Virus record (IMG/VR): IMGVR_UViG_3300032607_001425
Location: 38,120 to 102,119 of that record
DNA: 64,000 nt
Origin: a virus
Reading direction: 5' to 3' (one strand)
The notes under the pieces are model-generated. The model had not been told where the DNA came from, made no database searches, and saw nothing but the letters and a program-made list of their open reading frames with translations. This document shows, piece by piece, positions 1-64,000 of the stretch. The position numbers were made by a program, and so were the translations under genes. Every line of letters starts with the position of its first letter. Position 1 is the first letter of the stretch.

Positions 1-1207
1 TAGTTGCATGAAGAGCATCGTCTACTCTGTCTTTCTTTTCTTTCATTTCAACTTCAGTATGACCTCCAACATGAATCATAGCTACTCCTCCAATAAGTTT
101 TGCTAACCTGTCTTGTAAGATTTCAATCTCATAAGGTGAAACTGTATTCTCAATTTGCTCTTTCAGCTCTTCGATTCTTTTTGTAATAGCTTCTTCAGTT
201 CCTTTACCATCTACAATGGTAGTGTCATCTTTACCTACTGTTACTTTTCTTGAATTACCAAACCATTGTAAATCAAACTTATCCAACTTCATTCCTTTTT
301 CTTCAGACACAACTGTACCTCCTGTTAGGGCTGCAATGTCCTCAAGCATAGCTTTCTTCTTGTCTCCGAACTCAGGAGCCTTAACTGCTACTACTCTAAG
401 AATTCCCCTCATTTTGTTTACAACTAATGTTGAAAGAGCTTCTCCGTCAATATCATCTGCAATGATAAGTAAGTCTTTGTTTTGTTGCGATACTGATTCT
501 AGTAGTGGAAGTAGTTCTTTGATTGCTTGAATTCTCTTATCTGTGATAAGGATTAAAGGATTGTTGAGTACTGAAGTCATTGTATTGTTGTCTGTAACAA
601 AGTATGGAGATTTGTATCCTCTATTGAATTGCATACCCTCTACAGTCTCAAGATAAGTTTCTCCTGTCTTAGATTCTTCAATAGTTACCAATCCATCTCT
701 ACCAACTTTATCCATTGCTGTTGCAATAAGATTTCCTACTTCTGGATCATTGTTCCCTGAGATTGTTGCTACTTGTTTGATTTGCTCTTCTTCAGTAACT
801 TCTTTTGAGTAATCCTCTCTAAGGTATTTGATTACTGCTTTGGTTGCAATATCAATTCCTCTTTTAATTTCTACCGCATTTGAATTTTCTAGTTCAGATA
901 ATCCTTGGCTATAAATTTCTCTTGCAAGTAATGTTGCTGTGGTAGTTCCATCTCCAGCTAACCTGGCTGATTCTATTGCTACTTGCTTTACAGCTTGTGC
1001 TCCAGTATTTTCAATTGGATCTTCCAATTCTACTTCTTTGGCTACTGTTACACCATCCTTTGTTGAGGTTGGGTTACCTCCTTGTTGTTGAATAAAAACA
1101 TTTCGACCTGATGGTCCTAATGTACATACAACTGCATCTGCTAGTTGGTTTACTCCTGATAGTAATTTCTCTCTAGCTTCTTTTGAAAAACTAATTTGTT
1201 TTGACAT
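1..1207 (-). CDS. groEL: GroEL chaperonin (60 kDa), C-terminus cut by window edge
   Basis: The first 402 residues of a GroEL subunit are visible. GroEL is the ATP-driven folding chamber that works with GroES in the cytoplasm. The start ATG is at 1207. The protein opens [20 protein letters not shown], then shows the ATP-site signature [10 protein letters not shown] near residue 85, and later motifs such as EGMQFNRGY and the apical-domain stretch [17 protein letters not shown]. The gene runs off the left edge, so about a quarter of the protein is missing from view. It has its own promoter at 1233-1263 and is separated from groES by a homing endonuclease gene. In phages this pair would help fold capsid or tail proteins. 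Family assignment is secure; the role is inferred. Confidence 0.97.
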
Positions 1208-1232
1208 ACTCTTTTTTAATTAAAACTTTTTA

Positions 1233-1263
1233 ATAATATAACTAATATTTCTCTAATATACAA
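1233..1263 (-). promoter_or_regulatory. Early/middle promoter (TTG-N20-TATATTAT) for groEL
   Basis: On the minus strand TTG (1263-1261) is followed by 20 bp and then TATATTAT (1240-1233), 25 bp before the groEL ATG. The TTG directly abuts the end of the upstream endonuclease gene. Confidence 0.7.
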
Positions 1264-1899
1264 CTAAATAAATTCCATTGTTGATTTATTTTTATTTCTA
1301 CCTGATAGCCAGGCTTGTAAAGTTGCTGGTAGTACTCCTATTGCTTTTGCTGCTGCTCGAACTGTCTCATAAACCTGTTCTGTCTCTGTATCCCGAACTG
1401 CTCTTGCACTTGGATTATTTGCTCCTTTCCAACTCTCTGCACCAGTCTTTGCCATCCTTATCTCTCGAAACTTCTGCCTTGTTATTTCTGAAGGTTTATT
1501 TCCTTTAAGTGAGTTTGATAGGTTCTTTTTATGCTCTTCTGTTCTTGGAGGCTTCTTCTTACCTCTATTACCATCTCCTATTCTATTTGCTGTTTCTTGT
1601 GAGCAGTGTCCAGTTCTATCGTTTGTTTGAGTCAGTCGAAGATTTAATCCACCCTCTCCCAGTACGTTAAAGAAATCTTGCCAGTGTCTCTCACGGACGT
1701 TCAATTGATCTATCTCACACTCTTCCACTACTTCAAAGATATGCTCAGAGAAACCATATTTTACTAGTGAAACATATAGCTTTTTTTGATTTTTGCAACT
1801 CTGTAGGTGGCTGTATTCTCGTCGTCTCTTTTTTAGGTTGACCGATTGTCCAATATAAACTTTTCCACTTGGACTTGTAATTTTGTAAATTCCTACCAT
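1264..1899 (-). CDS. GIY-YIG homing endonuclease
   Basis: This 211-residue protein opens with the GIY-YIG nuclease core: GIYKI at residues 3-7 and VYIGQS at 14-19, followed by the conserved KKR arginine region. It makes site-specific cuts in DNA lacking the gene, so that the gene is copied in by recombination. The middle is rich in short NUMOD3-like basic segments (GKKKPPRTEEHKKNLSNSLK) and the C-terminus resembles the NUMOD1 DNA-recognition helix seen in its relatives here. It lies between groES and groEL with a family A structured leader just upstream. Its stop codon touches the groEL promoter. Confidence 0.93.
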   Translation of the reverse strand: MVGIYKITSPSGKVYIGQSVNLKKRRREYSHLQSCKNQKKLYVSLVKYGFSEHIFEVVEECEIDQLNVRERHWQDFFNVLGEGGLNLRLTQTNDRTGHCSQETANRIGDGNRGKKKPPRTEEHKKNLSNSLKGNKPSEITRQKFREIRMAKTGAESWKGANNPSARAVRDTETEQVYETVRAAAKAIGVLPATLQAWLSGRNKNKSTMEFI

Positions 1900-2012
1900 A
1901 ATAAAAAAAGCTTAGGCTTTCAAGATTGGAGACTCTACTTGCCATAAGCTTTAGTTGATATTTTCTTTAAATATGTAGCTCCAATTCTACGTATATAAAT
2001 AGCAACTTTTTG
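1900..2012 (-). ncRNA. Endonuclease-gene leader RNA, family A, copy 1
   Basis: On the minus strand the order is TATTTATA (2001-1994), a small hairpin GTAG/CTAC with loop containing ATTGGAG (1985-1979), a linker, and a larger hairpin AGCTTATGGC / GCCTAAGCT (1950-1941 with 1917-1909). The large loop contains CTCCAAT (1931-1925), and a T-run then leads to the ATG at 1899. The two loops are perfectly complementary over 7 nt, which suggests a kissing-loop or pseudoknot. Compare 14374-14490, 24107-24222 and 44675-44792, where both sides of the loop pairing change together. Confidence 0.75.
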
Positions 2013-2027
2013 TAGAAACCTACCAAA

Positions 2028-2330
2028 CTACTCTGCCTTCCTAATGGTAGCAAGGATTTCTCTGTCTGGTGTAATGAAGTACTCTTGACCTTCAAAGTCA
2101 ATACGAATGGTTCCTATCTTAGGAATCAATACAATGTCTCCTACTTTAGCTTCTACTCTAATAAATTGTCCAAATTCAGACTGGCGTCCTGGACCTACGG
2201 AAACTACTTCACCCATTTCTGGTCTTTCTTTTCCCATGTCTGGAATGATAATACTTCCAAACCTTTCTTCTCCTGACTCTACAGGCTTAACGATAACTCT
2301 ATCGCTGTTTGCTGATAACTGTTGTGACAT
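2028..2330 (-). CDS. groES: GroES co-chaperonin
   Basis: A 100-residue GroES/Cpn10, the lid of the GroEL chamber. The seven-stranded barrel start SDRVIVKPVE, the mobile-loop region ERFGSIIIPDMGKERPEMGE (residues 22-41) that binds GroEL, and VGDIVLIPKIGTIRI are all present. Length is normal for the family. It has its own promoter at 2361-2391. groEL follows after an inserted endonuclease gene, so the two chaperonin genes are split but still in the usual ES-EL order. Phages carrying both subunits are uncommon. Confidence 0.95.
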   Translation of the reverse strand: MSQQLSANSDRVIVKPVESGEERFGSIIIPDMGKERPEMGEVVSVGPGRQSEFGQFIRVEAKVGDIVLIPKIGTIRIDFEGQEYFITPDREILATIRKAE

Positions 2331-2360
2331 AAACTGATTTTAATTTAAAACTTATTTCTA

Positions 2361-2391
2361 TTAATATAACAATAAATAGTACGTGAGACAA
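2361..2391 (-). promoter_or_regulatory. Promoter (TTG-N20-TATATTAA) for groES
   Basis: Minus-strand TTG at 2391-2389, 20 bp spacer, TATATTAA at 2368-2361; 30 bp before the groES ATG. The -33 end overlaps the last codons of the polymerase gene. Confidence 0.65.
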
Positions 2392-2394
2392 CTT

Positions 2395-4728
2395 CTAATG
2401 TCCTTCAGCAAAGTTATTTGCTAATTGTGGTGGTGCTTTTAATGTTACTCCTGGTAGTTGTGTTGTTAGTTCCATTAACTCTTTTACGTATGGCATAAAC
2501 ATTTCTGCTTGATCTTCTCTTACGTTTATAATTAACTGGTCATGAATTTGAGCTTGCACTCTTGCATCTACTCCTAACTCTTTTGCCTTTCTGTTAATTT
2601 GAATTGCTGCTCTGTTTACAACCGCTGCTGCTAGACTCTGTAATTGAAAATTTAAACAGTTATTGATTCCATTTCGATAATCCATGTACATTTTGTTGAC
2701 TGGATCTTTTCCATATCTACTCTCTAGATCTTTTCTAAATCTCCAATCCAATACCTGATCTCCAAACTTTTCAAAGATCTGTTTTACTTTTGGTAAATGT
2801 CTAATCCTTCCTACTTTATTTGTAACAAATCCATGAGTCTTTGCTTGGTTACGTGAAGCAATCATCCATTCTCTTAGTTGTGGGAATCCACTTAAGTATC
2901 CTTCGACCAATTTATCTCCTTCCTTAGCAGAGATTCCCAATGTCATTGCTAATGCATATCCTGACATTCCATATGCTACTCCTAAAGAGTATGACTTTGC
3001 TTGTTGTCTTTTGACTGGATCTAGTTTTTTTAGAAAGATTGGTGACTTGGTATCTGGTGATACTCCGTTTGGATACCTTAGTGTATTTTGATCTAACTTT
3101 TCTGTCTTGATTGCAATTGTAGAATAAAAGTCCCATCCATTGTTAAAAATATCCTGCAGTCCTTTATCTCCTGATACACTTGCAAAGCAGTGAGGTTCTA
3201 ATGAAGTATAGTCATTATCAATCAACTTTCTACCTTCCCCAGCAATTAGAAATTCTCTTACTACATTTGTGTAATGTACAAGTAGTGCAGTTTCTTCTCC
3301 CTCCTCTTTTGGCTTTGGAAGTTGTTGAGCATCTGAACCGTAACGTCCTGATACTGTTCCATTTTGCTTGTAGTAAAAATAGTATCGTCCATCCTCTTGT
3401 CCGTCTAAGAATCTATCAATGTATGTTGATTTGATCTTAACTAATTTATTGTACGTTCTAAGATTATTGGCCCACTCATACGTCTTAGCAAGCTCCTCTA
3501 ACATATCCATATCAAATTGGTCTTGACCTTTCTTTGTTTGAGTAAGTGGTTTGATTCCCATATACTTAAATGCAATCTCACCTAAGTGTTTCTTTGATTG
3601 GATGTTTAAGTACACTCCCTCATTCTCATCTTTCCACATTGACATAGAAATTCTAACAACTTCCATTTGATCTAATAAACTTAGATCTCCTGTTTGAAGG
3701 AATTGTTTTATGTTATCGTCGTCTAGGTTGTCGATGTCTTTTTTTGCTAAAGAATATTTCTTTGTTTTCTCACTTCTTGGTAATGGTAGTGAGTACATCA
3801 TTGCTAAGTTCTGAGCCCAGTTACCTCTATGTGAAGGTGGATACGTTGCTAGTGCTGTATCTACTACCCATTCTTTTGCTTCTGGAATTGCTAGGATGCT
3901 GTCTATTACAATTTTCTTGTTTGCTTCTAAATCTCTTATGATATCCTCTTTGGTCTTTTCCAATAGTGGAAGATCCAATGCTACTCCTAACTCTTCCATT
4001 GGAACAGTAACTTCTCTGTAAAGAGGCATTACTTCTTCCTCAAAGAAAAAAGTTTCTAGGTTTTCTTGTCTTAAAACTTTTAAGAAATGATTACAAACTC
4101 TAAGAGTCAAATCGGTATCGGCTGCTGCATACTTGGATAAAATCTCCATATCTGCTTTGAAGATCTCGTAGTTGTCTTTTGTAATAGATCCTCCATTCTT
4201 TTTAATAGACTCCTTAAGCTCTACCTGTTCTTTGTTGGCTGCTTGTTGTACATCCAATCCAATCTCTTCTTGAATAGAAATTGCCAGTGCCTTTAGTCCA
4301 AACACTCCCATACCTGCTCCTTCTTCTTGTACTGTATGAACAAGTAGTGCTGTATCAACCCAAAGATCTTCTAATAGAGATACTCCGTAGTAGTTTTTAG
4401 TATAACGGCAGTCAAAAGAAGCATTGTGCATTACCAGCTTCTTGCCCTTGAGCAGCGGGAGTAGCTTCTTAGTAATACCATGTGCTCCTTTGCCGCCAAT
4501 GATACATTCCTCTAATTGATTTGTTTCGTTATTCCATTTCTGAGTTGGGAGGTAAAATCCTATTCCTTCTTCACCTGATACAGACCATCCTACAATAGAT
4601 CCTTTTCTTACATTTAACCCATCTGTTTCTGTATCATAAGCAATAACCTCAGACTGATTGATATGTTCGATAAGAAGGTTGACTGTGTCGATACTGTCAA
4701 CGTGGTAGTATTTTTTTTCTATTTGCAT
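2395..4728 (-). CDS. polA: Family A DNA polymerase with 3'-5' exonuclease domain
   Basis: A 777-residue replicative polymerase of the Pol I/T7 type. The N-terminus has a DEDD exonuclease (VIAYDTETDGL carries the first catalytic acidic residues). The polymerase domain has motif A IDNDYTSLEPH, motif B RQQAKSYSLGVAYG and motif C QIHDQLII. I start it at 4728 (MQIEKKYY). An upstream in-frame ATG at 4767 would put 13 codons inside the promoter, so it cannot be on the transcript from that promoter. The gene is preceded by its own promoter and followed by groES. A second, shorter PolA-like protein is encoded at 48426-49754. Confidence 0.96.
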   Translation of the reverse strand: MQIEKKYYHVDSIDTVNLLIEHINQSEVIAYDTETDGLNVRKGSIVGWSVSGEEGIGFYLPTQKWNNETNQLEECIIGGKGAHGITKKLLPLLKGKKLVMHNASFDCRYTKNYYGVSLLEDLWVDTALLVHTVQEEGAGMGVFGLKALAISIQEEIGLDVQQAANKEQVELKESIKKNGGSITKDNYEIFKADMEILSKYAAADTDLTLRVCNHFLKVLRQENLETFFFEEEVMPLYREVTVPMEELGVALDLPLLEKTKEDIIRDLEANKKIVIDSILAIPEAKEWVVDTALATYPPSHRGNWAQNLAMMYSLPLPRSEKTKKYSLAKKDIDNLDDDNIKQFLQTGDLSLLDQMEVVRISMSMWKDENEGVYLNIQSKKHLGEIAFKYMGIKPLTQTKKGQDQFDMDMLEELAKTYEWANNLRTYNKLVKIKSTYIDRFLDGQEDGRYYFYYKQNGTVSGRYGSDAQQLPKPKEEGEETALLVHYTNVVREFLIAGEGRKLIDNDYTSLEPHCFASVSGDKGLQDIFNNGWDFYSTIAIKTEKLDQNTLRYPNGVSPDTKSPIFLKKLDPVKRQQAKSYSLGVAYGMSGYALAMTLGISAKEGDKLVEGYLSGFPQLREWMIASRNQAKTHGFVTNKVGRIRHLPKVKQIFEKFGDQVLDWRFRKDLESRYGKDPVNKMYMDYRNGINNCLNFQLQSLAAAVVNRAAIQINRKAKELGVDARVQAQIHDQLIINVREDQAEMFMPYVKELMELTTQLPGVTLKAPPQLANNFAEGH

Positions 4729-4746
4729 AACCTTTTTATATTTGTA

Positions 4747-4777
4747 ATAAGATACAAAAAGAGTCACATTTCTGCAA
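4747..4777 (-). promoter_or_regulatory. Promoter overlapping a terminator hairpin, upstream of polA
   Basis: TTG (4777-4775), 20 bp, TATCTTAT (4754-4747) on the minus strand, 18 bp before the polymerase ATG. The TTG sits in a hairpin AAAGAGT/ACTCTTT (4783-4757) whose T-run lies in the promoter spacer, so the same DNA can end the upstream transcript and start the next. Confidence 0.7.
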
Positions 4778-4794
4778 CTCTTTTTCTATTTATT

Positions 4795-4986
4795 TTACTC
4801 TGGATTGTTCGTTAAATCAGCATCGAGAATGCTGTTATGTAGATCAGACACTATACTATCTAGTGATTCTAACATTTTTACATTACTTGCTGTTTGCATA
4901 GCCTGTAATGCCACTGCTAACGGAACCATCTGCACTCCTTGTACATCCTGTGCACTTGCCTGTAGGTATTGTTCTAACTCTTCCAT
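4795..4986 (-). CDS. Small hypothetical protein
   Basis: A 63-residue, mostly helical, acidic protein with no recognisable family (MEELEQYLQASAQDVQGVQM at the start; ends NNPE). It overlaps the end of the DpdA-like gene by 13 bp, so the two are probably translationally coupled. It is followed by the terminator/promoter element of polA, which would make it the last gene of the deazaguanine block. Function unknown. Confidence 0.6.
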   Translation of the reverse strand: MEELEQYLQASAQDVQGVQMVPLAVALQAMQTASNVKMLESLDSIVSDLHNSILDADLTNNPE

Positions 4987-5771
4987 ACTGCTGTCTTATG
5001 TGCTTGGTTGAGTAAAAACTGTACATTACTCTCAATTAGTTCACGATTAACACTTGACATATCAAACGTCTCTAAGAAGTTATGAGGTGTAGGGGTGCGT
5101 GTTGTATGATCTTTTGTAAAATCCTGTCCTAGAGACGCTGCAAACACTGGATATACTGAGTCAGTACTCCTCATCATTGGATGATCATAGTATGCGAACT
5201 CTGTTGGATCTCCTTGTCCTAAACAGTGAATAGGCTTTACTAATAATCCTTTTTCCTTCAAGTAATCATATGCCATGTGACGTGCTTCCTTAATTCCTTG
5301 ATCGTCTGTATAATTTTCTAGGAATACATTTGGTACTGCTATTTTTGAAAATCCTATTATATCAATCCAACTTTGGTTTATTGCCCAGTTGTATGCATTC
5401 AACCATGCTTCTTTAGTCTCTCCTTGTGGACAGAAAAAGATATCAATCGTTCCTAACAATCCTTCTTGCTCCATACGATCTCTAAACATTCTCGCATTAG
5501 CAATTGTATCCTCTTTATTAAATAAAACGTCTGGTGCTATTACTTCGTCAGGCATTAACTCTCTACAGATTTCAATTAAGATATCTTCTGTTACCAATGC
5601 TCTTTCAGCTGCTGAGTTATCTAATGTAATGAACTTTCCTTGCTCTTTTTGATCTAGGATAAATGCTCTGTACTCTGGAAACTGAACCCATAAGTGAGCC
5701 AATGCGAAGATGCGATCTCCCAACTTCATTGGCTCTAAGTCACTTACTGGTGATATTACGTATACGTCCAT
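4974..5771 (-). CDS. TGT-like / DpdA-type DNA-guanine transglycosylase (predicted)
   Basis: This 265-residue protein looks like the TIM-barrel fold of queuine/archaeosine tRNA-guanine transglycosylases, in the compact phage DpdA form that swaps guanine in DNA for a 7-deazaguanine base. Supporting features are KFITLDNSAAE (about residue 46), DEVIAPDVL, FFCPQGETKEAW, IDIIGFSKIAVPN, a glycine-rich IHCLGQGDP, and RSTDSVYPVFAAS near the usual second catalytic Asp. FolE, QueD and QueE are encoded within 8 kb, which fits a DNA modification pathway. The assignment is by motif and context; a radical-SAM or other TIM-barrel protein is less likely. Confidence 0.62.
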   Translation of the reverse strand: MDVYVISPVSDLEPMKLGDRIFALAHLWVQFPEYRAFILDQKEQGKFITLDNSAAERALVTEDILIEICRELMPDEVIAPDVLFNKEDTIANARMFRDRMEQEGLLGTIDIFFCPQGETKEAWLNAYNWAINQSWIDIIGFSKIAVPNVFLENYTDDQGIKEARHMAYDYLKEKGLLVKPIHCLGQGDPTEFAYYDHPMMRSTDSVYPVFAASLGQDFTKDHTTRTPTPHNFLETFDMSSVNRELIESNVQFLLNQAHKTAVWKS

Positions 5772-5774
5772 TAT

Positions 5775-6530
5775 TTATTTTTTTAATTGTTTATATTCAT
5801 ATATTTGCTTTACCATACTAAAAAAATCCTGTTCTGGCAAATCCATTTTCATTTTATTAATGTGCTTATGAACCCACTGTATATTTCCTAGTACATATCC
5901 CTGCTTTGAGTCTATCCTATCAAGAGAAGCTGTGCTAATCTCCTTTGCTCCAAGAGTTCCTTTACCCTTGTCTGAAAATTCTATCTGCATATTTGATATA
6001 GCACATCGTCTGTTTTGTTGTTCGTACAGCTCATACAAATACTGTGGAGTTACTAGCCATTGCTTCTTTCTTAATCTAGCACCCTGTTCGTAACGTCTTA
6101 TATCTCCCATTGGTATACATCCTACTTTTTCTACTAGATACTTTTGCAATCTACACTTTTCACACTGTGTTGATAAGCCTCTTGTTATGTGAGATGTTCT
6201 AATATGCTTTTCTGTTCCACAGTCGCATCTACAATTGTACTGACGTTCTAGTATATTTCCATTCTTCCTATATAGAAGTGTATAGTCGTTCACGTCTATT
6301 ACAGTCCACTTTCCAAAGCGTTTTCCAGTTACAATTCCTGCTTTTGGCTTTTTTGCATAGCAGGAGGTGCATTGCTTAGTAACTCCTCTTAGTAGGTCTG
6401 TTTGTCGTTGTTGTTTAGTAAATCCACAATCACAGATACAATCAATCTTTTGAGCTGTGTGTGTTTGCGTAACTGTCCAATGCCAGAAGCGATCTCCTGC
6501 TTGCACTTTAATAGTAGAAATATCAGCCAT
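5775..6530 (-). CDS. HNH-type homing endonuclease with zinc ribbons
   Basis: A 251-residue mobile endonuclease. The N-terminal half carries several Cys pairs (CICDCG, CTSC, CRCDCG, CEKC) typical of zinc-ribbon DNA-binding modules repeated around KRFGKWTV. The C-terminal part has the compact HNH-like core ASLDRIDSKQGYVLGNIQWV followed by HKHINKMK. It is inserted directly upstream of the DpdA-like gene and is preceded by a late-type motif at 6541-6554. It is not needed for the pathway genes around it. Confidence 0.85.
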   Translation of the reverse strand: MADISTIKVQAGDRFWHWTVTQTHTAQKIDCICDCGFTKQQRQTDLLRGVTKQCTSCYAKKPKAGIVTGKRFGKWTVIDVNDYTLLYRKNGNILERQYNCRCDCGTEKHIRTSHITRGLSTQCEKCRLQKYLVEKVGCIPMGDIRRYEQGARLRKKQWLVTPQYLYELYEQQNRRCAISNMQIEFSDKGKGTLGAKEISTASLDRIDSKQGYVLGNIQWVHKHINKMKMDLPEQDFFSMVKQIYEYKQLKK

Positions 6531-6540
6531 AGTTATAGTA

Positions 6541-6554
6541 TTTTATTATAAATA
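6541..6554 (-). promoter_or_regulatory. Late-type promoter motif (TATTTATAATAAA)
   Basis: The minus strand reads TATTTATAATAAAA just upstream of the endonuclease ATG. The same motif precedes tail genes at 57048, 59947, 61672 and 62225. Late use is inferred from that distribution. Confidence 0.45.
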
Positions 6555-6580
6555 TAGCCAATATTCCTAAAGCAAGATTT

Positions 6581-7231
6581 TTACAGTCTTGAGTTTTCAA
6601 TCAAACTAAAAAACTCTTGGCGAGTGCCTATCTCATTGGTGTAGAAGTATTGGGATAGTTGAGATGTTTTCATTACACTTTCGTGATTCAAACCTCTACA
6701 TCTTACACAATTATGCTGACTCTCAATAACTACTGCCACTCCTCTGTTACCAATACACAGCTTATCGACGTGGTCGTGGATCTGCTTTGTAAGCGATTCC
6801 TGAACTTGTGGTCTGCGGCTGTAGAAGTCTACAATACGGTTCAACTTACTTAGTCCAATAACCTGATCTGTCTTTCCAGTTCCTGGGATGTATGCAACAT
6901 GGGCCAATCCCAAAAATTGTAAATTATGGTGTCCACACATACTTATTACAGGAATTCGAGTCTGACAGATAAGTCCTGTGTACCCTTCATCGTTAGGGAA
7001 GCTAGTAATAACTGGCTCGGCACTTACACTACCTGCAATAAGATCATTGATCCAAGCCTTTGCTACTCTCTTTGGAGTATTGGCTGAGTGTGGATCTTTT
7101 TCCCAATCAAATCCCAAAGCATTTAAAAACTGTCCATAGTAGATAGCTGCTTGGTCAATCATTTGGAGTTTCTCTTCTGCTGTACGTGGCATGTTTCCAT
7201 TTGCCTTCTGTAACAATTCTAACTGTTTCAT
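6581..7231 (-). CDS. folE: GTP cyclohydrolase I
   Basis: A 216-residue FolE that converts GTP to 7,8-dihydroneopterin triphosphate, the first step of both folate and 7-deazaguanine synthesis. Diagnostic segments are [10 protein letters not shown] (residues 52-61), the zinc-site region [33 protein letters not shown], and QHNCVRCRG with the second zinc Cys. Length is normal. It neighbours QueD-like, QueE and DpdA-like genes, which places it in the DNA-modification pathway rather than folate supply, although it would serve both. Confidence 0.96.
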
Positions 7232-7236
7232 ATAAC

Positions 7237-7710
7237 TTATATTTTGTTTTGTTCTTTTAATATACTAAATAATTCTGATAATCCCAACTCATTATCTCTT
7301 TTTTCTGCTTCTTCGAATGTTAAAGTATCTTTTGGATCTTTACGAGCTTCAAACCTTCTTTTACGCTCTGCACTACTAACCTCCAACCATTTGTATTCTA
7401 ACTCTACGTTCTTAAACTGCTCAGTAAGCCATCGTTCAATTGGTTGTAAAACTGTATACTGTCTGATTCCATCTATGATGTAACACTCTGGTGATCCTTC
7501 AGCGTAGGCCATGTAGTTCCAGATAGTCTTAACTATTTCATCTACAATTCTAGTATCAAGATGCTTGGAATTTTGTAACACCTCTCTATCCTCAGATTGC
7601 ATTAATTCCTTAACAAAATCTGAAACTATTAGCTTTACTGAATGCTCGTCGTTGTGGTTGTATGTGCTCTTGCCTGAGCATATCTCTCCAAATAAAAATA
7701 CTACTTTCAT
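7237..7710 (-). CDS. P-loop nucleotide kinase-like protein
   Basis: A 157-residue protein with a Walker A motif GEICSGKST (residues 8-16), a CYIIDGIRQ segment resembling the NMP-binding part of nucleotide kinases, and a lid-like [10 protein letters not shown]. It is probably a (deoxy)nucleoside monophosphate kinase-type enzyme; the substrate cannot be read from the sequence. Its ATG overlaps the stop of the QueD-like gene (TAATG), so it belongs to the same transcript as the deazaguanine genes. Confidence 0.7.
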
Positions 7711-8051
7711 TATTTCTCAACTATTCCAAAGAACTCTCCGTCTTCTGACACTGAGCACTTATCTAGGTTAAACTGTACTAGTAAATCCTCTGCAATATGC
7801 TCACAAGACATGCTTCCAAAGTTACAGCAGCTATATGTAGCATCGTACCACTTCTCTTGTATGTACGATCTAATTTTGTGCTTAAAATCAATAAACTCTG
7901 TTTCTCTATTTGAGTGACCTACTTCCAGCATGCATGCTACTTGGAATGTATGTCTGTGTGGATATTTTAGGTACTGTACATTTGGTAGATTACAATCATC
8001 CCAACAGTGTAGTCCTTCTATATCAATTCTTACTTCTATACTTTTTTTCAT
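7710..8051 (-). other. QueD-like domain with possible internal start
   Basis: The ATG at 8051 (MKKSIEVRIDIEG) begins a 113-residue 6-pyruvoyltetrahydropterin synthase-like domain with HRH in YPHRHTFQV as probable zinc ligands and a SCEHIAEDLL segment where QueD has its PT(S/A)EN helix. It may have been a free-standing gene before the endonuclease inserted upstream without a stop codon. A canonical QueD is encoded at 12423-12887, so this may be a second, diverged pterin enzyme. Confidence 0.55.
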
Positions 8052-8657
8052 AATATTTCCTTTATACTTTCTTATTTTTAAATTTTCTTCCCAACTAATA
8101 AATCGTAGGTTGGTTAAATCTGATACTTGTTCGGGAGTCCATCCTTCGTACCAGCAGTCTATTATTGGTCTTATGTGGTCAATTTGATATGCTCCAGGTA
8201 TTCCTGCCCTACCTCTTTTATCCTCAACATACCCTTCTATCTGCTCCTTTACTCGTTCAGTAAGTACCACTACTCTATTACGAAACTGCTTATAAGTTTG
8301 TTGTGTATTGTGATACTTAAATTTACCATAATTTGGATTACGATCTCCTGCAGTACCTCCACTAAGCTGCTTAGTTTGTTTAATTTTCTCCCTAGTCACT
8401 TCATCCCTAGGCACTCCCCTATTCCATGCAGGCTTACCTTTACTTGGATTATTTTGAAGAAACCTTTGAGACTGTTTAAGTACTGCTTCAGGATCTGACC
8501 ATCGTTTATTATTACTTGCCGTTGTTGCACAGCTTTTGCATACCCGACCTTCTTTTTCAAACCGCTTAGCAGTGTCATCTGCTCTTTTTTGGCTATGTAA
8601 TGATGTATTTTGAATTAAACTCCTACAGTCACTGCATATTCTACTTGATTTGTACAT
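7710..8657 (-). CDS. HNH homing endonuclease joined in frame to a QueD-like protein
   Basis: One open frame encodes two unrelated parts. Residues 1 to about 202 (8657-8052) are an HNH endonuclease: paired cysteines ICSDC and VCKSC, NUMOD3-like NRGVPRDEVTREKIK, then the HNH core YQIDHIRPIIDCW and LTNLRFISWEENLKI. Residues 203-315 (8051-7710) are a PTPS/QueD-like T-fold (YPHRHTFQV, SCEHIAEDLL). I start it at 8657; the longer in-frame start at 8774 runs into the dCTP-deaminase gene. Either the mobile gene lost its stop and created a fusion, or the QueD-like part is translated from its own ATG at 8051. The late-type motif at 8664-8678 precedes it. Confidence 0.75.
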   Translation of the reverse strand: MYKSSRICSDCRSLIQNTSLHSQKRADDTAKRFEKEGRVCKSCATTASNNKRWSDPEAVLKQSQRFLQNNPSKGKPAWNRGVPRDEVTREKIKQTKQLSGGTAGDRNPNYGKFKYHNTQQTYKQFRNRVVVLTERVKEQIEGYVEDKRGRAGIPGAYQIDHIRPIIDCWYEGWTPEQVSDLTNLRFISWEENLKIRKYKGNIMKKSIEVRIDIEGLHCWDDCNLPNVQYLKYPHRHTFQVACMLEVGHSNRETEFIDFKHKIRSYIQEKWYDATYSCCNFGSMSCEHIAEDLLVQFNLDKCSVSEDGEFFGIVEK

Positions 8658-8663
8658 ACTATC

Positions 8664-8678
8664 TTTTAGTATAAATAG
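8664..8678 (-). promoter_or_regulatory. Late-type promoter motif variant
   Basis: Minus strand CTATTTATACTAAAA sits 6 bp before the endonuclease ATG at 8657; one base differs from the motif before tail genes. Confidence 0.35.
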
Positions 8679-8712
8679 TAGGGAATTCACATTAACCGTT
8701 ATATGGAACAGG

Positions 8713-9192
8713 TTACTTGTAGTCCTTTTCTCCCAACCATTGACCGTTGTAGGCCTCTGCATCGTTATTATCAAATACGATAATTTGGGCCACTCTTGCG
8801 CCTTTTTCTATTGTAATTGGTCGAGTTGCAATAAGTACTGCTCCCATTTCATCCACATAGAAAGATGGATCATAAACTCCTGACGTAATGGTTGCTCCAC
8901 ATCTTAGAACACTTGATCTGTGTCTGATGAAAGCTGTCTTGTTACTTGGAAGTTTTACTCCTTGTTCGAATGTTAGGCTGTAGCTTCCTGGACTAAGATT
9001 ATATACTATTTTACCTTCTTTGGTAAAGGTTGGTACTTCTAGGTACGGCAATACTACAGTCTTATCTGAGGATACTGTTCCTCCTACAATCTGCTTAACT
9101 TCTTTCAGAGTTAGATCATAACCTACTTGAGCTTTCGCCCCTTTACCATTTGCCTGTAGAAGCTGTTCTACTTGGTTTGCGTTGTTTAGCAT
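8713..9192 (-). CDS. dCTP deaminase / dUTPase family protein
   Basis: A 159-residue enzyme of the trimeric dUTPase/dCTP-deaminase fold. Conserved motifs are FIRHRSSVLRCGATITSGVY (about residues 88-107), DPSFYVDEMGAVLIA, GARVAQIIVFDN and the C-terminal NGQWLG. It either deaminates dCTP or hydrolyses dUTP, keeping dUTP out of DNA and feeding thymidylate synthase, encoded at 14852-16063. Which of the two reactions it carries out is not clear from the motifs. It has its own promoter at 9208-9238. Confidence 0.87.
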   Translation of the reverse strand: MLNNANQVEQLLQANGKGAKAQVGYDLTLKEVKQIVGGTVSSDKTVVLPYLEVPTFTKEGKIVYNLSPGSYSLTFEQGVKLPSNKTAFIRHRSSVLRCGATITSGVYDPSFYVDEMGAVLIATRPITIEKGARVAQIIVFDNNDAEAYNGQWLGEKDYK

Positions 9193-9207
9193 AACTTTAT
9201 TTTTTTA

Positions 9208-9238
9208 CTAATATACAAAGAAGCCTCCGAAGAGGCAA
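9208..9238 (-). promoter_or_regulatory. Promoter overlapping terminator hairpin, upstream of dCTP deaminase gene
   Basis: TTG (9238-9236), 20 bp, TATATTAG (9215-9208), 15 bp before the ATG at 9192. The spacer contains a GCCTC-TTCG-GAGGC hairpin that can act as terminator for the preceding gene. Confidence 0.7.
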
Positions 9239-9243
9239 CTTTT

Positions 9244-9444
9244 TTATTCGATTATTTTAATAATTTTTGTCTGAGCTACTCGAATTACTTCGAAGTTGCT
9301 CTCTCCTTCAAACTCTTTATAGATCTTACTTTCTGCTTCTGTTGCTGAAACTGCATCTACTATATACTGCTCGTTTACTCTTTGTACTTTTCCCTTATCA
9401 CTTTCGTGCTGTAACTGTACCGTTACTTGCCAATAATTGTTCAT
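9244..9444 (-). CDS. DUF4494-like protein
   Basis: A 66-residue protein with the order WQVTVQLQ, EQYIVDAVSATEAESKIYKE, which I recognise as the DUF4494 pattern (Trp strand, then YLVDA.SFTEAEARI). This family is common in Bacteroidota genomes and has no known function. It supports the host assignment. It is followed by the terminator/promoter element at 9208-9238. Confidence 0.7.
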   Translation of the reverse strand: MNNYWQVTVQLQHESDKGKVQRVNEQYIVDAVSATEAESKIYKEFEGESNFEVIRVAQTKIIKIIE

Positions 9445-9460
9445 GTTTATTTAATTTTAG

Positions 9461-9865
9461 TTATTTTTTTAAGTAATCTTGAATTGCTTCTGAGTCCTTT
9501 CTTTCCCATGGATAAATTATCCACTCATCCCCTTGGTGCACTTCTGCAAACATGCTTGGTGTAAATACTGATGTGTGAGGTTTATAATGGAGAACTGCTG
9601 TTGGAACTCCTTGCACTAGTGCTTTTAACGTTTCTCCTGTATCACAAATATCATCTATGACCAATGTACTTGCATTAATAGATTCTACGTAAGGAATGTT
9701 CAGTCTGTGTGAGATCATTACTGCTGGTACCAATCCTCCTCTTTCAATTCCTGTTACACTTTTTATGTCAGGTCCTACTCTCTGAATTGTAATACATAGT
9801 TTGTTTACTAGTTCATCTACGTCATCCCAACTTAGATAAATTTTATTACCTGCTTTTAATGCCAT
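9461..9865 (-). CDS. Phosphoribosyltransferase-like protein
   Basis: A 134-residue purine-type PRTase. The PRPP-binding loop STLVIDDICDTGETLKA is at about residues 66-82, and the GIERGGLVPAVMISHRLNIP segment is typical of xanthine-guanine phosphoribosyltransferases. It would attach a base to PRPP, perhaps salvaging guanine or a 7-deazaguanine base given the neighbouring pathway; that substrate link is inference. Start overlaps the upstream gene's stop. Confidence 0.8.
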   Translation of the reverse strand: MALKAGNKIYLSWDDVDELVNKLCITIQRVGPDIKSVTGIERGGLVPAVMISHRLNIPYVESINASTLVIDDICDTGETLKALVQGVPTAVLHYKPHTSVFTPSMFAEVHQGDEWIIYPWERKDSEAIQDYLKK

Positions 9866-10143
9866 TACACTTTTGCTATTGTAATACCTTCTACTCCTGT
9901 AATAACAATCTCTCCTACTGCTAATTGTATTGTATCGTTTTGAAGTTCTGCTGTAACATACTTTACTAGTTCCTGTACCGATACTTTATCTTTGAATCCA
10001 GCTTTGCTTGAATTGCTTACAATTAGTTCTAAGTTTGTAGCATCTATTAATTTGTAATCCCAGATGTAAAGTCCATCTGCTTTAGGATATGATTTTAAAA
10101 GGTCTCTGTCTTGTGCTAAATTAATTAGGTCTTGTAACGTCAT
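9865..10143 (-). CDS. Hypothetical protein
   Basis: A 92-residue protein (MTLQDLINLAQDRDLLKSYP start) with alternating strands and a helix, no cysteines and no known motif. It is packed between the PRTase gene and a 61-residue ORF with 1-6 bp spacing, so it is in the same operon. Not recognised. Confidence 0.65.
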   Translation of the reverse strand: MTLQDLINLAQDRDLLKSYPKADGLYIWDYKLIDATNLELIVSNSSKAGFKDKVSVQELVKYVTAELQNDTIQLAVGEIVITGVEGITIAKV

Positions 10144-10149
10144 TTTTAT

Positions 10150-10335
10150 TTATTTAATTGTGTATTTGGTTTTACCGTCTTGTGTTTGTGCTTTTATTTC
10201 TCCATTTGCTAGAACTGTTAGTTCTAGTTCAAACTCTTCTTTTAAAAGCCTCTTTACTGTAACAATGTTCATTGCCCTGTGCTTCCACATAGTGTGGAAT
10301 ACTCTTAATGTTTCCTCTGCATTTGCTTTTCTCAT
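10150..10335 (-). CDS. Hypothetical protein
   Basis: A 61-residue protein starting MRKANAEETLRVFHTMWKHR. I choose the ATG at 10335 because it overlaps the queE stop as TAATG, a junction used repeatedly here. A longer frame to 10380 would run back into queE. The C-terminal half is a likely beta hairpin (LTVLANGEIKAQTQDGKTKY). Function unknown. Confidence 0.6.
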   Translation of the reverse strand: MRKANAEETLRVFHTMWKHRAMNIVTVKRLLKEEFELELTVLANGEIKAQTQDGKTKYTIK

Positions 10336-11123
10336 TACACTTCTCTTTGGTCCTGAAATGCAATTATGTGAGGTCTCCAAGTTAATCTATAACCATTATC
10401 TCTCACCCAATCAAATAATTTTGGATATGATTTGAATAAAGCCTCTCTTGTATCTCCTGCTGGCATGAAATATATCTTGTCTTGAGGAATATCCATCATT
10501 CGAATAAAATCTATTATCTCTCCTAGGGCTACTTGATCTTCTCCATCCCATACTGGTTTTAAATGGTAATCAGAATGATATGTAATCATTTTAGACATTG
10601 CATCATAATTAAGTCTTAGCTTGTTGTGTTGCTTAATCATTTTTTCATCCGTAACATCTCCTTGAGGAGTAAGTACTCCGACTTTAGGTATCGAGTTACT
10701 AAATTTAGGTGATATGGAAAGTAAATTAATAGGATAGTCAGTCTCCAGAAAATGACTTCCTTCAGTTTCAATAGTGATAAATATCTTTCTTTCATGTGCA
10801 AAATGCGTTAGTTCATTTACTAATTTAGGCCACATAGTTGGGCTTCCGCCTGTAAGCATCATCTCTGTGATGTGTGGATTTTCATTATAAATCCTAATTA
10901 TATCATCAAAACTATATTTTGATTTATCAGGATGGATACTCGTGTACCAACTGTCGCACCAACCGCCTTCACCGAAATAGCAGCGGTGAGTGCAGCCTGT
11001 AGTTCGAATTACTACTGTAGGGTATCCAGCTCTACTCCCCTCTGATTGCACCGCTGTATAGAGCTCAGTAATTGCTGAGATTTTATTTTTCTCCGCTTCT
11101 GTCATTCTTGTTATTTGTCCCAT
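10335..11123 (-). CDS. queE: 7-carboxy-7-deazaguanine synthase, radical SAM
   Basis: A 262-residue QueE that converts 6-carboxytetrahydropterin to 7-carboxy-7-deazaguanine (CDG). It begins with AITELYTAVQSEGSRAGYP (the QueE SxQGEG-like region), then a modified radical-SAM cluster CTHRCYFGEGGWCDSW where the third Cys is spaced by seven residues rather than two, then MMLTGGSPTM and ITIETEGS. The widened cluster loop is known in some QueE subgroups. It sits in an operon with folE, queD and the DpdA-like gene. No QueC follows it. Confidence 0.9.
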   Translation of the reverse strand: MGQITRMTEAEKNKISAITELYTAVQSEGSRAGYPTVVIRTTGCTHRCYFGEGGWCDSWYTSIHPDKSKYSFDDIIRIYNENPHITEMMLTGGSPTMWPKLVNELTHFAHERKIFITIETEGSHFLETDYPINLLSISPKFSNSIPKVGVLTPQGDVTDEKMIKQHNKLRLNYDAMSKMITYHSDYHLKPVWDGEDQVALGEIIDFIRMMDIPQDKIYFMPAGDTREALFKSYPKLFDWVRDNGYRLTWRPHIIAFQDQREV

Positions 11124-11596
11124 CGTAATGTTATGTGTTGATTTAGTAATTTATCTTTATATTTAATGTAGTATTCAATTAAGTAGTCCAACTCTCTTTG
11201 TTTACAATTCTCTTTAGAGGCCTCTTCTATTACTTCAAACTTAATCTTTTCAGGAGCATTATCGTAAGCAGCTTGTAAATACTTATTGAAGTGATTACCT
11301 CTCTTTAAAGAGGCGTAGTGTCCTTGACTTCTCTCTCTCAATAAGCCTCTTCCTATATAGAATTCTTCAGTATCAATATTCCCTATTCTATAAATTCCAT
11401 ACCCACCTCTTAGTATAAAAGCCTTTGAATGTTTGCTAGAATTTCCTTTTTCCCTATTCCAAGACTTTCTACACTCTTTACACCTAGACTCTATTCCGTC
11501 TTTCCTACTTTTACTTTTGTAAAAATACTCGAATTCTAACTCCTTGCTGCAGATACAGCAGACTTTAGTTTTGGTACCTACCGTATTGCTACCCAT
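11111..11596 (-). CDS. GIY-YIG homing endonuclease with N-terminal zinc finger
   Basis: A 161-residue protein with a two-pair Cys motif CCICSKEL...CKECRK (residues 13-42) followed by a GIY-YIG core YGIYRIGN ... FYIGRG (residues 65-84). It overlaps queE by 13 bp and the upstream gene by 19 bp, so it is tightly embedded in the queE transcript. It is likely mobile, though the overlaps suggest long residence. Confidence 0.82.
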   Translation of the reverse strand: MGSNTVGTKTKVCCICSKELEFEYFYKSKSRKDGIESRCKECRKSWNREKGNSSKHSKAFILRGGYGIYRIGNIDTEEFYIGRGLLRERSQGHYASLKRGNHFNKYLQAAYDNAPEKIKFEVIEEASKENCKQRELDYLIEYYIKYKDKLLNQHITLRWDK

Positions 11597-11880
11597 TCAT
11601 AGGTAATTTTTTCTACTTTTTCTACTCTAGTTAGTTCTGAGAAATTATCTTCAAATCCATAATTATCATCCCAAACTACTTCATTAGTTTGCCATGTTCC
11701 TAAGTACTTATCAAAATCTTCTATATCTGTAAAATGATTTTTATGTTCTGGTAAAAATTCTATAATGTCTGTTCTATAAAAATTGGATCCTCTTCTATGG
11801 TCCATATCGCTATCTATTGAGAATTCATCTATTTCATCAAACAATAATGGCTCTTCTTGGTATGTTACTCTGTTTATCAT
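11578..11880 (-). CDS. Hypothetical acidic protein
   Basis: A 100-residue, strongly acidic protein (EEPLLFDEIDEFSIDSDMD near the start; ends YEWVAIR). No family recognised. It lies directly after the 2H phosphoesterase gene (1 bp gap) and overlaps the following endonuclease gene. High acidity and small size would fit a DNA-mimic or inhibitor, but nothing specific supports that. Confidence 0.6.
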   Translation of the reverse strand: MINRVTYQEEPLLFDEIDEFSIDSDMDHRRGSNFYRTDIIEFLPEHKNHFTDIEDFDKYLGTWQTNEVVWDDNYGFEDNFSELTRVEKVEKITYEWVAIR

Positions 11881-11881
11881 C

Positions 11882-12421
11882 TTATCTTAGTTTAATTTGT
11901 AATTCAATTTTGTCTCCATTTGGTTTAGAGTATACAGCATGTGTTGGAGTTAATTCAAATTCCTGTCCTTTTAACATCTCAACATATTTTTTACCAGTTC
12001 CTGGTTTTAAATAAGCAATAGTTGCATGAGGGTGATAATCAGGAAAATTTGTTGTATGAGGATATTTAGTCAATTCAGCATTAGTTTCATGTAAGCTAGG
12101 ACCTTTAACATTAAACTTAAATACATCGTATTGAGGATTATTAAATATAGAAGCATTAAATAATTTACAAGTTCCGAATTTAAATTTATCTAGAACATTA
12201 ATTACATCCTCATCTGATACCTCTTCATGTAAACCAAATAATAGTGTAGTATGTGGTTCATCTTCAAAGCCAAATGATCTATCACCTTCCTCGGTGTATG
12301 CATCTTCGGGGTTTATAACATTTTGGACTTTACTCATTTCAGGAAAATCAAAGTATAACATAGCACACCCGAACTCAAATTTCTGTTTTTCTTCCTTAAG
12401 AAGATCCATTAATTTTATCAT
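11882..12421 (-). CDS. 2H phosphoesterase (2'-5' RNA ligase / cyclic-nucleotide phosphodiesterase-like)
   Basis: A 179-residue protein with the two HxT/S motifs of the 2H superfamily: EPHTTLLFGL and YHPHATIAYLKPG. These enzymes open 2',3'-cyclic or 2'-5' phosphodiester bonds in RNA or small cyclic nucleotides. T4-type phages use one (Acb1) against CBASS signalling. I place the start at 12421 (MIKLMDLLKEEK), 1 bp after the queD stop; an earlier in-frame ATG would overlap queD. Whether this acts in RNA repair with the ligase at 21477-22622 or as anti-defence cannot be decided from sequence. Confidence 0.8.
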   Translation of the reverse strand: MIKLMDLLKEEKQKFEFGCAMLYFDFPEMSKVQNVINPEDAYTEEGDRSFGFEDEPHTTLLFGLHEEVSDEDVINVLDKFKFGTCKLFNASIFNNPQYDVFKFNVKGPSLHETNAELTKYPHTTNFPDYHPHATIAYLKPGTGKKYVEMLKGQEFELTPTHAVYSKPNGDKIELQIKLR

Positions 12422-12422
12422 C

Positions 12423-12887
12423 TTACTCTCCATATATTGCTGAATTTTTATGGTTTTCAAAAAATTGTACTTGAGTAACGTGGACTCTACCCGCTGTTTC
12501 CTCTTGTATGAATGCGTCTAGTTTTTCGTAAATATACTTTGCAAATTGCTCTGCTCCTATTACCGATAAGACTCTTACTTGAGCTACTCCTGCTTCATCC
12601 ATTTTCTTAAACGATTCTAAGAAAGGATCATCCTCAGATACTATAAGAGTGTGGTCAAACATATAGTCCATCCACTCTTTTGCATTCATACCATCAATCT
12701 TTGTTTTTGCTCTTTTTAAAATTCCAAAATCAGCTACCCAGTTTCTATGGTCTAAGTCACCTTGAAAAGTAACATCAAAGTATACGTCATAGCCATGTAG
12801 TTTCGAACAGTGCGTATCATCTGCTTTCCATTGACGAAATACCGTACTAAATCCTTCATACCTTTTTTTACTTCTAAATTTTTCCAT
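12423..12887 (-). CDS. queD: 6-carboxytetrahydropterin synthase
   Basis: A 154-residue QueD/PTPS. The zinc-binding and active-site run CSKLHGYDVYFDVTFQG (residues 27-43), VADFGILKR, FDHTLIVSEDDP and the GAEQFAKYIYEKL helix match the family. It converts dihydroneopterin triphosphate (from FolE) to 6-carboxytetrahydropterin for QueE. Length is at the long end of normal. It lies immediately upstream of the 2H phosphoesterase gene and downstream of an endonuclease gene with a 1 bp gap. Confidence 0.9.
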   Translation of the reverse strand: MEKFRSKKRYEGFSTVFRQWKADDTHCSKLHGYDVYFDVTFQGDLDHRNWVADFGILKRAKTKIDGMNAKEWMDYMFDHTLIVSEDDPFLESFKKMDEAGVAQVRVLSVIGAEQFAKYIYEKLDAFIQEETAGRVHVTQVQFFENHKNSAIYGE

Positions 12888-12888
12888 T

Positions 12889-13611
12889 CTACTTTTTTAT
12901 GTTTAAAGTTTGTAAATCTATTAAATTTGTATCAATTATATCGGATACCGTATAACTGCCGTACCCTGCTTCTCTAAAGGTCTTACCAATGTATATTCTA
13001 TCATGTTCTTTCAGTTTATGATCAGTTGCAGCTACAGCTACTGCTGTTACTACTTTGTCTGGATTAGTGCATCTTCTACTTAGTGTACTCATGTCAATTC
13101 CTATTTCCCTATGTGCAATTTGTAATGAAGAGTAATTACCCAAAGGAGTAGTGTATATGTACTTGGTTTTTGCTCCTACTTTAAAAATATCTTGTTTAAA
13201 TTCTACTAAAGAGCATGATCCTCTAAGTCCTGTTGATAGATGTAAATAACTGACCATTCCTACTAGTGGCTCCCTCTTAGCTCTTTTTTTTAGTTTAACC
13301 CGTAACTCTACCATCTCATTTTGAGATAATCCTGCATAAGTATTACCTCCTTCTCCACCTGTTGCTATATTATAAAATAACTTACTTTGTACAGCATTTA
13401 GCAACTTTATCCATCTTACTTCTCCACTTCGGCAATCTTCTTTGTTGGAATACCTTTCTAGTATAATTCTAGTAAAGTTATCTTTTCCGTACTTCTGTAC
13501 TGCTCTTTTTAATAATTTACCTGACCCTAGGTAATTATCAGACTCCGGTCCTTCGTACTTACCTACATAACTCTTCCCATTAAACAAACATACTGTGAGA
13601 TATACAAACAT
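12889..13611 (-). CDS. GIY-YIG homing endonuclease
   Basis: A 240-residue protein with a GIY-YIG variant at the N-terminus (FVYLTVCLFNGKSYVGKYEG) and DNYLGSGKLLKRAVQKYG typical of phage GIY-YIG endonucleases. NIATGGEGGNT is followed by basic helices and a C-terminal NUMOD1-like stretch (GNYSSLQIAHREIG). It sits between an HNH endonuclease gene and queD. No family A or B leader is present; see the hairpin upstream at 13612-13722. Confidence 0.85.
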   Translation of the reverse strand: MFVYLTVCLFNGKSYVGKYEGPESDNYLGSGKLLKRAVQKYGKDNFTRIILERYSNKEDCRSGEVRWIKLLNAVQSKLFYNIATGGEGGNTYAGLSQNEMVELRVKLKKRAKREPLVGMVSYLHLSTGLRGSCSLVEFKQDIFKVGAKTKYIYTTPLGNYSSLQIAHREIGIDMSTLSRRCTNPDKVVTAVAVAATDHKLKEHDRIYIGKTFREAGYGSYTVSDIIDTNLIDLQTLNIKK

Positions 13612-13722
13612 ACTTTTTTATAATAAATAGTACCGAAGTCTAAGAACTAGAGTTTGGAGGTACTAAAGATCTTTGTTGATTGAAATTTATTCATTTATTT
13701 GTTTTTATATAATGTACGAACT
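13612..13722 (-). other. Intergenic hairpin upstream of endonuclease gene
   Basis: On the minus strand a hairpin AGTACC ... GGTACT with a 24-nt loop is followed by CTATTTATTATAAAAAA and the endonuclease ATG. It has the same order as the leader families (structure, late-like motif near the start) but a different sequence and no clear second loop partner. Confidence 0.4.
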
Positions 13723-14373
13723 TTATTTTAAGATTCCAAACTTTTTATTAGATTTTTTTATATTATCTTGAGCCCACAGTGGTTGAAAATTTGTGTAATG
13801 ATTTAGTTTATAAATTTCTTCTAAGGTTTGTGCAGATGAAATTGGGATAATATGATCAAAATGCCACTCACCATGGTTACTTAATGTCATACCTTCCTGA
13901 AATTTGTGCTCGATGTATATTAAAAATTCCTGCATTGAGCATCCTAAAATCTCTTCAGTAAGTTTGCTCTTTTTATAAAGTCCTTTACAAGCTCTACCAA
14001 AAGAACCTCCTACTAATGCCCTTACGCCACATATGGTTTTAAATAAAGGATCTACTTCTCTTCTACGAGTTGCATATTCTTGAGTACGTTTTTTAACATG
14101 CTCTATATTATTTTTATAATATTCAGAATAGCTATTAGGATTTTTTTCTTCCCACTGTTTCATATAGTTAGGATTTTGCTCCATCCATTCCTTTAGGTAA
14201 TTAGGGTTTTCTAAATACCATTTTTGAAGATAATCAGGATTTTTTTCTCTCCAACTAGTATTCCTTATTTTACAACATTCTTTACATTCCCCAAACCTAC
14301 CATCTAGGTTTCTTACATTCTTATAGTAATCTTCTAATAACTTTTCTTGATTACAAGTTATACATTTTTTCAT
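13723..14373 (-). CDS. HNH homing endonuclease with zinc finger and repeats
   Basis: A 216-residue protein. An N-terminal finger CITCNQEK...CKECCKIR is followed by four near-repeats ending NPDYLQKW, NPNYLKEW, NPNYMKQW and NPNSYSEY (residues 50-88). The HNH core is GEWHFDHIIPISSA ... HYTNFQPLWAQDNIKKSNK. The short repeats probably form an extended DNA-binding helix. A family A leader lies directly upstream. Confidence 0.87.
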   Translation of the reverse strand: MKKCITCNQEKLLEDYYKNVRNLDGRFGECKECCKIRNTSWREKNPDYLQKWYLENPNYLKEWMEQNPNYMKQWEEKNPNSYSEYYKNNIEHVKKRTQEYATRRREVDPLFKTICGVRALVGGSFGRACKGLYKKSKLTEEILGCSMQEFLIYIEHKFQEGMTLSNHGEWHFDHIIPISSAQTLEEIYKLNHYTNFQPLWAQDNIKKSNKKFGILK

Positions 14374-14490
14374 AATAAAAAAAAGCTTAGGCTTTCGAGG
14401 TCGGACGCTCTACTTGCCATAAGCTTTAAATTGATGTTTTCGATATAAATATAGGTCCGACGCTATGCATATAAATATCGACTTTTTATG
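14374..14490 (-). ncRNA. Endonuclease-gene leader RNA, family A, copy 2
   Basis: Same layout as at 1900-2012: TATTTATA (14477-14470), small hairpin ATAG/CTAT with loop GTCGGAC (14461-14455), large hairpin AGCTTATGGC / GCCTAAGCT (14425-14416 with 14392-14384) whose loop holds GTCCGAC (14406-14400), then a T-run and the ATG. Both the loop pair and the small stem differ from copy 1 in a compensated way. Confidence 0.75.
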
Positions 14491-14508
14491 AAAAGTACGG
14501 TTTATTTT

Positions 14509-14850
14509 TTAATTCTTCCAAAATAATTGCACACCCATTATTGCTAATGCCAATCCAAGGCAGATTAAAGTCTTCAAAGATAAGGGCTCTCTAAACCAAG
14601 CCCAAGACATTATAGTAAAAACTATTGCTCCTATAGCAAATCCTAGTAAACGTGAAGGCCAAAGCTGGCCTTCAAAATGTGCTACCATATACTTGACTGA
14701 TGCTAGGTATAGAAGTGATAGAGGAAATCCTAAAAGAGCCATGTAGATTGGATTATCTTTTGCCCATTCAAACTTAAATTGACCTTGTAGTTGTACGAAT
14801 GTAAGTATTTGTGCTAATATTCCTAATATTAATCCTAGTATAAAATTCAT
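14509..14850 (-). CDS. Four-helix membrane protein, SMR/DMT-like
   Basis: A 113-residue integral membrane protein with about four hydrophobic segments (residues 4-20, 36-52, 68-85, 92-110). Length and topology resemble small multidrug-resistance/DMT half-transporters, especially the C-terminal SLKTLICLGLALAIMGVQLF. The conserved SMR glutamate in helix 1 is not evident, so transport is not proven. It lies 1 bp after thyA and likely shares its transcript. Confidence 0.7.
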   Translation of the reverse strand: MNFILGLILGILAQILTFVQLQGQFKFEWAKDNPIYMALLGFPLSLLYLASVKYMVAHFEGQLWPSRLLGFAIGAIVFTIMSWAWFREPLSLKTLICLGLALAIMGVQLFWKN

Positions 14851-14851
14851 A

Positions 14852-16063
14852 TTAATTGCTTAAAGGTGCTTTGATTGTTGGGTGTGATTGGTAATCCTTT
14901 ACTATGAAATCATCATTGTTTAAATGGCCTATCAAGCTTATTCTATTAGATAACGATTCGTAATAAGCGTCTGCTTTCAAATGAACTAAGGTTGGTAATG
15001 CATAAGGTTGTCTTGTTCTAATTGGAGTTGGTTCGTAATAATCATTATCAAAATCAGGTAAGTTATTTGGATCAAAATTTCTTTCCATACCTGTTTCATA
15101 GTTATTGGTAAACCAAATATCGTATCTCTCTTCATCACTTAACTGTCTACCAATTTGTTCCTTTGCTTGTTCAATGTGATTTGAGTATAAATGAACATCT
15201 CCTAGATTTCCAATCAACTGGTCAGGAACCATATTAGCTTGTTTTGCAATTATTTCTAGTAACAATCCATAAGAAGCAATGTTGAATGGTAAACCTAAAA
15301 AGGTATCTACTGAACGTTGATTCCACATTAATGAGATTGCTCTATACTTTCCAGGATTGGTAATTTTTTCTTCTCTAGTTGTTGCTCTTGTATAAACTTG
15401 AAATCCATAATGACAAGGAGGTAGAGTCATTTGATCTAATTCTCCAACATTCCAAGCATTGACCATTAATCGTCTTGAGTCTGGATTTGTTTTAAGTTCG
15501 TTGATTAGATTTTGAATTTGGTCTATGTATCCGAAGGTGTCTGTTGCTGAGATGCTACCATTAGAAGTTTTATTTTTTCCTATCCACTTTCTCCATTGTT
15601 TACCATAAATTGGACCTAACTCACCCCACTTGTTAGCAAACTCATCATCTCTTTTGATTGTATAGATGAACTCTTCTTGAGTCAAAAGTCTTATTTCATC
15701 CCCTACAACAAGTAGTAGTCTGTCATAAATCATATCATCCAAATCCCCAACGTCAGATTTCAACCACATTTTATCAACAGTATCAACGTAGTTTTTATAA
15801 GCATCACCATCCCATATATGACAATTATTATCAACCAAATATTTAATATTTGTATCACCTCGAAGGAACCAAAGTAGTTCTGTTACAATTGTTTTGAATG
15901 GCATCTTCTTTGTTGTTAGAAGTGGAAAACCATCTTTCATATTGTGACGTATTTGTCTACCGAATATTGAGGTTGTTCCTGTACCTGTTCTGTCTTGTTT
16001 CTGTACTCCGTTGTCAAGAATGTCTTGGAGTAGGTCTATGTATTGCTTATCTAAAGTTGCCAT
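14852..16063 (-). CDS. thyA: Thymidylate synthase
   Basis: A 403-residue ThyA that methylates dUMP to dTMP with methylene-tetrahydrofolate. Signatures are QDRTGTGTTSIFGRQIRHNM, the catalytic LPPCHYGFQVY (Cys in PPC), QRSVDTFLGLPFNIASYG and LGDVHLYSNHIEQ. It is about 100 residues longer than bacterial ThyA because of an insert after WDGDAYKNYV (about residues 95-140) and an extended region before the C-terminus. Works with dCTP deaminase/dUTPase and NrdAB in nucleotide supply. Confidence 0.97.
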   Translation of the reverse strand: MATLDKQYIDLLQDILDNGVQKQDRTGTGTTSIFGRQIRHNMKDGFPLLTTKKMPFKTIVTELLWFLRGDTNIKYLVDNNCHIWDGDAYKNYVDTVDKMWLKSDVGDLDDMIYDRLLLVVGDEIRLLTQEEFIYTIKRDDEFANKWGELGPIYGKQWRKWIGKNKTSNGSISATDTFGYIDQIQNLINELKTNPDSRRLMVNAWNVGELDQMTLPPCHYGFQVYTRATTREEKITNPGKYRAISLMWNQRSVDTFLGLPFNIASYGLLLEIIAKQANMVPDQLIGNLGDVHLYSNHIEQAKEQIGRQLSDEERYDIWFTNNYETGMERNFDPNNLPDFDNDYYEPTPIRTRQPYALPTLVHLKADAYYESLSNRISLIGHLNNDDFIVKDYQSHPTIKAPLSN

Positions 16064-16065
16064 AA

Positions 16066-16410
16066 TTATAAATTGTTTATTACTGCTTCCAACATTCTAG
16101 TTTCATTTTTGAAGATTACATCTTCAGATTTTTGCCTATCAATTTCCATTGCCCCTTCTATTAAATCTACAAGCATATTAAATGCTTTAGGATGAATAAT
16201 TTTTGCACAAAAGAATTTAGAATTTGTTATCTGAATTCCATTATCTCTTATCATTATTTCATAATGTTTTGCAGTATTGGATAAATAATACTTGTGAGAG
16301 ATTGGTGCCATCCTTAAAGATGTTTTAGGATGTTCTAATAGCTTTGTAACAATATCAATGAATTGTTGTTCTTGAAGTGTTGGCGTGTACTTGAAAAATT
16401 TATTAAACAT
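16066..16410 (-). CDS. Hypothetical protein
   Basis: A 114-residue protein, N-terminus FNKFFKYTPTLQEQQFIDIV, with a central beta region and a C-terminal helix. No motif recognised. It is the first gene after the promoter at 16440-16470 and runs into thyA with a 2 bp gap. Confidence 0.65.
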   Translation of the reverse strand: MFNKFFKYTPTLQEQQFIDIVTKLLEHPKTSLRMAPISHKYYLSNTAKHYEIMIRDNGIQITNSKFFCAKIIHPKAFNMLVDLIEGAMEIDRQKSEDVIFKNETRMLEAVINNL

Positions 16411-16439
16411 AACCTTTATTTTTATTTGTTTCTAATACT

Positions 16440-16470
16440 TAAATATACGAAAAAAGACCTGCGTAAGCAA
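16440..16470 (-). promoter_or_regulatory. Promoter overlapping terminator hairpin, upstream of 16066-16410
   Basis: TTG (16470-16468), 20 bp, TATATTTA (16447-16440), 29 bp before the ATG. The AAGGCTTGC / GCAGGTCTT hairpin with a T6 run overlaps the -33 and spacer, so it can also end the transcript of the gene at 16489. Confidence 0.72.
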
Positions 16471-16488
16471 GCCTTTTATTATTTATTT

Positions 16489-17292
16489 TTACATTTCTTC
16501 GATAGGAGTGTACCCTACTATTGCTTGTGGAGGAATGTTTTGATAGGTATAAGCTCCTTGTCCTTTAAAATTTGGATCTTCGTAGAAAGCTCCTTTAAGT
16601 AGGCTAGTATCAATAGTTAGCTCTACTCCTTGATTCTTTCCAAAATGTTGCTTTAAACCTCTAAATAAAAAGTCAGAATCCTTCTTAGAAAGTGAAACAT
16701 ATATTCTTTCAGGATGTGCTGATCTCTTTTCTAATGTTTTTGGTGTGAGTCCTATTTGTTTAATTTTATCTACAAATCTTGTTGTTGTAGTATGGTAAAC
16801 ATACTTTGGAATCTCTACTTCTGGATCATATTTAGCTTCGAAAAAGAATTTAAGGTAAGGAGGCTGTTCATTTAAAACTAACTCCCTAAACTTAGAAGAG
16901 CTATACTTCATTGAATATTGTTGATTATTATCGTTAAGAGAAGGAAATAGGATCGATTTAGGTTTTTGTTGATTGGGGTTGTTAAGTTTATAATATACTA
17001 CGCTAGGAAAATATCCTAAGTTATTTGCTAGTTGAATTACTTTTGATATTTTAGGATCATATAAAGTTCCTGTACTGTACTTACTACTTTGTTCTGTAGC
17101 ATAAGTAGGTTTGAATCCTAGTACAATAGTGTTACCATCATTTAAGAAATCAAGTTCAGGGTAATTTTCAACCTCTCTACCTAGAACTTCCATGGCCTGC
17201 TGTATAGGCACTGTCCTAGTCAGTCCTTCCTGTAAGTCTCCTGTAAACGGATCAAAAACAATCCCCCTTATTAAATCCTTTAATTTAATCAT
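16489..17292 (-). CDS. ADP-ribosyltransferase/KptA-like fold protein (tentative)
   Basis: A 267-residue protein. The C-terminal ~110 residues read PKYVYHTTTTRFVDKIKQIG, then LTPKT...SAHPERIYVSLSK, a pattern like the NAD-binding start of RNA 2'-phosphotransferases and small ADP-ribosyltransferases (YHGT..., GL.P, HP..IY.S). The N-terminal half has no recognised fold but begins MIKLKDLI, like other phage proteins here. No clear catalytic Glu motif was confirmed. Function is a weak inference. It ends at a terminator hairpin. Confidence 0.55.
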   Translation of the reverse strand: MIKLKDLIRGIVFDPFTGDLQEGLTRTVPIQQAMEVLGREVENYPELDFLNDGNTIVLGFKPTYATEQSSKYSTGTLYDPKISKVIQLANNLGYFPSVVYYKLNNPNQQKPKSILFPSLNDNNQQYSMKYSSSKFRELVLNEQPPYLKFFFEAKYDPEVEIPKYVYHTTTTRFVDKIKQIGLTPKTLEKRSAHPERIYVSLSKKDSDFLFRGLKQHFGKNQGVELTIDTSLLKGAFYEDPNFKGQGAYTYQNIPPQAIVGYTPIEEM

Positions 17293-17309
17293 ACTTTTTA
17301 TAATAAATA

Positions 17310-18032
17310 TTATATAAATTCTATTGTATTTGTTTCCTTATCCCAATCAAACGTCATTGGCTTTTGAGTGTACTCATAACTCTCATCCAATACAGATGCA
17401 TTGAAGAAGTGAGTACCATCTTTAAACTCATAACCATATCCTGAATGGATATGACCGCAAACGTGAATTTTAGGCCTTATTTGTTCTATTCTTTGTGCCA
17501 ATAACTCACATCCTAAACCATCCCACTCTCTTCCTTTTACTGTATCTAAAGTTCCAAATGCTGGACCATGTGTAACTAGAATGTCTGTGTTGTCAGGAAT
17601 TGCTTCCCACTTACCTGCTAACTGTATTCCATTTTTAGGTAAATTGAATGCCCAAGAATAGAATTCAGGTTGCCAAGGGGATCCATAAATACGAATGTTG
17701 TTCTCAGGCATATCTCCATTTGGACCATCACCATACAATGCTATTTGTTCATCTTGTAGATAGTCAATTAATGGAAAATCTTTTAGATATCCTTTCACAT
17801 CCTCAGGATGATTCTCAAACATTCTATCATGATTACCTGCTATGAATATTTTATCTTCATATTGCTTTAGGGATTGGAACCAATTACAGAAGCTCCAGAT
17901 ATCATTTCTATTGTATCCTGAGTTCATTATGTCTCCTGCATGGATGAGAATATCTCCTCCAGGTAAATCCTCCATTGGGATTAGTCCATGTCTTGTATGT
18001 GTGTCCGATAATACTGTTATACGTGTTTTCAT
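17310..18032 (-). CDS. Calcineurin-like metallophosphoesterase
   Basis: A 240-residue phosphoesterase with the full metal-binding set: LSDTHTRHG (D, H), GGDILIHAGDIMNSG, FIAGNHDRMF, LVTHGPAFG and HVCGHIHSGYG. It hydrolyses phosphodiester or phosphomonoester bonds; the substrate is unknown. A second, different metallophosphoesterase is encoded at 24238-24888. Confidence 0.9.
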   Translation of the reverse strand: MKTRITVLSDTHTRHGLIPMEDLPGGDILIHAGDIMNSGYNRNDIWSFCNWFQSLKQYEDKIFIAGNHDRMFENHPEDVKGYLKDFPLIDYLQDEQIALYGDGPNGDMPENNIRIYGSPWQPEFYSWAFNLPKNGIQLAGKWEAIPDNTDILVTHGPAFGTLDTVKGREWDGLGCELLAQRIEQIRPKIHVCGHIHSGYGYEFKDGTHFFNASVLDESYEYTQKPMTFDWDKETNTIEFI

Positions 18033-18033
18033 T

Positions 18034-18129
18034 TTATTCTCCTCCTCCTTTTTTAATTAAAAAATACCAAAACCAAATTACTTTGGATCTTATTAGTTCG
18101 TATGCTATCCAAATTAGAATGTACTTCAT
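18034..18129 (-). CDS. Small hydrophobic ORF
   Basis: A 31-residue frame, MKYILIWIAYELIRSKVIWF then YFLIKKGGGE, fills the gap between its neighbours exactly (1 bp from each). It could be a tiny membrane protein. Only compact fit and composition support it. Confidence 0.4.
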   Translation of the reverse strand: MKYILIWIAYELIRSKVIWFWYFLIKKGGGE

Positions 18130-18130
18130 T

Positions 18131-18373
18131 TTATCTGTTTAAAGATTTTAAATAAATTGCTTGTTGTCTGATTCCAAATTCTCTTGTAAGAATATTTACA
18201 TGCATTTGATTTTTCATAAACATCTCCAGTCCAACTATCATTTCAGTAGCATCAAACTTTTTTGATCTACCTTGAATTTTTAAATCTTCATCAGCAAGTT
18301 TTAGCATTAAATATCCTAATTCGGTTTCACTTTCACATTGATTAACTTCTTGCCATTTTTGTAATTCTGTCAT
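18131..18373 (-). CDS. Hypothetical protein
   Basis: An 80-residue helical protein (MTELQKWQEVNQCESETELG). No family recognised. First gene after the promoter at 18395-18425. Confidence 0.62.
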   Translation of the reverse strand: MTELQKWQEVNQCESETELGYLMLKLADEDLKIQGRSKKFDATEMIVGLEMFMKNQMHVNILTREFGIRQQAIYLKSLNR

Positions 18374-18394
18374 AACTTTACCTTTTTATATAAC

Positions 18395-18425
18395 TAAATA
18401 TACGAAATTTATTTCGATAAAACAA
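18395..18425 (-). promoter_or_regulatory. Promoter (TTG-N20-TATATTTA)
   Basis: TTG (18425-18423), 20 bp, TATATTTA (18402-18395), 21 bp before the ATG at 18373. It overlaps the end of the upstream gene. Confidence 0.7.
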
Positions 18426-18771
18426 ATAATTCATAACAAGAATTTTCAGTTGAAAATTTTATGTAATCGTCTCTGTGCTCTACAATTTCAGTTACTATAG
18501 TAGTTTGCCAAATAAAAAACTCATTGAATGGAGACATAATTAAACTTGTATTAACTGCAATGTTTGGTGATTCTCCTTTATACCTTCCTTGCTCATTAAA
18601 CTCTAACCACTTTATGTCTTTAGAGGTTTTTGTTAATTGGTCTCTTTCTCGAACTAGTTTATATTTATGCTCTTCTGGATTCCCAAAAACCATTTCAAAC
18701 ATTTGATCTAAATGTAAAGTATTACCATCTGCTTGAGATAGTAGTACTTTTGGCTGTGCTCCTGCTATCAT
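18409..18771 (-). CDS. Hypothetical protein
   Basis: A 120-residue, mostly beta-strand protein (start MIAGAQPKVLLSQADGNTLH). Not recognised. Overlaps the upstream gene by 4 bp (ATGA), so coupled. Confidence 0.6.
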   Translation of the reverse strand: MIAGAQPKVLLSQADGNTLHLDQMFEMVFGNPEEHKYKLVRERDQLTKTSKDIKWLEFNEQGRYKGESPNIAVNTSLIMSPFNEFFIWQTTIVTEIVEHRDDYIKFSTENSCYELFVLSK

Positions 18772-18980
18772 AATTCTTTTTCTTTTTTGTAGATTGCTAA
18801 TAGTTCTTCGTATGTCTTAAGTGCTTTATCATTACGCCATTCACACCAATAAGCAAATCCAATAGCAAATTCATCAGCTACTTTTTCGTGTTCAATAGAT
18901 ACAAGTTCTACCATTCCTTCATAATGTTCATCTTCTTCATCATTGATAAACCATTGTTGAAATTTTTCTTTTAGTGTCAT
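18768..18980 (-). CDS. Hypothetical protein
   Basis: A 70-residue acidic helical protein with the Trp-rich segment FAIGFAYWCEWRNDKALKTY. No known family. Part of the 18409-20025 gene run. Confidence 0.6.
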   Translation of the reverse strand: MTLKEKFQQWFINDEEDEHYEGMVELVSIEHEKVADEFAIGFAYWCEWRNDKALKTYEELLAIYKKEKEL

Positions 18981-18983
18981 AAC

Positions 18984-19391
18984 TTATACTGTATGTTGAA
19001 TTTGTACTCTTACACAATTTTGAGGTAAACGATGTATGTGTCTGTAGTTGTTAATGTACCCCATCATGTTACCACTTCCAACTGCATTTGCAGAATGTAC
19101 TACAACATCAACAACACAACCTCCATCAAGCCATTGATTGACCAACCATTTAGTACAATCCATTCCAGTTTTCTCTTTAATATTGTCATAATTCAATTCA
19201 TAATTGTAGTAAACATTTTTATGCCATTCAGCCATTGCTGTATCTCCTAAATCGTGATCTAGAGAAATTACATCTATGTTTTCTAATCCAATGTAAGTAA
19301 CTGTATCGACAAATTGCTCGTAGTTTCTTACTACAGTCCAAGATGTATCAACTGGTGTTCTTACATCATCTAGGTATATTTTCTTTTTCAT
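18984..19391 (-). CDS. cREC-type (cyclic-phosphate processing receiver) domain prot.
   Basis: A 135-residue protein starting KKIYLDDVRTP and with IDVISLDHDLGD at about residues 39-50. That pair (LDDxRxP ... SLDHDLG) is the hallmark of the cREC receiver-like domain, which is linked to RNA/nucleotide cyclic-phosphate processing and often found next to RNA ligases and phosphoesterases. The metal-binding Asp pair is intact. RNA ligase and P-loop kinase genes lie 2-4 kb upstream, consistent with an RNA-repair setting. Confidence 0.7.
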   Translation of the reverse strand: MKKKIYLDDVRTPVDTSWTVVRNYEQFVDTVTYIGLENIDVISLDHDLGDTAMAEWHKNVYYNYELNYDNIKEKTGMDCTKWLVNQWLDGGCVVDVVVHSANAVGSGNMMGYINNYRHIHRLPQNCVRVQIQHTV

Positions 19392-19401
19392 TTTATTTGT
19401 T

Positions 19402-20025
19402 TTAATCCCACCACCCTTGAATCTGACTTTCCATTATTTTAAATAATAGTTTGTGTGCTCTTTGGTGGTTAATGTGAGCAATATTCATTGCAATTCTCTG
19501 TTTTCTATCAGTACTAACGTTATCGTGATCTCCTAAAGAAAAGACACCTTCACCATTCATAACTCTTTTATAAATTAAAGGGTATTTTTTGAAGTAGTCA
19601 TCAAACTTTTCCCATACTAATTCACTATTCATTAGAGACGAATCTGGTCTGTCTTCGCAAGGTGTAAACCATACCCTGTCTTTATGGTAATCCATATACT
19701 CCATTACATACTCCTCTTCTTGCACTTTTTGCATTAACTTAACACATATTCTCATATTACGAGCATCTTGCTGGGCACGAGTATGTCTATCCTTTGCTCC
19801 AATATAATCGGCTTGAGCTTTTAATTTATGTTTTAGTATTTCGTAGATGTAGTGCGAATCCCAATTTCTATCTTTCCAAATGATTGGAAACCAATACCAA
19901 ACGTTTTTTACTCCTTGTTTAAAGTATTTGTGATAATACTTTCCATCATGATTCCACCAAAGCTGTACCTTTCTAAGTATGTTTGGTCTAGGTCTGTTTT
20001 CTAATTCTTCGAAAAAATCTTCCAT
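19402..20025 (-). CDS. Hypothetical protein
   Basis: A 207-residue protein very rich in Trp, Tyr and His (e.g. NVWYWFPIIWKDRNWDSHYI). The middle and C-terminal helices contain scattered Asp, His and Asn residues (FSLGDHDNVS, INHQRAHKLLFKIM). No fold recognised. Conserved aromatic content suggests a folded enzyme or structural protein rather than a disordered one. Confidence 0.6.
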   Translation of the reverse strand: MEDFFEELENRPRPNILRKVQLWWNHDGKYYHKYFKQGVKNVWYWFPIIWKDRNWDSHYIYEILKHKLKAQADYIGAKDRHTRAQQDARNMRICVKLMQKVQEEEYVMEYMDYHKDRVWFTPCEDRPDSSLMNSELVWEKFDDYFKKYPLIYKRVMNGEGVFSLGDHDNVSTDRKQRIAMNIAHINHQRAHKLLFKIMESQIQGWWD

Positions 20026-20045
20026 TGTTATCTGTTTTTATAATG

Positions 20046-20210
20046 TTATGCTTTTTGAATGCGTGAAGTCTTTACACAATACAACATATCATTTCCTATA
20101 TGTTCGTACTGTAAACCGTTGATCTCTATTGTTTCTCCGTGTTTCTTAGACGCTCTAATACTTTTTAGTATTAGAGATATGTCTTCACAATAAACTCTCT
20201 TTCCTCTCAT
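20046..20210 (-). CDS. Small hypothetical protein
   Basis: A 54-residue frame (MRGKRVYCEDISLILKSIRA; ends TSRIQKA) filling a gap between two genes. Codon pattern is like the neighbours and the ATG follows the same A-rich leader form. Not recognised. Confidence 0.5.
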   Translation of the reverse strand: MRGKRVYCEDISLILKSIRASKKHGETIEINGLQYEHIGNDMLYCVKTSRIQKA

Positions 20211-20215
20211 AACTT

Positions 20216-20404
20216 TTATTTTGTAAGTTTAATTGGGAAGGTTGAAATCATTATTATAAGTATTGCTTCTACAATAGATATACTACCACGTTGATCAATG
20301 GTCCACTCAGTTGCGTCGAGGTTACCTATTGCGAACGCCATTAGTAAATACCCTAATAAAAATCCGATTGCTGCTAGTAAGCTTCTTGCTATTATTTCTT
20401 TCAT
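20216..20404 (-). CDS. Small membrane protein
   Basis: A 62-residue protein with two hydrophobic segments (SLLAAIGFLLGYLLMAFAIG at 8-27 and SIVEAILIIMISTFPI). Likely inner-membrane. Could be a superinfection or lysis-related peptide, but nothing specific shows it. Confidence 0.55.
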   Translation of the reverse strand: MKEIIARSLLAAIGFLLGYLLMAFAIGNLDATEWTIDQRGSISIVEAILIIMISTFPIKLTK

Positions 20405-20418
20405 AACCTTTATTTATT

Positions 20419-20565
20419 TTAAATTAGTATTTTCTTTTTAAAAAGGTAAAGTAGGCTGTTGGTCTTATCTATAACAACGGATACTAATTCCCAACCATGT
20501 TGACCAGCATTATTAAGTTGTTCTCTTGTTACATCCCATTGCTTTAGGTATTCCCATTTTTCCAT
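20419..20565 (-). CDS. Small DUF4177-like protein
   Basis: A 48-residue frame: MEKWEYLKQWDVTREQLNNA, then GQHGWELVSVVIDKTNS and LLYLFKKK. The WEY start, LN..G..GWELV core and final strand with FKK match the small DUF4177 pattern. It is the first gene after the promoter at 20596-20626. Confidence 0.55.
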   Translation of the reverse strand: MEKWEYLKQWDVTREQLNNAGQHGWELVSVVIDKTNSLLYLFKKKILI

Positions 20566-20595
20566 AACTTTTATTTGTTTTAAATTTCTAATAAT

Positions 20596-20626
20596 TAAAT
20601 ATACGAAAAAAAGCTTGCCGAAGCAA
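20596..20626 (-). promoter_or_regulatory. Promoter overlapping terminator hairpin
   Basis: TTG (20626-20624), 20 bp, TATATTTA (20603-20596), 30 bp before the ATG at 20565. An AAAGGCTTGC/GCAAGCTTT hairpin with a T-run overlaps it. The upstream endonuclease gene ends 13 bp before the TTG. Confidence 0.72.
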
Positions 20627-20638
20627 GCCTTTTGCCAA

Positions 20639-21337
20639 TTATTTTTTAGAATATTTCCAGATAAATCCTCCTGCAGTTTTTACCTTACCTTTTATACAGG
20701 TCGAGATGTTCCCTTTATCTATTCCTAGATCTTCACTGGCTTCTCTTCCTGAAGACCATTCTCTGATGAATCTTCCATCTCTATTGTATTGATTGATAGC
20801 TTTTTTGTTTTTCTCTGCTATTAGCTTATAATCTGTATTTTCTACCTTTATTATAAAGTTGGTATTTTTAATCCTTGCTGCTTCATCTCTACTAGCTGCT
20901 GATTTATTTCTGTTTCCTTTTCCTTCCTCGGTCATATTATAGACCCTTAGAGTCTCTGCTATTTGGGACTTTACCTCAACCCCCTTGGAAGTACTGTAGA
21001 GAAGCTTCTTAGCTGCTTTTATTTTATCCACTGTATTTTGGGAATGTACAGTCTTAGCTTCCTGCGTACTCTGTAACTTACAGTTTAATCCATTTTCAGA
21101 TAGAACATCGTAATATTCTTGCCAGTGTCTCTCACGAATGTTTAGTTCCTCTACCTTACACTGTTCTACTATTTCAAAGATATGCTCAGGGAAACCGTAT
21201 TTTACTAGTGAGGCATAAAGTCTTATCTGATTCTTGCATCCTTTTCTAGCGTAAATTTTCTGCCTTGTTTCCAAGTCAGTACTCTGCCCAATATATACTC
21301 TTCCCGTTGGACTTATAATTTTATAAATTCCTATCAT
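20639..21337 (-). CDS. GIY-YIG homing endonuclease with NUMOD1
   Basis: A 232-residue protein. GIYKI and VYIGQS of the GIY-YIG core lie in residues 3-20, RERHWQEYYDVL at about 68-79, and the C-terminal NUMOD1 recognition unit is EWSSGREASEDLGIDKGNIS followed by AGGFIWKYSKK. Close relative of the products at 1264, 46772 and 49782. A family B leader precedes it. Confidence 0.92.
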   Translation of the reverse strand: MIGIYKIISPTGRVYIGQSTDLETRQKIYARKGCKNQIRLYASLVKYGFPEHIFEIVEQCKVEELNIRERHWQEYYDVLSENGLNCKLQSTQEAKTVHSQNTVDKIKAAKKLLYSTSKGVEVKSQIAETLRVYNMTEEGKGNRNKSAASRDEAARIKNTNFIIKVENTDYKLIAEKNKKAINQYNRDGRFIREWSSGREASEDLGIDKGNISTCIKGKVKTAGGFIWKYSKK

Positions 21338-21455
21338 ATTAAATAAAAAAAGGAGAAATTAAAAATATAGTACCTGACCGTACTAAATCTTTAAAATCTC
21401 CATATGCTCTTGTAGGTCGGTCAGTACCCTTTATTTAATATAAATAGCAACTTTT
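21338..21455 (-). ncRNA. Endonuclease-gene leader RNA, family B, copy 1
   Basis: Minus strand: TATTTATA (21446-21439), hairpin GGT/ACC with loop containing CTGACCG (21424-21418), linker with GGAGATTTTAAA, then a second hairpin whose loop holds CGGTCAG (21380-21374), closed by an outer GGAGA/TCTCC stem and a T7 run. Loops are complementary over 7 nt. Layout equals family A but sequence differs. Confidence 0.73.
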
Positions 21456-21476
21456 TATAAAAACCGCTAGTTTTTA

Positions 21477-22622
21477 CTAGTGGCTGTCGCCATAATCGTG
21501 CTTCTCCGATGCAATTAAATATTCAGGGTTTATTACTTTTGCTACCTTTTTACGATCTCCAGATATGTGCTTTATGACTATTCCCTCGTGAGGAGTTTTT
21601 GTCCTTTCAATGAAGTTGTTGAATACAAAACTGTCTTGGATTTCTTGGTTCCATTTACCTGCATATAGAACTTCTACATGAGGTAATCCTAATAGCTCAT
21701 CTATTTCATATTGAGCAGAATCTGTTGGAAAGTATTCATTATCCATTTTTAAATCAAATCCTGTAAATCTAATATCCTCTAACCCATAGGTGTAGTTCTT
21801 TTGAATTCCTGCTCCATAAATTTCTCCATAAAGAATTAGTCCATCACCAACATAGTCACTTCCATAGATGTAGCATAGGTTCCAAAGCCTTGCTTTGATT
21901 TGATACTTTCCAGCAATTGTTCTCCAAACATCAGTTGAGTAGAATCCTTGAGAATCACTCCCTTTTTCTACATTATGAGATCCGTAGACATACTCGTAAT
22001 CAATCCACTCATCAGTAATTCTTAGGAATTTTTTTACTTTATCCCAAAATGATAATTTAGATTTTTTAACTATTCCGTATCGTGCGTTAGTCCCATGAAT
22101 CTTTCTAGTGATTTGAACTTCATCTTCTTGCGTAAACATTCCGTCAACGTTTTTAAGGTTTGGGAATCTGTAGTAGATGTGGAAGTTTTGATTATCTTGG
22201 TACTTAATCTTTCTACCTGAGGCAAGTTGAATTTGTTTAACTGGTGGTTCGTATTTGGTAATGTTTAGGTGAGACATACAATCTCTCCCCTCAATTACTA
22301 AATCATAGTCACCCATTGATACTTTACCTTTAAGATAGCTTATTGGAATGATTAAGCATTCAGAATAAACTCCTCTTAATTTTACAGTCCTTACTCTATT
22401 GCCTTTTCTTAGGTAAGAAGTAACTCCCATCTGTTCAGATAATTTTTCTGGTATAACTGCATCGGTAGTTGCAATAACTGCTAACCCATCTACTTGAAAT
22501 TCTCCTTTTTTAGTAATAGCATTCCATCCACCTGCAATCACAAGTTCGATGTTATCTGCTCCTTCAATGGCTCTTACTTCGTTTATTTTTGCTATAAAAC
22601 AGCAGCTGTTATTATTTTCCAT
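21477..22622 (-). CDS. RNA ligase, DRB0094 type
   Basis: A 381-residue ATP-dependent RNA ligase. The N-terminal OB-like domain has INEVRAIEGADNIELVIAGG and KLRGVYSECLIIPIS; the nucleotidyltransferase lysine lies in motif I RKIHGTNARYG (about residue 190). Later motifs are ILYGEIYGAG and HEGIVIKHISG. This order (OB domain first) is that of the Deinococcus Rnl-type ligases. It would seal RNA breaks, for instance cleaved tRNAs. It overlaps the next small gene by 11 bp and is followed by a P-loop kinase gene in the same unit. Confidence 0.88.
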   Translation of the reverse strand: MENNNSCCFIAKINEVRAIEGADNIELVIAGGWNAITKKGEFQVDGLAVIATTDAVIPEKLSEQMGVTSYLRKGNRVRTVKLRGVYSECLIIPISYLKGKVSMGDYDLVIEGRDCMSHLNITKYEPPVKQIQLASGRKIKYQDNQNFHIYYRFPNLKNVDGMFTQEDEVQITRKIHGTNARYGIVKKSKLSFWDKVKKFLRITDEWIDYEYVYGSHNVEKGSDSQGFYSTDVWRTIAGKYQIKARLWNLCYIYGSDYVGDGLILYGEIYGAGIQKNYTYGLEDIRFTGFDLKMDNEYFPTDSAQYEIDELLGLPHVEVLYAGKWNQEIQDSFVFNNFIERTKTPHEGIVIKHISGDRKKVAKVINPEYLIASEKHDYGDSH

Positions 22623-22866
22623 TTTTATGTTCTTGTATTAAATTTTTTATTCCTTCTTTTTTCTCATCATTGAAAACATCTTCGAGTTTAATTTCTTTTT
22701 CTGCAAAATACATAAACTCTAAACATTTGTAAACACTCATTCCACTTTTACAACAATCTTCAATATAGTCTTTATACTTTTCAAAATCCTCATCAGTGTA
22801 CTTGTAATTATCTTCTGTACGTCTGTCTTTTAGTCTTTGTAAATAATTTTCAAATGTTTCTTTCAT
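22612..22866 (-). CDS. Hypothetical protein
   Basis: An 84-residue, charged helical protein with three cysteines (YIEDCCKSGMSVYKCLEF). It overlaps the ligase gene by 11 bp and the kinase gene by 4 bp, so all three are co-translated. Not recognised. Confidence 0.62.
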   Translation of the reverse strand: MKETFENYLQRLKDRRTEDNYKYTDEDFEKYKDYIEDCCKSGMSVYKCLEFMYFAEKEIKLEDVFNDEKKEGIKNLIQEHKNGK

Positions 22867-23264
22867 AACAATATTCCGAATCTTTTTTTCATAGTTTCTA
22901 ATTTATCTTGTGGTACTCCATGCTCGTTTACTCCTCCGTGTCTATTTTCTACAATTAACGAGTAGACTCTATATCCGTATTTTTCTGCTAGATCATAGTA
23001 TGGTTGCATTTCCCATTCTTGAGTGAATGTGTTTGACACTGTTATTCTTTCGTATTGTGCTTTAATTAAAGATGAAACTTCTTCTTGACACCAAGCATGT
23101 GCTTCTTTTAATTGGGAAGGATCAAACTTATAGTCTCCATTCTTATCTATAAAGTACATATCAGCTTCTCTATAATAATGTTCTTTGTAATTTGTCATTA
23201 ATGACTTTGCTAATGTTGATTTACCTGATCCAGGTAATCCTCGTAAAAGAAACAATTCCTTCAT
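22863..23264 (-). CDS. P-loop polynucleotide kinase-like protein
   Basis: A 133-residue AAA-type P-loop kinase: Walker A RGLPGSGKSTLAKSL (residues 8-22), then EADMYFIDKNGDYKFDP and ISVSNTFTQ-like second strand (ITVSNTFTQEWEM). This layout is that of polynucleotide-kinase/CNPase-type kinases. Next to the RNA ligase it suggests an RNA 5'-end healing and sealing pair. Substrate not proven. Confidence 0.8.
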   Translation of the reverse strand: MKELFLLRGLPGSGKSTLAKSLMTNYKEHYYREADMYFIDKNGDYKFDPSQLKEAHAWCQEEVSSLIKAQYERITVSNTFTQEWEMQPYYDLAEKYGYRVYSLIVENRHGGVNEHGVPQDKLETMKKRFGILL

Positions 23265-23268
23265 AACC

Positions 23269-23394
23269 TTATTTGTTTTTAAGTTCTTTTTCTTTTAAAG
23301 TATTCATATATTTTAATTCAATTGCTACTCTATCTATTGCAAAATAAATAAGTAAACCTACAGTTAGTATTGTAAAAATTAATAGTACCATCAT
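23269..23394 (-). CDS. Small single-span membrane peptide
   Basis: A 41-residue frame: MMVLLIFTILTVGLLIYFAI, then a charged tail DRVAIELKYMNTLKEKELKN. One transmembrane helix. It starts 27 bp after the promoter at 23422-23452 and ends 4 bp before the kinase gene, so it heads the RNA-repair operon. Confidence 0.52.
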   Translation of the reverse strand: MMVLLIFTILTVGLLIYFAIDRVAIELKYMNTLKEKELKNK

Positions 23395-23421
23395 AATCTT
23401 ATTTGTTTTTAAATTTATACT

Positions 23422-23452
23422 TAAATATACGAATAATATCTCAGTCTACCAA
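23422..23452 (-). promoter_or_regulatory. Promoter of the RNA-repair operon
   Basis: TTG (23452-23450), 20 bp, TATATTTA (23429-23422). The upstream broken HNH gene ends 13 bp before the TTG. Confidence 0.7.
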
Positions 23453-23464
23453 ATTATTTTTAAT

Positions 23465-24106
23465 TTATTTTACATATTTCCAAATAAATCCTCCTGCCGT
23501 CTTATTACGACCAGTCAGACAATTAGATATACTATTCCTAGATATTCCTAATGATCTCTCAATATCTCCCAGTGAAGGCCAAACTTGTACAACCACGTTG
23601 TCAAGCGTTAGTTGTTTAACTGAAACCATTCGCTTTATTGATCGCTTTTTAATGCTCTCTGGGTTTTGCATGTGATCTGTGGAAGGTTTAAATCCAATTG
23701 CTTTTCTTGTGGCTACAATTTTTGCAGCATGCTCTTTTGTTTTGGGGACATTTTTAAATTGAATAGATACGGCTAAGGCGTGCCTCTCTTTTACCTCCTG
23801 GTACATCCTTGCTGTTACTTTATGCTTAGGTTTGCTTATATCTCCCATTGTTACAAAAAACCACAGTGCCTGTGATAATTTTAGTTCGGTTGGGAAAATC
23901 CTACATAAAAGTAAATGTGCTACAAAATGTTCTCGAGCTGTAAGTAGTACAACATTTGGATGAGTTTTCCACTAACGTTCCAAACCTTCTCCTCCCATAC
24001 ATTTTGGAATAATGTGATGAGCTTCAAAATAAAACTCTCTACTCTTAACTCTGTTTTCACTTTGAGCTCTCTCAATTAGTTGATTGTAAATTCTTTGGTA
24101 ATTCAT
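23465..24106 (-). pseudogene. HNH homing endonuclease with an in-frame amber stop
   Basis: The frame opens at 24106 with MNYQRIYNQLIERAQSENRV and FYFEAHHIIPKCMGGEG, then meets TAG at 23974-23972 after 44 codons, and continues in the same frame with NVVLLTAREHFVAHLLL (rest of the HNH core) and a NUMOD1 C-terminus ending GGFIWKYVK. The intact relative at 44009-44674 lines up on both sides of the stop. TAG is used as a normal stop elsewhere (groES), so this is probably a decayed gene. It still carries a family A leader. Confidence 0.8.
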
Positions 24107-24222
24107 AATAAAAAAAGCTATGGCTTTCGAGGTAGGAGACTCTACTTGCCTATAGCTTTAGTTGATATTTTATTTAGTATTTGTAGCTCCTACACTACAT
24201 ATATAAATAGCAACTTTTTATG
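24107..24222 (-). ncRNA. Endonuclease-gene leader RNA, family A, copy 3
   Basis: TATTTATA (24209-24202), small hairpin GTAG/CTAC with loop GTAGGAG (24193-24187), large hairpin AGCTATAGGC / GCCATAGCT (24157-24148 with 24124-24116), loop CTCCTAC (24038+94 to 24132 region, 24138-24132). The stem differs from copies 1, 2 and 4 (TATA versus TTAT), again compensated. Confidence 0.75.
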
Positions 24223-24237
24223 GAAAACACCGTTTAT

Positions 24238-24888
24238 TTACACTCTAGCCTCATGATGATCCCTAGGAAGTGATGATTTTCTAACAGGCCTATCTTTGAG
24301 AATTTTAAGTACTTCATCCATCGAAATTGGTTCCAGACCATTTCCATCACATCCTACATCCATTGCTCTTCCCTCCATAACTCTTAGGTGTGGTGGTAAG
24401 TGGACATGTCCAAACAGATGTATATTTTCATTGTTCATTCCGTCCCAACTAATGATAGGAAAATGCATGCAAACAAATGTAAAGCTCTCTGTTGTTGCTT
24501 TGTTGATTGGCCTTCTTACTTCAAGTCTTACGTATTGACTTACTGAAGAGAATAGTTTTTGTACTCCCTCTTTGTTCCTTTCGATATGGTGATCGTGATT
24601 TCCAAGTACCAGGTGAATGTTTTTACAAAGTATTCTATCTCTAAATTCTTGTATCTTTTCAAATCCTCCGAATGAAAAATCTCCTAAGTGGATTAAGATG
24701 TCATCTTCACCAACCATGCAGTTAATGTTGTTCACTAAAGTATCGTTCATATGATCAAGTGACTTAAACTCTCTTGTGAAGTTTGAAGCACCTTCCCATT
24801 TCGTAGTAGCACTACAAATGTTTGAGTGAGCGTAATGTGTGTCTGATGTGAAGAACAATTGTTGTCCTTTTTGTAATGTAATTCTCAT
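24238..24888 (-). CDS. Metallophosphoesterase
   Basis: A 216-residue calcineurin-like phosphoesterase: FFTSDTHYAHSNI (residues 12-24), ILIHLGDFSFGG, LVLGNHDHHIERN, CMHFPIISW and HLFGHVHLPP. All five metal-ligand motifs are present. It resembles the small phage/bacterial YfcE-unlike esterases that carry DTHYxHxNI at the start. Substrate unknown. Own promoter at 24907-24937. Confidence 0.88.
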   Translation of the reverse strand: MRITLQKGQQLFFTSDTHYAHSNICSATTKWEGASNFTREFKSLDHMNDTLVNNINCMVGEDDILIHLGDFSFGGFEKIQEFRDRILCKNIHLVLGNHDHHIERNKEGVQKLFSSVSQYVRLEVRRPINKATTESFTFVCMHFPIISWDGMNNENIHLFGHVHLPPHLRVMEGRAMDVGCDGNGLEPISMDEVLKILKDRPVRKSSLPRDHHEARV

Positions 24889-24906
24889 AACTTATTTTCT
24901 TATACT

Positions 24907-24937
24907 TAAATATACAAAAAAAGACTTGAATAGACAA
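24907..24937 (-). promoter_or_regulatory. Promoter for metallophosphoesterase, overlapping hemA terminator
   Basis: TTG (24937-24935), 20 bp, TATATTTA (24914-24907), 18 bp before the ATG at 24888. Confidence 0.72.
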
Positions 24938-24942
24938 GCCTT
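24915..24942 (-). terminator. Intrinsic terminator of the bilin operon
   Basis: Minus strand AAGGCTTG, 6-nt loop, CAAGTCTT, then a T-run ending in the next promoter. It lies 13 bp after the hemA stop. Confidence 0.7.
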
Positions 24943-24954
24943 TTTGCAATTATT

Positions 24955-25920
24955 TTAAATAAATTTTGATATATGAAACTCAATTAATTGTTGAGCTTTA
25001 GAAACATCCTCAACCCTAAGTTGTAAATTATTATCAGCGACTTTAGATAAAGTATCTAAATCTACCAATGTTACTGTGGAGAGTTGTGTTACATCGTGAT
25101 CTACGTTAGCAGGTACTGATAGATCGAGTATTAATTTTGGGTTGTTATCGATATTGTTTTTGTTTAGTATAGGTGTTTCAGCATTTGTAGCTACTATTAC
25201 TATGTCAGATACAAATATGTTTGCTTTTAGAGTATTGTAATGTGCTTTACCAACATGAAGTTCTTTTGAAAGTAAATCACTTACCTCCTCTGTCCTATTC
25301 ATTAATGTAATTTTAGTACAGTGGAGATAGTCGATTAAATTTTTACAAGTGCTTCTTCCCATCTTGCCCATACCTACTATTAGTATATTTTTAGTACTTG
25401 CATCTGGAATATTCTTTTTTATGTATTCAATGGCTACTGATGATACTGAGACTATTCCTTTACTTAGGTTAGTATTATTTTTAACTTGTCTTGAGATGTG
25501 GATGACTTTGTTAGTTATTTTTTCTAACTTTCCTCCTAATTTTTGTGCTGTTTTAGATTTATTAATAGCACTTTTTAGTTGACCTATTATTTCATAGTCA
25601 CCAAGTATTTGTGAATCTAATCCACATGCTACTTGTGAAAGATGTCTCAAAGCATCTTCCCTACTTTTTATATAACATTGATCGATAAAGTCATCCTTTG
25701 TTCCTTCTGTCTCAGAACATAGTAGTTCAATTAAACTATCAATACTAGGTCCATACCCATATATCTCAGTCCTATTACAAGTTGATAGAATAAAGAAGTT
25801 TGATAAGTTATTTGTAAGAAGTTTTTTGTACTTACTATCTGAGATAGAATATTTACCTCTTGTTAGTACATTTGATTTTTTATAATTAATTCCGCAAACA
25901 TGAAAATTACTTAACTCCAT
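24955..25920 (-). CDS. hemA: Glutamyl-tRNA reductase, short form
   Basis: A 321-residue GluTR that reduces glutamyl-tRNA(Glu) to glutamate-1-semialdehyde, the first committed step of C5 tetrapyrrole synthesis. The catalytic Cys is C48 in FILSTCNRTEIYGYG; CGLDSQILGDYEIIGQLKSA follows; the NADPH site is ILIVGMGKMGRSTCKNL (about residues 176-192). Bacterial GluTR is about 420 residues; here the C-terminal dimerisation domain is almost wholly missing, so it may rely on a different assembly. It is the third gene of the operon, 18 bp after the bilin reductase. A tRNA-Glu(TTC) is encoded at 30943-31014. Confidence 0.93.
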   Translation of the reverse strand: MELSNFHVCGINYKKSNVLTRGKYSISDSKYKKLLTNNLSNFFILSTCNRTEIYGYGPSIDSLIELLCSETEGTKDDFIDQCYIKSREDALRHLSQVACGLDSQILGDYEIIGQLKSAINKSKTAQKLGGKLEKITNKVIHISRQVKNNTNLSKGIVSVSSVAIEYIKKNIPDASTKNILIVGMGKMGRSTCKNLIDYLHCTKITLMNRTEEVSDLLSKELHVGKAHYNTLKANIFVSDIVIVATNAETPILNKNNIDNNPKLILDLSVPANVDHDVTQLSTVTLVDLDTLSKVADNNLQLRVEDVSKAQQLIEFHISKFI

Positions 25921-25938
25921 TTATGTTAATTTATAACT

Positions 25939-26583
25939 CTAGATCATAAGTTTGGGAAATAATACGTTAGTCATAAAATGTCTTGCTCGATCTTCCCCTA
26001 TCTTAGCTTTTAGCGCACTAAAAGTTCTTTCGTTTTTTGATTGATATTCACAATACTCGTTCTGCTTTATAAATATCTGTTGGAGTTGTTCTTGATCGGT
26101 TGTTTTATGTGCTTGACTATTTAGCTGGTCAAGGTATGTTTCAAATATATCAAATGCTAATTCAAATAACTTATCATGCTCTTCTGGTGTAGGTTTAACT
26201 GCTATAAATTGTTTTGAAAATATAGTAGCCCATACTGGAAGTTTTCTATCTGAATTCCATGTAGTAGTATGAAAATCTTGTTCAAATCCAATTGGAGATA
26301 GATCTAAAAATGCTCCACTTATTTGTTGACTCTTTTCAGAACATACTACATCAAATCCGAAAACTGGGGAGGCATCATTGCTATATGGGAAGCATGTTAT
26401 GTGGAGTACGAGTAAATTATCTTGAAAATACCTTTCAACATGAGCTAATCTAAAGTTTTTAGACTCGTACCTATAGTTTTCCCATCCAAACTCTTCTGTT
26501 TCCAGAAGAGCAGATTGGGGTTGATTTTCAATTAATTGTTTGAATTTTTCACTATGGTGAATAAGTTTACTGCGTAAGTCCAT
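25939..26583 (-). CDS. Ferredoxin-dependent bilin reductase, PcyA-like
   Basis: A 214-residue member of the PcyA/PebS/PcyX family, which reduces biliverdin to phycobilins using ferredoxin. The core reads FRLAHVERYFQDNLLVLHIT followed by CFPYSNDASPVFGFDVV and SGAFLDLSPIG. By eye, E50, H61 and D78 align with the PcyA catalytic Glu, His and Asp, whereas PebS has Asn at the His position; phycocyanobilin is therefore a possible product, but PcyX-type activity is not excluded. It is slightly shorter than PcyA (about 245). It overlaps the heme oxygenase gene by 17 bp. Confidence 0.9.
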   Translation of the reverse strand: MDLRSKLIHHSEKFKQLIENQPQSALLETEEFGWENYRYESKNFRLAHVERYFQDNLLVLHITCFPYSNDASPVFGFDVVCSEKSQQISGAFLDLSPIGFEQDFHTTTWNSDRKLPVWATIFSKQFIAVKPTPEEHDKLFELAFDIFETYLDQLNSQAHKTTDQEQLQQIFIKQNEYCEYQSKNERTFSALKAKIGEDRARHFMTNVLFPKLMI

Positions 26584-27097
26584 CTTCTAATTGTGCTAGG
26601 ATTGCCATATTAAAATCTAAAGCTTTATTTGCTTCATCAGCCCATTCATCTTTTTGTACCGCTCTAACTGCACCCATTGCTTCTCTCATATCTTCAAAAT
26701 CATACATCTTTCCACTTCCTGGTACTCTTTCTTTCATGATCTGTCCTCCGAACATTATAGCTAAATAATTTAGATAAACATGTGGTAGACGTTCAATTTG
26801 GTTTAATGTGTTTAAATACGTTGTGTACTGCTCAGTTGCTGGAAGTATTGCTAGTGGTCCTTCATATGCACCCTGTATATCTGATATTTCACTAATATCT
26901 GCAAATACTGCTTCTGTACGTTGTAAAGAAGGGTGTGGTAATGGAAGTGATTCTATTGTTTGAAAAATTGGAAGTAATTGGTATAGGTACGTTAAGTACT
27001 CTTGGTTGGTAAGTTCTCCTTTAGCCATTTTTTGATTGAAAGGCATTTTTTCTGCTTGAGAATGTTTTTGTTGAATTGCTTCTTTTAATGGTAACAT
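26567..27097 (-). CDS. Heme oxygenase
   Basis: A 176-residue biliverdin-forming heme oxygenase. The proximal His is H12 in KEAIQQKHSQAEKMPFNQKM; the distal helix has YLAIMFGGQIMKERVPGSG, matching the HO glycine-rich helix. I start it at 27097 (MLPLKEAIQ), 25 bp after the promoter; a longer in-frame start at 27226 would lie inside the upstream endonuclease gene. It opens heme to biliverdin IX-alpha, CO and iron, supplying the reductase encoded next. It is a little shorter than cyanobacterial HO1 (about 240). Confidence 0.93.
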   Translation of the reverse strand: MLPLKEAIQQKHSQAEKMPFNQKMAKGELTNQEYLTYLYQLLPIFQTIESLPLPHPSLQRTEAVFADISEISDIQGAYEGPLAILPATEQYTTYLNTLNQIERLPHVYLNYLAIMFGGQIMKERVPGSGKMYDFEDMREAMGAVRAVQKDEWADEANKALDFNMAILAQLEDGLTQ

Positions 27098-27122
27098 ATT
27101 TGTGTTTTTAAAATTTATACTT

Positions 27123-27153
27123 ATAATATACAAAAAAAGACTTGAATAAACAA
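27123..27153 (-). promoter_or_regulatory. Promoter of the bilin operon
   Basis: TTG (27153-27151), 20 bp, TATATTAT (27130-27123), 25 bp before the heme oxygenase ATG. An AAGACTTG/CAAGTCTT hairpin with T-run overlaps the spacer and can end the upstream endonuclease transcript, which stops 19 bp before the TTG. Confidence 0.72.
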
Positions 27154-27171
27154 GTCTTTCTGTAATTATTT

Positions 27172-27969
27172 TTAAAAAAATTTCCAAATAAATCCTCCTG
27201 CAGATTTTTTCTTCTCTAAAGCACACTGTGATATGTTACTTCCATCTACTTTTAAAGTGCTACTTGCTAATGATATTGAAGTCCATTTTTTAATAAACTC
27301 CCCCTCTAAAGAGTGTTGAAGTATTATTTTTGTATTGTAACCTCTTTCCCTTCTAGTAGCAGTCCGTTTTTGAAGGGATTCCTTAGAGTGTACTACTCCT
27401 TTTTTAGCTTTAGAGATATTACTTCTGTGTTCCTGGGTTATTGTTTTTCCTTTTTTAGCTTTTGATAGCTTGCTTCTGTGATCTTGAGTATGCTTCTTTC
27501 CTTTATTTGCTTTAGATATCTTAGTTGCATGTTCTTGTGTATGTTTTTTTCCACTATTAGCTTTAGACAATTTATCTTTAGTTTTTTGAGAGACTACTCT
27601 TCCTTTGCTAGATTTGGATATCTTCTCCTTTGTCTCATCTGAGTGTGTGTGGGGTATGCCCTCTGTACTAAAGCCTGTACTAGTTGCTTTACACTTATTA
27701 TAGAAATTGGCATTAACCCCTACATTAAACTTATTGTGTAGTTTAATTTCAAGTAGCATAGCCTCCTCTCTTGTATCAAATACGGAGACTATTTTTAATT
27801 TATAATTCTCAGGGTTATTCTTAAATAATTCTTTAAATTTTAAATTAGTAGAACTAGTAAAGTATTTTACTCCTAAATCATTCTCAGGACTGTCAGTAGA
27901 GCTTCTATACCCATAGTAGTGCTTGTTTTCTTGTATAGAGGTGACTCTGTATACGTAGTAGTATTTCAT
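27172..27969 (-). CDS. GIY-YIG-like endonuclease with NUMOD3 repeats and NUMOD1
   Basis: A 265-residue protein. The start at 27969 (MKYYYVYRVTSIQENKHYYG) follows the family B leader; a longer frame to 28005 would run into the leader hairpin. A degenerate GIY-YIG domain (YYVYRVT...HYYGYRS) is followed by five NUMOD3-type repeats, about 17-18 residues each, of the form THSDETKEKISKSSKGR / KKHTQEHATKISKANKG (residues 117-200), and a NUMOD1 end AGGFIWKFF. The repeats are near-identical at DNA level. It sits directly upstream of the bilin operon. Confidence 0.87.
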   Translation of the reverse strand: MKYYYVYRVTSIQENKHYYGYRSSTDSPENDLGVKYFTSSTNLKFKELFKNNPENYKLKIVSVFDTREEAMLLEIKLHNKFNVGVNANFYNKCKATSTGFSTEGIPHTHSDETKEKISKSSKGRVVSQKTKDKLSKANSGKKHTQEHATKISKANKGKKHTQDHRSKLSKAKKGKTITQEHRSNISKAKKGVVHSKESLQKRTATRRERGYNTKIILQHSLEGEFIKKWTSISLASSTLKVDGSNISQCALEKKKSAGGFIWKFF

Positions 27970-28085
27970 AATAAATAAAAAAGGAGAAATTAAAATACAC
28001 CACATGCAACATGGTATTATTTTAAAATCTCCGTAATATTTTTATCGAGTAGTTGCATTACCCTTTCTTTATTATAAATAGCAAC
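27970..28085 (-). ncRNA. Endonuclease-gene leader RNA, family B, copy 2
   Basis: TATTTATAATAAA (28080-28068), hairpin GTA/TAC with loop ATGCAAC (28058-28052), GGAGATTTTAAA, second hairpin loop GTTGCAT (28010-28004), outer GGAGA/TCTCC stem, T-run, ATG at 27969. The 7-nt loop pair is unlike the other copies but fully complementary. Confidence 0.75.
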
Positions 28086-28110
28086 TTTTTATGGAAACAT
28101 GTACCTTTTT

Positions 28111-28438
28111 AGTAAAAATGTTATCGGGAATAATAGTCATATAGACTAAATCAAAACCAAAATCAAAATCAAAGACCTTCTTCTTTTTAAAGACAAAGAC
28201 ACAGTCTAAGGCTCATTTTAATAGCTAGTTATCTTCCTCCATGAGGTTTAAGTAATCTATCTATACGTGAGTTCTATCTCAGTTTGTGATTTTTTAAGAA
28301 GAAGCGAGTTTACAAAGACCCGGAGGTCATTATGTCTGTAGTTGATTAGATATCAATTTATCATATATGTTTTTTAAAAACTACTCTTCCCGATACAAAG
28401 CTCTGAAGGATCAGCTTGTGCCTACCCCCTTAGCACCA
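28111..28438 (-). ncRNA. Unassigned structured RNA, about 330 nt
   Basis: No ORF fits here. Several perfect helices nest: TATCGGGAA/TTCCCGATA (28122-28130 with 28387-28395) encloses CTTCTTCTT/AAGAAGAAG (28177-28185 with 28296-28304), TAGTC/GACTA, GACC/GGTC with a 4-nt loop (28317-28328), and outside it AAGCT/AGCTT and GTGC/GCAC hairpins (28398-28436). An A-rich single-stranded stretch (28149-28173) is also present. Strand is inferred from the neighbours. It does not match tmRNA, RNase P or group I/II intron cores as I know them. It lies between a coiled-coil protein gene and an endonuclease leader. Confidence 0.55.
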
Positions 28439-28440
28439 AA

Positions 28441-29352
28441 TTATTTTAATTGATTCAAGAATTCATTCACTACATCCTGGAATCTCTCTGCTACTTCAAT
28501 TTTTAAATTGACAGCTTCTTGAATTCTACCTTGACGTGCTTCTTCAAACTCGTGTTGAGCTTTACGTTCTTCTCCAACCCACTTATCATACGCTAGTTTG
28601 TAAGTATTTGCAGCTTCCGAGTTTCTCTCATTCACGCTTGCTTGAATAGTACCTCTCTCTTTCTGAATTTTAGCATTCTCAGTAGTGACAGCATTTTTTA
28701 CTTTGGATTTAAAGTAATTTACTTTTTGCTCATACCCCCTATGCAAAGCTGCTAACTCTTCGTGAATTGTAAGTAAATAGGCAGGTGTGTGGTGAATTTC
28801 CACCTTAAGAGGTGTTTTTTTACCTACTTCAATCTCCATAAACTCTAAAGTTTTGATGGTAGGGAGTTCTGCTCTCAATCTATCCAATTTACCTCCCTTA
28901 TGGATAAACTGCCCAATATGAGATGCATAAGCCTCTGCTTCTAGGTATTCGTTATATTCAGCTGTAGATAAGGTATCCCAACCAAATTCTTCTCCTATTT
29001 CTGTAGGAATTGTTTCTGAAATAAGTTTTGGTCTCTCGGGAGATTCAATTTCATAATTGAATGATTCACGTTTGATTTTATTAATCAATTCGTCCTTAGC
29101 CTTGATGTTCTCCATCAAGAAGGCTTGAGTGGCAGATAATCTTGCTTTTGCTTGTAGCAACTGTACTACGTTTGCAGGGATTGGGTTCCCTTGAGTTTCA
29201 ATATAAGTCTCAGTTCCAATAGTTAATTCTTTTGAAACGTTGTTGATATCAGCCAATTGTGCTGTAATATCTTTTGAACGTTGATTACAAAGGTTTGAGA
29301 TTGATTGTGCTTGGGACATTGATAATCCTTTTGATGCTAATGAATTTTTCAT
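28441..29352 (-). CDS. Hypothetical coiled-coil protein
   Basis: A 303-residue protein with long charged helices, especially residues 215-300 (e.g. YKLAYDKWVGEERKAQHEFE), and no cysteine-rich or catalytic motif apart from one Cys. It may be structural or a scaffold. Own promoter at 29383-29413. Its stop codon abuts the structured RNA. Confidence 0.65.
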   Translation of the reverse strand: MKNSLASKGLSMSQAQSISNLCNQRSKDITAQLADINNVSKELTIGTETYIETQGNPIPANVVQLLQAKARLSATQAFLMENIKAKDELINKIKRESFNYEIESPERPKLISETIPTEIGEEFGWDTLSTAEYNEYLEAEAYASHIGQFIHKGGKLDRLRAELPTIKTLEFMEIEVGKKTPLKVEIHHTPAYLLTIHEELAALHRGYEQKVNYFKSKVKNAVTTENAKIQKERGTIQASVNERNSEAANTYKLAYDKWVGEERKAQHEFEEARQGRIQEAVNLKIEVAERFQDVVNEFLNQLK

Positions 29353-29382
29353 AACTATGATTTTTATTATTTATTTCTTACT

Positions 29383-29413
29383 TAAATATACGAACAATAT
29401 TTTAGATATCCAA
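29383..29413 (-). promoter_or_regulatory. Promoter for the coiled-coil protein gene
   Basis: TTG (29413-29411), 20 bp, TATATTTA (29390-29383), 30 bp before the ATG at 29352. Confidence 0.7.
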
Positions 29414-29420
29414 CTTTTTT

Positions 29421-29876
29421 TTAATTTATTTTTAAAGTAAGTATGATATAATCTGCCCAACCCATTGCATGTCCTACTCTGTAGAAGTCATCTTCTGGGA
29501 AGTAATGTGATAAATCTGTATCCCATAACTGATCGTACAATCCTTCTTTAAATGTATCCATATCTGTTGGATAGACTTTAGGTACTAAACATTCTAATTT
29601 TTGTGAGAGGTACTTTGTGGCAAGTTCTTCATTTAGTGCTTTAAAGATTTCAAATGCTTCTGTGCTATTACCATCACCACCATAGTATTTGTAGGTTTTT
29701 GTTAAAGCTTCCTCAACTAGTCTATGCCTTTCTGCATCTTCTTCGGATACTGGTACTTCAGTATGGGTTTTTAGTGAATCTGTAGAAAGTACTGGGAGAT
29801 ATCTTCTAGTAATATACTCTCCAACATACATTCCTAATTGGTAATTTAAGTCTTTTACATCAGGATCTCTTCTCAT
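29421..29876 (-). CDS. Hypothetical protein
   Basis: A 151-residue acidic protein (start MRRDPDVKDLNYQLGMYVGE; HAMGWADYIILTLKIN at the end). All-alpha by appearance; no family recognised. 5 bp after the upstream gene. Confidence 0.65.
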   Translation of the reverse strand: MRRDPDVKDLNYQLGMYVGEYITRRYLPVLSTDSLKTHTEVPVSEEDAERHRLVEEALTKTYKYYGGDGNSTEAFEIFKALNEELATKYLSQKLECLVPKVYPTDMDTFKEGLYDQLWDTDLSHYFPEDDFYRVGHAMGWADYIILTLKIN

Positions 29877-29881
29877 AACTT

Positions 29882-30415
29882 TTATTTTTTATACACTATT
29901 AAATTTTCTGAATCTATGTTGAAATCTTCTTTAGGTGTAAGTTTGTTGATTAGCATTCTAGAAAATATAAATCTAGAGGTTGATATAGGTTTGATTACCA
30001 TTTTATCACTTAGTTCTTGTTGCTTAAAGAAAGGTAGTATTTCATCTCTATAAATCTTAGCCAATGTGTTTGATCTTTTATCTAAATCAATCGCAGATGA
30101 CTCTGGTGATATTGGTGGAGTTGAAGGCTCATATTGAGGTTTTCCTTGTTTATTTATCCATCCGGTTTTTAATTCAAAGTATGGATCAGATAAAGGTTGG
30201 TATGTTAATCGTACAAAGAACTTAACATTGTTTGCGTCTTTATAGTAATATAGCCCTTTACTTCCTTCATACTCATATGAATCCTCAGGATTTAATAATT
30301 CACTCAGTATTATTTCATTCTCCAAAATTAACTCATCCTCTAAAGAATACTTATTAGTTTTAAAAAATTCTTTAATTTCACTTTTAATTAATTCCTGTAA
30401 GGTTTTTACTTTCAT
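29882..30415 (-). CDS. Hypothetical protein
   Basis: A 177-residue protein (start MKVKTLQELIKSEIKEFF) with a beta-rich centre (GLYYYKDANNVKFFVRLTYQ). Not recognised. It is the first coding gene after the tRNA array, 16 bp from tRNA-Met. Confidence 0.62.
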   Translation of the reverse strand: MKVKTLQELIKSEIKEFFKTNKYSLEDELILENEIILSELLNPEDSYEYEGSKGLYYYKDANNVKFFVRLTYQPLSDPYFELKTGWINKQGKPQYEPSTPPISPESSAIDLDKRSNTLAKIYRDEILPFFKQQELSDKMVIKPISTSRFIFSRMLINKLTPKEDFNIDSENLIVYKK

Positions 30416-30431
30416 AATGGATAAAATTTTG

Positions 30432-30505
30432 TGTCCTATACAGGATTCGAACCTGTGACCTTCTCGTTATGAGCGAGCTGCTCTAGCCAACTGAGCTAAA
30501 AGGAC
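30432..30505 (-). tRNA. tRNA-Met(CAT), elongator type
   Basis: Cloverleaf with anticodon loop CTCATAA; acceptor GTCCTTT/ATAGGAC (one T-T mismatch), T-loop TTCGAAT. Normal G1-C72 pair. No encoded CCA. Confidence 0.85.
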
Positions 30506-30512
30506 ATTCTAG

Positions 30513-30582
30513 TTGCGACCGGAAGATTCGAACTTCTCCTCAAGGTTATGAGCCTCGTATGCTACCTTTACACTACGTCGCG
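30513..30582 (-). tRNA. tRNA-Met(CAT), initiator-like
   Basis: Anticodon arm CGAGG-CTCATAA-CCTTG and acceptor CGCGACG/GGTCGCA, giving a C1-A72 mismatch, the hallmark of bacterial initiator tRNA. D-loop is short (70 nt in all). Confidence 0.7.
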
Positions 30583-30589
30583 ATGTTAG

Positions 30590-30667
30590 CTGACTAATAA
30601 GGATTTGAACCTTACTCCCCTACCTCCTTTAGATTCAGAGGTGGTGTGCACCATTACACCATAATCA
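30590..30667 (-). tRNA. tRNA-like, anticodon unresolved
   Basis: Acceptor TGATTAT/TTAGTCA, D-arm GTGT/GCAC and T-arm TAAGG-TTCAAAT-CCTTA are tRNA-like, but the anticodon stem ACCTC/GAGGT encloses 11 nt (TGAATCTAAAG) instead of 7. Decayed or unusual tRNA. Confidence 0.45.
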
Positions 30668-30717
30668 ATCGAGGTTTTCGAACACCTCAGTCATAGGTTA
30701 ATTACTCCTATGGTTTG
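30668..30717. other. Hairpin spacer in tRNA array
   Basis: Two perfect hairpins, GAGGT/ACCTC and CATAGG/CCTATG, fill the gap between two tRNA genes. Confidence 0.5.
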
Positions 30718-30789
30718 CGGTCTATGAGGGAATCGAACCCTCGCCTCTGACGTGACAAGCCAGTACTGCTACCATTACACAAATAGACC
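30718..30789 (-). tRNA. tRNA-Asp(GTC)
   Basis: Acceptor GGTCTAT/ATAGACC, anticodon loop TTGTCAC, T-loop TTCGATT, discriminator G. Confidence 0.9.
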
Positions 30790-30865
30790 AAATTACCTGT
30801 CTGTTCCAGGTTGTCAACTACTTACCAATTAGCCTCATTGGTCAATCCTCTTATAGTCGATTTTG

Positions 30866-30937
30866 TGGAGATATAGGGAATTGAACCCTAATTTATGATT
30901 TGCAAAACCATCGTAATAGCCATTATACGATATCCCC
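30866..30937 (-). tRNA. tRNA-Ala(TGC)
   Basis: Anticodon arm ATGGT-TTTGCAA-ATCAT; acceptor GGGGATA/TATCTCC contains the G3-U70 pair that marks alanine. Cys(GCA) reading would break the stem, and a clear tRNA-Cys is at 31648. Confidence 0.78.
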
Positions 30938-30942
30938 AATTG

Positions 30943-31014
30943 TAGCCCTGCTGGGAGTCGAACCCAACTTTTATGGATGAAAACCATATGTCCTAACCGA
31001 TAGACGACAGGGCC
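30943..31014 (-). tRNA. tRNA-Glu(TTC)
   Basis: Acceptor GGCCCTG/CAGGGCT, anticodon arm TATGG-TTTTCAT-CCATA, T-loop TTCGACT. Charged form is also the substrate of the glutamyl-tRNA reductase encoded at 24955-25920. Confidence 0.9.
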
Positions 31015-31020
31015 ATTTTG

Positions 31021-31094
31021 AGCAACATGCCGGTCTCGAACCGGCCTTATTCCACATTGGAAGTGTGGTGCCATACCTACTAGGCGAATGTTGC
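31021..31094 (-). tRNA. tRNA-Gly(TCC)
   Basis: Acceptor GCAACAT/ATGTTGC, anticodon arm CCACA-CTTCCAA-TGTGG, T-arm GCCGG/CCGGC. Confidence 0.9.
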
Positions 31095-31186
31095 AATTTG
31101 AGGTGGAGTTCCTCAGTGTTGCTAAGTTTACTTTTACTTAGTTATAATTACTAACATAATTCCTTTCTCAAGGGAACAACACTTTG
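31095..31186. other. Branched structured spacer in tRNA array
   Basis: AGTGTTG and CAACACT close a 3-way junction with inner hairpins CTAAGT/ACTTAG and CCTT/AAGG; another hairpin GAGG/CCTC lies beside it. Confidence 0.5.
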
Positions 31187-31259
31187 AGCTTCCTACCGGT
31201 CACGATCCGATAACCTCTTGTTTACAAAACAAGTGCTCTACCAATTGAGCTAAGGAAGC
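31187..31259 (-). tRNA. tRNA-Thr(TGT)
   Basis: Acceptor GCTTCCT/AGGAAGC, anticodon arm CTTGT-TTTGTAA-ACAAG. T-loop ATCGTGA is atypical. Confidence 0.87.
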
Positions 31260-31264
31260 AATTA

Positions 31265-31330
31265 ATTAGAATGGGTGTTCAAATCCCTTCTGCAGGTAGA
31301 ACCTGATGCTTTGCTATAAGCTAATTCTAA
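31265..31330 (-). tRNA. Degenerate tRNA-like cloverleaf, possibly Arg(TCT)
   Basis: A perfect 7-bp acceptor TTAGAAT/ATTCTAA and D-arm GCTT/AAGC, but the anticodon arm (CAG-GTTCTAC-CTG) is short and the T-arm is poor. Probably a decayed tRNA; only 66 nt. Confidence 0.4.
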
Positions 31331-31410
31331 TATTTTTTGTAGGCGACCAGTACTCCGATCCTTCTGCCCATTTAAGGAACTCATATCCACTTTAAGTGGT
31401 CCTACTATCG

Positions 31411-31486
31411 TACACCTGGTGGGAGTCGAACCCACAAAATCTTCTGATCCTAAGTCAGACGGCTTTACCAGTTTACCCACAGGTGC
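31411..31486 (-). tRNA. tRNA-Leu(TAG)
   Basis: Acceptor GCACCTG/CAGGTGT, anticodon arm TCTGA-CTTAGGA-TCAGA, T-arm GTGGG/CCCAC. Variable arm is short for a leucine tRNA. Confidence 0.82.
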
Positions 31487-31595
31487 AATTTTACCGCATG
31501 TGCGGTCACTTATCAATCGGTAGCTCCCTCTCGATATCCATCTGTGGGTGTAACACATTTGGTAGAGGGTCGACTCTTCAATGCTTTCTTATACT

Positions 31596-31626
31596 TAAAT
31601 ATACGAACTATATTTGTAATATCCAA
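31596..31626 (-). promoter_or_regulatory. Promoter inside the tRNA array
   Basis: TTG (31626-31624), 20 bp, TATATTTA (31603-31596); reads into tRNA-Leu(TAG) about 110 nt downstream. Confidence 0.7.
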
Positions 31627-31647
31627 GCTTTTTTAATTTATTTTTTG

Positions 31648-31719
31648 AGGGCCTCCAGAGAATCGAACTCTGAATCTCACATTTTGCAGACATGAAGCTT
31701 AACCATCAGCCTGAGGCCC
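31648..31719 (-). tRNA. tRNA-Cys(GCA)
   Basis: Acceptor GGGCCTC/GAGGCCC, anticodon arm CATGT-CTGCAAA-ATGTG, T-loop TTCGATT. Confidence 0.88.
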
Positions 31720-31808
31720 ATATTCACCTAGCCTGACCTTCCAGACAGTACAAGTCGAGATTAATTTGGCGCCTCGTTTTGTAGTAGGTGATTTATCTTT
31801 CTTATACT

Positions 31809-31839
31809 TAAATATACGACCTTTATTTGTAGTATCCAA
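31809..31839 (-). promoter_or_regulatory. Promoter upstream of tRNA-Cys
   Basis: TTG (31839-31837), 20 bp, TATATTTA (31816-31809), just after the HNH gene stop and 89 nt before tRNA-Cys. Confidence 0.7.
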
Positions 31840-31848
31840 CTTTTTTTA

Positions 31849-32355
31849 CTAGAAAAATAAAAATGTTTCCCATTCTTTTGGAATGTATGTTAACTGTTTT
31901 AGAAGCATCAAATAGTGTGGCCTTTTTGGTTCTACTATCTCTTTACCATATTCCTCAAGTGTTAAATCTGCTTTTTGTGAATTACAAGTTCTACAAGCTG
32001 TTACTAAATTATCCCAAGCATTTTCTCCACCTTTTGATTGTGGAATAACGTGGTCAAGTGTTAGTGACTTTACATAATTTGATCCACAATACACACATTC
32101 ATAGTTGTCTCTTTTATAAACATTTTCTCTTGTTAGAGGAACTTTCTGAATGTTTTGTTTTACATATTTGTAAACCCTAATAATTGAAGGTTTAAAAATT
32201 TCTAGTTTTGGATTTACTAATCCGAATGTTTCTGGATGTTCAGCTATTATTTCTGCATTACCCTTATACGAAATCACGAAAGCTCTTTCTGTGGAGATAA
32301 TGCTTCTTGCCATAAAGCTTGAATCAATTACCAGTGTTCTTTGGTGCTTACTCAT
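31849..32355 (-). CDS. HNH endonuclease, McrA-like
   Basis: A 168-residue protein with the classic HNH zinc form: CVYCG ... LTLDHVIPQSKGG (about residues 86-108) ... WDNLVTACRTCNSQKADLT. This type is common and chromosomal in Bacteroidota, unlike the NUMOD-bearing endonucleases elsewhere here, and lacks a leader element. It lies in the tRNA array between Trp and Cys genes. Could be a homing or a DNA-processing nuclease. Confidence 0.87.
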   Translation of the reverse strand: MSKHQRTLVIDSSFMARSIISTERAFVISYKGNAEIIAEHPETFGLVNPKLEIFKPSIIRVYKYVKQNIQKVPLTRENVYKRDNYECVYCGSNYVKSLTLDHVIPQSKGGENAWDNLVTACRTCNSQKADLTLEEYGKEIVEPKRPHYLMLLKQLTYIPKEWETFLFF

Positions 32356-32386
32356 GATTTTAATTTTTAATGAAACAATTTACTAG

Positions 32387-32458
32387 CACGCCTGGAAGGT
32401 TACGATCCCTCGATTTTGGGTTTGGAAGCCAATGTGTTACCAATTACACTACAGACGC
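32387..32458 (-). tRNA. tRNA-Trp(CCA)
   Basis: Acceptor GCGTCTG/CAGGCGT, loop TTCCAAA, discriminator G as in Trp tRNAs. One mismatch (C-C) at the top of the anticodon stem. Confidence 0.72.
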
Positions 32459-32556
32459 ATTTGTAGGATATCGTTTAACCTACTGTGAATGGCCTATTCA
32501 CCTTAATACTCTAAAGTTGCATCCTAAACGGGAAACTTTGGTATACGATTTTTTTG
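32459..32556. other. Three-hairpin spacer in tRNA array
   Basis: GTAGG/CCTAC, GTGAAT/ATTCAC and AAAGTT/AACTTT hairpins follow one another between two tRNA genes. Confidence 0.5.
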
Positions 32557-32628
32557 AACCCCTACCTGGACTCGAACCAGGACCAAAACGTTAGAAGCGT
32601 TTTATTCTTCCGATTAAACTATAAGGGC
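32557..32628 (-). tRNA. tRNA-Arg(TCT)
   Basis: Acceptor GCCCTTA/TAGGGGT, anticodon arm AAACG-CTTCTAA-CGTTT, T-arm CCTGG/CCAGG. Confidence 0.88.
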
Positions 32629-32788
32629 AAGTAAAATATAATTAGTAAGTTTTATCAGGAATCTGGGGTCTGATTTCTCAGTGCTTCACACACCCTTAGA
32701 GAGTTGAGTATAAATACTTGTCCTTAGTGTGTACCCTTGCGTAACGTCTCTCCACGTCTTCTTACCTACGATTTGTAATTATATTTTG
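32629..32788. other. Structured spacer in tRNA array
   Basis: A 12-bp helix AAAATATAATTA/TAATTATATTTT closes the whole 150-nt spacer, with inner helices such as CACACCCTTAG/CTTAGTGTG. No ORF. Confidence 0.5.
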
Positions 32789-32860
32789 AGGTCCTACCAG
32801 AACTCGAATCTGGATTCTATCGTTCGTAGCGATAAGTTTTTCCAATTAAACTATAAGACC
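32789..32860 (-). tRNA. tRNA-Arg(ACG)
   Basis: Acceptor GGTCTTA/TAGGACC, anticodon arm TATCG-CTACGAA-CGATA; A34 would need host TadA to become inosine. Confidence 0.9.
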
Positions 32861-32865
32861 ATTTG

Positions 32866-32944
32866 TATCCCTGACTGGAGTCGAACCAGCAAGCCTAGGC
32901 ATTTGGGCTTAAACCAAACGTGTTTACCATTTCACCACAGGGAT
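32866..32944 (-). tRNA. tRNA-Leu(TAA)
   Basis: Acceptor ATCCCTG/CAGGGAT, anticodon arm TTTGG-TTTAAGC-CCAAA, extra arm TGCC-TA-GGCT as expected for Leu. Confidence 0.9.
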
Positions 32945-33040
32945 GTAAAGCCAATCCCGTAGATTGGCAGCTCAACTTACGGTATTGAGTTTGAGGAAAC
33001 AAGTTCCTTACCACGTCCTTTACCCTTTGGGCACCGACAG
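32945..33040. other. Structured spacer in tRNA array
   Basis: Contains the perfect hairpin GCCAATC/GATTGGC and further short helices; no gene seen. Confidence 0.4.
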
Positions 33041-33113
33041 TGTGAAGGGTGGGACTCGAACCCACAATCGCCTGAACCACAATCAGGTGCTTTACCAATT
33101 CAGCTACAATCAC
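33041..33113 (-). tRNA. tRNA-His(GTG)
   Basis: Anticodon arm CCTGA-TTGTGGT-TCAGG, T-arm GTGGG/CCCAC. Acceptor GTGATTG/CCTTCAC has two mismatches and no clear G-1/C73 pair. Confidence 0.78.
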
Positions 33114-33194
33114 CATGTTAGTACCGAATACTAGTAACGATCTAGTCTAAGAGCGGATATGAGCCATTCTCGGTCCCTGACCATTCGATAATTG

Positions 33195-33279
33195 AGGAAA
33201 GAATGAGAATCGAACTCAATCCGGTTACCCGAACATCTCGCTTAGCAGGCGGACTCAACACCATGTTGACTTACTTTCC
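33195..33279 (-). tRNA. tRNA-Ser(GCT)
   Basis: Acceptor GGAAAGT/TCTTTCC, anticodon loop CTGCTAA (one stem mismatch), long extra arm TTCGG-GTAA-CCGGA. Confidence 0.83.
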
Positions 33280-33285
33280 ATTTTG

Positions 33286-33357
33286 TACTTCTAGGAAGAA
33301 TTGAACTTCCATTTCATCCTTATCAGAGATGTGTGCTAACCATTCTACTATAGAAGC
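33286..33357 (-). tRNA. tRNA-Ile(GAT)
   Basis: Acceptor GCTTCTA/TAGAAGT, anticodon arm CATCT-CTGATAA-GGATG. Confidence 0.88.
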
Positions 33358-33364
33358 AGTTTTG

Positions 33365-33436
33365 CTGGCCTGGAAGGAATCGAACCTTCATAAGATGATT
33401 AACAGTCATCCGTAATAGCCGTTATACGACAAGCCA
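33365..33436 (-). tRNA. tRNA-Asn(GTT)
   Basis: Acceptor TGGCTTG/CAGGCCA, anticodon arm GATGA-CTGTTAA-TCATC, discriminator G. Confidence 0.92.
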
Positions 33437-33441
33437 ATTTG

Positions 33442-33514
33442 TGGGGATTACAGGTTACGCTCCTGTCTCTCATGGGCTTCAACCATGCGCTTTCACTAGA
33501 TTAGCTTAATCCCC
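33442..33514 (-). tRNA. tRNA-Phe(GAA)
   Basis: Acceptor GGGGATT/AATCCCC, anticodon arm CATGG-TTGAAGC-CCATG; T-loop AGCGTAA lacks the usual TTC. Confidence 0.83.
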
Positions 33515-33526
33515 AATTTAATAAAG

Positions 33527-33597
33527 TGGGGCCGGTAGGAATCGAACCTACCCAGTGAGCTTTTACAGAGCTGCTCGGCACCTTGCCTGTCGTCCCC
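33527..33597 (-). tRNA. tRNA-Tyr(GTA)
   Basis: Acceptor GGGGACG/CGGCCCC, anticodon loop CTGTAAA with AGCT/AGCT stem. Extra arm is short for a bacterial tyrosine tRNA. Confidence 0.8.
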
Positions 33598-33602
33598 TTT
33601 TG

Positions 33603-33673
33603 TACCTCGTGATGGTTATGCTCCACCGCCTATTGCATGTAAAACAATTACGCTTCTATTACGCCAACGAGGC
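33603..33673 (-). tRNA. tRNA-Val(TAC)
   Basis: Acceptor GCCTCGT/ACGAGGT, anticodon arm ATTGT-TTTACAT-GCAAT. Confidence 0.85.
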
Positions 33674-33809
33674 AAATTTAATTCTATGCTCGCAATATGT
33701 AGCTCTATGAATTAATAACAATCTCATCTGTGTACCCCTCTCAGGTAATGATCCTGATTCCCGATATTAAAAGTATCGTGCTTCACCTTAAAGCTTGAAG
33801 GGCAGTTTG
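33674..33809. other. Structured spacer in tRNA array
   Basis: TTAATTC/GAATTAA closes one arm; CGATA/TATCG and CAGG/CCTG hairpins follow. No gene seen. Confidence 0.45.
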
Positions 33810-33882
33810 TCTAAGTGGGAGGGCTCAAACCTCCGGCCTCATGCTCCCAAAGCATGCCATCTACCAACTGATCTACACCTAG
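33810..33882 (-). tRNA. tRNA-Pro(TGG)
   Basis: Acceptor CTAGGTG/CACTTAG, anticodon arm CATGC-TTTGGGA-GCATG, T-arm GGAGG/CCTCC. Confidence 0.88.
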
Positions 33883-33896
33883 AAATCTAATTTTTG

Positions 33897-33968
33897 TTAC
33901 CCCTAATGGAATCGAACCACTACCGCATGGACCAAAACCATGTGTACTAACCGTTATACGAAGGGGCA
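33897..33968 (-). tRNA. tRNA-Gln(TTG)
   Basis: Acceptor TGCCCCT/AGGGGTA, anticodon arm CATGG-TTTTGGT-CCATG, T-loop TTCGATT. Confidence 0.9.
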
Positions 33969-33973
33969 AATTG

Positions 33974-34633
33974 TTACTTTATTTTTCTTCCTAATCTCCA
34001 TCCTTCCGGAATTAGATCTCCTTTGTATATTTTTTTATTTTCAACTTCATCTGTTATCCAACAAGTCCCGTATTGGGAATTATTAATTCCTTTTCCTAAA
34101 TCTCTTTCTTTTCTAGTATTTCTTATTTTTTGAAGAGTTTCAGGTTTATGTTTCTTGCCTTTCCAGGAATAGCATTCTGATATGTTGTTAAATTTCACTC
34201 CTCTTTCTTTTGCCTTTTTCTGACCTTTCCTAATTGCTTTGCAGTATTTTTCTCTAAATTCAGGATCTGTCTGTAAAAGTAGTGCTTTTGCTATATTTGC
34301 TGCTGCTCTTCCCTTTATTTTATTTTCTTCTGTGAAGCCTCCTGAACTTCCTTGTTTTAAATTTAAACAGTTTGAATTTTTTAAATCCTGTTCTGTTATT
34401 AAATTAATCTCAGCTTGAACTAATTCTTCTCTTGATTGAAATTGCTCCAGTATTTCTAAGTTAAAACTGTCTCTACCATACTTATTTAATTCGTAATACA
34501 ATCTTTTACCACTTCCCAAGTAACCGTCATCTATACGGTTAGTTGAATGCATTCCCAGGTAGTACCTGTTGTTTATAAGATTTGTAGTCCTATAGGTGAA
34601 ATGATACCTTTTATTCTCTTTGATGTTAGCCAT
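33974..34633 (-). CDS. GIY-YIG endonuclease with NUMOD3
   Basis: A 219-residue protein with a GIY-YIG variant (YHFTYRTTNLINNRYYLGMH), DDGYLGSGKRLYYELNKYG, a glycine-rich GSSGGFTEEN, a NUMOD3 unit WKGKKHKPETLQKIRNTRKE and a C-terminal NSQYGTCWITDEVENKKIYK found in other phage endonucleases. It is inserted between tRNA-Ser(TGA) and tRNA-Gln. A TATTTATAATAAA motif precedes it. Confidence 0.88.
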   Translation of the reverse strand: MANIKENKRYHFTYRTTNLINNRYYLGMHSTNRIDDGYLGSGKRLYYELNKYGRDSFNLEILEQFQSREELVQAEINLITEQDLKNSNCLNLKQGSSGGFTEENKIKGRAAANIAKALLLQTDPEFREKYCKAIRKGQKKAKERGVKFNNISECYSWKGKKHKPETLQKIRNTRKERDLGKGINNSQYGTCWITDEVENKKIYKGDLIPEGWRLGRKIK

Positions 34634-34641
34634 ATCTATTG

Positions 34642-34654
34642 TTTATTATAAATA
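34642..34654 (-). promoter_or_regulatory. Late-type motif upstream of endonuclease
   Basis: Minus strand TATTTATAATAAA, 8 bp before the ATG at 34633. Confidence 0.42.
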
Positions 34655-34677
34655 GGCTAACTTTTCAAAAAGTCTAC

Positions 34678-34763
34678 AGAAGAAGGCGTGAGACTCGAAC
34701 TCACAACGGTTTAACCCGCTACCACTTTTCAAGAGTGGCTCTTGATCCAGCCAGATCTTCTCC
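34678..34763 (-). tRNA. tRNA-Ser(TGA)
   Basis: Anticodon arm CCACT-CTTGAAA-AGTGG, long extra arm GCGGGTTAAACCGT, T-arm GTGAG/CTCAC. Acceptor ends are uncertain by 1-2 nt. Confidence 0.83.
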
Positions 34764-34812
34764 ATTTAATTTTATCCAATACGTCAATGAACTTTTGTTC
34801 TTTATTACTTTG

Positions 34813-34843
34813 TAAAGATACTACCTTTTTTCGTTTGTAGCAA
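34813..34843 (-). promoter_or_regulatory. Promoter at the head of the main tRNA array
   Basis: TTG (34843-34841), 20 bp, TATCTTTA (34820-34813), 49 nt before tRNA-Ser(TGA) and just after the terminator at 34863-34899. Confidence 0.7.
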
Positions 34844-34862
34844 CTTTTTTTTAATTTATTTT

Positions 34863-34899
34863 AAAAAAAAACCCGAATCTTTTTTTTTGATCCGGGTTT
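34863..34899 (-). terminator. Intrinsic terminator
   Basis: Minus strand AAACCCG ... CGGGTTT hairpin with an A-rich loop, followed by a T9 run. It separates the small genes at 34932-36797 from the tRNA array. Confidence 0.88.
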
Positions 34900-34931
34900 C
34901 TTATTAGAAGTTATATGTATAATTTCTTATA

Positions 34932-35066
34932 TCATATCCCGGTTTTTGTTGTTTTCGGTTCGTTATTATACGTAAAGCCAAACACAATATCACTCCATAA
35001 CGAACTCGCTGACATTGTCAGTGCTCTCGATGGTTGATGTTGTTGTATGTTTTGTTGTGCTTTCAT
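34932..35066 (-). CDS. Small hypothetical protein
   Basis: A 44-residue frame (MKAQQNIQQHQPSRALTMSA; ends KTTKTGI) bracketed by its own promoter (35086-35116) and a strong terminator, which is the best evidence that it is a gene. Not recognised. Confidence 0.5.
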   Translation of the reverse strand: MKAQQNIQQHQPSRALTMSASSLWSDIVFGFTYNNEPKTTKTGI

Positions 35067-35085
35067 TTTACTTTTGTTCTATATA

Positions 35086-35116
35086 TAAATATACGCCTTT
35101 TTTGTTTCCGTTGCAA
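35086..35116 (-). promoter_or_regulatory. Promoter for the 44-residue ORF
   Basis: TTG (35116-35114), 20 bp, TATATTTA (35093-35086), 19 bp before the ATG at 35066. Confidence 0.7.
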
Positions 35117-35158
35117 CTATTTGTTGATTTATTTTTAAGATACCGTTCTTTTATTAAT

Positions 35159-35440
35159 TTATCCTTTTATTACTTGTTTTTCTTTTGTTATTCTTGTTTC
35201 GAACTTATCAAATCTGGAGTCTATAAATGAATATACATCTCCTACTAATCTGTCTGTTCTGTCAATTTCTTGATCAACTCTTCGGTTAATCATTTGTTCG
35301 TTATTGTTTATAACGATTTCAATGTCTGTTACTTGTTTTTCTAACTGTTCTACTTTTTTTGTTGTCTTAAACGCTGACACAACTACCAATATAAAGGTAC
35401 CTATACCTAGACCTAAAACGAATGCTAAAATTTGTTCCAT
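35159..35440 (-). CDS. Membrane-anchored coiled-coil protein
   Basis: A 93-residue protein starting MEQILAFVLGLGIGTFILVV, one transmembrane helix, then a heptad-rich helix (KKVEQLEKQVTDIEIVINNN) to the end. I prefer the ATG at 35440 over 35461 because it starts directly on the hydrophobic segment. The layout is like spanin or holin-accessory proteins, but no specific family is recognised. Confidence 0.6.
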   Translation of the reverse strand: MEQILAFVLGLGIGTFILVVVSAFKTTKKVEQLEKQVTDIEIVINNNEQMINRRVDQEIDRTDRLVGDVYSFIDSRFDKFETRITKEKQVIKG

Positions 35441-35484
35441 AGTTTTTGTTTTTAAATTCAAAGAACGGTAATCTTAAAATTTGT

Positions 35485-35560
35485 AGTCAGGGAGGACTCG
35501 AACCTTATAGCGACCTATATTTCAAGGGTTCGGCAACCTCGCCTCATTACGCCACCTGAC
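35485..35560 (-). tRNA. tRNA-like, anticodon unresolved
   Basis: GTCAGG/CCTGAC acceptor and a TTCGAGT T-loop, but the central part folds as GGTT/AACC and ACC-(11 nt)-GGT rather than a normal anticodon arm. Possibly a decayed Ser or Leu tRNA. Confidence 0.4.
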
Positions 35561-35564
35561 TTCC

Positions 35565-35726
35565 TTACCAACCTTGGTCTTTCTTGTAGCCTTCCGAGTT
35601 ATCAGTTACGGGGCTTGTACAAGAGCAGGGTTTCTGATTGAGTGCAATAAGTGACGCCTTCCTACTATAAACCCTTGTTCGGAAATTAATACACTCTACT
35701 TCTCAATTAACAGCGAGCATTGGTAA
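35565..35726 (-). ncRNA. Structured RNA candidate, about 160 nt
   Basis: Nested perfect helices TTACCAA/TTGGTAA (35565-35571, 35720-35726), TTCCGA/TCGGAA (35592-35597, 35679-35684) and ACAAG-(4 nt)-GGGTTT/AAACCCTTGT (35619-35633, 35669-35678). A GAGTG stretch near one end can pair with CACTC in the inner loop, a possible pseudoknot. No ORF on either strand that looks real. Strand inferred from neighbours. Confidence 0.45.
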
Positions 35727-35822
35727 TTTTTAATAAAACATTCCAGCCACATTGGGAGAGCCGCAGTTCCCACGTTGTTTAAAGACTTTCTTGGCGGACC
35801 TATCTACTGGGGTAGTTTTATT

Positions 35823-35987
35823 TTACAGTGTACATTCTGTAGTGTCTACCGCTGTGATATCTACACTTACTGAATCAACTTGTACTTTTGTTGAATCTAC
35901 TGTTGTTAGTCTTGCTGGTGCTTCAACTTTTTTACAACTTACTGCCACTAAAGCCATTACGGCTAATATTAAAAATACTTTTTTCAT
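35823..35987 (-). CDS. Small lipoprotein
   Basis: A 54-residue protein with a signal peptide and lipobox: MKKVFLILAVMALVAVSC (Cys18 as lipid site) followed by KKVEAPARLTTVDSTKVQ. Short, Lys-rich start after the Cys and a Thr/Val/Asp tail are typical of small Bacteroidota lipoproteins. It would be exported and anchored in the envelope of the infected cell. A role in superinfection exclusion or lysis is possible but not shown. Confidence 0.68.
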   Translation of the reverse strand: MKKVFLILAVMALVAVSCKKVEAPARLTTVDSTKVQVDSVSVDITAVDTTECTL

Positions 35988-36004
35988 TTTTGTTTTACTG
36001 TTTA

Positions 36005-36358
36005 TTATGTTTGTGTGTTAGTCCACCTATTTACTACTACTTTAGCTTTGAAGTATTCGTCTAAAAAAACTTTTCTATAGACCATAACTTTTCCTTTATA
36101 CAACTTAGTTTCTATTATTCTAGTTTGTACTTCCTCCCTAGTTCGTCTAGCAACTTCATAGACATCTGCTCCTAACCGTGCTCCAGCTGGATACCCTAAA
36201 TAATCAAATAAAGATACTGTTGGCTCTTCTTTTACTTCTTTTTGGTATATTTTAATTGGAGTTTCGTCAATACTATCAATTAATTTAATTACATCTTTTT
36301 TGCTAAAAATTGAACTTGGTGAAGTTACTACTTCATTCAATACCAATTTCTTTTCCAT
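36005..36358 (-). CDS. Hypothetical protein
   Basis: A 117-residue protein (MEKKLVLNEVVTSPSSIFSK); the middle has FDYLGYPAGARLGADVYEVA. Not recognised. Own promoter at 36377-36407. Confidence 0.62.
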   Translation of the reverse strand: MEKKLVLNEVVTSPSSIFSKKDVIKLIDSIDETPIKIYQKEVKEEPTVSLFDYLGYPAGARLGADVYEVARRTREEVQTRIIETKLYKGKVMVYRKVFLDEYFKAKVVVNRWTNTQT

Positions 36359-36486
36359 AATGATTTTATTTTACATTTAATATACGCAAAATATCCTGCA
36401 AATGCAACTATTGTAGCAGAAATATTTAATAAATGTGGATGATTTTCTCCGCATGCCCCACAAACGTGGCTGATTACTTCTCCCAT
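36337..36486 (-). CDS. Small Cys-rich membrane peptide
   Basis: A 49-residue frame starting MGEVISHVCGACGENHPHLL, with a CxxC pair, then a hydrophobic stretch NISATIVAFAGYFAYIK. The ATG is 2 bp after the stop of the upstream gene, and the end overlaps the next gene in another frame. The promoter for 36005-36358 lies within it. Confidence 0.5.
   Translation of the reverse strand: MGEVISHVCGACGENHPHLLNISATIVAFAGYFAYIKCKIKSLWKRNWY
36377..36407 (-). promoter_or_regulatory. Promoter for 36005-36358
   Basis: TTG (36407-36405), 20 bp, TATATTAA (36384-36377), 18 bp before the ATG at 36358. Confidence 0.65.
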
Positions 36487-36488
36487 GC

Positions 36489-36797
36489 TTAGTCGATTGT
36501 AGTCATTGTGTTCATCTTATTTTGTATATCATTCCAACTACCTATGTATTCTTGAATTGATTTGTAGTGGCTGTTGCCTGTAGTATGTAATAATTCTCTT
36601 GATACAACTTTAAGTGCATGATTGAATGTGGCTGGGTAGCATATTGTTTTAAAATAAGCTCTGTCTGTTTGTCCTCTAGTAACTCTTTCGAATACTGTGT
36701 ATCCTCCTGTTGTTGATTTTACGATGAAGAAAGGTTCCATGATTGGATCTTCAATAAGTGTGTCCCCTTCTGGGATAGTATTTGGATTACGTAACAT
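36489..36797 (-). CDS. Conserved hypothetical phage protein
   Basis: A 102-residue protein beginning MLRNPNTIPEGDTLIEDPIM then EPFFIVKSTTGGYTVFERV. The compact beta start and helical end look like a conserved phage family, but I cannot name a function. It follows the thioredoxin-like gene by 12 bp. Confidence 0.62.
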   Translation of the reverse strand: MLRNPNTIPEGDTLIEDPIMEPFFIVKSTTGGYTVFERVTRGQTDRAYFKTICYPATFNHALKVVSRELLHTTGNSHYKSIQEYIGSWNDIQNKMNTMTTID

Positions 36798-36809
36798 TTG
36801 TTTTTGTTT

Positions 36810-37076
36810 TTAATTTAAAATAAAATCTTTCAACTCGTCTTCTGATATTCTTCCGGATCTAGATTTTGAATTACCATCTTTGTATGCTACGACTGTATGA
36901 GGAATTCCTCTCACTCCATACTGTCCTGCTAAGTTATCAGAATCATTCTCTACATTAATTTCTACAAATTCAATTTGCTCACTTTGTAGTTCCTGTTTTA
37001 CTTTTTCAAAAGTAGGTGCATATTGATTACAAGGTCCACAATACCCAGCCCAAAATTTAATTACTGTTTTTTTCAT
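36810..37076 (-). CDS. Thioredoxin-like protein
   Basis: An 88-residue thioredoxin fold with the redox site WAGYCGPC at residues 8-15 and the cis-Pro segment GVRGIPHTVVAY. I start it at 37076 (MKKTVIKFWAG). The longer frame to 37175 gives a basic non-thioredoxin extension that lies over another small gene. It could be the reductant for the ribonucleotide reductase encoded at 37976-41528. Confidence 0.87.
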   Translation of the reverse strand: MKKTVIKFWAGYCGPCNQYAPTFEKVKQELQSEQIEFVEINVENDSDNLAGQYGVRGIPHTVVAYKDGNSKSRSGRISEDELKDFILN

Positions 37077-37219
37077 TACGCTCCTTGTTTTTTGTAATAA
37101 TCTGCTTTTGAGAATTTTCCTGATGGTTGTTCTTTTAGTTCTACGGATGGTTGTTTTTTTAAAGTAACAATCCAAGCCATTAACTGTTCGTAGTTTGCTT
37201 TTGCTGAATTCTTTGACAT
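37076..37219 (-). CDS. Small hypothetical protein
   Basis: A 47-residue frame (MSKNSAKANYEQLMAWIVTL, ends ADYYKKQGA). Its stop overlaps the thioredoxin ATG as TAATG, the same junction used by other coupled genes here. Not recognised. Confidence 0.52.
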   Translation of the reverse strand: MSKNSAKANYEQLMAWIVTLKKQPSVELKEQPSGKFSKADYYKKQGA

Positions 37220-37249
37220 AAATTTGATTTTTGTTTATTATATAATATA

Positions 37250-37459
37250 CTACTTTTGTTTTAAATATCCTAATTTTATTTGGTTTATTATTCTATTTTG
37301 TAGTGTAGTGTAGTCTTTTATTTTTAGTAAATACGTAAACTGTTCCATTTGAAAGTTCTTGGCCTGTTCAATAGTATCAAACTGGTAGTGGTCAGTCACT
37401 CCCCAAAAGTCAGTAATTTTGTAGATTTTATTCTTAAATTTAAAACAGTATTTATCCAT
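37250..37459 (-). CDS. Hypothetical protein
   Basis: A 69-residue protein (MDKYCFKFKNKIYKITDFWG). The ATG at 37459 lies only 3 bp after the -7 box of the promoter at 37463-37493, so the mRNA may be nearly leaderless; an in-frame ATG at 37474 is inside the promoter. Function unknown. Confidence 0.58.
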   Translation of the reverse strand: MDKYCFKFKNKIYKITDFWGVTDHYQFDTIEQAKNFQMEQFTYLLKIKDYTTLQNRIINQIKLGYLKQK

Positions 37460-37462
37460 ACT

Positions 37463-37493
37463 TAAAGATAACAAAAAAGAGTTGAATTACCAA
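37463..37493 (-). promoter_or_regulatory. Promoter overlapping terminator hairpin
   Basis: TTG (37493-37491), 20 bp, TATCTTTA (37470-37463). AAAGAGTTG/CAACTCTTT hairpin with a T6 run covers the -33 and spacer and can end the resolvase-like gene's transcript. Confidence 0.7.
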
Positions 37494-37505
37494 CTCTTTT
37501 CCTAA

Positions 37506-37961
37506 TTATTCTTCTACTATTTCTGCTCGATTTCCATCTACTGCAATCTCATGCCAGTGAACTCTTCCTTCTTGAATTGCTGTTTTAATATTCCTTTGTT
37601 TGCCCATTAGAATTGATTTACCTGATTTTACTTCGATAAAATGTACTTCACATTTTGTCTTGCTATCTGTGTGTGTAAATCCTACATAATCAATTGGCAT
37701 TCCTAAAAAAACTACATCTTCTGGTGGTACAGGAAACTTTGACATAAATGGTACAAAGTGTTCGATTGTCTTTCCCCAATTTACTGCTGATGATCTGAAT
37801 GTTGAATCTTTCTTTACTTTTGCTTTCTCTATAATGTGGGCAGCATCTTTTTCTTGTAGTTCTAGTTTTAGTTTGGTTATTTGACCTTTAAGCTTATTTC
37901 CTTGTTCAACTATTACAAATCCTAGTGCAATGCATGTTACTGCCAGTATTAATGTTATCAT
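37506..37961 (-). CDS. Holliday-junction resolvase-like endonuclease, membrane-anchored
   Basis: A 151-residue protein with an N-terminal hydrophobic helix (ITLILAVTCIALGFVIVEQG), a short coiled coil and a PD-(D/E)XK-type nuclease core: GMPIDYVGF then EVHFIEVKSGKS and QRNIKTAIQEGRVHWHEI. This matches the predicted Endonuc_Holl family (TM helix, coil, nuclease). It may resolve branched phage DNA at the membrane. It lies after nrdA. Confidence 0.78.
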   Translation of the reverse strand: MITLILAVTCIALGFVIVEQGNKLKGQITKLKLELQEKDAAHIIEKAKVKKDSTFRSSAVNWGKTIEHFVPFMSKFPVPPEDVVFLGMPIDYVGFTHTDSKTKCEVHFIEVKSGKSILMGKQRNIKTAIQEGRVHWHEIAVDGNRAEIVEE

Positions 37962-37975
37962 ATTTTTTTATTTGT

Positions 37976-39685
37976 CTATCCGTCGCATGCACCACAATCG
38001 GTACTAACCCTACTTCCCAAATCCCCATTAATTACCGAATCAGTCCTTAAGTAATACAGTGTTTTTAGTCCCAATTTCCAGGCTGTCTGGTGAACAAGGT
38101 TTATAAACTTAGGACTATCTCCTGGATCGAATGCTAGATTTAGGGACTGTGCTTGGTCTATGTACTTACCTCGAACTGCAGCTTGCTCCACTAGGTTTAG
38201 CATATTAATCTCAGCAAATGTTAAGAAAACTTCTTTATCCTCAAATGGCATAATGTCTTCTGGTAAGTTTGCAATTGATCCTCTATCTTTGAGAATTTGT
38301 TGCCATACTTCTTCTGTATTATGTCCTTTGTCTTCTAAATACTTTTCTAATACTGGATTCTTTCTAATGAAAGTTCCTTTTGAAGAATTAAAAGTATACA
38401 CGTTTGCTGGAATTGGTTCAATACCTGCTGATACTCCACCTGAGATTGTTGAATTAGAAACTGTAGGAGCAATTGCAATTAAATGCGTATTTCTCATTCC
38501 TGTTCCCTTACACCAAACTGGTTCTCCGTATTCCTCTGCTAGTTTTCTTGAAGCTGCTTCAGCTTGTGTTTTAATTTGAGAGAAGATTCTATTTGTCCAA
38601 GAAGTTGATGCAATTGAATTAAATGGTAATCCTTTTGCTTGTAGGAATGAGTGCCATCCTAAAACTCCTAATCCTAATGCTCTTCCTTTTTTAGCAGAAC
38701 GGTGAGATCTAATCATAGAATCTTTTCCGTTTGTCTTAATTAAGAATTCCTCTAATACCCCATCTAGGAAGTATATTGCTGTCTCAACTAAGTCAGTATC
38801 TTTCCACTCTTCGTATCTTGTAATGTTTAGAGAAGATAAACAGCAAACAAATGAATGCTCTTCATCAGTATGTAATGCAATCTCTGAGCAGATATTGGTC
38901 ATTGTTACATCCAAGTTATTCTTAACATATGCAGCAGGATTTGCGTTGTTTACATTGTCTTTAAACATGATATACGGTTCTCCTGTCTCTACTCTTGATT
39001 TGAGAATTTCAACCCATAGTTCCATTGCTTCTGGATCTCTATGCTCCAATCTTTGCATGAATTTATCGTCAATGGAAATACATTGGTGTAAGTTTAAACA
39101 TTGACGGTTTGCATCTCCTTGAGGTCTTCTAATACGTAAAAATTCTTTTATATCAACATGGTTAATATCTAAATTTACAGAAGCTGCTCCTCTACGAACT
39201 GATCCTTGATTTGTAGCAATGATAGTTGAATCAAATATTTTAGCCCAAGGCACAATACCTTCTGACTGTCCTGTCTCTCCATTTCCTATCTTTACTCCTC
39301 TTCCTCTTACTCTTCCAAGTCCAATTCCAACTCCACCTCCTAAAGAAGTAAGTCTCATTAGTTCTGCATTGGTTAATCCTATACCTCTAATTGAATCAGG
39401 AGTATCTATACCAAAACATGAGATTGGCAATCCTTTGTCTGTTCCCGTGTTTGATAGTACTGGTGAGGCTAAATTTAACCAACCTTTCCACATATACTTG
39501 AAAAACTTATTTGCTAGATCAGGACGATCTAATCTTTTGGCTACTGCATCAGCAACTCTTCTATATGCTTTCTTTGGATTCTCATCAGGTAACAAATACC
39601 CGTTTGAAACTGTAGCCAAAGATACCTCATTCATCCATTCCGGATAATCTACGCCTGGTTTCCAGGCACTGTAATCTATATTCAT
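37976..39685 (-). CDS. nrdA: Ribonucleotide reductase class I, large subunit
   Basis: A 569-residue NrdA. Catalytic region LASPVLSNTGTDKGLPISCF, GGGVGIGLGRVRGRG, CSEIALHTDEEHSFVCCLSS, and a C-terminal redox pair in TDCGACDG. It lacks the N-terminal ATP-cone and is shorter than E. coli NrdA (761), so it probably has no activity-site feedback. It overlaps the inserted HNH gene by 4 bp, which separates it from nrdB. Confidence 0.96.
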   Translation of the reverse strand: MNIDYSAWKPGVDYPEWMNEVSLATVSNGYLLPDENPKKAYRRVADAVAKRLDRPDLANKFFKYMWKGWLNLASPVLSNTGTDKGLPISCFGIDTPDSIRGIGLTNAELMRLTSLGGGVGIGLGRVRGRGVKIGNGETGQSEGIVPWAKIFDSTIIATNQGSVRRGAASVNLDINHVDIKEFLRIRRPQGDANRQCLNLHQCISIDDKFMQRLEHRDPEAMELWVEILKSRVETGEPYIMFKDNVNNANPAAYVKNNLDVTMTNICSEIALHTDEEHSFVCCLSSLNITRYEEWKDTDLVETAIYFLDGVLEEFLIKTNGKDSMIRSHRSAKKGRALGLGVLGWHSFLQAKGLPFNSIASTSWTNRIFSQIKTQAEAASRKLAEEYGEPVWCKGTGMRNTHLIAIAPTVSNSTISGGVSAGIEPIPANVYTFNSSKGTFIRKNPVLEKYLEDKGHNTEEVWQQILKDRGSIANLPEDIMPFEDKEVFLTFAEINMLNLVEQAAVRGKYIDQAQSLNLAFDPGDSPKFINLVHQTAWKLGLKTLYYLRTDSVINGDLGSRVSTDCGACDG

Positions 39686-40488
39686 TTATTTTGGTTTTTG
39701 TTGTTTCCGTAATTTATATTTTCTTCGTACGTAATTAAACATCCTTTTAATTTTCCTCCCTTTACTGAGACTCCTGTGTTCCTATGCTTCTTTAATGTTC
39801 CTTCATCGTACACTTTTAGTGCTTCCTTTAAATTATCGAATACTTCTCGACTTGTGTCTGGATGTATGATTATATATTTTCCTTTTGATTTACCATAGTT
39901 ACCTGCCAACTCTCCTGGCCTTTTCGTTCCAAAATTACCATTTGATTCACCTACTCTTGCATATTTTTCCCTTCTTCCTTCTTTTCCTAACGCATCTATG
40001 GTACGTTTGTGTGATTGTTTACGTTTTTCAATGGCTTGTGGTGTATGCTGTCCTCCTGTATTATTTAATGTTCTCATGTTTTCAAGCCCTTGTTCTGAGT
40101 GGTATTTTCCCTCGTACTTCTGTCTTTTAGTTTCTAAGGATTTTTCCATGTTTTTAGAAATACTCATTGGATTTCTAGTTTTCATAATATGCCTTCTATC
40201 CTCAATGGTATACTTTTCAAATGCAAGTTGTACCCTAAGCCTCTCTCCTTTTTCTGTCTTACCCGATAGCATTAGCCATGCGACTTTGTCTTGCAACTTC
40301 CCAAGCCACTTGTATCGCAACCAATGTGCTGTAGCGTGATCTTTCACGGACAGTCTTACTAAGTTATCTTCCCTATCACTTCCCTGTTCATACCTTGGAA
40401 CAATATGATGTCGATGCGTGATTTCTTCTAGCTTAGTAGTTTTTCTTTCTTGTAAGAACTTATTGTAAATTTCTTGCCAGTTTATCAT
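39682..40488 (-). CDS. HNH homing endonuclease
   Basis: A 268-residue protein: HRHHIVPRYEQGSDREDNLV (HNH core, residues 25-44), LSVKDHATAHWL, then basic NUMOD3-like segments (TPQAIEKRKQSHKRT, GNFGTKRPGELAGN). It is inserted between nrdB and nrdA, overlaps the nrdA start by 4 bp (ATGA), and is preceded by a CTATTTATTATAAA motif near 40500. Confidence 0.9.
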   Translation of the reverse strand: MINWQEIYNKFLQERKTTKLEEITHRHHIVPRYEQGSDREDNLVRLSVKDHATAHWLRYKWLGKLQDKVAWLMLSGKTEKGERLRVQLAFEKYTIEDRRHIMKTRNPMSISKNMEKSLETKRQKYEGKYHSEQGLENMRTLNNTGGQHTPQAIEKRKQSHKRTIDALGKEGRREKYARVGESNGNFGTKRPGELAGNYGKSKGKYIIIHPDTSREVFDNLKEALKVYDEGTLKKHRNTGVSVKGGKLKGCLITYEENINYGNNKNQNK

Positions 40489-40544
40489 AGTATTTGTTTA
40501 TAATAAATAGGCAAGAAAAAGATTTTTTTACTATTCGAGCAACA

Positions 40545-41528
40545 TTAAAAAACATTAGCTGTATCCCAATCCATATGCCCTTTGCTGTACGAAGTAACTC
40601 TGACAGCGAAGAAGTCGGAATGCATCTTACCTCCCGTTAAACTATCAAACCATAACATTTGTTTCAAAGCACCTTTATCAATGTCTTCTGAAGGTATTAA
40701 TGGTTTCAATCCTAAATCTCCCATCTTAGTGTTTACTCTGTGTTTGATAAAGTTCTTTAACTCATCTTTAGTTAAGTTTTCCAAATCCCCCATTTCAAAT
40801 ATCTTATCGATAAAATTGAATTCTAGCTCAAGAGCAAGGGTTGCTGCTTGTCTAATATCGCTGATAAGTTTTTCTGTTTTTAATTCTGGGTGTTCTTGCA
40901 TTAAAGTTCTAAACAACCAGCATCCTGCTTCTGAGTGAAGTGATTCATCTCTTACAGACCACTCAACTATTTGTCCTACTCCTTTTAGTTTGTTTCTCAT
41001 TTTAAATGATAACAATACTGCAAAAGAGGAGAATAGGTTTACTCCTTCAGTAAATGCTGAGAATATTGCTAGAGATCTAGCTGCTTCATGCCAGTCTGTT
41101 TCTCCATTATGTCCATCTCTAACATCCATTAAAGATTGAATTTTAGCTGCAGTTGATTCATCTTCTAGGAATTCTGCAAAATTATCCAGTCCTAACTGCT
41201 CATTTAGTAGAGCATATGCCTCAGCATGGATAGTTTCAAACGCTCCAAACGTAACTGCCATCATAATAACCTCAGGTTTTCTAAACCATTTGGTAACAAG
41301 GTTTGTCCAGTAATCATTTACAACTGTTTCTGTTTGTGCAAATCCTTTTAGGATTCCTCCTATAACATTTTTTTCGTGTGGTTTAAGATTAGAATTCCAA
41401 TCTGATACGTCTTGTGACATTGGAACTTCTGTATGTAACCAGTGAGCCTGGTGCGCTTTGAGCCAATATTCATGTGCTTGTGGGTATTCAAAGGGCTTGT
41501 AAACTATGCGTTCGTCTTTTAGACTCAT
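40545..41528 (-). CDS. nrdB: Ribonucleotide reductase class I, small subunit
   Basis: A 327-residue NrdB carrying the di-iron/tyrosyl-radical centre. Iron-ligand helices are in QTETVVNDYW, AFETIHAEAYALL and RDESLHSEAGCWLF; the C-terminus (DTANVF) binds NrdA. Length is slightly below the family norm. The Tyr radical position lies in the normal part of the EAYALL helix by appearance. Confidence 0.95.
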   Translation of the reverse strand: MSLKDERIVYKPFEYPQAHEYWLKAHQAHWLHTEVPMSQDVSDWNSNLKPHEKNVIGGILKGFAQTETVVNDYWTNLVTKWFRKPEVIMMAVTFGAFETIHAEAYALLNEQLGLDNFAEFLEDESTAAKIQSLMDVRDGHNGETDWHEAARSLAIFSAFTEGVNLFSSFAVLLSFKMRNKLKGVGQIVEWSVRDESLHSEAGCWLFRTLMQEHPELKTEKLISDIRQAATLALELEFNFIDKIFEMGDLENLTKDELKNFIKHRVNTKMGDLGLKPLIPSEDIDKGALKQMLWFDSLTGGKMHSDFFAVRVTSYSKGHMDWDTANVF

Positions 41529-41582
41529 ATTTAATTTTTTTAATATTGTTTTGTAATTAAGACTGTAAGAATAAATAGCATT

Positions 41583-42935
41583 TTAGAATGGAACTTGATT
41601 CTCCAATGCAAAGAACTTATTGGCCAATTCTTTAAAGTTTCCCGGTGGTTGGTTGGTTAAAATATCCTCAGACATACTTCCAAGGATTTCGATATGGCCA
41701 TTATTTGTATTTACTTTTGCGTCAAACGTCATTCCATCCATACCATACCTATTTTTCATCATATGAAAACGTCCTGTTCCTAATACCTTATCCTCTTTCA
41801 TTCTTGATAAAGATATTGCAATATCGCATACCATCATCTTGTCATAAGACCCTGCTGCCTTATCTCCTTCAATAACTGAATCCTTTGCTCCCATTCTATT
41901 AACTTGAGACGGTGTTAGGATAGGAATTTGAAGTTCCTTAGCCAATCCTTTTGTTGCAATGAATACATCATCGATTTCGTCTTTTCTTTCTGTGAAACGA
42001 GATTTTGAAGGTGCTTTCAAGTAATCGACATAATCAATAATAATCATATCTGGTTTGTGATCCATGTCAATACATTTCTGGATATGTGCTTTGATTGTAT
42101 TTATTGAGGCTCCTTTTGGTGGATATTCTTTTACAATCAACTTTCCTTTAAGTTTACCTACAATTTTCTCCACTTCTGCTCTATGTTTGTTTACTTCTTC
42201 AATTCCATAACCTGTTAGGTAACAGTCAAATCGCTTCCCTACATAATCTTCTCCAAGTTCTAGAGTATAGAAGTTTACATTGTATCCCATTACCACTGCA
42301 TGTGCTGCTGCAGCAACCATTGTCCATGACTTTCCTCCTCCAGGATTACCAAACATGATAATTAAATCACCAGGTCCAAATCCTCCTCCGATTGTTTCAT
42401 TAAGTATTGGCCAAGGTGTTGGAATAGTTGGTCTGTAGTTTTCTCTATAACGACTCTCTACATCCTTATTGTATTCATGACCCATGTTCTTATCCATACC
42501 AGCTCTCATGGCTTTTTCAATTACTCCTCTGATTCCATCAAAGTCTCCTTGATTTAGAAGATCTGCTGAATTTAGTAATGCTGCTTTAAGTTCTTGATTC
42601 TTAGCGAACGTTGTAAACTCTTCTACTACGTATGCTAAATCATCTTGAGTTGCTTCATAACAGTTTCTTAATTCTGCCTTAACTGCTACTTGTAAGATAT
42701 CATTTTCTACTTTTTGTAGTTCAATCTTTAGTGCTTCTAAAGAAATTGTAGTATGATACTTATCGTAATACTTGATTGTAGTTTCTAGAATCCATTTATG
42801 GGCATCTGAATCGAAGTAATCTGGTTGTAATAGCTCTCTTGTGTTAAGTAGAAACTTCTTGTCTGTTAGGAGTGCTCCTAATACTTTTAGTTGAAATCCT
42901 TTCCCGTAGGAGCTGAGTTTTGCTAGTGAGGTCAT
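41583..42935 (-). CDS. Replicative DNA helicase, DnaB/gp41-like
   Basis: A 450-residue hexameric helicase: N-terminal helical domain (LLQPDYFDSDAHKWIL), Walker A FGNPGGGKSWT (about residues 199-209), Walker B DMIIIDYVDYL, LTPSQVNRMGA and the arginine-finger region FHMMKNRYGMDGM. It unwinds DNA at the fork ahead of the family A polymerase. Confidence 0.94.
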   Translation of the reverse strand: MTSLAKLSSYGKGFQLKVLGALLTDKKFLLNTRELLQPDYFDSDAHKWILETTIKYYDKYHTTISLEALKIELQKVENDILQVAVKAELRNCYEATQDDLAYVVEEFTTFAKNQELKAALLNSADLLNQGDFDGIRGVIEKAMRAGMDKNMGHEYNKDVESRYRENYRPTIPTPWPILNETIGGGFGPGDLIIMFGNPGGGKSWTMVAAAAHAVVMGYNVNFYTLELGEDYVGKRFDCYLTGYGIEEVNKHRAEVEKIVGKLKGKLIVKEYPPKGASINTIKAHIQKCIDMDHKPDMIIIDYVDYLKAPSKSRFTERKDEIDDVFIATKGLAKELQIPILTPSQVNRMGAKDSVIEGDKAAGSYDKMMVCDIAISLSRMKEDKVLGTGRFHMMKNRYGMDGMTFDAKVNTNNGHIEILGSMSEDILTNQPPGNFKELANKFFALENQVPF

Positions 42936-42955
42936 GTAACTTGTTTTATTATAAC

Positions 42956-43990
42956 TTATTTTTTATATGTTGAAAGCGGTCTGAATAATTCTAACCATCC
43001 TTCAACGTTTTTGTTTAGAGCTTCAATTTGATCTGACTCTAACATGCTTAAAAAAGTAACAACCTGTAAATTTGGTGTTGGCTCTTTTATCTTCTCTAAT
43101 ATATGAAAAATTTCGTAATCTCCCAAGCGAGGCTCCAATAAATTCATTAAATCGTAGTTAGTTTTTACTTTGTCCCAATCATAAACAATACTTGCAAAAA
43201 TCTTCTTTGGTTTGCTTTCTTGTAACTTTTGTTCACAAATATCATAAATATCTTTTAATAAAACTCCAGGCTTGCTTACTAGTTGTGGAAATTCTTTAAG
43301 AAGTGTTTTAGGACCTAATCCTTTTACACCTGAAAGGTTATCTGAGTTATCACCCAGTAGTGCTTTCATTATTAAATAATTCTCGGGAATCAGCCCTATT
43401 TCTTCTTGGATATCTTTTTTTTGATAGGTTTTTTTCTTAATAGGAGAATAAACTTCTATATTTTCGTCTACTATCTGTAAAAAATCTTTGTCGGAAGACG
43501 TAATTGTTACTTTCTTTCCATTAGCTGCAAACTTCTGTGCTAGATACGAAATTGTATCATCTGCTTCTACTTTATCAATAGAAATTAAAGTAACTGGTAA
43601 GCATTGTAAGTACTCTACCAATCTATGCATTTGCATTGTCATTGAAGCAAACTCATCATCTTTATCATCAAACAATTCCCAATTTGTAATCCTCTTTATG
43701 TTTCTTGTTGCTTTGTATTCTGGATTAATGCTCTTTCTACTTGAGGAAGATGCTTGCCCATCAAATACGCAAATGATTCTAGTTGGATCAATTGTTCTAG
43801 TTAAGAACCCCAAGGACCTTAGAAAACCAACAAGACCCCCTGTGTGGTGGCCTTGTGGATTCATTGACTGTAGCATTGCGAACGACCTTATAAATGTGTT
43901 CATGCTATCAACTATAAGTATGTGATCATTCAATTTCCGATCAGGCTTTTTTTGTATTCCGTTTAGGATTTCACTATAACTCTTTTCCAT
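42956..43990 (-). CDS. 5'-3' exonuclease / flap nuclease (T4 Rnh-like)
   Basis: A 344-residue FEN-type nuclease: ILIVDSMNTFIRSFAML at the start, ICVFDGQASSSSRK, KVEADDTISYLAQ, TITSSDKDFLQI and the H3TH GDNSDNLSGVKGLGPKT. It removes RNA primers and flaps. The ATG lies 3 bp from the -7 box of the promoter at 43994-44024, so the transcript may be leaderless. Confidence 0.93.
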   Translation of the reverse strand: MEKSYSEILNGIQKKPDRKLNDHILIVDSMNTFIRSFAMLQSMNPQGHHTGGLVGFLRSLGFLTRTIDPTRIICVFDGQASSSSRKSINPEYKATRNIKRITNWELFDDKDDEFASMTMQMHRLVEYLQCLPVTLISIDKVEADDTISYLAQKFAANGKKVTITSSDKDFLQIVDENIEVYSPIKKKTYQKKDIQEEIGLIPENYLIMKALLGDNSDNLSGVKGLGPKTLLKEFPQLVSKPGVLLKDIYDICEQKLQESKPKKIFASIVYDWDKVKTNYDLMNLLEPRLGDYEIFHILEKIKEPTPNLQVVTFLSMLESDQIEALNKNVEGWLELFRPLSTYKK

Positions 43991-43993
43991 TCT

Positions 43994-44024
43994 TTAATAT
44001 AAGATTATTTATGCGTATTTCCAA
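43994..44024 (-). promoter_or_regulatory. Promoter for the 5'-3' exonuclease gene
   Basis: TTG (44024-44022), 20 bp, TATATTAA (44001-43994). The TTG is inside the Trp codon region (FIWKY) at the end of the HNH gene. Confidence 0.55.
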
Positions 44025-44674
44025 ATAAATCCTTTGTAATTTAATACTTTTTCTGTCAGGGCTCTTGAAATTCCTGAGATATTTATCCCTAAGGTGTTTG
44101 CCGCTGATGTAGTAGATATGTGGACTTCTAATAGTTGTTCATTGAGGTCAAATCTTAAAATAGCTCTTCTTTTTTTCATCGATAGCTTTTCCTTATGCTC
44201 TTGGCTAAAAGACCTCCCTACATAGCTGTCTCTTTCTTTCCTTGTCTGTATGCCTTTTTGTACAGACTCTTTTGTTCTTTTATAATTTCCCCTATCCCTT
44301 CTCGTAGCTGTCCTCTTTTCTATAGCTATATTACTTGGTGAAATTCCTTTTCTAGCTTTATTGTTTAGTTCTTTCGCTTCTGAGATTACTCTGCTGGATG
44401 GGGTGTATCTTTGTTGGTAGCTTTTTTTTAAAGTGCACATTGCATCAAACGCTTTTGCAAGCCCTTTACTACTTGGATATGCTCTAGCCAATAGCCAATG
44501 AGCTAGAAAATGCTCCCTTGCAGTCAATAAAATTAAGTTTTCTTTTCTATTCGAACCGCCCATACACCTAGGGACTATGTGGTGTCTTTCGTAGTAGGCT
44601 CCGCCTTCTTCTTTAATCCTGTTTTGCTTTTTTGCTCGATCAATTATTTGATCATAAATTCTTTGATAATTCAT
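44009..44674 (-). CDS. HNH homing endonuclease with NUMOD1
   Basis: A 221-residue protein: YYERHHIVPRCMGGSNRKEN (HNH core), LLTAREHFLAHWLLA, several RTATRRDRG-type basic segments, and a NUMOD1 end NTLGINISGISRALTEKVLN finishing GFIWKYA. It is the intact relative of the broken gene at 23465-24106. A family A leader is directly upstream. Confidence 0.92.
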   Translation of the reverse strand: MNYQRIYDQIIDRAKKQNRIKEEGGAYYERHHIVPRCMGGSNRKENLILLTAREHFLAHWLLARAYPSSKGLAKAFDAMCTLKKSYQQRYTPSSRVISEAKELNNKARKGISPSNIAIEKRTATRRDRGNYKRTKESVQKGIQTRKERDSYVGRSFSQEHKEKLSMKKRRAILRFDLNEQLLEVHISTTSAANTLGINISGISRALTEKVLNYKGFIWKYA

Positions 44675-44792
44675 AATAAAAAAAAGCTTAGGCTTTCGAG
44701 GTCGTAGTCTCTACTTGCCATAAGCTTTAGTTGATATTTTATTTAAGTATGTAGCTACGACTCTACTTATATAAATAGCAACTTTTTAAGTA
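44675..44792 (-). ncRNA. Endonuclease-gene leader RNA, family A, copy 4
   Basis: TATTTATA (44777-44770), small hairpin GTAG/CTAC with loop GTCGTAG (44761-44755), large hairpin AGCTTATGGC / GCCTAAGCT (44726-44717 with 44693-44685), loop CTACGAC (44707-44701), T-run, ATG. Loops perfectly complementary and different from the other three copies. Confidence 0.76.
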
Positions 44793-44797
44793 AAAAC

Positions 44798-45874
44798 TTA
44801 GTCTAATAGCTCCATATCAGGTCTCTTTTCTTCCTCTACATCTGCTTCTACGGTAATCTGAAAGTCATCTGATCCTAGTACTTTTACCCATTCATGTTTA
44901 TACTGATCCTTATACGTATCGATTGCCTTTTTATCGTCTGCAATAAATCCGTGACTAGTCATGATAATTGCTCCTCTAGATTGAATACCATCAATATGGT
45001 TTTTTTCTATTTGAACTTTGGTTCTTTTAGCAAACTCAAATTCCTTACCTTTTGTTGTAGCTTTTATTTTACTTGTTCCAGAATTCGTAATATTTCCAAA
45101 GGTAATAATAACTGTTGAGTCATACCACATGCTTTTCCCACCCTTATTCTCAAGGCGTGGTTGTCCCATTGGATGTTCAGGTTTCGCAGTCCAAACTTTG
45201 TTTACAGCCACTAGTGTGTTTGTATACTTACTTGCTTCTTTCCTTGATAGCATAATCTTTTGATTTACATTATTTGCAAACTGTTGACTCATTGCTCCAG
45301 CATTCCATTCTGCATTATTCTTCGAAGATCTTACAGATAAGTCACATGGCACTGATCCAACTGAATCCCAGAAGAAACATAAATCGTAAGGAAGGTTTCC
45401 TTTCTTTTGTTCGTCAATTAAGTCTAAGATGTAAACTGCTACGTCTTCTATGGTGTTTAGAGTTCCTCTATCTGCATATAAGAAAAATCCTTTGTAATCA
45501 GTTATCTCTCCTGTATCCTCATCAACTACTTCTTGAACTTCAAGACCCATCATTTGAGCATGTGGCCAAGACCATTTCATCTCAGTAATAATGAATACTG
45601 GGAGGATTTGTCTTTTCTGTGCTTGAACTGCAGCTTCTAGTAGCAAAGTTGTCTTTCCTGTATCGGAATGTCCTCTTAGTAGTGTAATATGTCCCATAGG
45701 AATTCCTTTGAGAGATGTTACTTCTGAGAATGCATCTGATACTTTAATCCAATCTTGGCTCTTAAACTTTACTGAAGTATTTGAGAATCCTTTGTTTTTC
45801 TTAAAGTTGTCCAAACTAAAACCGCCTTTGATTATATCGCTAGCGGTTTTTGTTGTTGTTTTTTTGATTGCCAT
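44798..45874 (-). CDS. uvsX: RecA/UvsX recombinase
   Basis: A 358-residue strand-exchange protein with Walker A LRGHSDTGKTTLLLEAA (about residue 66), Walker B YDLCFFWDSVGSVP, and the loop-2 region around SRKEASKYTNTLVAVNKVW. The C-terminus is acidic. Gene order with gp32-like, exonuclease and helicase matches the T4 core. Confidence 0.93.
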   Translation of the reverse strand: MAIKKTTTKTASDIIKGGFSLDNFKKNKGFSNTSVKFKSQDWIKVSDAFSEVTSLKGIPMGHITLLRGHSDTGKTTLLLEAAVQAQKRQILPVFIITEMKWSWPHAQMMGLEVQEVVDEDTGEITDYKGFFLYADRGTLNTIEDVAVYILDLIDEQKKGNLPYDLCFFWDSVGSVPCDLSVRSSKNNAEWNAGAMSQQFANNVNQKIMLSRKEASKYTNTLVAVNKVWTAKPEHPMGQPRLENKGGKSMWYDSTVIITFGNITNSGTSKIKATTKGKEFEFAKRTKVQIEKNHIDGIQSRGAIIMTSHGFIADDKKAIDTYKDQYKHEWVKVLGSDDFQITVEADVEEEKRPDMELLD

Positions 45875-45876
45875 TC

Positions 45877-46707
45877 TTAATTGAATAAATCGTCAAATTT
45901 GTTAACTGTACTTTTGTTTCCTGCTGTTGCAGTCTCTAGGGTGAAGTCTGTTTTGTTACTTCCTAAAGCTGCTGGTAATGGTGGTTCAACTGCAGGTGCA
46001 ATCGCTTCCGTTGGAGTTGCAGGTGCTTCAGCAACTTCTTCTCCTGGATTCAAGTACTCTTGTAACTTTTTCTTAATAAATTCATAGTCGTACTGAGTTT
46101 GTACTTCTAATGCGTTTGGTTGATCCTTTAACCAAGAGTTTACTTTACTGTCATCATCTGACAATACTGTTTGCTTTGGTTTGATACGAACCGTAGTACT
46201 TGGGAACTGACCTGGTCCTGCAGCTGGTGTATTCTCTACAACCATATCCCATCCACTCATTACGTCTGTAAAATCTCCAATGTCTTCATCTTCTGCTAAA
46301 GCAAGTAACGCTTTGTAGATGTTTACACCAAATGACCAAAGACGAACTCCTTTTTCTTCTTCTCCTCTTACAACAACAGGAGCAAAGAATCTTGACTTAG
46401 GAGATAACTTTCCAGACAAAGACCAATTATCTTTATCGGATGTTTTTCTCAATTCTTTTACGAATTCTTCGATTGGATCAATTTTACCATAATTAGAAAG
46501 AGCTGTCATGGGAAACTTTGCTATATTGTAGTGCAGTTTAATCTCCGTAAAGGGGTCTGCAGCATTAAATGCCGAAGGGACAATGCGTATAGTGCTTTTG
46601 CCGTTTGCTGGCCTCCAGTAAATCTTCTCAAAATCTACCTTTTCGCGATCTTGATTACCGCTGCTGTTTAGACTTTCTAATTTTTGTTTAATCGCTTTTA
46701 AATCCAT
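45877..46707 (-). CDS. Single-stranded DNA-binding protein, gp32-like
   Basis: A 276-residue protein. An OB-type core follows FEKIYWRPANGKSTIRIVPS, the middle has RFFAPVVVRGEEEKGVRLWS, and the tail is low-complexity Ala/Pro/Glu ending acidic NKFDDLFN, as in T4 gp32 and SSBs. The zinc-ribbon cysteines of T4 gp32 are absent. Own promoter at 46747-46777. Confidence 0.9.
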   Translation of the reverse strand: MDLKAIKQKLESLNSSGNQDREKVDFEKIYWRPANGKSTIRIVPSAFNAADPFTEIKLHYNIAKFPMTALSNYGKIDPIEEFVKELRKTSDKDNWSLSGKLSPKSRFFAPVVVRGEEEKGVRLWSFGVNIYKALLALAEDEDIGDFTDVMSGWDMVVENTPAAGPGQFPSTTVRIKPKQTVLSDDDSKVNSWLKDQPNALEVQTQYDYEFIKKKLQEYLNPGEEVAEAPATPTEAIAPAVEPPLPAALGSNKTDFTLETATAGNKSTVNKFDDLFN

Positions 46708-46746
46708 AGTGTAACTTTTTTTAATTTAACTTTATTTTACTTTATT

Positions 46747-46777
46747 ATAATATACGAAACCTTTTTTAATTTTACAA
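46747..46777 (-). promoter_or_regulatory. Promoter for the gp32-like gene
   Basis: TTG (46777-46775), 20 bp, TATATTAT (46754-46747), 39 bp before the ATG. The TTG overlaps the last codons of the upstream endonuclease gene. Confidence 0.7.
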
Positions 46778-47542
46778 CTCTTTCTGTTCATATTTCCAAA
46801 TAAATCCTCCAGCTGATTTATATCTTCCTTTCAGACAGGATGAGATATCTCCTCTACAAATTCCTAAAGTAGTACTAGCCTCTTTTCCTGAGGTCCATTC
46901 TCTTATTAGATTTCCTGCTTTATCATACTGGTTGATAGCTTTTTTGTTCTTTTCAGCTATAGTGTAGTAGTCTGTATTGGCTACCTGTCTGGCTTTATTT
47001 TCAATTCCCTCTTTTGTTTGGTAAAAGGCTCTGAAATTCTTTGCTTGGTTTTGCACTTTTAGTAGCCCTTCATCTGTTTGATTGAATAGTATTAGATTTG
47101 CTGTTATAGCATGCCTACTTCTCACCCCTTCTTGTGTTGCTTCAAAAGCTTTCCTGCTTTCTGCTTGTTTAGTAAGCATCTCTAGACCTTCTGGTGTTTT
47201 ATTAAAGGCTATTCTAGTTGCTGATATTTTATCAAGTGTATCTTGTGAGTACTTATGCTTTAGCGTATCTGTTGGGGTTAGTTTACAGTTTAGTCCTTCC
47301 TCACCTATTACTTTGTAAAAATCCTGCCAATACCTCTCCCTTATGTTTAATTCTTCAAAAAGACACTCCTCTACTATCTCATAAGTATGTGCAGTAAAGC
47401 TATATTTTATAATAGAGTTGTAAAGTCTTGGCTGTCCTTTGCACTCTAATCTAATATATTCTGCTCTTCTTTTTTCTAATACTTTACTCTGTCCAATATA
47501 AATTTTTCCACTTGGACTTGTTATTTTATAAATCCCTATCAT
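46772..47542 (-). CDS. GIY-YIG homing endonuclease with internal repeats
   Basis: A 256-residue relative of the product at 20639. GIYKI/IYIGQS core at the N-terminus, NIRERYWQDFYKVIG, then three loose repeats of about 28 residues built on FNKTPEGLEML, FEATQEGVRS, FNQTDEGLLK and FYQTKEGIEN, and the NUMOD1 end SAGGFIWKYEQKEL. Preceded by a family B leader. Confidence 0.92.
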   Translation of the reverse strand: MIGIYKITSPSGKIYIGQSKVLEKRRAEYIRLECKGQPRLYNSIIKYSFTAHTYEIVEECLFEELNIRERYWQDFYKVIGEEGLNCKLTPTDTLKHKYSQDTLDKISATRIAFNKTPEGLEMLTKQAESRKAFEATQEGVRSRHAITANLILFNQTDEGLLKVQNQAKNFRAFYQTKEGIENKARQVANTDYYTIAEKNKKAINQYDKAGNLIREWTSGKEASTTLGICRGDISSCLKGRYKSAGGFIWKYEQKEL

Positions 47543-47660
47543 ATTAAATAAAAAAAGGAGAAATTATAAATAACTACCTGGTCCGTAGTGTCATTATAAA
47601 ATCTCCGTAATGTTTTTATTGGTAGGACCAGTACCTTCTTATTTAATATAAATAGCAATT
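47543..47660 (-). ncRNA. Endonuclease-gene leader RNA, family B, copy 3
   Basis: Hairpin GGTA-CTGGTCC-TACC (loop 47631-47625), GGAGATTTTA, second hairpin ACTAC-GGACCAG-GTAGT (loop 47584-47578), outer GGAGA/TCTCC stem, T-run, ATG at 47542. This is the clearest case: both loops are exactly 7 nt and fully complementary. Confidence 0.78.
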
Positions 47661-47666
47661 TTTTTT

Positions 47667-47945
47667 CTAAACCGCTACTTTTTTTATATGATATCCAAAT
47701 TCTGATTCATTTTGTTGTGGATTATAGTACCGAGGTCTTGTACTATACTTTCCTTCCCAATCCTGTACATCCTCTTCCCATTCATTGGCTATTACAAAAT
47801 CCTCAGCATCACTTTCACTGTCAAAAAATTGCTCGGTGTATGGTTCATCCTGTCCACTATAATCGTGAAATACTACTTGGTACTTTTCTTGTGTATTTTC
47901 AGTTAGGAAGCTCTTCTTCCATTTTGCTATATCGAATGATTCCAT
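47667..47945 (-). CDS. Hypothetical acidic protein
   Basis: A 92-residue protein, acidic and aromatic (YQVVFHDYSGQDEPYTEQFF, EWEEDVQDWEG). Not recognised. 5 bp after the upstream gene. Confidence 0.62.
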   Translation of the reverse strand: MESFDIAKWKKSFLTENTQEKYQVVFHDYSGQDEPYTEQFFDSESDAEDFVIANEWEEDVQDWEGKYSTRPRYYNPQQNESEFGYHIKKVAV

Positions 47946-47950
47946 TTTAC

Positions 47951-48406
47951 TTACAACTCTATGATGCGAAAAAGTTTAGTGTTAATTCGTTTTAATTCAT
48001 TTCCTTTTGTTAGTAATATACAATTTTGGTAATCCATCCAGTTTATCTTATATGTTACATCTAGGACTCCTCCGTTTAGGGACTCAATCAATCTGTTAAG
48101 TGAATTAATTGTATATAAAGAATTGCTTTCTTTTTTGCGGTGGACAAGGATTGTATTTTCTAAGAAATTAGAAACGTTTCCAAATTCAATATTATAAGTC
48201 ACGATGTATTCGTCTTGACTCTTTGAATAAAGAACGAAAATTTTGTTATAAATGATCTTGTATTTAGTTTGTATTGTACTTAATAGGGTATCCAGATTTT
48301 CCTCTGAGGAGAATGTACAGAAAAGTTTATTGCTCATGTCGGCTATGTTGTAATCGTATTCGACATCGTAGTCAAATTTTGAGGTATGTATTATGCTTTG
48401 GGTCAT
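47951..48406 (-). CDS. Conserved hypothetical protein
   Basis: A 151-residue protein starting MTQSIIHTSKFDYDVEYDYN, with IFVLYSKSQDEYIVTYNIE and ILVHRKKESNSLYTINSLN. A mixed alpha/beta fold is likely; no catalytic motif. It sits between the PolA-like gene and the SSB gene, so a replication-associated role is possible but not shown. Confidence 0.63.
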   Translation of the reverse strand: MTQSIIHTSKFDYDVEYDYNIADMSNKLFCTFSSEENLDTLLSTIQTKYKIIYNKIFVLYSKSQDEYIVTYNIEFGNVSNFLENTILVHRKKESNSLYTINSLNRLIESLNGGVLDVTYKINWMDYQNCILLTKGNELKRINTKLFRIIEL

Positions 48407-48425
48407 TAATAAATAGGATTTTGTT

Positions 48426-49754
48426 TTACAAAACTAAATTGTTACTATATTTGAATTTTACTGGGTACTTTCCTCCTTGATTCATTATTTTTTCTAAAGA
48501 TTCTAGTGTTTCTTTGCCATCTGACTTATCGAAATCGAAGACAAACGCATCGTACGTATAAAGTGCTAACTTACTTTTCTTATCTTGAAGAAACATTAAC
48601 ACATCCTTTAATATAAGGATATTTCTTGACGTTTCCAAGCTCTGCATCATATAGTTCATTAACTTTTGTGGATGCATATCTGGAAGTTCTTGGGTAAACC
48701 TTTTACCTGATATTGGATCTTCTATATATCCTTGTTCTTTGAATTGCTTCCAAAGCATTGCAATGTACTTTTCTATCTTATCAAACACCTCAAGGAAAGC
48801 ATACTCTGGTGGAATCTTTCCATAAATGGCATGAAAGTTTATTTGCTTTGCTTTTGCATACTCCTCTTCAGCTATTTCATCTTTTCCAAAGTACAATCTT
48901 GCTAATTGAACGTGTGCAGATTCATCTGTCAGTTGATATCCAATTTGTTCACATAGAAGGCGAAGGTGGTAGCCGTCAAAATCTAATTCACAAAAGAAGT
49001 CGTTCTGGGGTATGATTGTTTTTCTAAACTCAGGAGCTTTAGGAATTGCTGCAAAGTTTATGGAATTAAAAGCATTTGTCGGACGAGATGTAGTATTATA
49101 TAAGTTATACGATGTGTATGCAATATTATCTTCAATATTATACGCTTCATTGTTTGGTTTAAAAAGTTGTAAAAATTGTGTATAAATTATTTTTAATCCA
49201 GCTCTCTCAATCATAAAGAAAACTGAGGTGGCTGTTTTATTATAGAAATCAAATCCATTTGGTATTGCATATTGCAATATGCGATGTACCGTATTATAAT
49301 TATCTTCACATTTCTCAAACAACTTTGATATTGGAATAATTGTATTTATGTGTTTAAATTCGTGAAAACGATTGTAATACCAATTACATGTTGAGTTTGA
49401 TCTCGCAAGTTCTAACCTATTATAGTGAGTCATGCAATATAATAGTGACAGATCTGTTACGCACGGTAATATAAAGTGGTACATTAACTGTTTCTTATCA
49501 AACGTATAAAGTGTAGTGTACTGTTTTAAAATGTCGTAGACACAGTTTTTATCTAAATTTAATCCCTCATCATGACTTATTGGAATAATATACCCTTCGT
49601 GGTGATCTAATGGTCTTAAGTAAACTGCTACTGTATGTGTAAGAAGTGGATGATAGTTATCATTTGAAGAAATAACCTCTACATACCCCCCTTTCCTACC
49701 TAAATTTTTTAGCAATTGTATTTGCTCTTGTGTTTCTATGATATAGAACGCCAT
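48426..49754 (-). CDS. Second family A polymerase-like protein, exonuclease domain degenerate
   Basis: A 442-residue protein with all polymerase landmarks in order: TTSRPTNAFNSINFAAIPK (template/T motif, about residues 221-239), motif A ELDFDGYHLRLL (D258), motif B KAKQINFHAIYG (K303-G312), motif C LYTYDAFVFD (D402). Both metal-binding Asp residues remain, but motif A has GYH for QIE and motif C has Y for the usual His. The first 110 residues look like an exonuclease fold without the DxE motif. It differs clearly from the 777-residue polymerase at 2395-4728. Role unknown. Confidence 0.82.
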   Translation of the reverse strand: MAFYIIETQEQIQLLKNLGRKGGYVEVISSNDNYHPLLTHTVAVYLRPLDHHEGYIIPISHDEGLNLDKNCVYDILKQYTTLYTFDKKQLMYHFILPCVTDLSLLYCMTHYNRLELARSNSTCNWYYNRFHEFKHINTIIPISKLFEKCEDNYNTVHRILQYAIPNGFDFYNKTATSVFFMIERAGLKIIYTQFLQLFKPNNEAYNIEDNIAYTSYNLYNTTSRPTNAFNSINFAAIPKAPEFRKTIIPQNDFFCELDFDGYHLRLLCEQIGYQLTDESAHVQLARLYFGKDEIAEEEYAKAKQINFHAIYGKIPPEYAFLEVFDKIEKYIAMLWKQFKEQGYIEDPISGKRFTQELPDMHPQKLMNYMMQSLETSRNILILKDVLMFLQDKKSKLALYTYDAFVFDFDKSDGKETLESLEKIMNQGGKYPVKFKYSNNLVL

Positions 49755-49766
49755 AACCTTTTTTCT

Positions 49767-49797
49767 TTAATATAGTAAACTTTATTTATATTTCCAA
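49767..49797 (-). promoter_or_regulatory. Promoter for the second PolA-like gene
   Basis: TTG (49797-49795), 20 bp, TATATTAA (49774-49767), 12 bp before the ATG. The TTG lies in the FIWKY codons of the upstream endonuclease gene. Confidence 0.58.
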
Positions 49798-50498
49798 ATA
49801 AATCCTCTTGAAGTTACATTTCTTTCTTTACAGCAGTTTATAATACCTGTCTCTCTTATTTTTAAAGCTTCTGCTGCTTCCCTTATAGATGACCACTCCC
49901 TAACATAGATCCCCTCTTCTGTGAACTGTAAGACCAATCTCCTACTTCTACCTGACCATACTCTATTTTTTGGTTTTTGTAACTGCAGTACCTGTTCTAC
50001 AACTCCTACCTTGTACCTCCATAGAAACCCTCCTGCTGATTTACTTTCTTTTCTACAGCAAGCAGGAATATTACCTCTCTGTATGCCCAAAGCTTCTCCT
50101 GCTTCTTTTATTGAGTTCCATTCCCCAATGAAGACTCCTTCTAGTGAGTACTGTATAATTGTTTTCCTGTGTTTTTCTACTCTCTTCCTGTCTGAGTCTG
50201 CTGATACTTTCCCTGACCTGTCCTCCGTACCTGTCAGTTTACAGTTTAATCCACTCTCTCCTAATACGTCATAAAAATCTTGCCAATGTCTCTCACGAAC
50301 GTTTAATTCCTCAATACTACATTTTTCTACAACTTCGAAGAGGTGTGCAGAGAAACCGTATTTCAGTAGTGAGTTGTATAGCTTTGTTTGCCCTTTACAT
50401 TGCAGTCTCTTATATGCCCCTAACCTCGTTGCTGTATTTACACTTTGTCCAATATAAATTCTTCCTTTAGGATTTGTTATTTTATAAATTCCTATCAT
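49782..50498 (-). CDS. GIY-YIG homing endonuclease with two NUMOD1 units
   Basis: A 238-residue protein: GIY-YIG core (GIYKITNPKG, IYIGQS), RERHWQDFYDVLG, then two NUMOD1 recognition units, the first EWNSIKEAGEALGIQRGNIP ... GGFLWRYK and the second EWSSIREAAEALKIRETGII ... RGFIWKYK. The duplicated unit may extend the DNA target. Preceded by a family B leader. Confidence 0.92.
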   Translation of the reverse strand: MIGIYKITNPKGRIYIGQSVNTATRLGAYKRLQCKGQTKLYNSLLKYGFSAHLFEVVEKCSIEELNVRERHWQDFYDVLGESGLNCKLTGTEDRSGKVSADSDRKRVEKHRKTIIQYSLEGVFIGEWNSIKEAGEALGIQRGNIPACCRKESKSAGGFLWRYKVGVVEQVLQLQKPKNRVWSGRSRRLVLQFTEEGIYVREWSSIREAAEALKIRETGIINCCKERNVTSRGFIWKYK

Positions 50499-50610
50499 AT
50501 TAAATAAAAAAGGAGAAATTAAAACAAACCCTCTGCAACAAGGTGTTATCTTAAAATCTCCGTAATGCTTTTATAGAGTGGTTGCAGTACTCTTCTCTAA
50601 TATAAATAGG
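50499..50610 (-). ncRNA. Endonuclease-gene leader RNA, family B, copy 4
   Basis: Hairpin AGAGT/ACTCT with loop containing CTGCAAC (50587-50581), GGAGATTTTAA, hairpin CCTT-GTTGCAG-AGGG (loop 50539-50533), outer GGAGA/TCTCC, T-run, ATG at 50498. First-stem sequence is unlike copies 1-3 but still paired. Confidence 0.76.
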
Positions 50611-50682
50611 CTAAGAAAATACTTTTAATAAGGTTCTAGCACTATCTGCTTTAATAATTCCCAACTAAATGGTCCTTTTTTT

Positions 50683-50713
50683 ATAATATACGAAAAAAGA
50701 CCTGCGTGTGCAA
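50683..50713 (-). promoter_or_regulatory. Promoter overlapping terminator hairpin after the tail module
   Basis: TTG (50713-50711), 20 bp, TATATTAT (50690-50683). The AGGCTTGC/GCAGGTCT hairpin with T-run ends the tail transcript. The next ORF is the endonuclease at 50498, so the promoter may have served the PolA-like gene before that insertion. Confidence 0.6.
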
Positions 50714-50727
50714 GCCTTGTTGTCTTT

Positions 50728-51384
50728 TTATTTTCTTAAGTCGAAGTTTGCCTTTCTATCATTTTGCAATTGAGTGTCTGCATCTTGTTCAGTAAAACTT
50801 TGTGATGTTAGCTGCTGTTGCTGTGCTAGTACTGGCTCTTCTACTAGGTATTTATAATCTGTTATAAAAGTTGATATTCCTTTCATTTGTAATTCTAGTG
50901 CTTGTATTGCTTTTTTGTTTTTGGATTCAGCTCCTTCAAATGAATAGTTTCCAAACATTTTATCTTCGGCTGGTCCTTTTATTATCCAGTCTACTTCTAA
51001 GAAGTTTGTATTTACTAACTGCTTTTGAGCTTGCAGATATGCTTGCTTTTCTATTTCTGTTATTTTTTTGTTGTTTCTATCTTGTATAAAGTATCTTTTT
51101 GCTACTCCATTTTGTATTTCCCCTTTAGTTAGTTTCTTTGCAAAAAATCCTGTAATACTTGTTAGCAAAATGTTTGTACCTATTCTAGCTGCATCCTCTA
51201 CAAGTATATTTATTACTTTTTGCAATTCGATCCCTGTATCCATAGGAGTTTTTCCACTATAGTACTTTTTGTCAAAAGTTTCTACATAAAATCCCTTATA
51301 CGGTTGTTGCGAGATTTTTTCTATAAAACCTCCTAAGCCTGCACTTTTAGGTTTTGAGAACTTTGTTTCTGGATAGTATGGCAT
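50728..51384 (-). CDS. Hypothetical tail-module protein
   Basis: A 218-residue protein (MPYYPETKFSKPKSAGLGGF) with a Gln-rich end (AQQQQLTSQSFTEQDADTQL). It lies 13 bp after the hub gene and before a terminator, so it is probably the last gene of the tail operon. No family recognised. Confidence 0.65.
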   Translation of the reverse strand: MPYYPETKFSKPKSAGLGGFIEKISQQPYKGFYVETFDKKYYSGKTPMDTGIELQKVINILVEDAARIGTNILLTSITGFFAKKLTKGEIQNGVAKRYFIQDRNNKKITEIEKQAYLQAQKQLVNTNFLEVDWIIKGPAEDKMFGNYSFEGAESKNKKAIQALELQMKGISTFITDYKYLVEEPVLAQQQQLTSQSFTEQDADTQLQNDRKANFDLRK

Positions 51385-51397
51385 GTTATTTTATATT

Positions 51398-54172
51398 TTA
51401 AGCGTAAAGTCCCTTATCTTTTTCAATTTTACCCCAGTAGCTGTCAAACTTTTGCTGTCTGTCTGCTAATCCGTTTGTCCCCCCATTTACTCTCTTGGTC
51501 ACTGCTTGTACGTTTGAATTAGAACTTCCTGCTTTTGCTAAGCTCGATATTCCTCTTGAAAGAAATTTCCACCAGTAGCATGCTGAATCTGCTGCAAAGT
51601 AGTTGCTCTCTAATAGTTTTGAATCAGTCATTATATCTGCTTTGGATCCTATAGATTTTAAATAGTTTTGGTATTGTTGGTAATTAGCTCTACCAGTAAT
51701 TTGAATATACCCTCTTCCTTTAAATTTAACTCCATCACCTCTTTGCGTATTACCTAAGGCTTTTCTTCCTTCATAAGCTTCTCCTGATGCAAATTCTTTT
51801 TTCCATGCAAACCCTCCTGATTCGTGGGCACACTGTGCAAGAAAGTGAGCTCTCTCTAATGGAGACGTAATGCCATATCGTCTCATAGCTTCTACAAGTT
51901 CGGTTGGTGGAACTTTAGTTGGTCTTGATGTGCTTGAACGTCTTTCTATATTAAGCTGCCTATTTGCAACATCCCTTGCTGTTATACCAGGTAATTGTCC
52001 TGCTGCCTGCACTTCAGCATCGCTAGGAAGCTCCGTTGAGTAGAATTGTGTTGTAACAGAAGTTTCCCAAGTATTTTTAGAATCTATACTATGTTCAAGA
52101 CCAGTTATTATATATCCAAATTTATCTTGGTACTTACTTGGAAGTATTCCTGCTCCTATTTTAAATGCCTGTCCTATTATAAATCCACCTATTCCATCTA
52201 ACTTAAATGAAAGTTCTACAGGAACCAGTCCTGGCATTGCTGCTTTGTTTTGGGTTCTGTACTTTTTTACTACATTTTGAATAGTCCATTCAGCATGCAT
52301 AGTTTTAATGGATTCCATGTCTTCTTTTTTGTATCCACTATTTGAGTTAAATTTACCAAATACCTCTACCACATCTACTAGCCATGTAGCTGCTCTCTCC
52401 TCTTGTTCTTTTTTTGCATCAGCGGCTGTCTTTGCTGCCTCACTATCTACTGTAGTTTTTGTTACTTTTAGCCTATCTATTATTCCCGTATTCCATCTTA
52501 GTATGTTTTCTATATACTCATTTGTACCAGAAGCACTTCCTTGTGCTGCAATAGATATTTGGGATGCTATCTCGTTACTAATTTTACTACTAATTCCTAC
52601 ATCAGTAAATACGCTTCCTATTCCCGCTAAAGTAAAAACTGGATGTGATGCTGAGTTTTCTGGTGTGTTGTTTCTGTCTATTACCGACCAAGTGCCTCCT
52701 TGATCTTCTTCGTCGTAAGCTAGTCCTAAATCATTAATTCCTCCAAGAGCTGTATTAACTCCATCAAGAATGTTTTCCGTAATATCAAACATACTCTTAT
52801 TAAGCTTTCCATTTTCATCTAAAGCTCCATCTAATATAGTTTTTAAGTATGGAAGTGTTATATAAATATTAAGAACATCATCTACGTCTCCTACAGGCGG
52901 AGTTCCAGTATGTGGAGATGTTACTGTAATGACATCTTCTGTTGTAAGTTTACCTGGTTTGGCAAGTACGCAAACTGTCGGATCTACTGAAAAGTGTTCA
53001 GGGCTTGTGAGAAAGGTGCTTGATTTTAAGTAGTCCGTATTAAACTTGGCAAGTATCCTATCTGGAGTTCCTTTGGGCTTGGTTATATCTATTGGTGAAA
53101 TTACTGTGTTAAATAAGTCAAATAGCAGTCTTAGCGATATCCAATGCATTGGAGTGTCTGTATCAAGAGAAAACCAACCATTCTCTAACTCTACGCTTTG
53201 AAAGTATCCTACGTGGTCTGGAAGAAGATCGTTACCGGGAGTTCCCAGTACCTCTTTTATTTTAGTGCTATCAAAGCTAATATCTGTAATAGTAGACATT
53301 TTACTTATAAAAAAATGGTACATACTCTTACGCTGCTCTTTTCCTGTTTCTGTGTCTTTTGAATCAAGTACAGCCCCTCTTTGAGCTGGGTCAAATCTCA
53401 ATTGTATTGATTCTAAAATCTCTCCTTGAGATATTATTGAAACACTGCAGTCGTACCCTCCATCAGGTGTATAACTCCATGAGAAGTTTTTTATATACCC
53501 AATCATTCCCTCGTAGTTATTATCAGCTGATGTTCTTATCTCCTTAATTGAAGCTGCTACATTTGACATCTTTACTCCATTGGAAAAAAAGCCATTAGGG
53601 ACTGTTTCAACCCTTTTTTGAAGGGCTCCGTTATTATTAATGTACATTGAATGTCCCCATTCTAAAAGAACTGTGTATCCTGGTCGAAGATACAACTCCT
53701 CCATTAATTCAAAATCCTCTAAAGTCCAGCACATAAACCTTACTTCTGCTTCTCTTAAAGTACCGTATGTATTTTTAGATTTAACATTCATAGAAGTTAT
53801 TCCAGGCATTGGCCTTATCCCTGTACTATCTTTTCTATTATTATATGCTGCTTGTTGATTATATCCTCCTGTAGTATCAATTCCTTGTCTTAGTCCCCTA
53901 AGTGGTGTTTGCACTCCTCCAAGAAGTACGTTATATCCTGCTTTTTTATTATCTCCTAAAATGGTAGTAGGATCCATCCCACCTCTTAATTGTAAAATTT
54001 GTCCTGGGGATAGTGTGTTTACTGATGAGGATAGTTTTATCCATCCAGTTTTTGAATTTAAGTAAAGTAGGTCTTCGTTTGTTCTTCCAACTTTTTTTTC
54101 TATAACTGCTTTCCTAGCTGCAATTTGATTAGCAACTGATTGCGAAACTGACTTGCCATTTCCTCCTGCCAT
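51398..54172 (-). CDS. Baseplate hub protein with C-terminal GH19 lysozyme domain
   Basis: A 924-residue protein combining a hub-like N-terminal region (beta-rich, with VLLEWGHSMYINNNGALQKR) and a glycoside hydrolase 19 domain from about residue 756 to the end. The catalytic Glu is near residue 784 in FLAQCAHESGGFAWKKEF; FKGRGYIQITGRANYQQY and NGGTNGLADRQQKF are further GH19 marks. It would puncture and locally digest the cell wall, the role split between gp27 and gp5 in T4. Its stop overlaps nothing; its start overlaps the LysM gene by 1 bp. Confidence 0.85.
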   Translation of the reverse strand: MAGGNGKSVSQSVANQIAARKAVIEKKVGRTNEDLLYLNSKTGWIKLSSSVNTLSPGQILQLRGGMDPTTILGDNKKAGYNVLLGGVQTPLRGLRQGIDTTGGYNQQAAYNNRKDSTGIRPMPGITSMNVKSKNTYGTLREAEVRFMCWTLEDFELMEELYLRPGYTVLLEWGHSMYINNNGALQKRVETVPNGFFSNGVKMSNVAASIKEIRTSADNNYEGMIGYIKNFSWSYTPDGGYDCSVSIISQGEILESIQLRFDPAQRGAVLDSKDTETGKEQRKSMYHFFISKMSTITDISFDSTKIKEVLGTPGNDLLPDHVGYFQSVELENGWFSLDTDTPMHWISLRLLFDLFNTVISPIDITKPKGTPDRILAKFNTDYLKSSTFLTSPEHFSVDPTVCVLAKPGKLTTEDVITVTSPHTGTPPVGDVDDVLNIYITLPYLKTILDGALDENGKLNKSMFDITENILDGVNTALGGINDLGLAYDEEDQGGTWSVIDRNNTPENSASHPVFTLAGIGSVFTDVGISSKISNEIASQISIAAQGSASGTNEYIENILRWNTGIIDRLKVTKTTVDSEAAKTAADAKKEQEERAATWLVDVVEVFGKFNSNSGYKKEDMESIKTMHAEWTIQNVVKKYRTQNKAAMPGLVPVELSFKLDGIGGFIIGQAFKIGAGILPSKYQDKFGYIITGLEHSIDSKNTWETSVTTQFYSTELPSDAEVQAAGQLPGITARDVANRQLNIERRSSTSRPTKVPPTELVEAMRRYGITSPLERAHFLAQCAHESGGFAWKKEFASGEAYEGRKALGNTQRGDGVKFKGRGYIQITGRANYQQYQNYLKSIGSKADIMTDSKLLESNYFAADSACYWWKFLSRGISSLAKAGSSNSNVQAVTKRVNGGTNGLADRQQKFDSYWGKIEKDKGLYA

Positions 54173-54477
54173 TACCTTGTTCTATTAACCTGTCTGAATA
54201 ATTCTAGAGCTCCTTGTATGTTTGTTGGTATTCTTAATTGTACTCCTGGCTCTACGATTAGTGATGCTCTTTCTGAATTGTTGGCTGCTGCTATAATCCA
54301 CCATAAGGTGTGGTCACTGTAGAACTGTTGTGCTAAGTTATCGTATCTATCCCCTCCTGTAGAGATTACGTAGTAGTCCTGGTCAGATAAAGGGATTTCC
54401 GGATAGATAGTATTTGTTACATACTCTATCCCGTCTGTAGTTCTTAATCTTGCTATATCTCTATATCTGTTTGCCAT
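54172..54477 (-). CDS. Baseplate wedge protein with LysM-like domain (gp53/gpX-like)
   Basis: A 101-residue protein. GDRYDNLAQQFYSDHTLWWI, IAAANN and EPGVQLRIPTN form a LysM-like unit, the form found in T4 gp53 and P2 gpX tail proteins. It probably links hub and wedge. Position between tube-initiator-like and hub genes fits. Confidence 0.8.
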   Translation of the reverse strand: MANRYRDIARLRTTDGIEYVTNTIYPEIPLSDQDYYVISTGGDRYDNLAQQFYSDHTLWWIIAAANNSERASLIVEPGVQLRIPTNIQGALELFRQVNRTR

Positions 54478-54478
54478 T

Positions 54479-56818
54479 TTATGTTATAGTTTCTCCGTTT
54501 GTAAAAAACGGTTTAGATCCATTTAGTGGTTTTTCGCTTGTAAAAAAATGATGCAATCCTGTCTGTGGTGCAAAGTTGTGTATTGGTTTAAACGATATAC
54601 TACACTTCAGCATCATTGGTAATTCTTGAACATCATCGTCTGTACTATTTCCTCCTCCTCCATCTGGATTGCCCATTGCTATTTCCCAAGGTGTGTTATT
54701 GTCTAGTGAAAATTTTACTGATGTTAGTACACCTGGTATTTGAGCAAGATACGACCCTATTGTTAATTTAGCAAGCGTCCCCCTCATTAATCCTGATGGT
54801 CCATAAGTTGGTGCTGTTGCAGATGCTAAGTACACCATTTTTCTATAAAGTGGCTTCATTTCGGACCTACTTGCTGCTGCTATGTTAAATGATACTGATA
54901 TATCTCTGTCAAATCCTCCGTAGGTATAAAAATTTTCTGCTCTTCCATTATACTTACGTCCTTGCCAATCTGCATTGTAGCTATCGTCTATTGAGTCAAT
55001 AAATGCTCTAAAGTGTAAAAACTTTGATCCGTCAGGTGTTATTATTTCAAAATAAAATTTAGCAAAGTCTCTACCAGGACCCACTCCTTCAACAAGCGTA
55101 GTACTTATGTCTTGGGCATTTAGTTTATCTACTGCAAGAGGATCTACTGTCATATAGCTACTCTTACTTGTAGACTTTCCTTGATTTCCTAAACTAATTC
55201 TTTGTTCTTTATTAACGGTCTTAGCATTGTAATCGTAGCTATAGGTTGTTTTACTTCCTAATCTAAAATCTTGTATCTGCGTTGTTTTAAAATCCTCAAA
55301 AACTATTTCTGCAGAACCTAAGTTTACATCTTCTCTAAGTTTTTTTAATGAAGTTTCTTTGGGAATACTTTGCTTACCCAATGAAGTTTCTTCGCCAATA
55401 TTTCCTGGTTCTGTATCTCCTACAAGGACTGCTTCTCCGTACGAAGTTTCGTTATGAAACGTGTAGTCCTGTCCTTCTACTGAAGAGAATATACTCTTAC
55501 CTGCTAAAGCACTTGATATATTTTTTGTAGTACTTCTTCCTGTATAAGGAGTACTATCGGAATAGTTTTGATTACCATCGTTGAGCCTATCTACATTTCC
55601 TGCAGATTTGTTTACGTCTTTTATATCAATAGGCTTTCCTCCTACATCATTTGCTGTACGAGTTTTTAATTTTTTTTCACCTTCAGCATATGATTTATTA
55701 CGTGAAAAGATGCTTGATTCTACAAACTCACTTCCTGGAGGTGCTAGTATAGTTGCTGACTCTGATGCGTTGATTGCAATGCTTCCTAAATAGTTTTTTG
55801 CTACAGTTGTTTCTCTTGGTACTTGCTGTGACGGAGTGGGTGCATTTAACGGGCGTACCGGAATGGGTGCTCCGGCTTGTGCATTATTTATTGAGGTTTT
55901 TGCTGATCTCTCTGCATAGGACTTGTCGTATGAGTATGGTACACTTAGTATATTGTTTGATGAGTCAGGATTAACATCTCCAGCTATAGAACCTGTATTT
56001 GATATGCTGTTTATCAAATTTTGCTTAGTAGGTACTCCTGGTGTTGCAGTTGTTTCTAAAGATGTTCCTGAAGGTGGATTGTATGTAGAATCATCCCCTA
56101 GTGGAATTTCTGCTTGCTTTTTATCAACAATAAAGTTTCCTACATTTATGGGGCTTCCATTTTTTGCTGAGGCTTTGTTGCTCCCATCTCTTGAAACAGC
56201 TTTATTTAGCTTTTCGTCGTATCTTTTATCTACTCTACCCCCATATCCTAAAGGTAGTGCTACATCTGGTGTAAACTCTCCAGAGACGGAATTAACATAT
56301 CCAAAATTTGATGCTGTTTTTCCCTCTATTGGTTTTCCTTCTAAAGCTAGAGGTGCTCCTTCGACGCCACCTGCTCCAAAGAATTGTGCAAATTTAGATC
56401 TAGTATTTCCTCCTGAGGGTTGTAGATATGTATTAGTTCTAAATCCTTTTAGAAAATGAGTACCAGTTCCATTTACAGGAACTTGTGCTAGAGTTGATCC
56501 TACAATTTTAACTGTATTTACAAATGTACCTCCTACTTGAGAAAGTACTGCTCCTGCAATAGATTTATTTCCTCTGTTTTTTATTTTATTTGCTACATCT
56601 ATTTGTTGAAGTAGTGCTTCATTTGCTAGATACTTAAAACCAGGTTTGCTTACAAGCATTTGGGCAATACGTGATGTGTCATCTATTCGTTTAGCTACTT
56701 GCATACCTATTTGATTACTTGAAGGAGCATTATTTATGTCCTTAGTAATGTATGGTGTTTCGCTTCCATAACGAAGACTTTTAAGGTCTGTTTGGAGATT
56801 AATTAATCCGTTTGCCAT
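54479..56818 (-). CDS. Baseplate/tail-tube initiator-like protein (gp48/gp54-type, tentative)
   Basis: A 779-residue protein. The first ~570 residues are low-complexity, rich in Ser, Thr, Asn and Gly, with recurring SYAE and ETSYGE pieces. The last ~200 residues are a tail-tube-like fold: FRAFIDSIDDSYNADWQGRK, FYTYGGFDRDISVSFNIAAA, and MMLKCSISFKPIHNFAPQTG. This end resembles T4 gp48/gp54 tube-initiating proteins. The long disordered N-terminus is unusual for them. Confidence 0.65.
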   Translation of the reverse strand: MANGLINLQTDLKSLRYGSETPYITKDINNAPSSNQIGMQVAKRIDDTSRIAQMLVSKPGFKYLANEALLQQIDVANKIKNRGNKSIAGAVLSQVGGTFVNTVKIVGSTLAQVPVNGTGTHFLKGFRTNTYLQPSGGNTRSKFAQFFGAGGVEGAPLALEGKPIEGKTASNFGYVNSVSGEFTPDVALPLGYGGRVDKRYDEKLNKAVSRDGSNKASAKNGSPINVGNFIVDKKQAEIPLGDDSTYNPPSGTSLETTATPGVPTKQNLINSISNTGSIAGDVNPDSSNNILSVPYSYDKSYAERSAKTSINNAQAGAPIPVRPLNAPTPSQQVPRETTVAKNYLGSIAINASESATILAPPGSEFVESSIFSRNKSYAEGEKKLKTRTANDVGGKPIDIKDVNKSAGNVDRLNDGNQNYSDSTPYTGRSTTKNISSALAGKSIFSSVEGQDYTFHNETSYGEAVLVGDTEPGNIGEETSLGKQSIPKETSLKKLREDVNLGSAEIVFEDFKTTQIQDFRLGSKTTYSYDYNAKTVNKEQRISLGNQGKSTSKSSYMTVDPLAVDKLNAQDISTTLVEGVGPGRDFAKFYFEIITPDGSKFLHFRAFIDSIDDSYNADWQGRKYNGRAENFYTYGGFDRDISVSFNIAAASRSEMKPLYRKMVYLASATAPTYGPSGLMRGTLAKLTIGSYLAQIPGVLTSVKFSLDNNTPWEIAMGNPDGGGGNSTDDDVQELPMMLKCSISFKPIHNFAPQTGLHHFFTSEKPLNGSKPFFTNGETIT

Positions 56819-56829
56819 TTAATGGTGTA

Positions 56830-57030
56830 TTATTTTGGTGGATTGCTTAAGTACTTAGTTGGAGTTGCTCCGTCTAAATCTAATTTAGATGGGCTCTGCT
56901 CAATATCCGGACTATCATTTAGTGATGATTGAAAATGTAAAGTTGACGTATTTTTAGAACTTGGTATGTTGTTTGGTGTTGATCCTTTTAATCCTAGATC
57001 TGATTTTGGTAATGAATCTAATAATCCCAT
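56830..57030 (-). CDS. Small disordered tail-module protein
   Basis: A 66-residue protein rich in Ser, Pro and Asn (LPKSDLGLKGSTPNNIPSSK). No fold expected. It follows the late-type motif at 57048-57060 and heads the 57030-50728 run of tail genes. Confidence 0.62.
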   Translation of the reverse strand: MGLLDSLPKSDLGLKGSTPNNIPSSKNTSTLHFQSSLNDSPDIEQSPSKLDLDGATPTKYLSNPPK

Positions 57031-57047
57031 ATTATATATTTTTTTAG

Positions 57048-57060
57048 TTTATTATAAATA
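57048..57060 (-). promoter_or_regulatory. Late-type promoter motif
   Basis: Minus strand TATTTATAATAAA, 17 bp before the ATG at 57030, between the tape measure gene and the next tail genes. Confidence 0.5.
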
Positions 57061-57066
57061 GTTTGT

Positions 57067-59934
57067 TTATGCTGATTTGTAGCTTCCTAGTACTTGAGCT
57101 TTTCCTACTTTGTTTGAATCCATGTAAACATCTCCTCCTGCTTTTACTACTGCTATTAAAGCATCTAGTTTTGCTGCTACAGCTGCAAGAGATCCTTCAT
57201 CTGATTTTCCTTTAGCTTCACCAGCACTTTTACTTCCTCCTAGAGTGTTTAGTTTTTCAAGTACTGGTATTGCGCCGGTTCCTGCATCTGCTATTTCTCG
57301 TAATCCGTCTGCTATTCCCATTAAAGATCCTTTAACCGTTGCTAAAGCATCTGCCTTGCTTCCTAAATTATCTAGAACAGTTAGTGCGGGAGTCATCATG
57401 TTCATTGCTTTTCCAACTTCTTGTAGTGCTTTTCCTAAAATATATACTGCTCCTGCTGCAACAATTAATGCTCCTGCTCCTAGTAGTACTGCTGGTCCTA
57501 CTGCTGCTAGTCCTACTAATGCTAAAGTAAGTCCTAGTAATGCGGCTCCTGCACCAAGATATGTTTCTAGTCCTATATCTTTGAATTCCTGCATTGCTTT
57601 TCCTAAAACCCACATTGCTCCTGCTGCAACTACTAAGGCTGCTGCGCCTACCACTAAATCCTTTGCTTTTATTTTCTCAACAGCTTTTATTATACCTTTT
57701 AGCTTACTTCCACTGTCCTCTGGGACTTGCTCTTCAACTCCTAGTACCTTATCTACTAGACCTCCTACTTTATCTTCAATAGCGCCTCCAACCTTATCCT
57801 TTGCCTTATCCGCAAGAGTCTCGGTAACTCCTCCACCTTTTGCACCAGTATAGGCCTCCCCTAGACTATCTTTAAATGTTTTTAATTTTTCAATAACACC
57901 TCCTGAAAATAGTTCTTTTGTTGAGGCAAGTAAATCTTTGGTGCCTTTTATGGCTGTACCGAAGAAAGATGCTACTGCTTTTCCTGCAAAAGCCCCTACC
58001 ATTACAACAATTAACGGTGCTAGTAGGTTCATTTTTGATAAAAATTGTGTAATATACCCTAATATGCCTCCAACAACTGCAAGCATTTTGGCTAGTATAT
58101 CAACAACTGGCTCTATTACATCTAATAGAGGAGAAAATGCTTGGAAGATTTTATCCATTACCTTTGCCATTTTTTCTTGAACAGCCATTCTTCTCATATC
58201 TGAAGCTTCTACTCCTGCTGCTGCTGCTGCCTGTTCTTCAGTCATATTTAAGTCAAGAGCCTTTTTATATGCTATCTTTGCTAGTTGGTCCTTTGTTAGT
58301 CCCAATGCTTTTGCATATGCATCTTGTTGAATCCTATTCATCTTACCAAACTCAGCTATAGATGATGAGTTTTTAAAAATTTCATCACCTACTCCTGCTA
58401 GCTTATTACTTAAAGCAAGTTCTCTAGCTTTTTCTAAGTTAAGATCCTTTCCTATTAATAGTTCTGCTTCTAGTTCATTTGAGATTGATGATTGAAAATC
58501 TACTAATGAATCTGAAATATTATCTAAATCTTTTAGCGTTAATCCAAGTCTTGCAGCTGAAGCAGCTGCTTTAACCAATGCTGTTCCACTGTTACCTAGT
58601 GATAGCTTCATACTATCTGATGCGCTTGCTGCGTCTCTAAGAGCTACACCCTGGCTTACTGCTGATCTGTTTGTTTTGTTGAACGAACTAACCACAGAGA
58701 CCATATCTGTAGACATATCCTTAATATCCTTACCTCCAGTTTGTGCCATTATTGCCAATCCTCCAGCCTCTTCAGCTGAAAGTCCCATGGTATTTTTTAA
58801 TTCAGCAGCACCTGCTAGTGTGCTTGCACTAAATACATTTTGAGCATTGGTTCCTAATGCTTTAGTAAGCTCTCCTGCTACTTTTAATACATCAACTGTA
58901 TCTGCTAAGGCAAAGTTTGCTCCTGCCATTGCATCGCCATTTTGACCTGAAAGTCTTGAAAGTTCAACACTTTCTTTATTTACATCTAGGAATGCACTGT
59001 AAATTTTACCCATTAAGTAAAGAGGATCTAACATTCCTTTTCCTATGGCTTTTCCTGTTAGCATTGCTCCCTTAGCTGCAAACATAAATCTTTGGCCAAA
59101 TCCTAATGCTTTATCACTATTTAATTTAATAGCTTCTCGCATTTCATATCGAAGCTTATTGTTTATATCTTCTAGTTGATCTGAGATATGTCCCATTGAC
59201 ATTTTAGAAGCTATTGTAGATGCTGCTGATAGAGCTACTCCTGTTAGTCCAAAAGTTTTAGTTACTTCTTTTTCTAACCTATACCTTTTTTCCACTTCTC
59301 TAACAATCTCTTGATATGGTTTGAGCGAGTCTGTGTAGGCTTTTAATATATCTAATTCATTTTCTAGTAGCTGATGTTGCTTTTTTTCAGCTTTATCTAA
59401 GTTTTCGAGTCCTTTTGCTTCTAAATTATTAAATTCTTTTTCTTTTTGAACTATCTTATTTAGTATGCCAGCCCTACTTGTCGTTTGTGCTATTGTTTCT
59501 ACTTGATCTTTTAGCTGCTTTCGACGAAGATTTGCTTCTTTCGCCATCTTTTCTAACTGCCTTTCGCTTAGTGCATCTAGCTTTTGATCTTCATAAACTA
59601 ACTGCTGTCCTAAACTAACAATACTCGACATAGCTTTTGTAGCTCTCTTAATAGCTGCCTCTTGCTTTTGCAATGCATCAACTATACCTTGTGCTAAATC
59701 TAAACTGTCAGTTAAGCTTGTATTAAACTGCTTTGTTGCGTTATTTAAGCCATTAACATAGCCCTCCATAGCGTTCAATTCCTGAGCTATCCTAGTAGTG
59801 TTACTACCAGCCTTATTTAGGAGGTCAGCAAATACATCTGCGTTCTTATTGACTTGTAGTAGTTGTGTCTCAAGTTTTTTGAATTGTGCTATCTGCTGTG
59901 GAGTAAGGTTAGATGTATTTAATGGTACTGCCAT
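57067..59934 (-). CDS. Tail tape measure protein
   Basis: A 955-residue protein with long N-terminal coiled coil (residues 1-230), a central helical region with many Ala/Gly, and hydrophobic segments in the C-terminal third (GYITQFLSKMNLLAPLIVVM, LVVGAALVVAAGAMWVLGKA). This is the usual design of myovirus tape measures (T4 gp29 position). It sets tail length and may span the membrane at DNA entry. Confidence 0.88.
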   Translation of the reverse strand: MAVPLNTSNLTPQQIAQFKKLETQLLQVNKNADVFADLLNKAGSNTTRIAQELNAMEGYVNGLNNATKQFNTSLTDSLDLAQGIVDALQKQEAAIKRATKAMSSIVSLGQQLVYEDQKLDALSERQLEKMAKEANLRRKQLKDQVETIAQTTSRAGILNKIVQKEKEFNNLEAKGLENLDKAEKKQHQLLENELDILKAYTDSLKPYQEIVREVEKRYRLEKEVTKTFGLTGVALSAASTIASKMSMGHISDQLEDINNKLRYEMREAIKLNSDKALGFGQRFMFAAKGAMLTGKAIGKGMLDPLYLMGKIYSAFLDVNKESVELSRLSGQNGDAMAGANFALADTVDVLKVAGELTKALGTNAQNVFSASTLAGAAELKNTMGLSAEEAGGLAIMAQTGGKDIKDMSTDMVSVVSSFNKTNRSAVSQGVALRDAASASDSMKLSLGNSGTALVKAAASAARLGLTLKDLDNISDSLVDFQSSISNELEAELLIGKDLNLEKARELALSNKLAGVGDEIFKNSSSIAEFGKMNRIQQDAYAKALGLTKDQLAKIAYKKALDLNMTEEQAAAAAGVEASDMRRMAVQEKMAKVMDKIFQAFSPLLDVIEPVVDILAKMLAVVGGILGYITQFLSKMNLLAPLIVVMVGAFAGKAVASFFGTAIKGTKDLLASTKELFSGGVIEKLKTFKDSLGEAYTGAKGGGVTETLADKAKDKVGGAIEDKVGGLVDKVLGVEEQVPEDSGSKLKGIIKAVEKIKAKDLVVGAAALVVAAGAMWVLGKAMQEFKDIGLETYLGAGAALLGLTLALVGLAAVGPAVLLGAGALIVAAGAVYILGKALQEVGKAMNMMTPALTVLDNLGSKADALATVKGSLMGIADGLREIADAGTGAIPVLEKLNTLGGSKSAGEAKGKSDEGSLAAVAAKLDALIAVVKAGGDVYMDSNKVGKAQVLGSYKSA

Positions 59935-59946
59935 TGTATTTAATAG

Positions 59947-59959
59947 TTTATTATAAATA
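59947..59959 (-). promoter_or_regulatory. Late-type promoter motif
   Basis: Minus strand TATTTATAATAAA, 12 bp before the tape measure ATG. Confidence 0.5.
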
Positions 59960-59972
59960 GGTAAAGCTTCTA

Positions 59973-60239
59973 TTATCTAGAAGCCTTTGTGCTATAGTCA
60001 GGTGCTTTAATATGTCCATTTTGCAATAGAGATTGCTGTCCTGATTGTTGTTGTTGTGCTTTATTTTGTTTTTCGAAATAGTCTATTAAGCTTCTATGGG
60101 TAAATTTTCTTAGCCATATAGGAAATTCATATAATGTTTCAAATGAATATCCTCCATTACCATGAAATACTATATCATGAAGTTGAGCAAAAAGCGCTGC
60201 TCTATACTCCGGCGTCAGGCCAAAGAAATGTAACCCCAA
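59973..60239 (-). CDS. Baseplate hub assembly protein, gp51-like (tentative)
   Basis: An 88-residue protein (start MGLHFFGLTPEYRAALFAQL) that overlaps the end of the gp26-like gene by 38 bp in another frame. Small size, the FPIWLRKFTHRSLIDYFEK helix and position before the tape measure gene match the gp51 hub-assembly factor of T4-like phages. The overlap also resembles a tail assembly chaperone pair, but no slippery site was noted. Confidence 0.62.
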   Translation of the reverse strand: MGLHFFGLTPEYRAALFAQLHDIVFHGNGGYSFETLYEFPIWLRKFTHRSLIDYFEKQNKAQQQQSGQQSLLQNGHIKAPDYSTKASR

Positions 60240-60942
60240 TAGGAATATCTACCCCTCCTTCTGGTCCGTCTTCTGGAAAAAATCTTAGATCAACATCTGG
60301 TTGTATTGTTTTTATATACTCTCTTAGAGCTCTAGAATCTCTTGCAAGTAAGAAGTTGTCTACAAAATCTCTAATAGTTTTAGGTTCTGAATTACCTTCT
60401 ACTGAAGTTATCATCCTCTTTAATCTAGTAGACAGTTCGGCTGAGGAGTCTTTGTTTAGTTTTTTTAATCCTTTTACTTCTTGATTTATAAGAGTTTCAT
60501 CTCCGTGAGTAAGTATTTTAAAAGTAATATTTGTACCTGTAGATGGTGTTACAAAAGAAAATTCGTTTTTACCACCCTCTAGTAAAGTGTAGTCAATGTT
60601 TTTATTTTGTATCTGGGAAAGATCTACTGTCTCTACTTCCCCCTTATAGTCAAATTCATAATCCTTTCCATATCCCAATACTCGAGAAGCAATTAGGATT
60701 GCATTCTTATCTCCTACTAAAAGATCTCCATAATTAATTGGAGTTACAATAAGTGATTGTAGTAGTTTATCAATAACTACTCCTTGTTGAATATAATTCT
60801 GATTGGTTAGAATATCTTCTTCACGAGCAGTCATATATTTCATTTCAATTGTACCTGATGCTAGTGCAGAATCTTTTGGATATAATAATCCTTTTGATGG
60901 TAATTCTACCATTTCGGTAGGAAATTTTTGCTTTTGTTCCAT
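60202..60942 (-). CDS. T4 gp26-like baseplate protein
   Basis: A 246-residue protein: MVELPSKGLLYPKDSALASG at residues 11-30 and KYMTAREEDILTNQNYIQQG, then VIDKLLQSLI. This pattern is that of the T4-type baseplate hub protein family (gp26). Family members work in hub assembly. Own early-type promoter at 60975-61005. Confidence 0.83.
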   Translation of the reverse strand: MEQKQKFPTEMVELPSKGLLYPKDSALASGTIEMKYMTAREEDILTNQNYIQQGVVIDKLLQSLIVTPINYGDLLVGDKNAILIASRVLGYGKDYEFDYKGEVETVDLSQIQNKNIDYTLLEGGKNEFSFVTPSTGTNITFKILTHGDETLINQEVKGLKKLNKDSSAELSTRLKRMITSVEGNSEPKTIRDFVDNFLLARDSRALREYIKTIQPDVDLRFFPEDGPEGGVDIPIGVTFLWPDAGV

Positions 60943-60974
60943 AAATTTTATTTGTTAGTAACTTTTTCTATATA

Positions 60975-61005
60975 TAAATATACATATAAAACTTTTATAA
61001 AACAA
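60975..61005 (-). promoter_or_regulatory. Promoter upstream of gp26-like gene
   Basis: TTG (61005-61003), 20 bp, TATATTTA (60982-60975), 32 bp before the ATG. The HNH gene ends 23 bp before the TTG. Confidence 0.55.
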
Positions 61006-61027
61006 CAAAGCCTGGACTTGCCAGGTC

Positions 61028-61654
61028 TTATTCTATTTTCCATCCTTTCCTAAATACTCCTGGATTGTTTCTATGTCTGTGTTGGAGGGTAGCGTATGCT
61101 ATTCCTACTTCTTTAGCTAAATCCGGGTAGGATTGCTTACTTATTGTTTTTCCATTTTCAAAAGTTACTGTATACGGACCTTTTGTCCACTGCTTCTTCC
61201 CTAATTGCCTTTCTGTTGTTTTTTTTGACAAAGAAGCTTTACCTGCTTCAGTCATATCGGATTTCATTCCTTTAAATACTCTTGTAGCATTATTTGTATT
61301 GCCTTTTAGTGCAATTGCTATTTTTTCTTTATGAGAAATAGATTTATCACTTTGCCACAACTCTTGTAAAATTCTCCTTGCTTCTCCATACTCCTCTTTT
61401 GTAATTTTCCTCTTACCATCAAAAGAAATTCTATGAAAAGCCCATAGCATTTTTCTACTATAGATTGAATGCCCTTTCCAATACTCTGCTAGTATTTTAT
61501 GAACTATGTAATGTTCTTCGGGTGTTAGTAGTACTGTTGTTGACTCCTTATTAAAACTTTTAGGAATAATATGATGTGCTTCATAGTAAGTCCCTTGTCC
61601 TTTTTTCCTACCCTCTTGTAATGCTTGTCTAATAATCTTAAAATACTGTTCCAT
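61028..61654 (-). CDS. HNH homing endonuclease
   Basis: A 208-residue protein: TYYEAHHIIPKSFNKESTTV (HNH core), LLTPEEHYIVHKILAEYW, then basic segments and a C-terminal helix-turn-helix-like KQSYPDLAKEVGIAYATLQH. It is inserted between the tube gene and the gp26-like gene, with a late-type motif upstream at 61672-61684. Confidence 0.9.
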   Translation of the reverse strand: MEQYFKIIRQALQEGRKKGQGTYYEAHHIIPKSFNKESTTVLLTPEEHYIVHKILAEYWKGHSIYSRKMLWAFHRISFDGKRKITKEEYGEARRILQELWQSDKSISHKEKIAIALKGNTNNATRVFKGMKSDMTEAGKASLSKKTTERQLGKKQWTKGPYTVTFENGKTISKQSYPDLAKEVGIAYATLQHRHRNNPGVFRKGWKIE

Positions 61655-61671
61655 AAAAAATGCCTATTTAC

Positions 61672-61684
61672 TTTATTATAAATA
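61672..61684 (-). promoter_or_regulatory. Late-type motif upstream of HNH gene
   Basis: Minus strand TATTTATAATAAA with flanking inverted GCCTATTTA/TAAATAGGC around it (61661-61688), 17 bp before the ATG at 61654. Confidence 0.47.
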
Positions 61685-61722
61685 GGCATAAGTTTTGTAA
61701 ACCAGTAGTTCAGTATACGACT

Positions 61723-62211
61723 CTAATAATTTAAGACACAATAATCCATTGCTACTGTAATTGCAATCTCTACTACTCCATCAGCAGAAGTCCAGTCAAA
61801 TTGTCCAAAATCTCCTTTTGTCAAGAAAGCTCCTTTAATAATCCATTCCCCTACGATATCTCCTACAGGACCTAGAATGTTTAAAGTTAAATCTTTCTTA
61901 TAGAAATCTGAATATCCAGCTCTACCTGTTACTGATTCGTATCCTAAACGAGCCCATTCCATTACTGCTTGTGCTCCTGAAGGTGTGATTGGAGAATATA
62001 AAGTCATATCCATGTTTTCCCAATTTCTCTTTCCTCTTATTTTTCTGTAGGAGTTGATATGATCAAGTTTGATCTCTGTGTCTGAGAAGTTAGGTGCTTT
62101 CACGTTTTTAATCATGAATGCTGGGATGTTATCTATATACATTACGAACCTGTGTTGAACCATTGGTTCGAAGGCTCTGAACATAATTTCGTTTGGATCT
62201 AATACTGCCAT
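61723..62211 (-). CDS. Tail tube protein, gp19-like
   Basis: A 162-residue tube subunit: MVQHRFVMYIDNIPAFMIKN, INSYRKIRGKRNWENMDMTL, VMEWARLGYESVTGR. Fold and length match T4 gp19. It forms the inner tube inside the sheath encoded next door. Confidence 0.92.
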   Translation of the reverse strand: MAVLDPNEIMFRAFEPMVQHRFVMYIDNIPAFMIKNVKAPNFSDTEIKLDHINSYRKIRGKRNWENMDMTLYSPITPSGAQAVMEWARLGYESVTGRAGYSDFYKKDLTLNILGPVGDIVGEWIIKGAFLTKGDFGQFDWTSADGVVEIAITVAMDYCVLNY

Positions 62212-62224
62212 TTTATTTTATTTA

Positions 62225-62238
62225 TTTTATTATAAATA
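62225..62238 (-). promoter_or_regulatory. Late-type promoter motif
   Basis: Minus strand TATTTATAATAAAA, 13 bp before the tube ATG at 62211. Confidence 0.5.
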
Positions 62239-62252
62239 TCTTTGTTTATAAA

Positions 62253-63998
62253 TTATGAGAAAGTAGCTCCAGTTGGTTCGATTGTGAAATCAAGTACTAC
62301 AAATTCAATTGTTTTAGCTGGTTGAATAAATATTTGACCTACTAATTGATTTCTATCTACAACATCTGCTGTGTTGTTGGTATCGTCCATTACAACTCTG
62401 TAAGCATATAGTCCTTGACGTTGTACTACTGATTCTAAGTAAGGATTTACCGTTGCTAAGAACTTGTTTCTAGTTGCTATAGTATTCTGCTCAAATACTA
62501 ACGTTCTTGCTTGATCACCAATAAATTTCTTAAGTTCAATTAACAATCTTCTTACGTTTACTCTATCCAATGCTGATGCTTTAGTTTGTAAAGTTTTTTG
62601 TCCAAATACTGCTATACCTGAACCTGGGAATGTTGCAATTGGATTAACTTTTGCTGAGTAGAGGGTATCTCTATCACCTTTAGTTAGTTTTCTCTCTGCT
62701 TGGATTACTCCTCCGATTCCTCCTCTTACAAGTCCTGCTGGTGCAAACCATGGTGCTGATGAAGCGTCGGTGAAAGCATATACTCCTGGAATTACTGTTC
62801 CTGCTGGAACCCATTCGTTTCTTCCTGTGGCTGATTGAATTTGTAACCAAGGCCAGTAAGTTGCTGCGTAAGAGCTGTTTAAAGAAGCTGCTTGAGTTGT
62901 TATAGCTGATACTATTGATCCTGTCTTTACTAGGTCTACTACTGCAATACAATCTCCTCTTTCTTCTGCTAAAGATATAAACGAGTTTACTGTAGAAGTG
63001 AAGCTTCCGTTGTGAATTAATCCTGGTGTTGATATAATATTAAATTGGTACTCGTCCTTATTTGCAAGCAAAGAACGTGCAATTGTATAATCTCCTGTAC
63101 CCAATCCCTGTGCATCTGCTCCTCCAGCTATTGATGAAAAGAAGGTTGCTGTTGATGGAACTGCTCCTGTTGCTCCGTGGAATGAACCTGATCCAGAGTT
63201 TGGAAGCGATCCTGAGTATGATATGCTGTTGCTGTCTATGTTTACTGTTACTCCGTCATTTGCTAAGTATTGGTTTGTTGGTAAGTTAACTGACCCTACT
63301 CTAACGTAGTTAGATTTATTTGGATATTCTCCTGCTGGATAGTTATAGTATACTCCGCTATCTGAGTCTACTGTAATTTCTTGGTTACCTATTACTCTCT
63401 CAATGTAGCTATCTGAGGCTGGATCAAGGTTTACATTAAATGTTTCTAGGATAGCTTTGTTATTTGTACTATCATTTCCTTGTCTAATAATTACTGAGAA
63501 TGTTCCTAGTGGCTTATTTACGTTTGCAATTTCCCATCGCAAATCATCAGCAGATCCAGATTTTAACGATCCGTCCGAGTTTTGTGCTCCTGGATCGCCT
63601 ACTGCAGTTGAGCTGTTGTATACAACACCCTTTCCTAAAGTTTTTAAAGTAAAAGGTTGAAGATATCCTACTTGTGAGGCTGATATATTGGTACTTGTTG
63701 CTGCTGTGTACGTTCCATTAGCTACTCTAGTTACTAATGCTGTTTGTCCACCATTTTGAAAATAGTTTTTAACTGCTACTGAAGTAAGGAATTCGTAGTT
63801 CTTGTTAGAAGCTGATACATAAACTTCACCAAATTTTCTTACATAATCACTATAGGATGTAACAGTGAGAGGTTGGTTTTGAGGTCCTTTAACTGTTGGT
63901 CCAACAAATGCTGCTCCTGCTTGGATTGGTGCTGGTTGTATAAAAGAAATGTCATTTTCTCTTGTAAATACTCCTGGAGAGATAATTGATTCTGCCAT
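62253..63998 (-). CDS. Contractile tail sheath protein, gp18-like
   Basis: A 581-residue sheath subunit. Start MAESIISPGVFTRENDISFI and FVGPTVKGPQNQPLTVTSYS are typical; the C-terminal core has NVRRLLIELKKFIGDQARTL and GQIFIQPAKTIEFVVLDFTI. Complete in the window. It contracts to drive the tube through the envelope. Confidence 0.95.
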   Translation of the reverse strand: MAESIISPGVFTRENDISFIQPAPIQAGAAFVGPTVKGPQNQPLTVTSYSDYVRKFGEVYVSASNKNYEFLTSVAVKNYFQNGGQTALVTRVANGTYTAATSTNISASQVGYLQPFTLKTLGKGVVYNSSTAVGDPGAQNSDGSLKSGSADDLRWEIANVNKPLGTFSVIIRQGNDSTNNKAILETFNVNLDPASDSYIERVIGNQEITVDSDSGVYYNYPAGEYPNKSNYVRVGSVNLPTNQYLANDGVTVNIDSNSISYSGSLPNSGSGSFHGATGAVPSTATFFSSIAGGADAQGLGTGDYTIARSLLANKDEYQFNIISTPGLIHNGSFTSTVNSFISLAEERGDCIAVVDLVKTGSIVSAITTQAASLNSSYAATYWPWLQIQSATGRNEWVPAGTVIPGVYAFTDASSAPWFAPAGLVRGGIGGVIQAERKLTKGDRDTLYSAKVNPIATFPGSGIAVFGQKTLQTKASALDRVNVRRLLIELKKFIGDQARTLVFEQNTIATRNKFLATVNPYLESVVQRQGLYAYRVVMDDTNNTADVVDRNQLVGQIFIQPAKTIEFVVLDFTIEPTGATFS

Positions 63999-64000
63999 GT

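Follow-up and report, generated by a model that had tools for sequence, protein, structure and literature searches.

A structured RNA directly downstream of the p303 gene

The window, by which we mean the whole analysed stretch of 64,000 nucleotides of viral DNA (IMG/VR record IMGVR_UViG_3300032607_001425), contains a structured RNA element that starts directly 3' of the stop codon TAA (28443-28441) of a gene for a protein of 303 amino acids, p303 (Table 1). All large genes around the RNA are coded on the minus strand. Between the RNA and a heme oxygenase gene lies a gene for a homing endonuclease, whose mechanical ORF start (28005) falls inside a hairpin and whose likely start is 27969. The heme oxygenase gene is adjacent to genes for glutamyl-tRNA reductase and ferredoxin-dependent bilin reductase, and the three form a phage-borne tetrapyrrole/bilin cassette in this Flavobacterium-type myovirus. 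Also, the window contains an array of 21 tRNA genes, interspersed with small ORFs, that covers most amino acids.

Table 1. Positions of the features at the p303-RNA locus in the window
Feature	Position	Strand	Remarks
Array of 21 tRNA genes	30431-34761	-	
Promoter-like motif	29383..29394	-	TTCGTATATTTA, exact copy; ~30 nt upstream of p303
p303	28441..29352	-	303-aa gene; obligate upstream partner of the RNA
Structured RNA element (closing helix P1 to P1')	28112..28440	-	~325 nt; from homologue ends and covariation
P1, closing helix	5' strand 28437..28441, 3' strand 28116-28120	-	abuts p303 stop TAA
P2 hairpin	28400..28434	-	conserved head UAR-GC-ACAA-GC-YGAU
P3	5' strand 28387..28395 (UAUCGGGAA), 3' strand 28122-28130 (UUCCCGAUA)	-	9-bp helix; covariation
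Variable A/U-rich arm between P3 and P6	28306..28386	-	clade-specific hairpins, no consensus fold
P6	5' strand 28296..28304 (CUUCUUCUU), 3' strand 28177-28185 (AAGAAGAAG)	-	covariation
P8 hairpin	28268..28281	-	UGAG-[AUAGAA]-CUCA, hexaloop near-invariant
P9 arm	28219..28266	-	conserved internal-loop sequences ..AGRUUAC..AUAAYU..
J1	28186..28214	-	GAG-C-CUUAG, then hexamer-register U/G tract
J2	28139..28176	-	hexamer-register tract GUCUUUGAUUUUGAUUUUGGUUUUGAUUUAGUCUAUAU, G every 6 nt
Hairpin	27983..28032	-	GGAGAUUUUAAAAUA...UAUUUUAAUUUCUCC, then UUUUUUAUUUAUU; probable terminator of the p303-RNA transcript
GIY-YIG/NUMOD3 homing endonuclease gene	27172-27969	-	
Tetrapyrrole/bilin cassette	24955-27226	-	

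Folding of the minus strand of the element gave -80.3 kcal/mol as compared with -67.1 +/- 4.3 kcal/mol for shuffled sequences (z -3.04) and none of 100 shuffles was as good, whereas the plus strand folded less favourably in relation to its own shuffles (z -2.01, 5 of 100 as good). The covariation model, the neighbouring genes and the direction of the homologues show that the RNA is transcribed from the minus strand. An earlier note on this DNA, made from the letters alone, had proposed a structured RNA of about 330 nt at 28111-28438, limits that match the closing helix P1 to within a few bases. Such an RNA is real, as its fold beats shuffles and its helices covary in relatives, but the note had left the strand unfixed and had missed the invariant link to p303 upstream. 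The A-rich strand that it described can be seen in the DNA, but the RNA lies on the other strand and the A-rich sequence is the complement of its U-rich junctions.

The Rfam search proposed in the note was performed with the covariance models of Rfam 15 on the window and 14 homologous loci and yielded no match at gathering score, the best sub-threshold scores being 13.7-20.7 bits against cut-offs of 38-70. No match was obtained with the models for tmRNA (also absent according to ARAGORN), RNase P RNA, 6S RNA or intron cores, none of which the element had seemed to resemble from the outset. A group I or group II intron was rejected on further grounds: there is no interrupted gene, p303 stops at the edge of the RNA and the gene that follows the RNA shows no conservation. 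We are confident that the RNA is real, and it constitutes a new family of structured RNAs when compared with Rfam 15 and with a partial coverage of the literature, in which no account of a p303-linked RNA was found and beyond which an unpublished or paywalled description is possible.

The RNA and p303 occur together

A protein search of IMG/VR with p303 yielded 80 loci, and blastn of the RNA against these loci detected it in most of them with 60-84% identity. In the relatives, similarity stops at the boundaries that the note had given, and the homologues at about 90 divergent loci share these end points. Independently of p303, a DNA pattern derived from the conserved 3' half of the RNA recovered 104 stretches of viral contigs and one contig of a bacterial MAG, and two deeper scans with p303 profiles added further, more divergent members. 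De-duplication left 126 distinct full-length RNAs, 91 of them below 90% identity. Among 362 loci, many of which represent pieces of one and the same contig, p303 is encoded in 331 and the RNA in 329. At the five p303 loci lacking the RNA the sequence ends 3-4 nt past the match, and the three RNAs lacking p303 begin at a distance of 4-86 nt from where their contig ends. The linkage is two-way, the p303 search and the RNA-pattern search each recovering the partner on every contig of sufficient length, and it is invariant, which is the link to one protein gene looked for in an OLE/OapA-like RNA-protein module. p303 is found near 112 of 117 distinct RNAs and the next neighbour families in about 30 loci; because only p303 is conserved as a neighbour, p303 and the RNA form a unit to which nothing else nearby belongs.

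The p303 protein is full-length in 107 relatives and mildly acidic (median pI 5.8), and its AlphaFold2 model, obtained from an alignment of 54 sequences, is confident, with a mean pLDDT of 86.7, and mostly helical. Sequence searches of Pfam, PHROG and PDB detected no relative, and when the model was analysed with Foldseek no PDB structure matched at E<0.04. The sole structural match was A0A6J5N6M1, an uncharacterised protein from an uncultured phage. No RNA-binding domain or RNA-binding fold was recognisable in the domain and structure searches.

A search of 50,697 records of named phages detected no copy of p303 or of the RNA, the only matches being short and at chance level. The tail sheath protein of the window is 68% identical to that of Flavobacterium phage immuto, a phage that has neither p303 nor the RNA. 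The best explanation is that the RNA family belongs to large T4-like phages related to Flavobacterium myoviruses. One phage contig carrying the p303-RNA pair also contains a Hatchet ribozyme (L172:4453-4619, minus strand; 78.8 bits against a gathering score of 51). At two other loci (L064 and L061), ARAGORN detected stop-anticodon tRNAs upstream of p303 at about 1 kb from the RNA, which are possible suppressor tRNAs or possible signs of stop-codon reassignment.

Six helices covary in relatives

A six-helix model consisting of P1, P2, P3, P6, P8 and P9 was scored on a MAFFT alignment of 45 sequences. Paired cells amounted to 90.4%, as compared with 73.1% after shuffling and 37-50% in slid registers, and there were 413 double-sided compensatory cells (140 shuffled, 62-100 slid). 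Double-sided changes occurred in 38 of the 44 pairs (27 shuffled, 17-19 slid), and the covariation score was 0.530 (0.218 +/- 0.009 shuffled, 0.11-0.16 slid). Compensatory changes exceed those of the shuffled and slid controls, as they should in a conserved structured RNA. The note had set conservation of the helices in relatives as a test of its proposal, and they are conserved there with strong covariation. In an unsupervised covariation analysis of 47 sequences, the top ranks were taken by pairs of P2, P3, P6 and P9, and RNAalifold independently recovered most helices of the model and extended P3 to about 15 bp.

The two long-range 9-bp helices noticed earlier correspond to P3, with strands about 265 nt apart, and P6, with strands about 120 nt apart, and both show compensatory changes in relatives. 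In P3, 94.5% of cells are paired, all 9 pairs display double-sided changes and the helix attains up to about 15 bp in relatives, and in P6 such changes are found in 8 of 9 pairs. Of the cells of P9, 97.8% are paired, and 4 of its 5 pairs covary. Anchored pair counts in fixed registers, with up to 91 sequences, gave 98% pairing for P3 pair 8 (48% shuffled), 89% for P6 pair 9 (45% shuffled), 90% for P2 pair 8 (41% shuffled) and 96% for P1 pair 1 (52% shuffled). P1 reached 69% as compared with 35-47% in slid registers; the clade to which the window belongs has a weak P1, whereas P1 is strong in other clades. P8 is nearly invariant but retains its pairing when its sequence changes, from UGAG/CUCA to UAGG/CCUA at one locus (L044) and to UGGG/CCCA at another (L350). 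A divergent clade (L192, L299, L300 and L306) has a longer element (..GUUUCUGUUGGGGUUUAUAAUAAAACGACCA..) in place of the P8 hairpin. Near-invariant unpaired stretches in the alignment are the P8 hexaloop, the P2 head, and J1 and J2.

The RNA at the end of the p303 operon

The RNA abuts a stop codon: in 87 of 91 loci an ORF with a minimum length of 50 codons terminates at -13..+2 nt relative to the point where the RNA begins. In 17 loci p303 and the RNA are separated by more than 60 nt; the inserts are mostly co-directional small ORFs, few of them with a promoter-like motif, and the last inserted ORF ends at the edge of the RNA. Because the stop abuts the RNA even where other genes intervene after p303, the RNA ends the p303 operon, and it most likely makes up the 3' end of the transcript of this operon. 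At six loci (L004, L013, L018, L019, L024 and L002) ORFs of a family of about 90 amino acids (MNEVV...PSR.ECLRDYE..) are located between p303 and the RNA and in most cases share their terminal junction, AAAATAAT-TTGGT, with p303. At another locus (L302) an ORF of 468 amino acids occupies this place, and its reverse-frame translation is strongly repetitive.

The promoter-like motif upstream of p303 is common to several other small genes of the window phage, with 37 matches at up to two mismatches where 14.75 are expected. Because this consensus was present upstream of only 13 of 87 p303 genes, a transcription start at the motif is only tentative for the family as a whole. On the other side of the RNA, a terminator-like hairpin was detected within about 80 nt in 21 of 90 loci, as compared with 0.6 in shuffles. 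A tRNA gene is located within 2 kb of the RNA in 45 of 91 loci, and in four it lies 7-33 nt downstream. A riboswitch of the downstream gene was rejected, as the identity of that gene varies among loci and a terminator often separates it from the RNA.

The main rival to a role of the RNA beyond the p303 message is a cis-acting 3'-UTR element that protects or regulates p303 mRNA, by way of decay, termination or feedback through p303 or a different protein, and that serves no other function. It would account for the constant position of the RNA at the 3' end of the p303 operon, where it adjoins the final stop codon and can take this codon into the 5' strand of P1, and for the lack of conservation downstream. 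However, an RNA of about 325 nt in which many unpaired stretches are near-invariant exceeds the needs of stability alone, the RNA no longer follows p303 directly in most loci with inserted ORFs, and J2 is not complementary to the start region of p303. We regard a purely cis-acting element as a serious possibility, although not as a probable one.

Two junctions share a hexamer register

In the family, J1 has the consensus GAGACUUAG-UUUUUG-UCUUUG-CCUUUG, which is degenerate in the window, and the J2 tract reads GUCUUUGACUUUGAUUUUGCAUUUGACAUAGUCUAUAU. Both tracts have a G every six nt and a U four nt later. In J2 this hexamer register runs through six consecutive G positions (0.9-1.9 bits), and a U lies four nt past each of the first five G (1.6-1.9 bits). 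Thermodynamic folding of single sequences left J1 and J2 each only about half unpaired. From the register, the simplest reading is suggested to be a single-strand array that would be read by a multimeric protein.

A coding origin of the tracts, in which GNN and NUN codons would alternate as in an amphipathic beta strand, was considered and rejected. TTC occupies 2 of 241 Phe slots in J2 as compared with 407 of 987 (41%) in p303, and the J1-J2 reading frame is not kept (split 42:39:2); because TTC is nearly absent and the frame is not kept, the hexamer tracts are an RNA-level motif and non-coding. The same counts speak against the idea that the element is non-functional, being a degenerate coding sequence or, in view of the GIY-YIG/NUMOD3 gene that follows it in the window, an intron remnant beside a homing endonuclease gene. 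Covariation refutes this idea, no Rfam intron family matches, and the endonuclease adjoins the RNA in the window only, for which reason an endonuclease-linked RNA was also rejected; we give a non-functional element hardly any credence.

An antisense interaction of J2 with the start region of p303 gave no signal (-15.3 kcal/mol against -17.5 kcal/mol for internal controls). The P2 head and codons 14-16 of p303 have the 8-mer AAGCACAA in common, and GCA is over-used at the Ala codon within it (59 of 77 against a background of 45%), but no meaning was attached to this sharing, as an 8-mer overlap is expected by chance and the p303 residues there are invariant.

The presence of the register in two tracts would also suit a trans-acting RNA with a partner from the host, whose UUUG-like arrays would titrate a single-strand RNA-binding protein of the host or base-pair with host RNA; the link with p303 would then reflect shared expression only. 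For the RRM protein RbpB from Bacteroides, however, a 41-nt motif is reported and a UUUG motif is absent from the paper (PMC11697453), and the constant company of p303 is left unexplained, so that we consider a host-directed RNA unlikely.

A proposed role as partner of p303

The two-way linkage, the covariation, the RNA-last gene order, the abutting stop codon, the terminators, the 6-nt motif and the downstream tRNA genes support an RNA-protein module in which the RNA would be the functional partner of p303. On the other hand, p303 is mildly acidic, and neither an RNA-binding domain nor a relative of its fold could be recognised. A cis-acting 3'-UTR element would show the same linkage, and J1 and J2 are just about half unpaired in single-sequence folding; we credit the module with somewhat less than an even chance.

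In the proposed module, the transcript would comprise a promoter, p303 (sometimes with inserted small genes), the RNA and then a terminator or tRNA genes. The RNA would probably persist as a stable species after 3' trimming, which RNase P might carry out at loci with a tRNA 7-33 nt downstream. The J1 and J2 tracts would be presented by a fold that has a P1-P3-P6 spine and the hairpin heads P2, P8 and P9, and the 6-nt register suggests that these tracts could offer an array of equivalent contacts to an oligomeric protein. The first candidate for such a binder would be p303, which is elongated and helical, and the second a host RNA-binding protein. Formulated in full, a two-component system in which an RNA of about 325 nt arises from the 3' end of the p303 message and is bound by p303 or its oligomer along the two hexamer tracts, as a novel ribonucleoprotein that large Bacteroidota-infecting phages would use during infection, is a tentative proposal that we hold to be possible rather than probable.

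GOLLD and ROOL are large structured phage RNAs without known function or established protein partner. The p303-linked RNA is compact, is represented by about 90 divergent loci, has never been seen without one orphan protein gene and contains a periodic motif in two junctions, and it looks like a new class of viral RNA with a built-in protein partner. As p303 and the RNA can be cloned as a unit of about 1.3 kb, binding, structure and phenotype are accessible to direct tests, which would make the role of large phage RNAs experimentally tractable.

Comparison with known systems

Bacterial sRNAs derived from 3'-UTRs are cut from the 3' end of an mRNA and end in a terminator. The p303-linked RNA would similarly come from an mRNA 3' end with a probable terminator, but it is far larger and has long-range closing helices and six covarying helices. 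TRAP is a ring protein that reads regularly spaced short single-strand motifs in the trp leader, its sites being (G/U)AG with a spacing of 2-3 nt in a 5' leader. A regularly spaced short motif is common to both systems, with J1 and J2 presumably single-stranded, whereas the p303-linked RNA, as a 3' element, repeats GNNNUU in register at 6-nt intervals within two of its junctions. No TRAP-like protein was identified for it.

GOLLD and ROOL, which the earlier note had mentioned as context and had not equated with the element, are often located near tRNA islands (PMC12286853). The comparison was apt, as the p303-linked RNA shows the same tRNA proximity in the 45 of 91 loci mentioned above and the tRNA array of the window starts about 2 kb away, and so was the caution, as neither Rfam model matched in the window or the 14 homologous loci. 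GOLLD shares with the p303-linked RNA that it is phage-borne, structured and often found by tRNA arrays, but many GOLLD RNAs exceed 800 nt (PMC12286853), there is no match in sequence or structure, and the obligate partner gene sets the p303-linked RNA apart. ROOL is likewise an elaborately folded RNA of phages or prophages with tRNA islands as neighbours, but for ROOL the authors note no protein partner (PMC12286853), whereas p303 is an obligate neighbour gene. An RNA-only assembly like the GOLLD and ROOL nanocages, or an RNA associated with tRNA arrays, would agree with a structured phage RNA near tRNA genes, but in view of these differences in length, model match and partner gene it is very improbable.

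OapA binds OLE RNA 2:1 (PMC12286853). OLE is a cellular RNA without sequence match to the p303-linked RNA, and OapA is a membrane protein whereas p303 is soluble-looking, helical and without detectable relative. Both systems nevertheless combine a structured RNA with a dedicated protein, p303 being a putative partner proposed from its invariant linkage.
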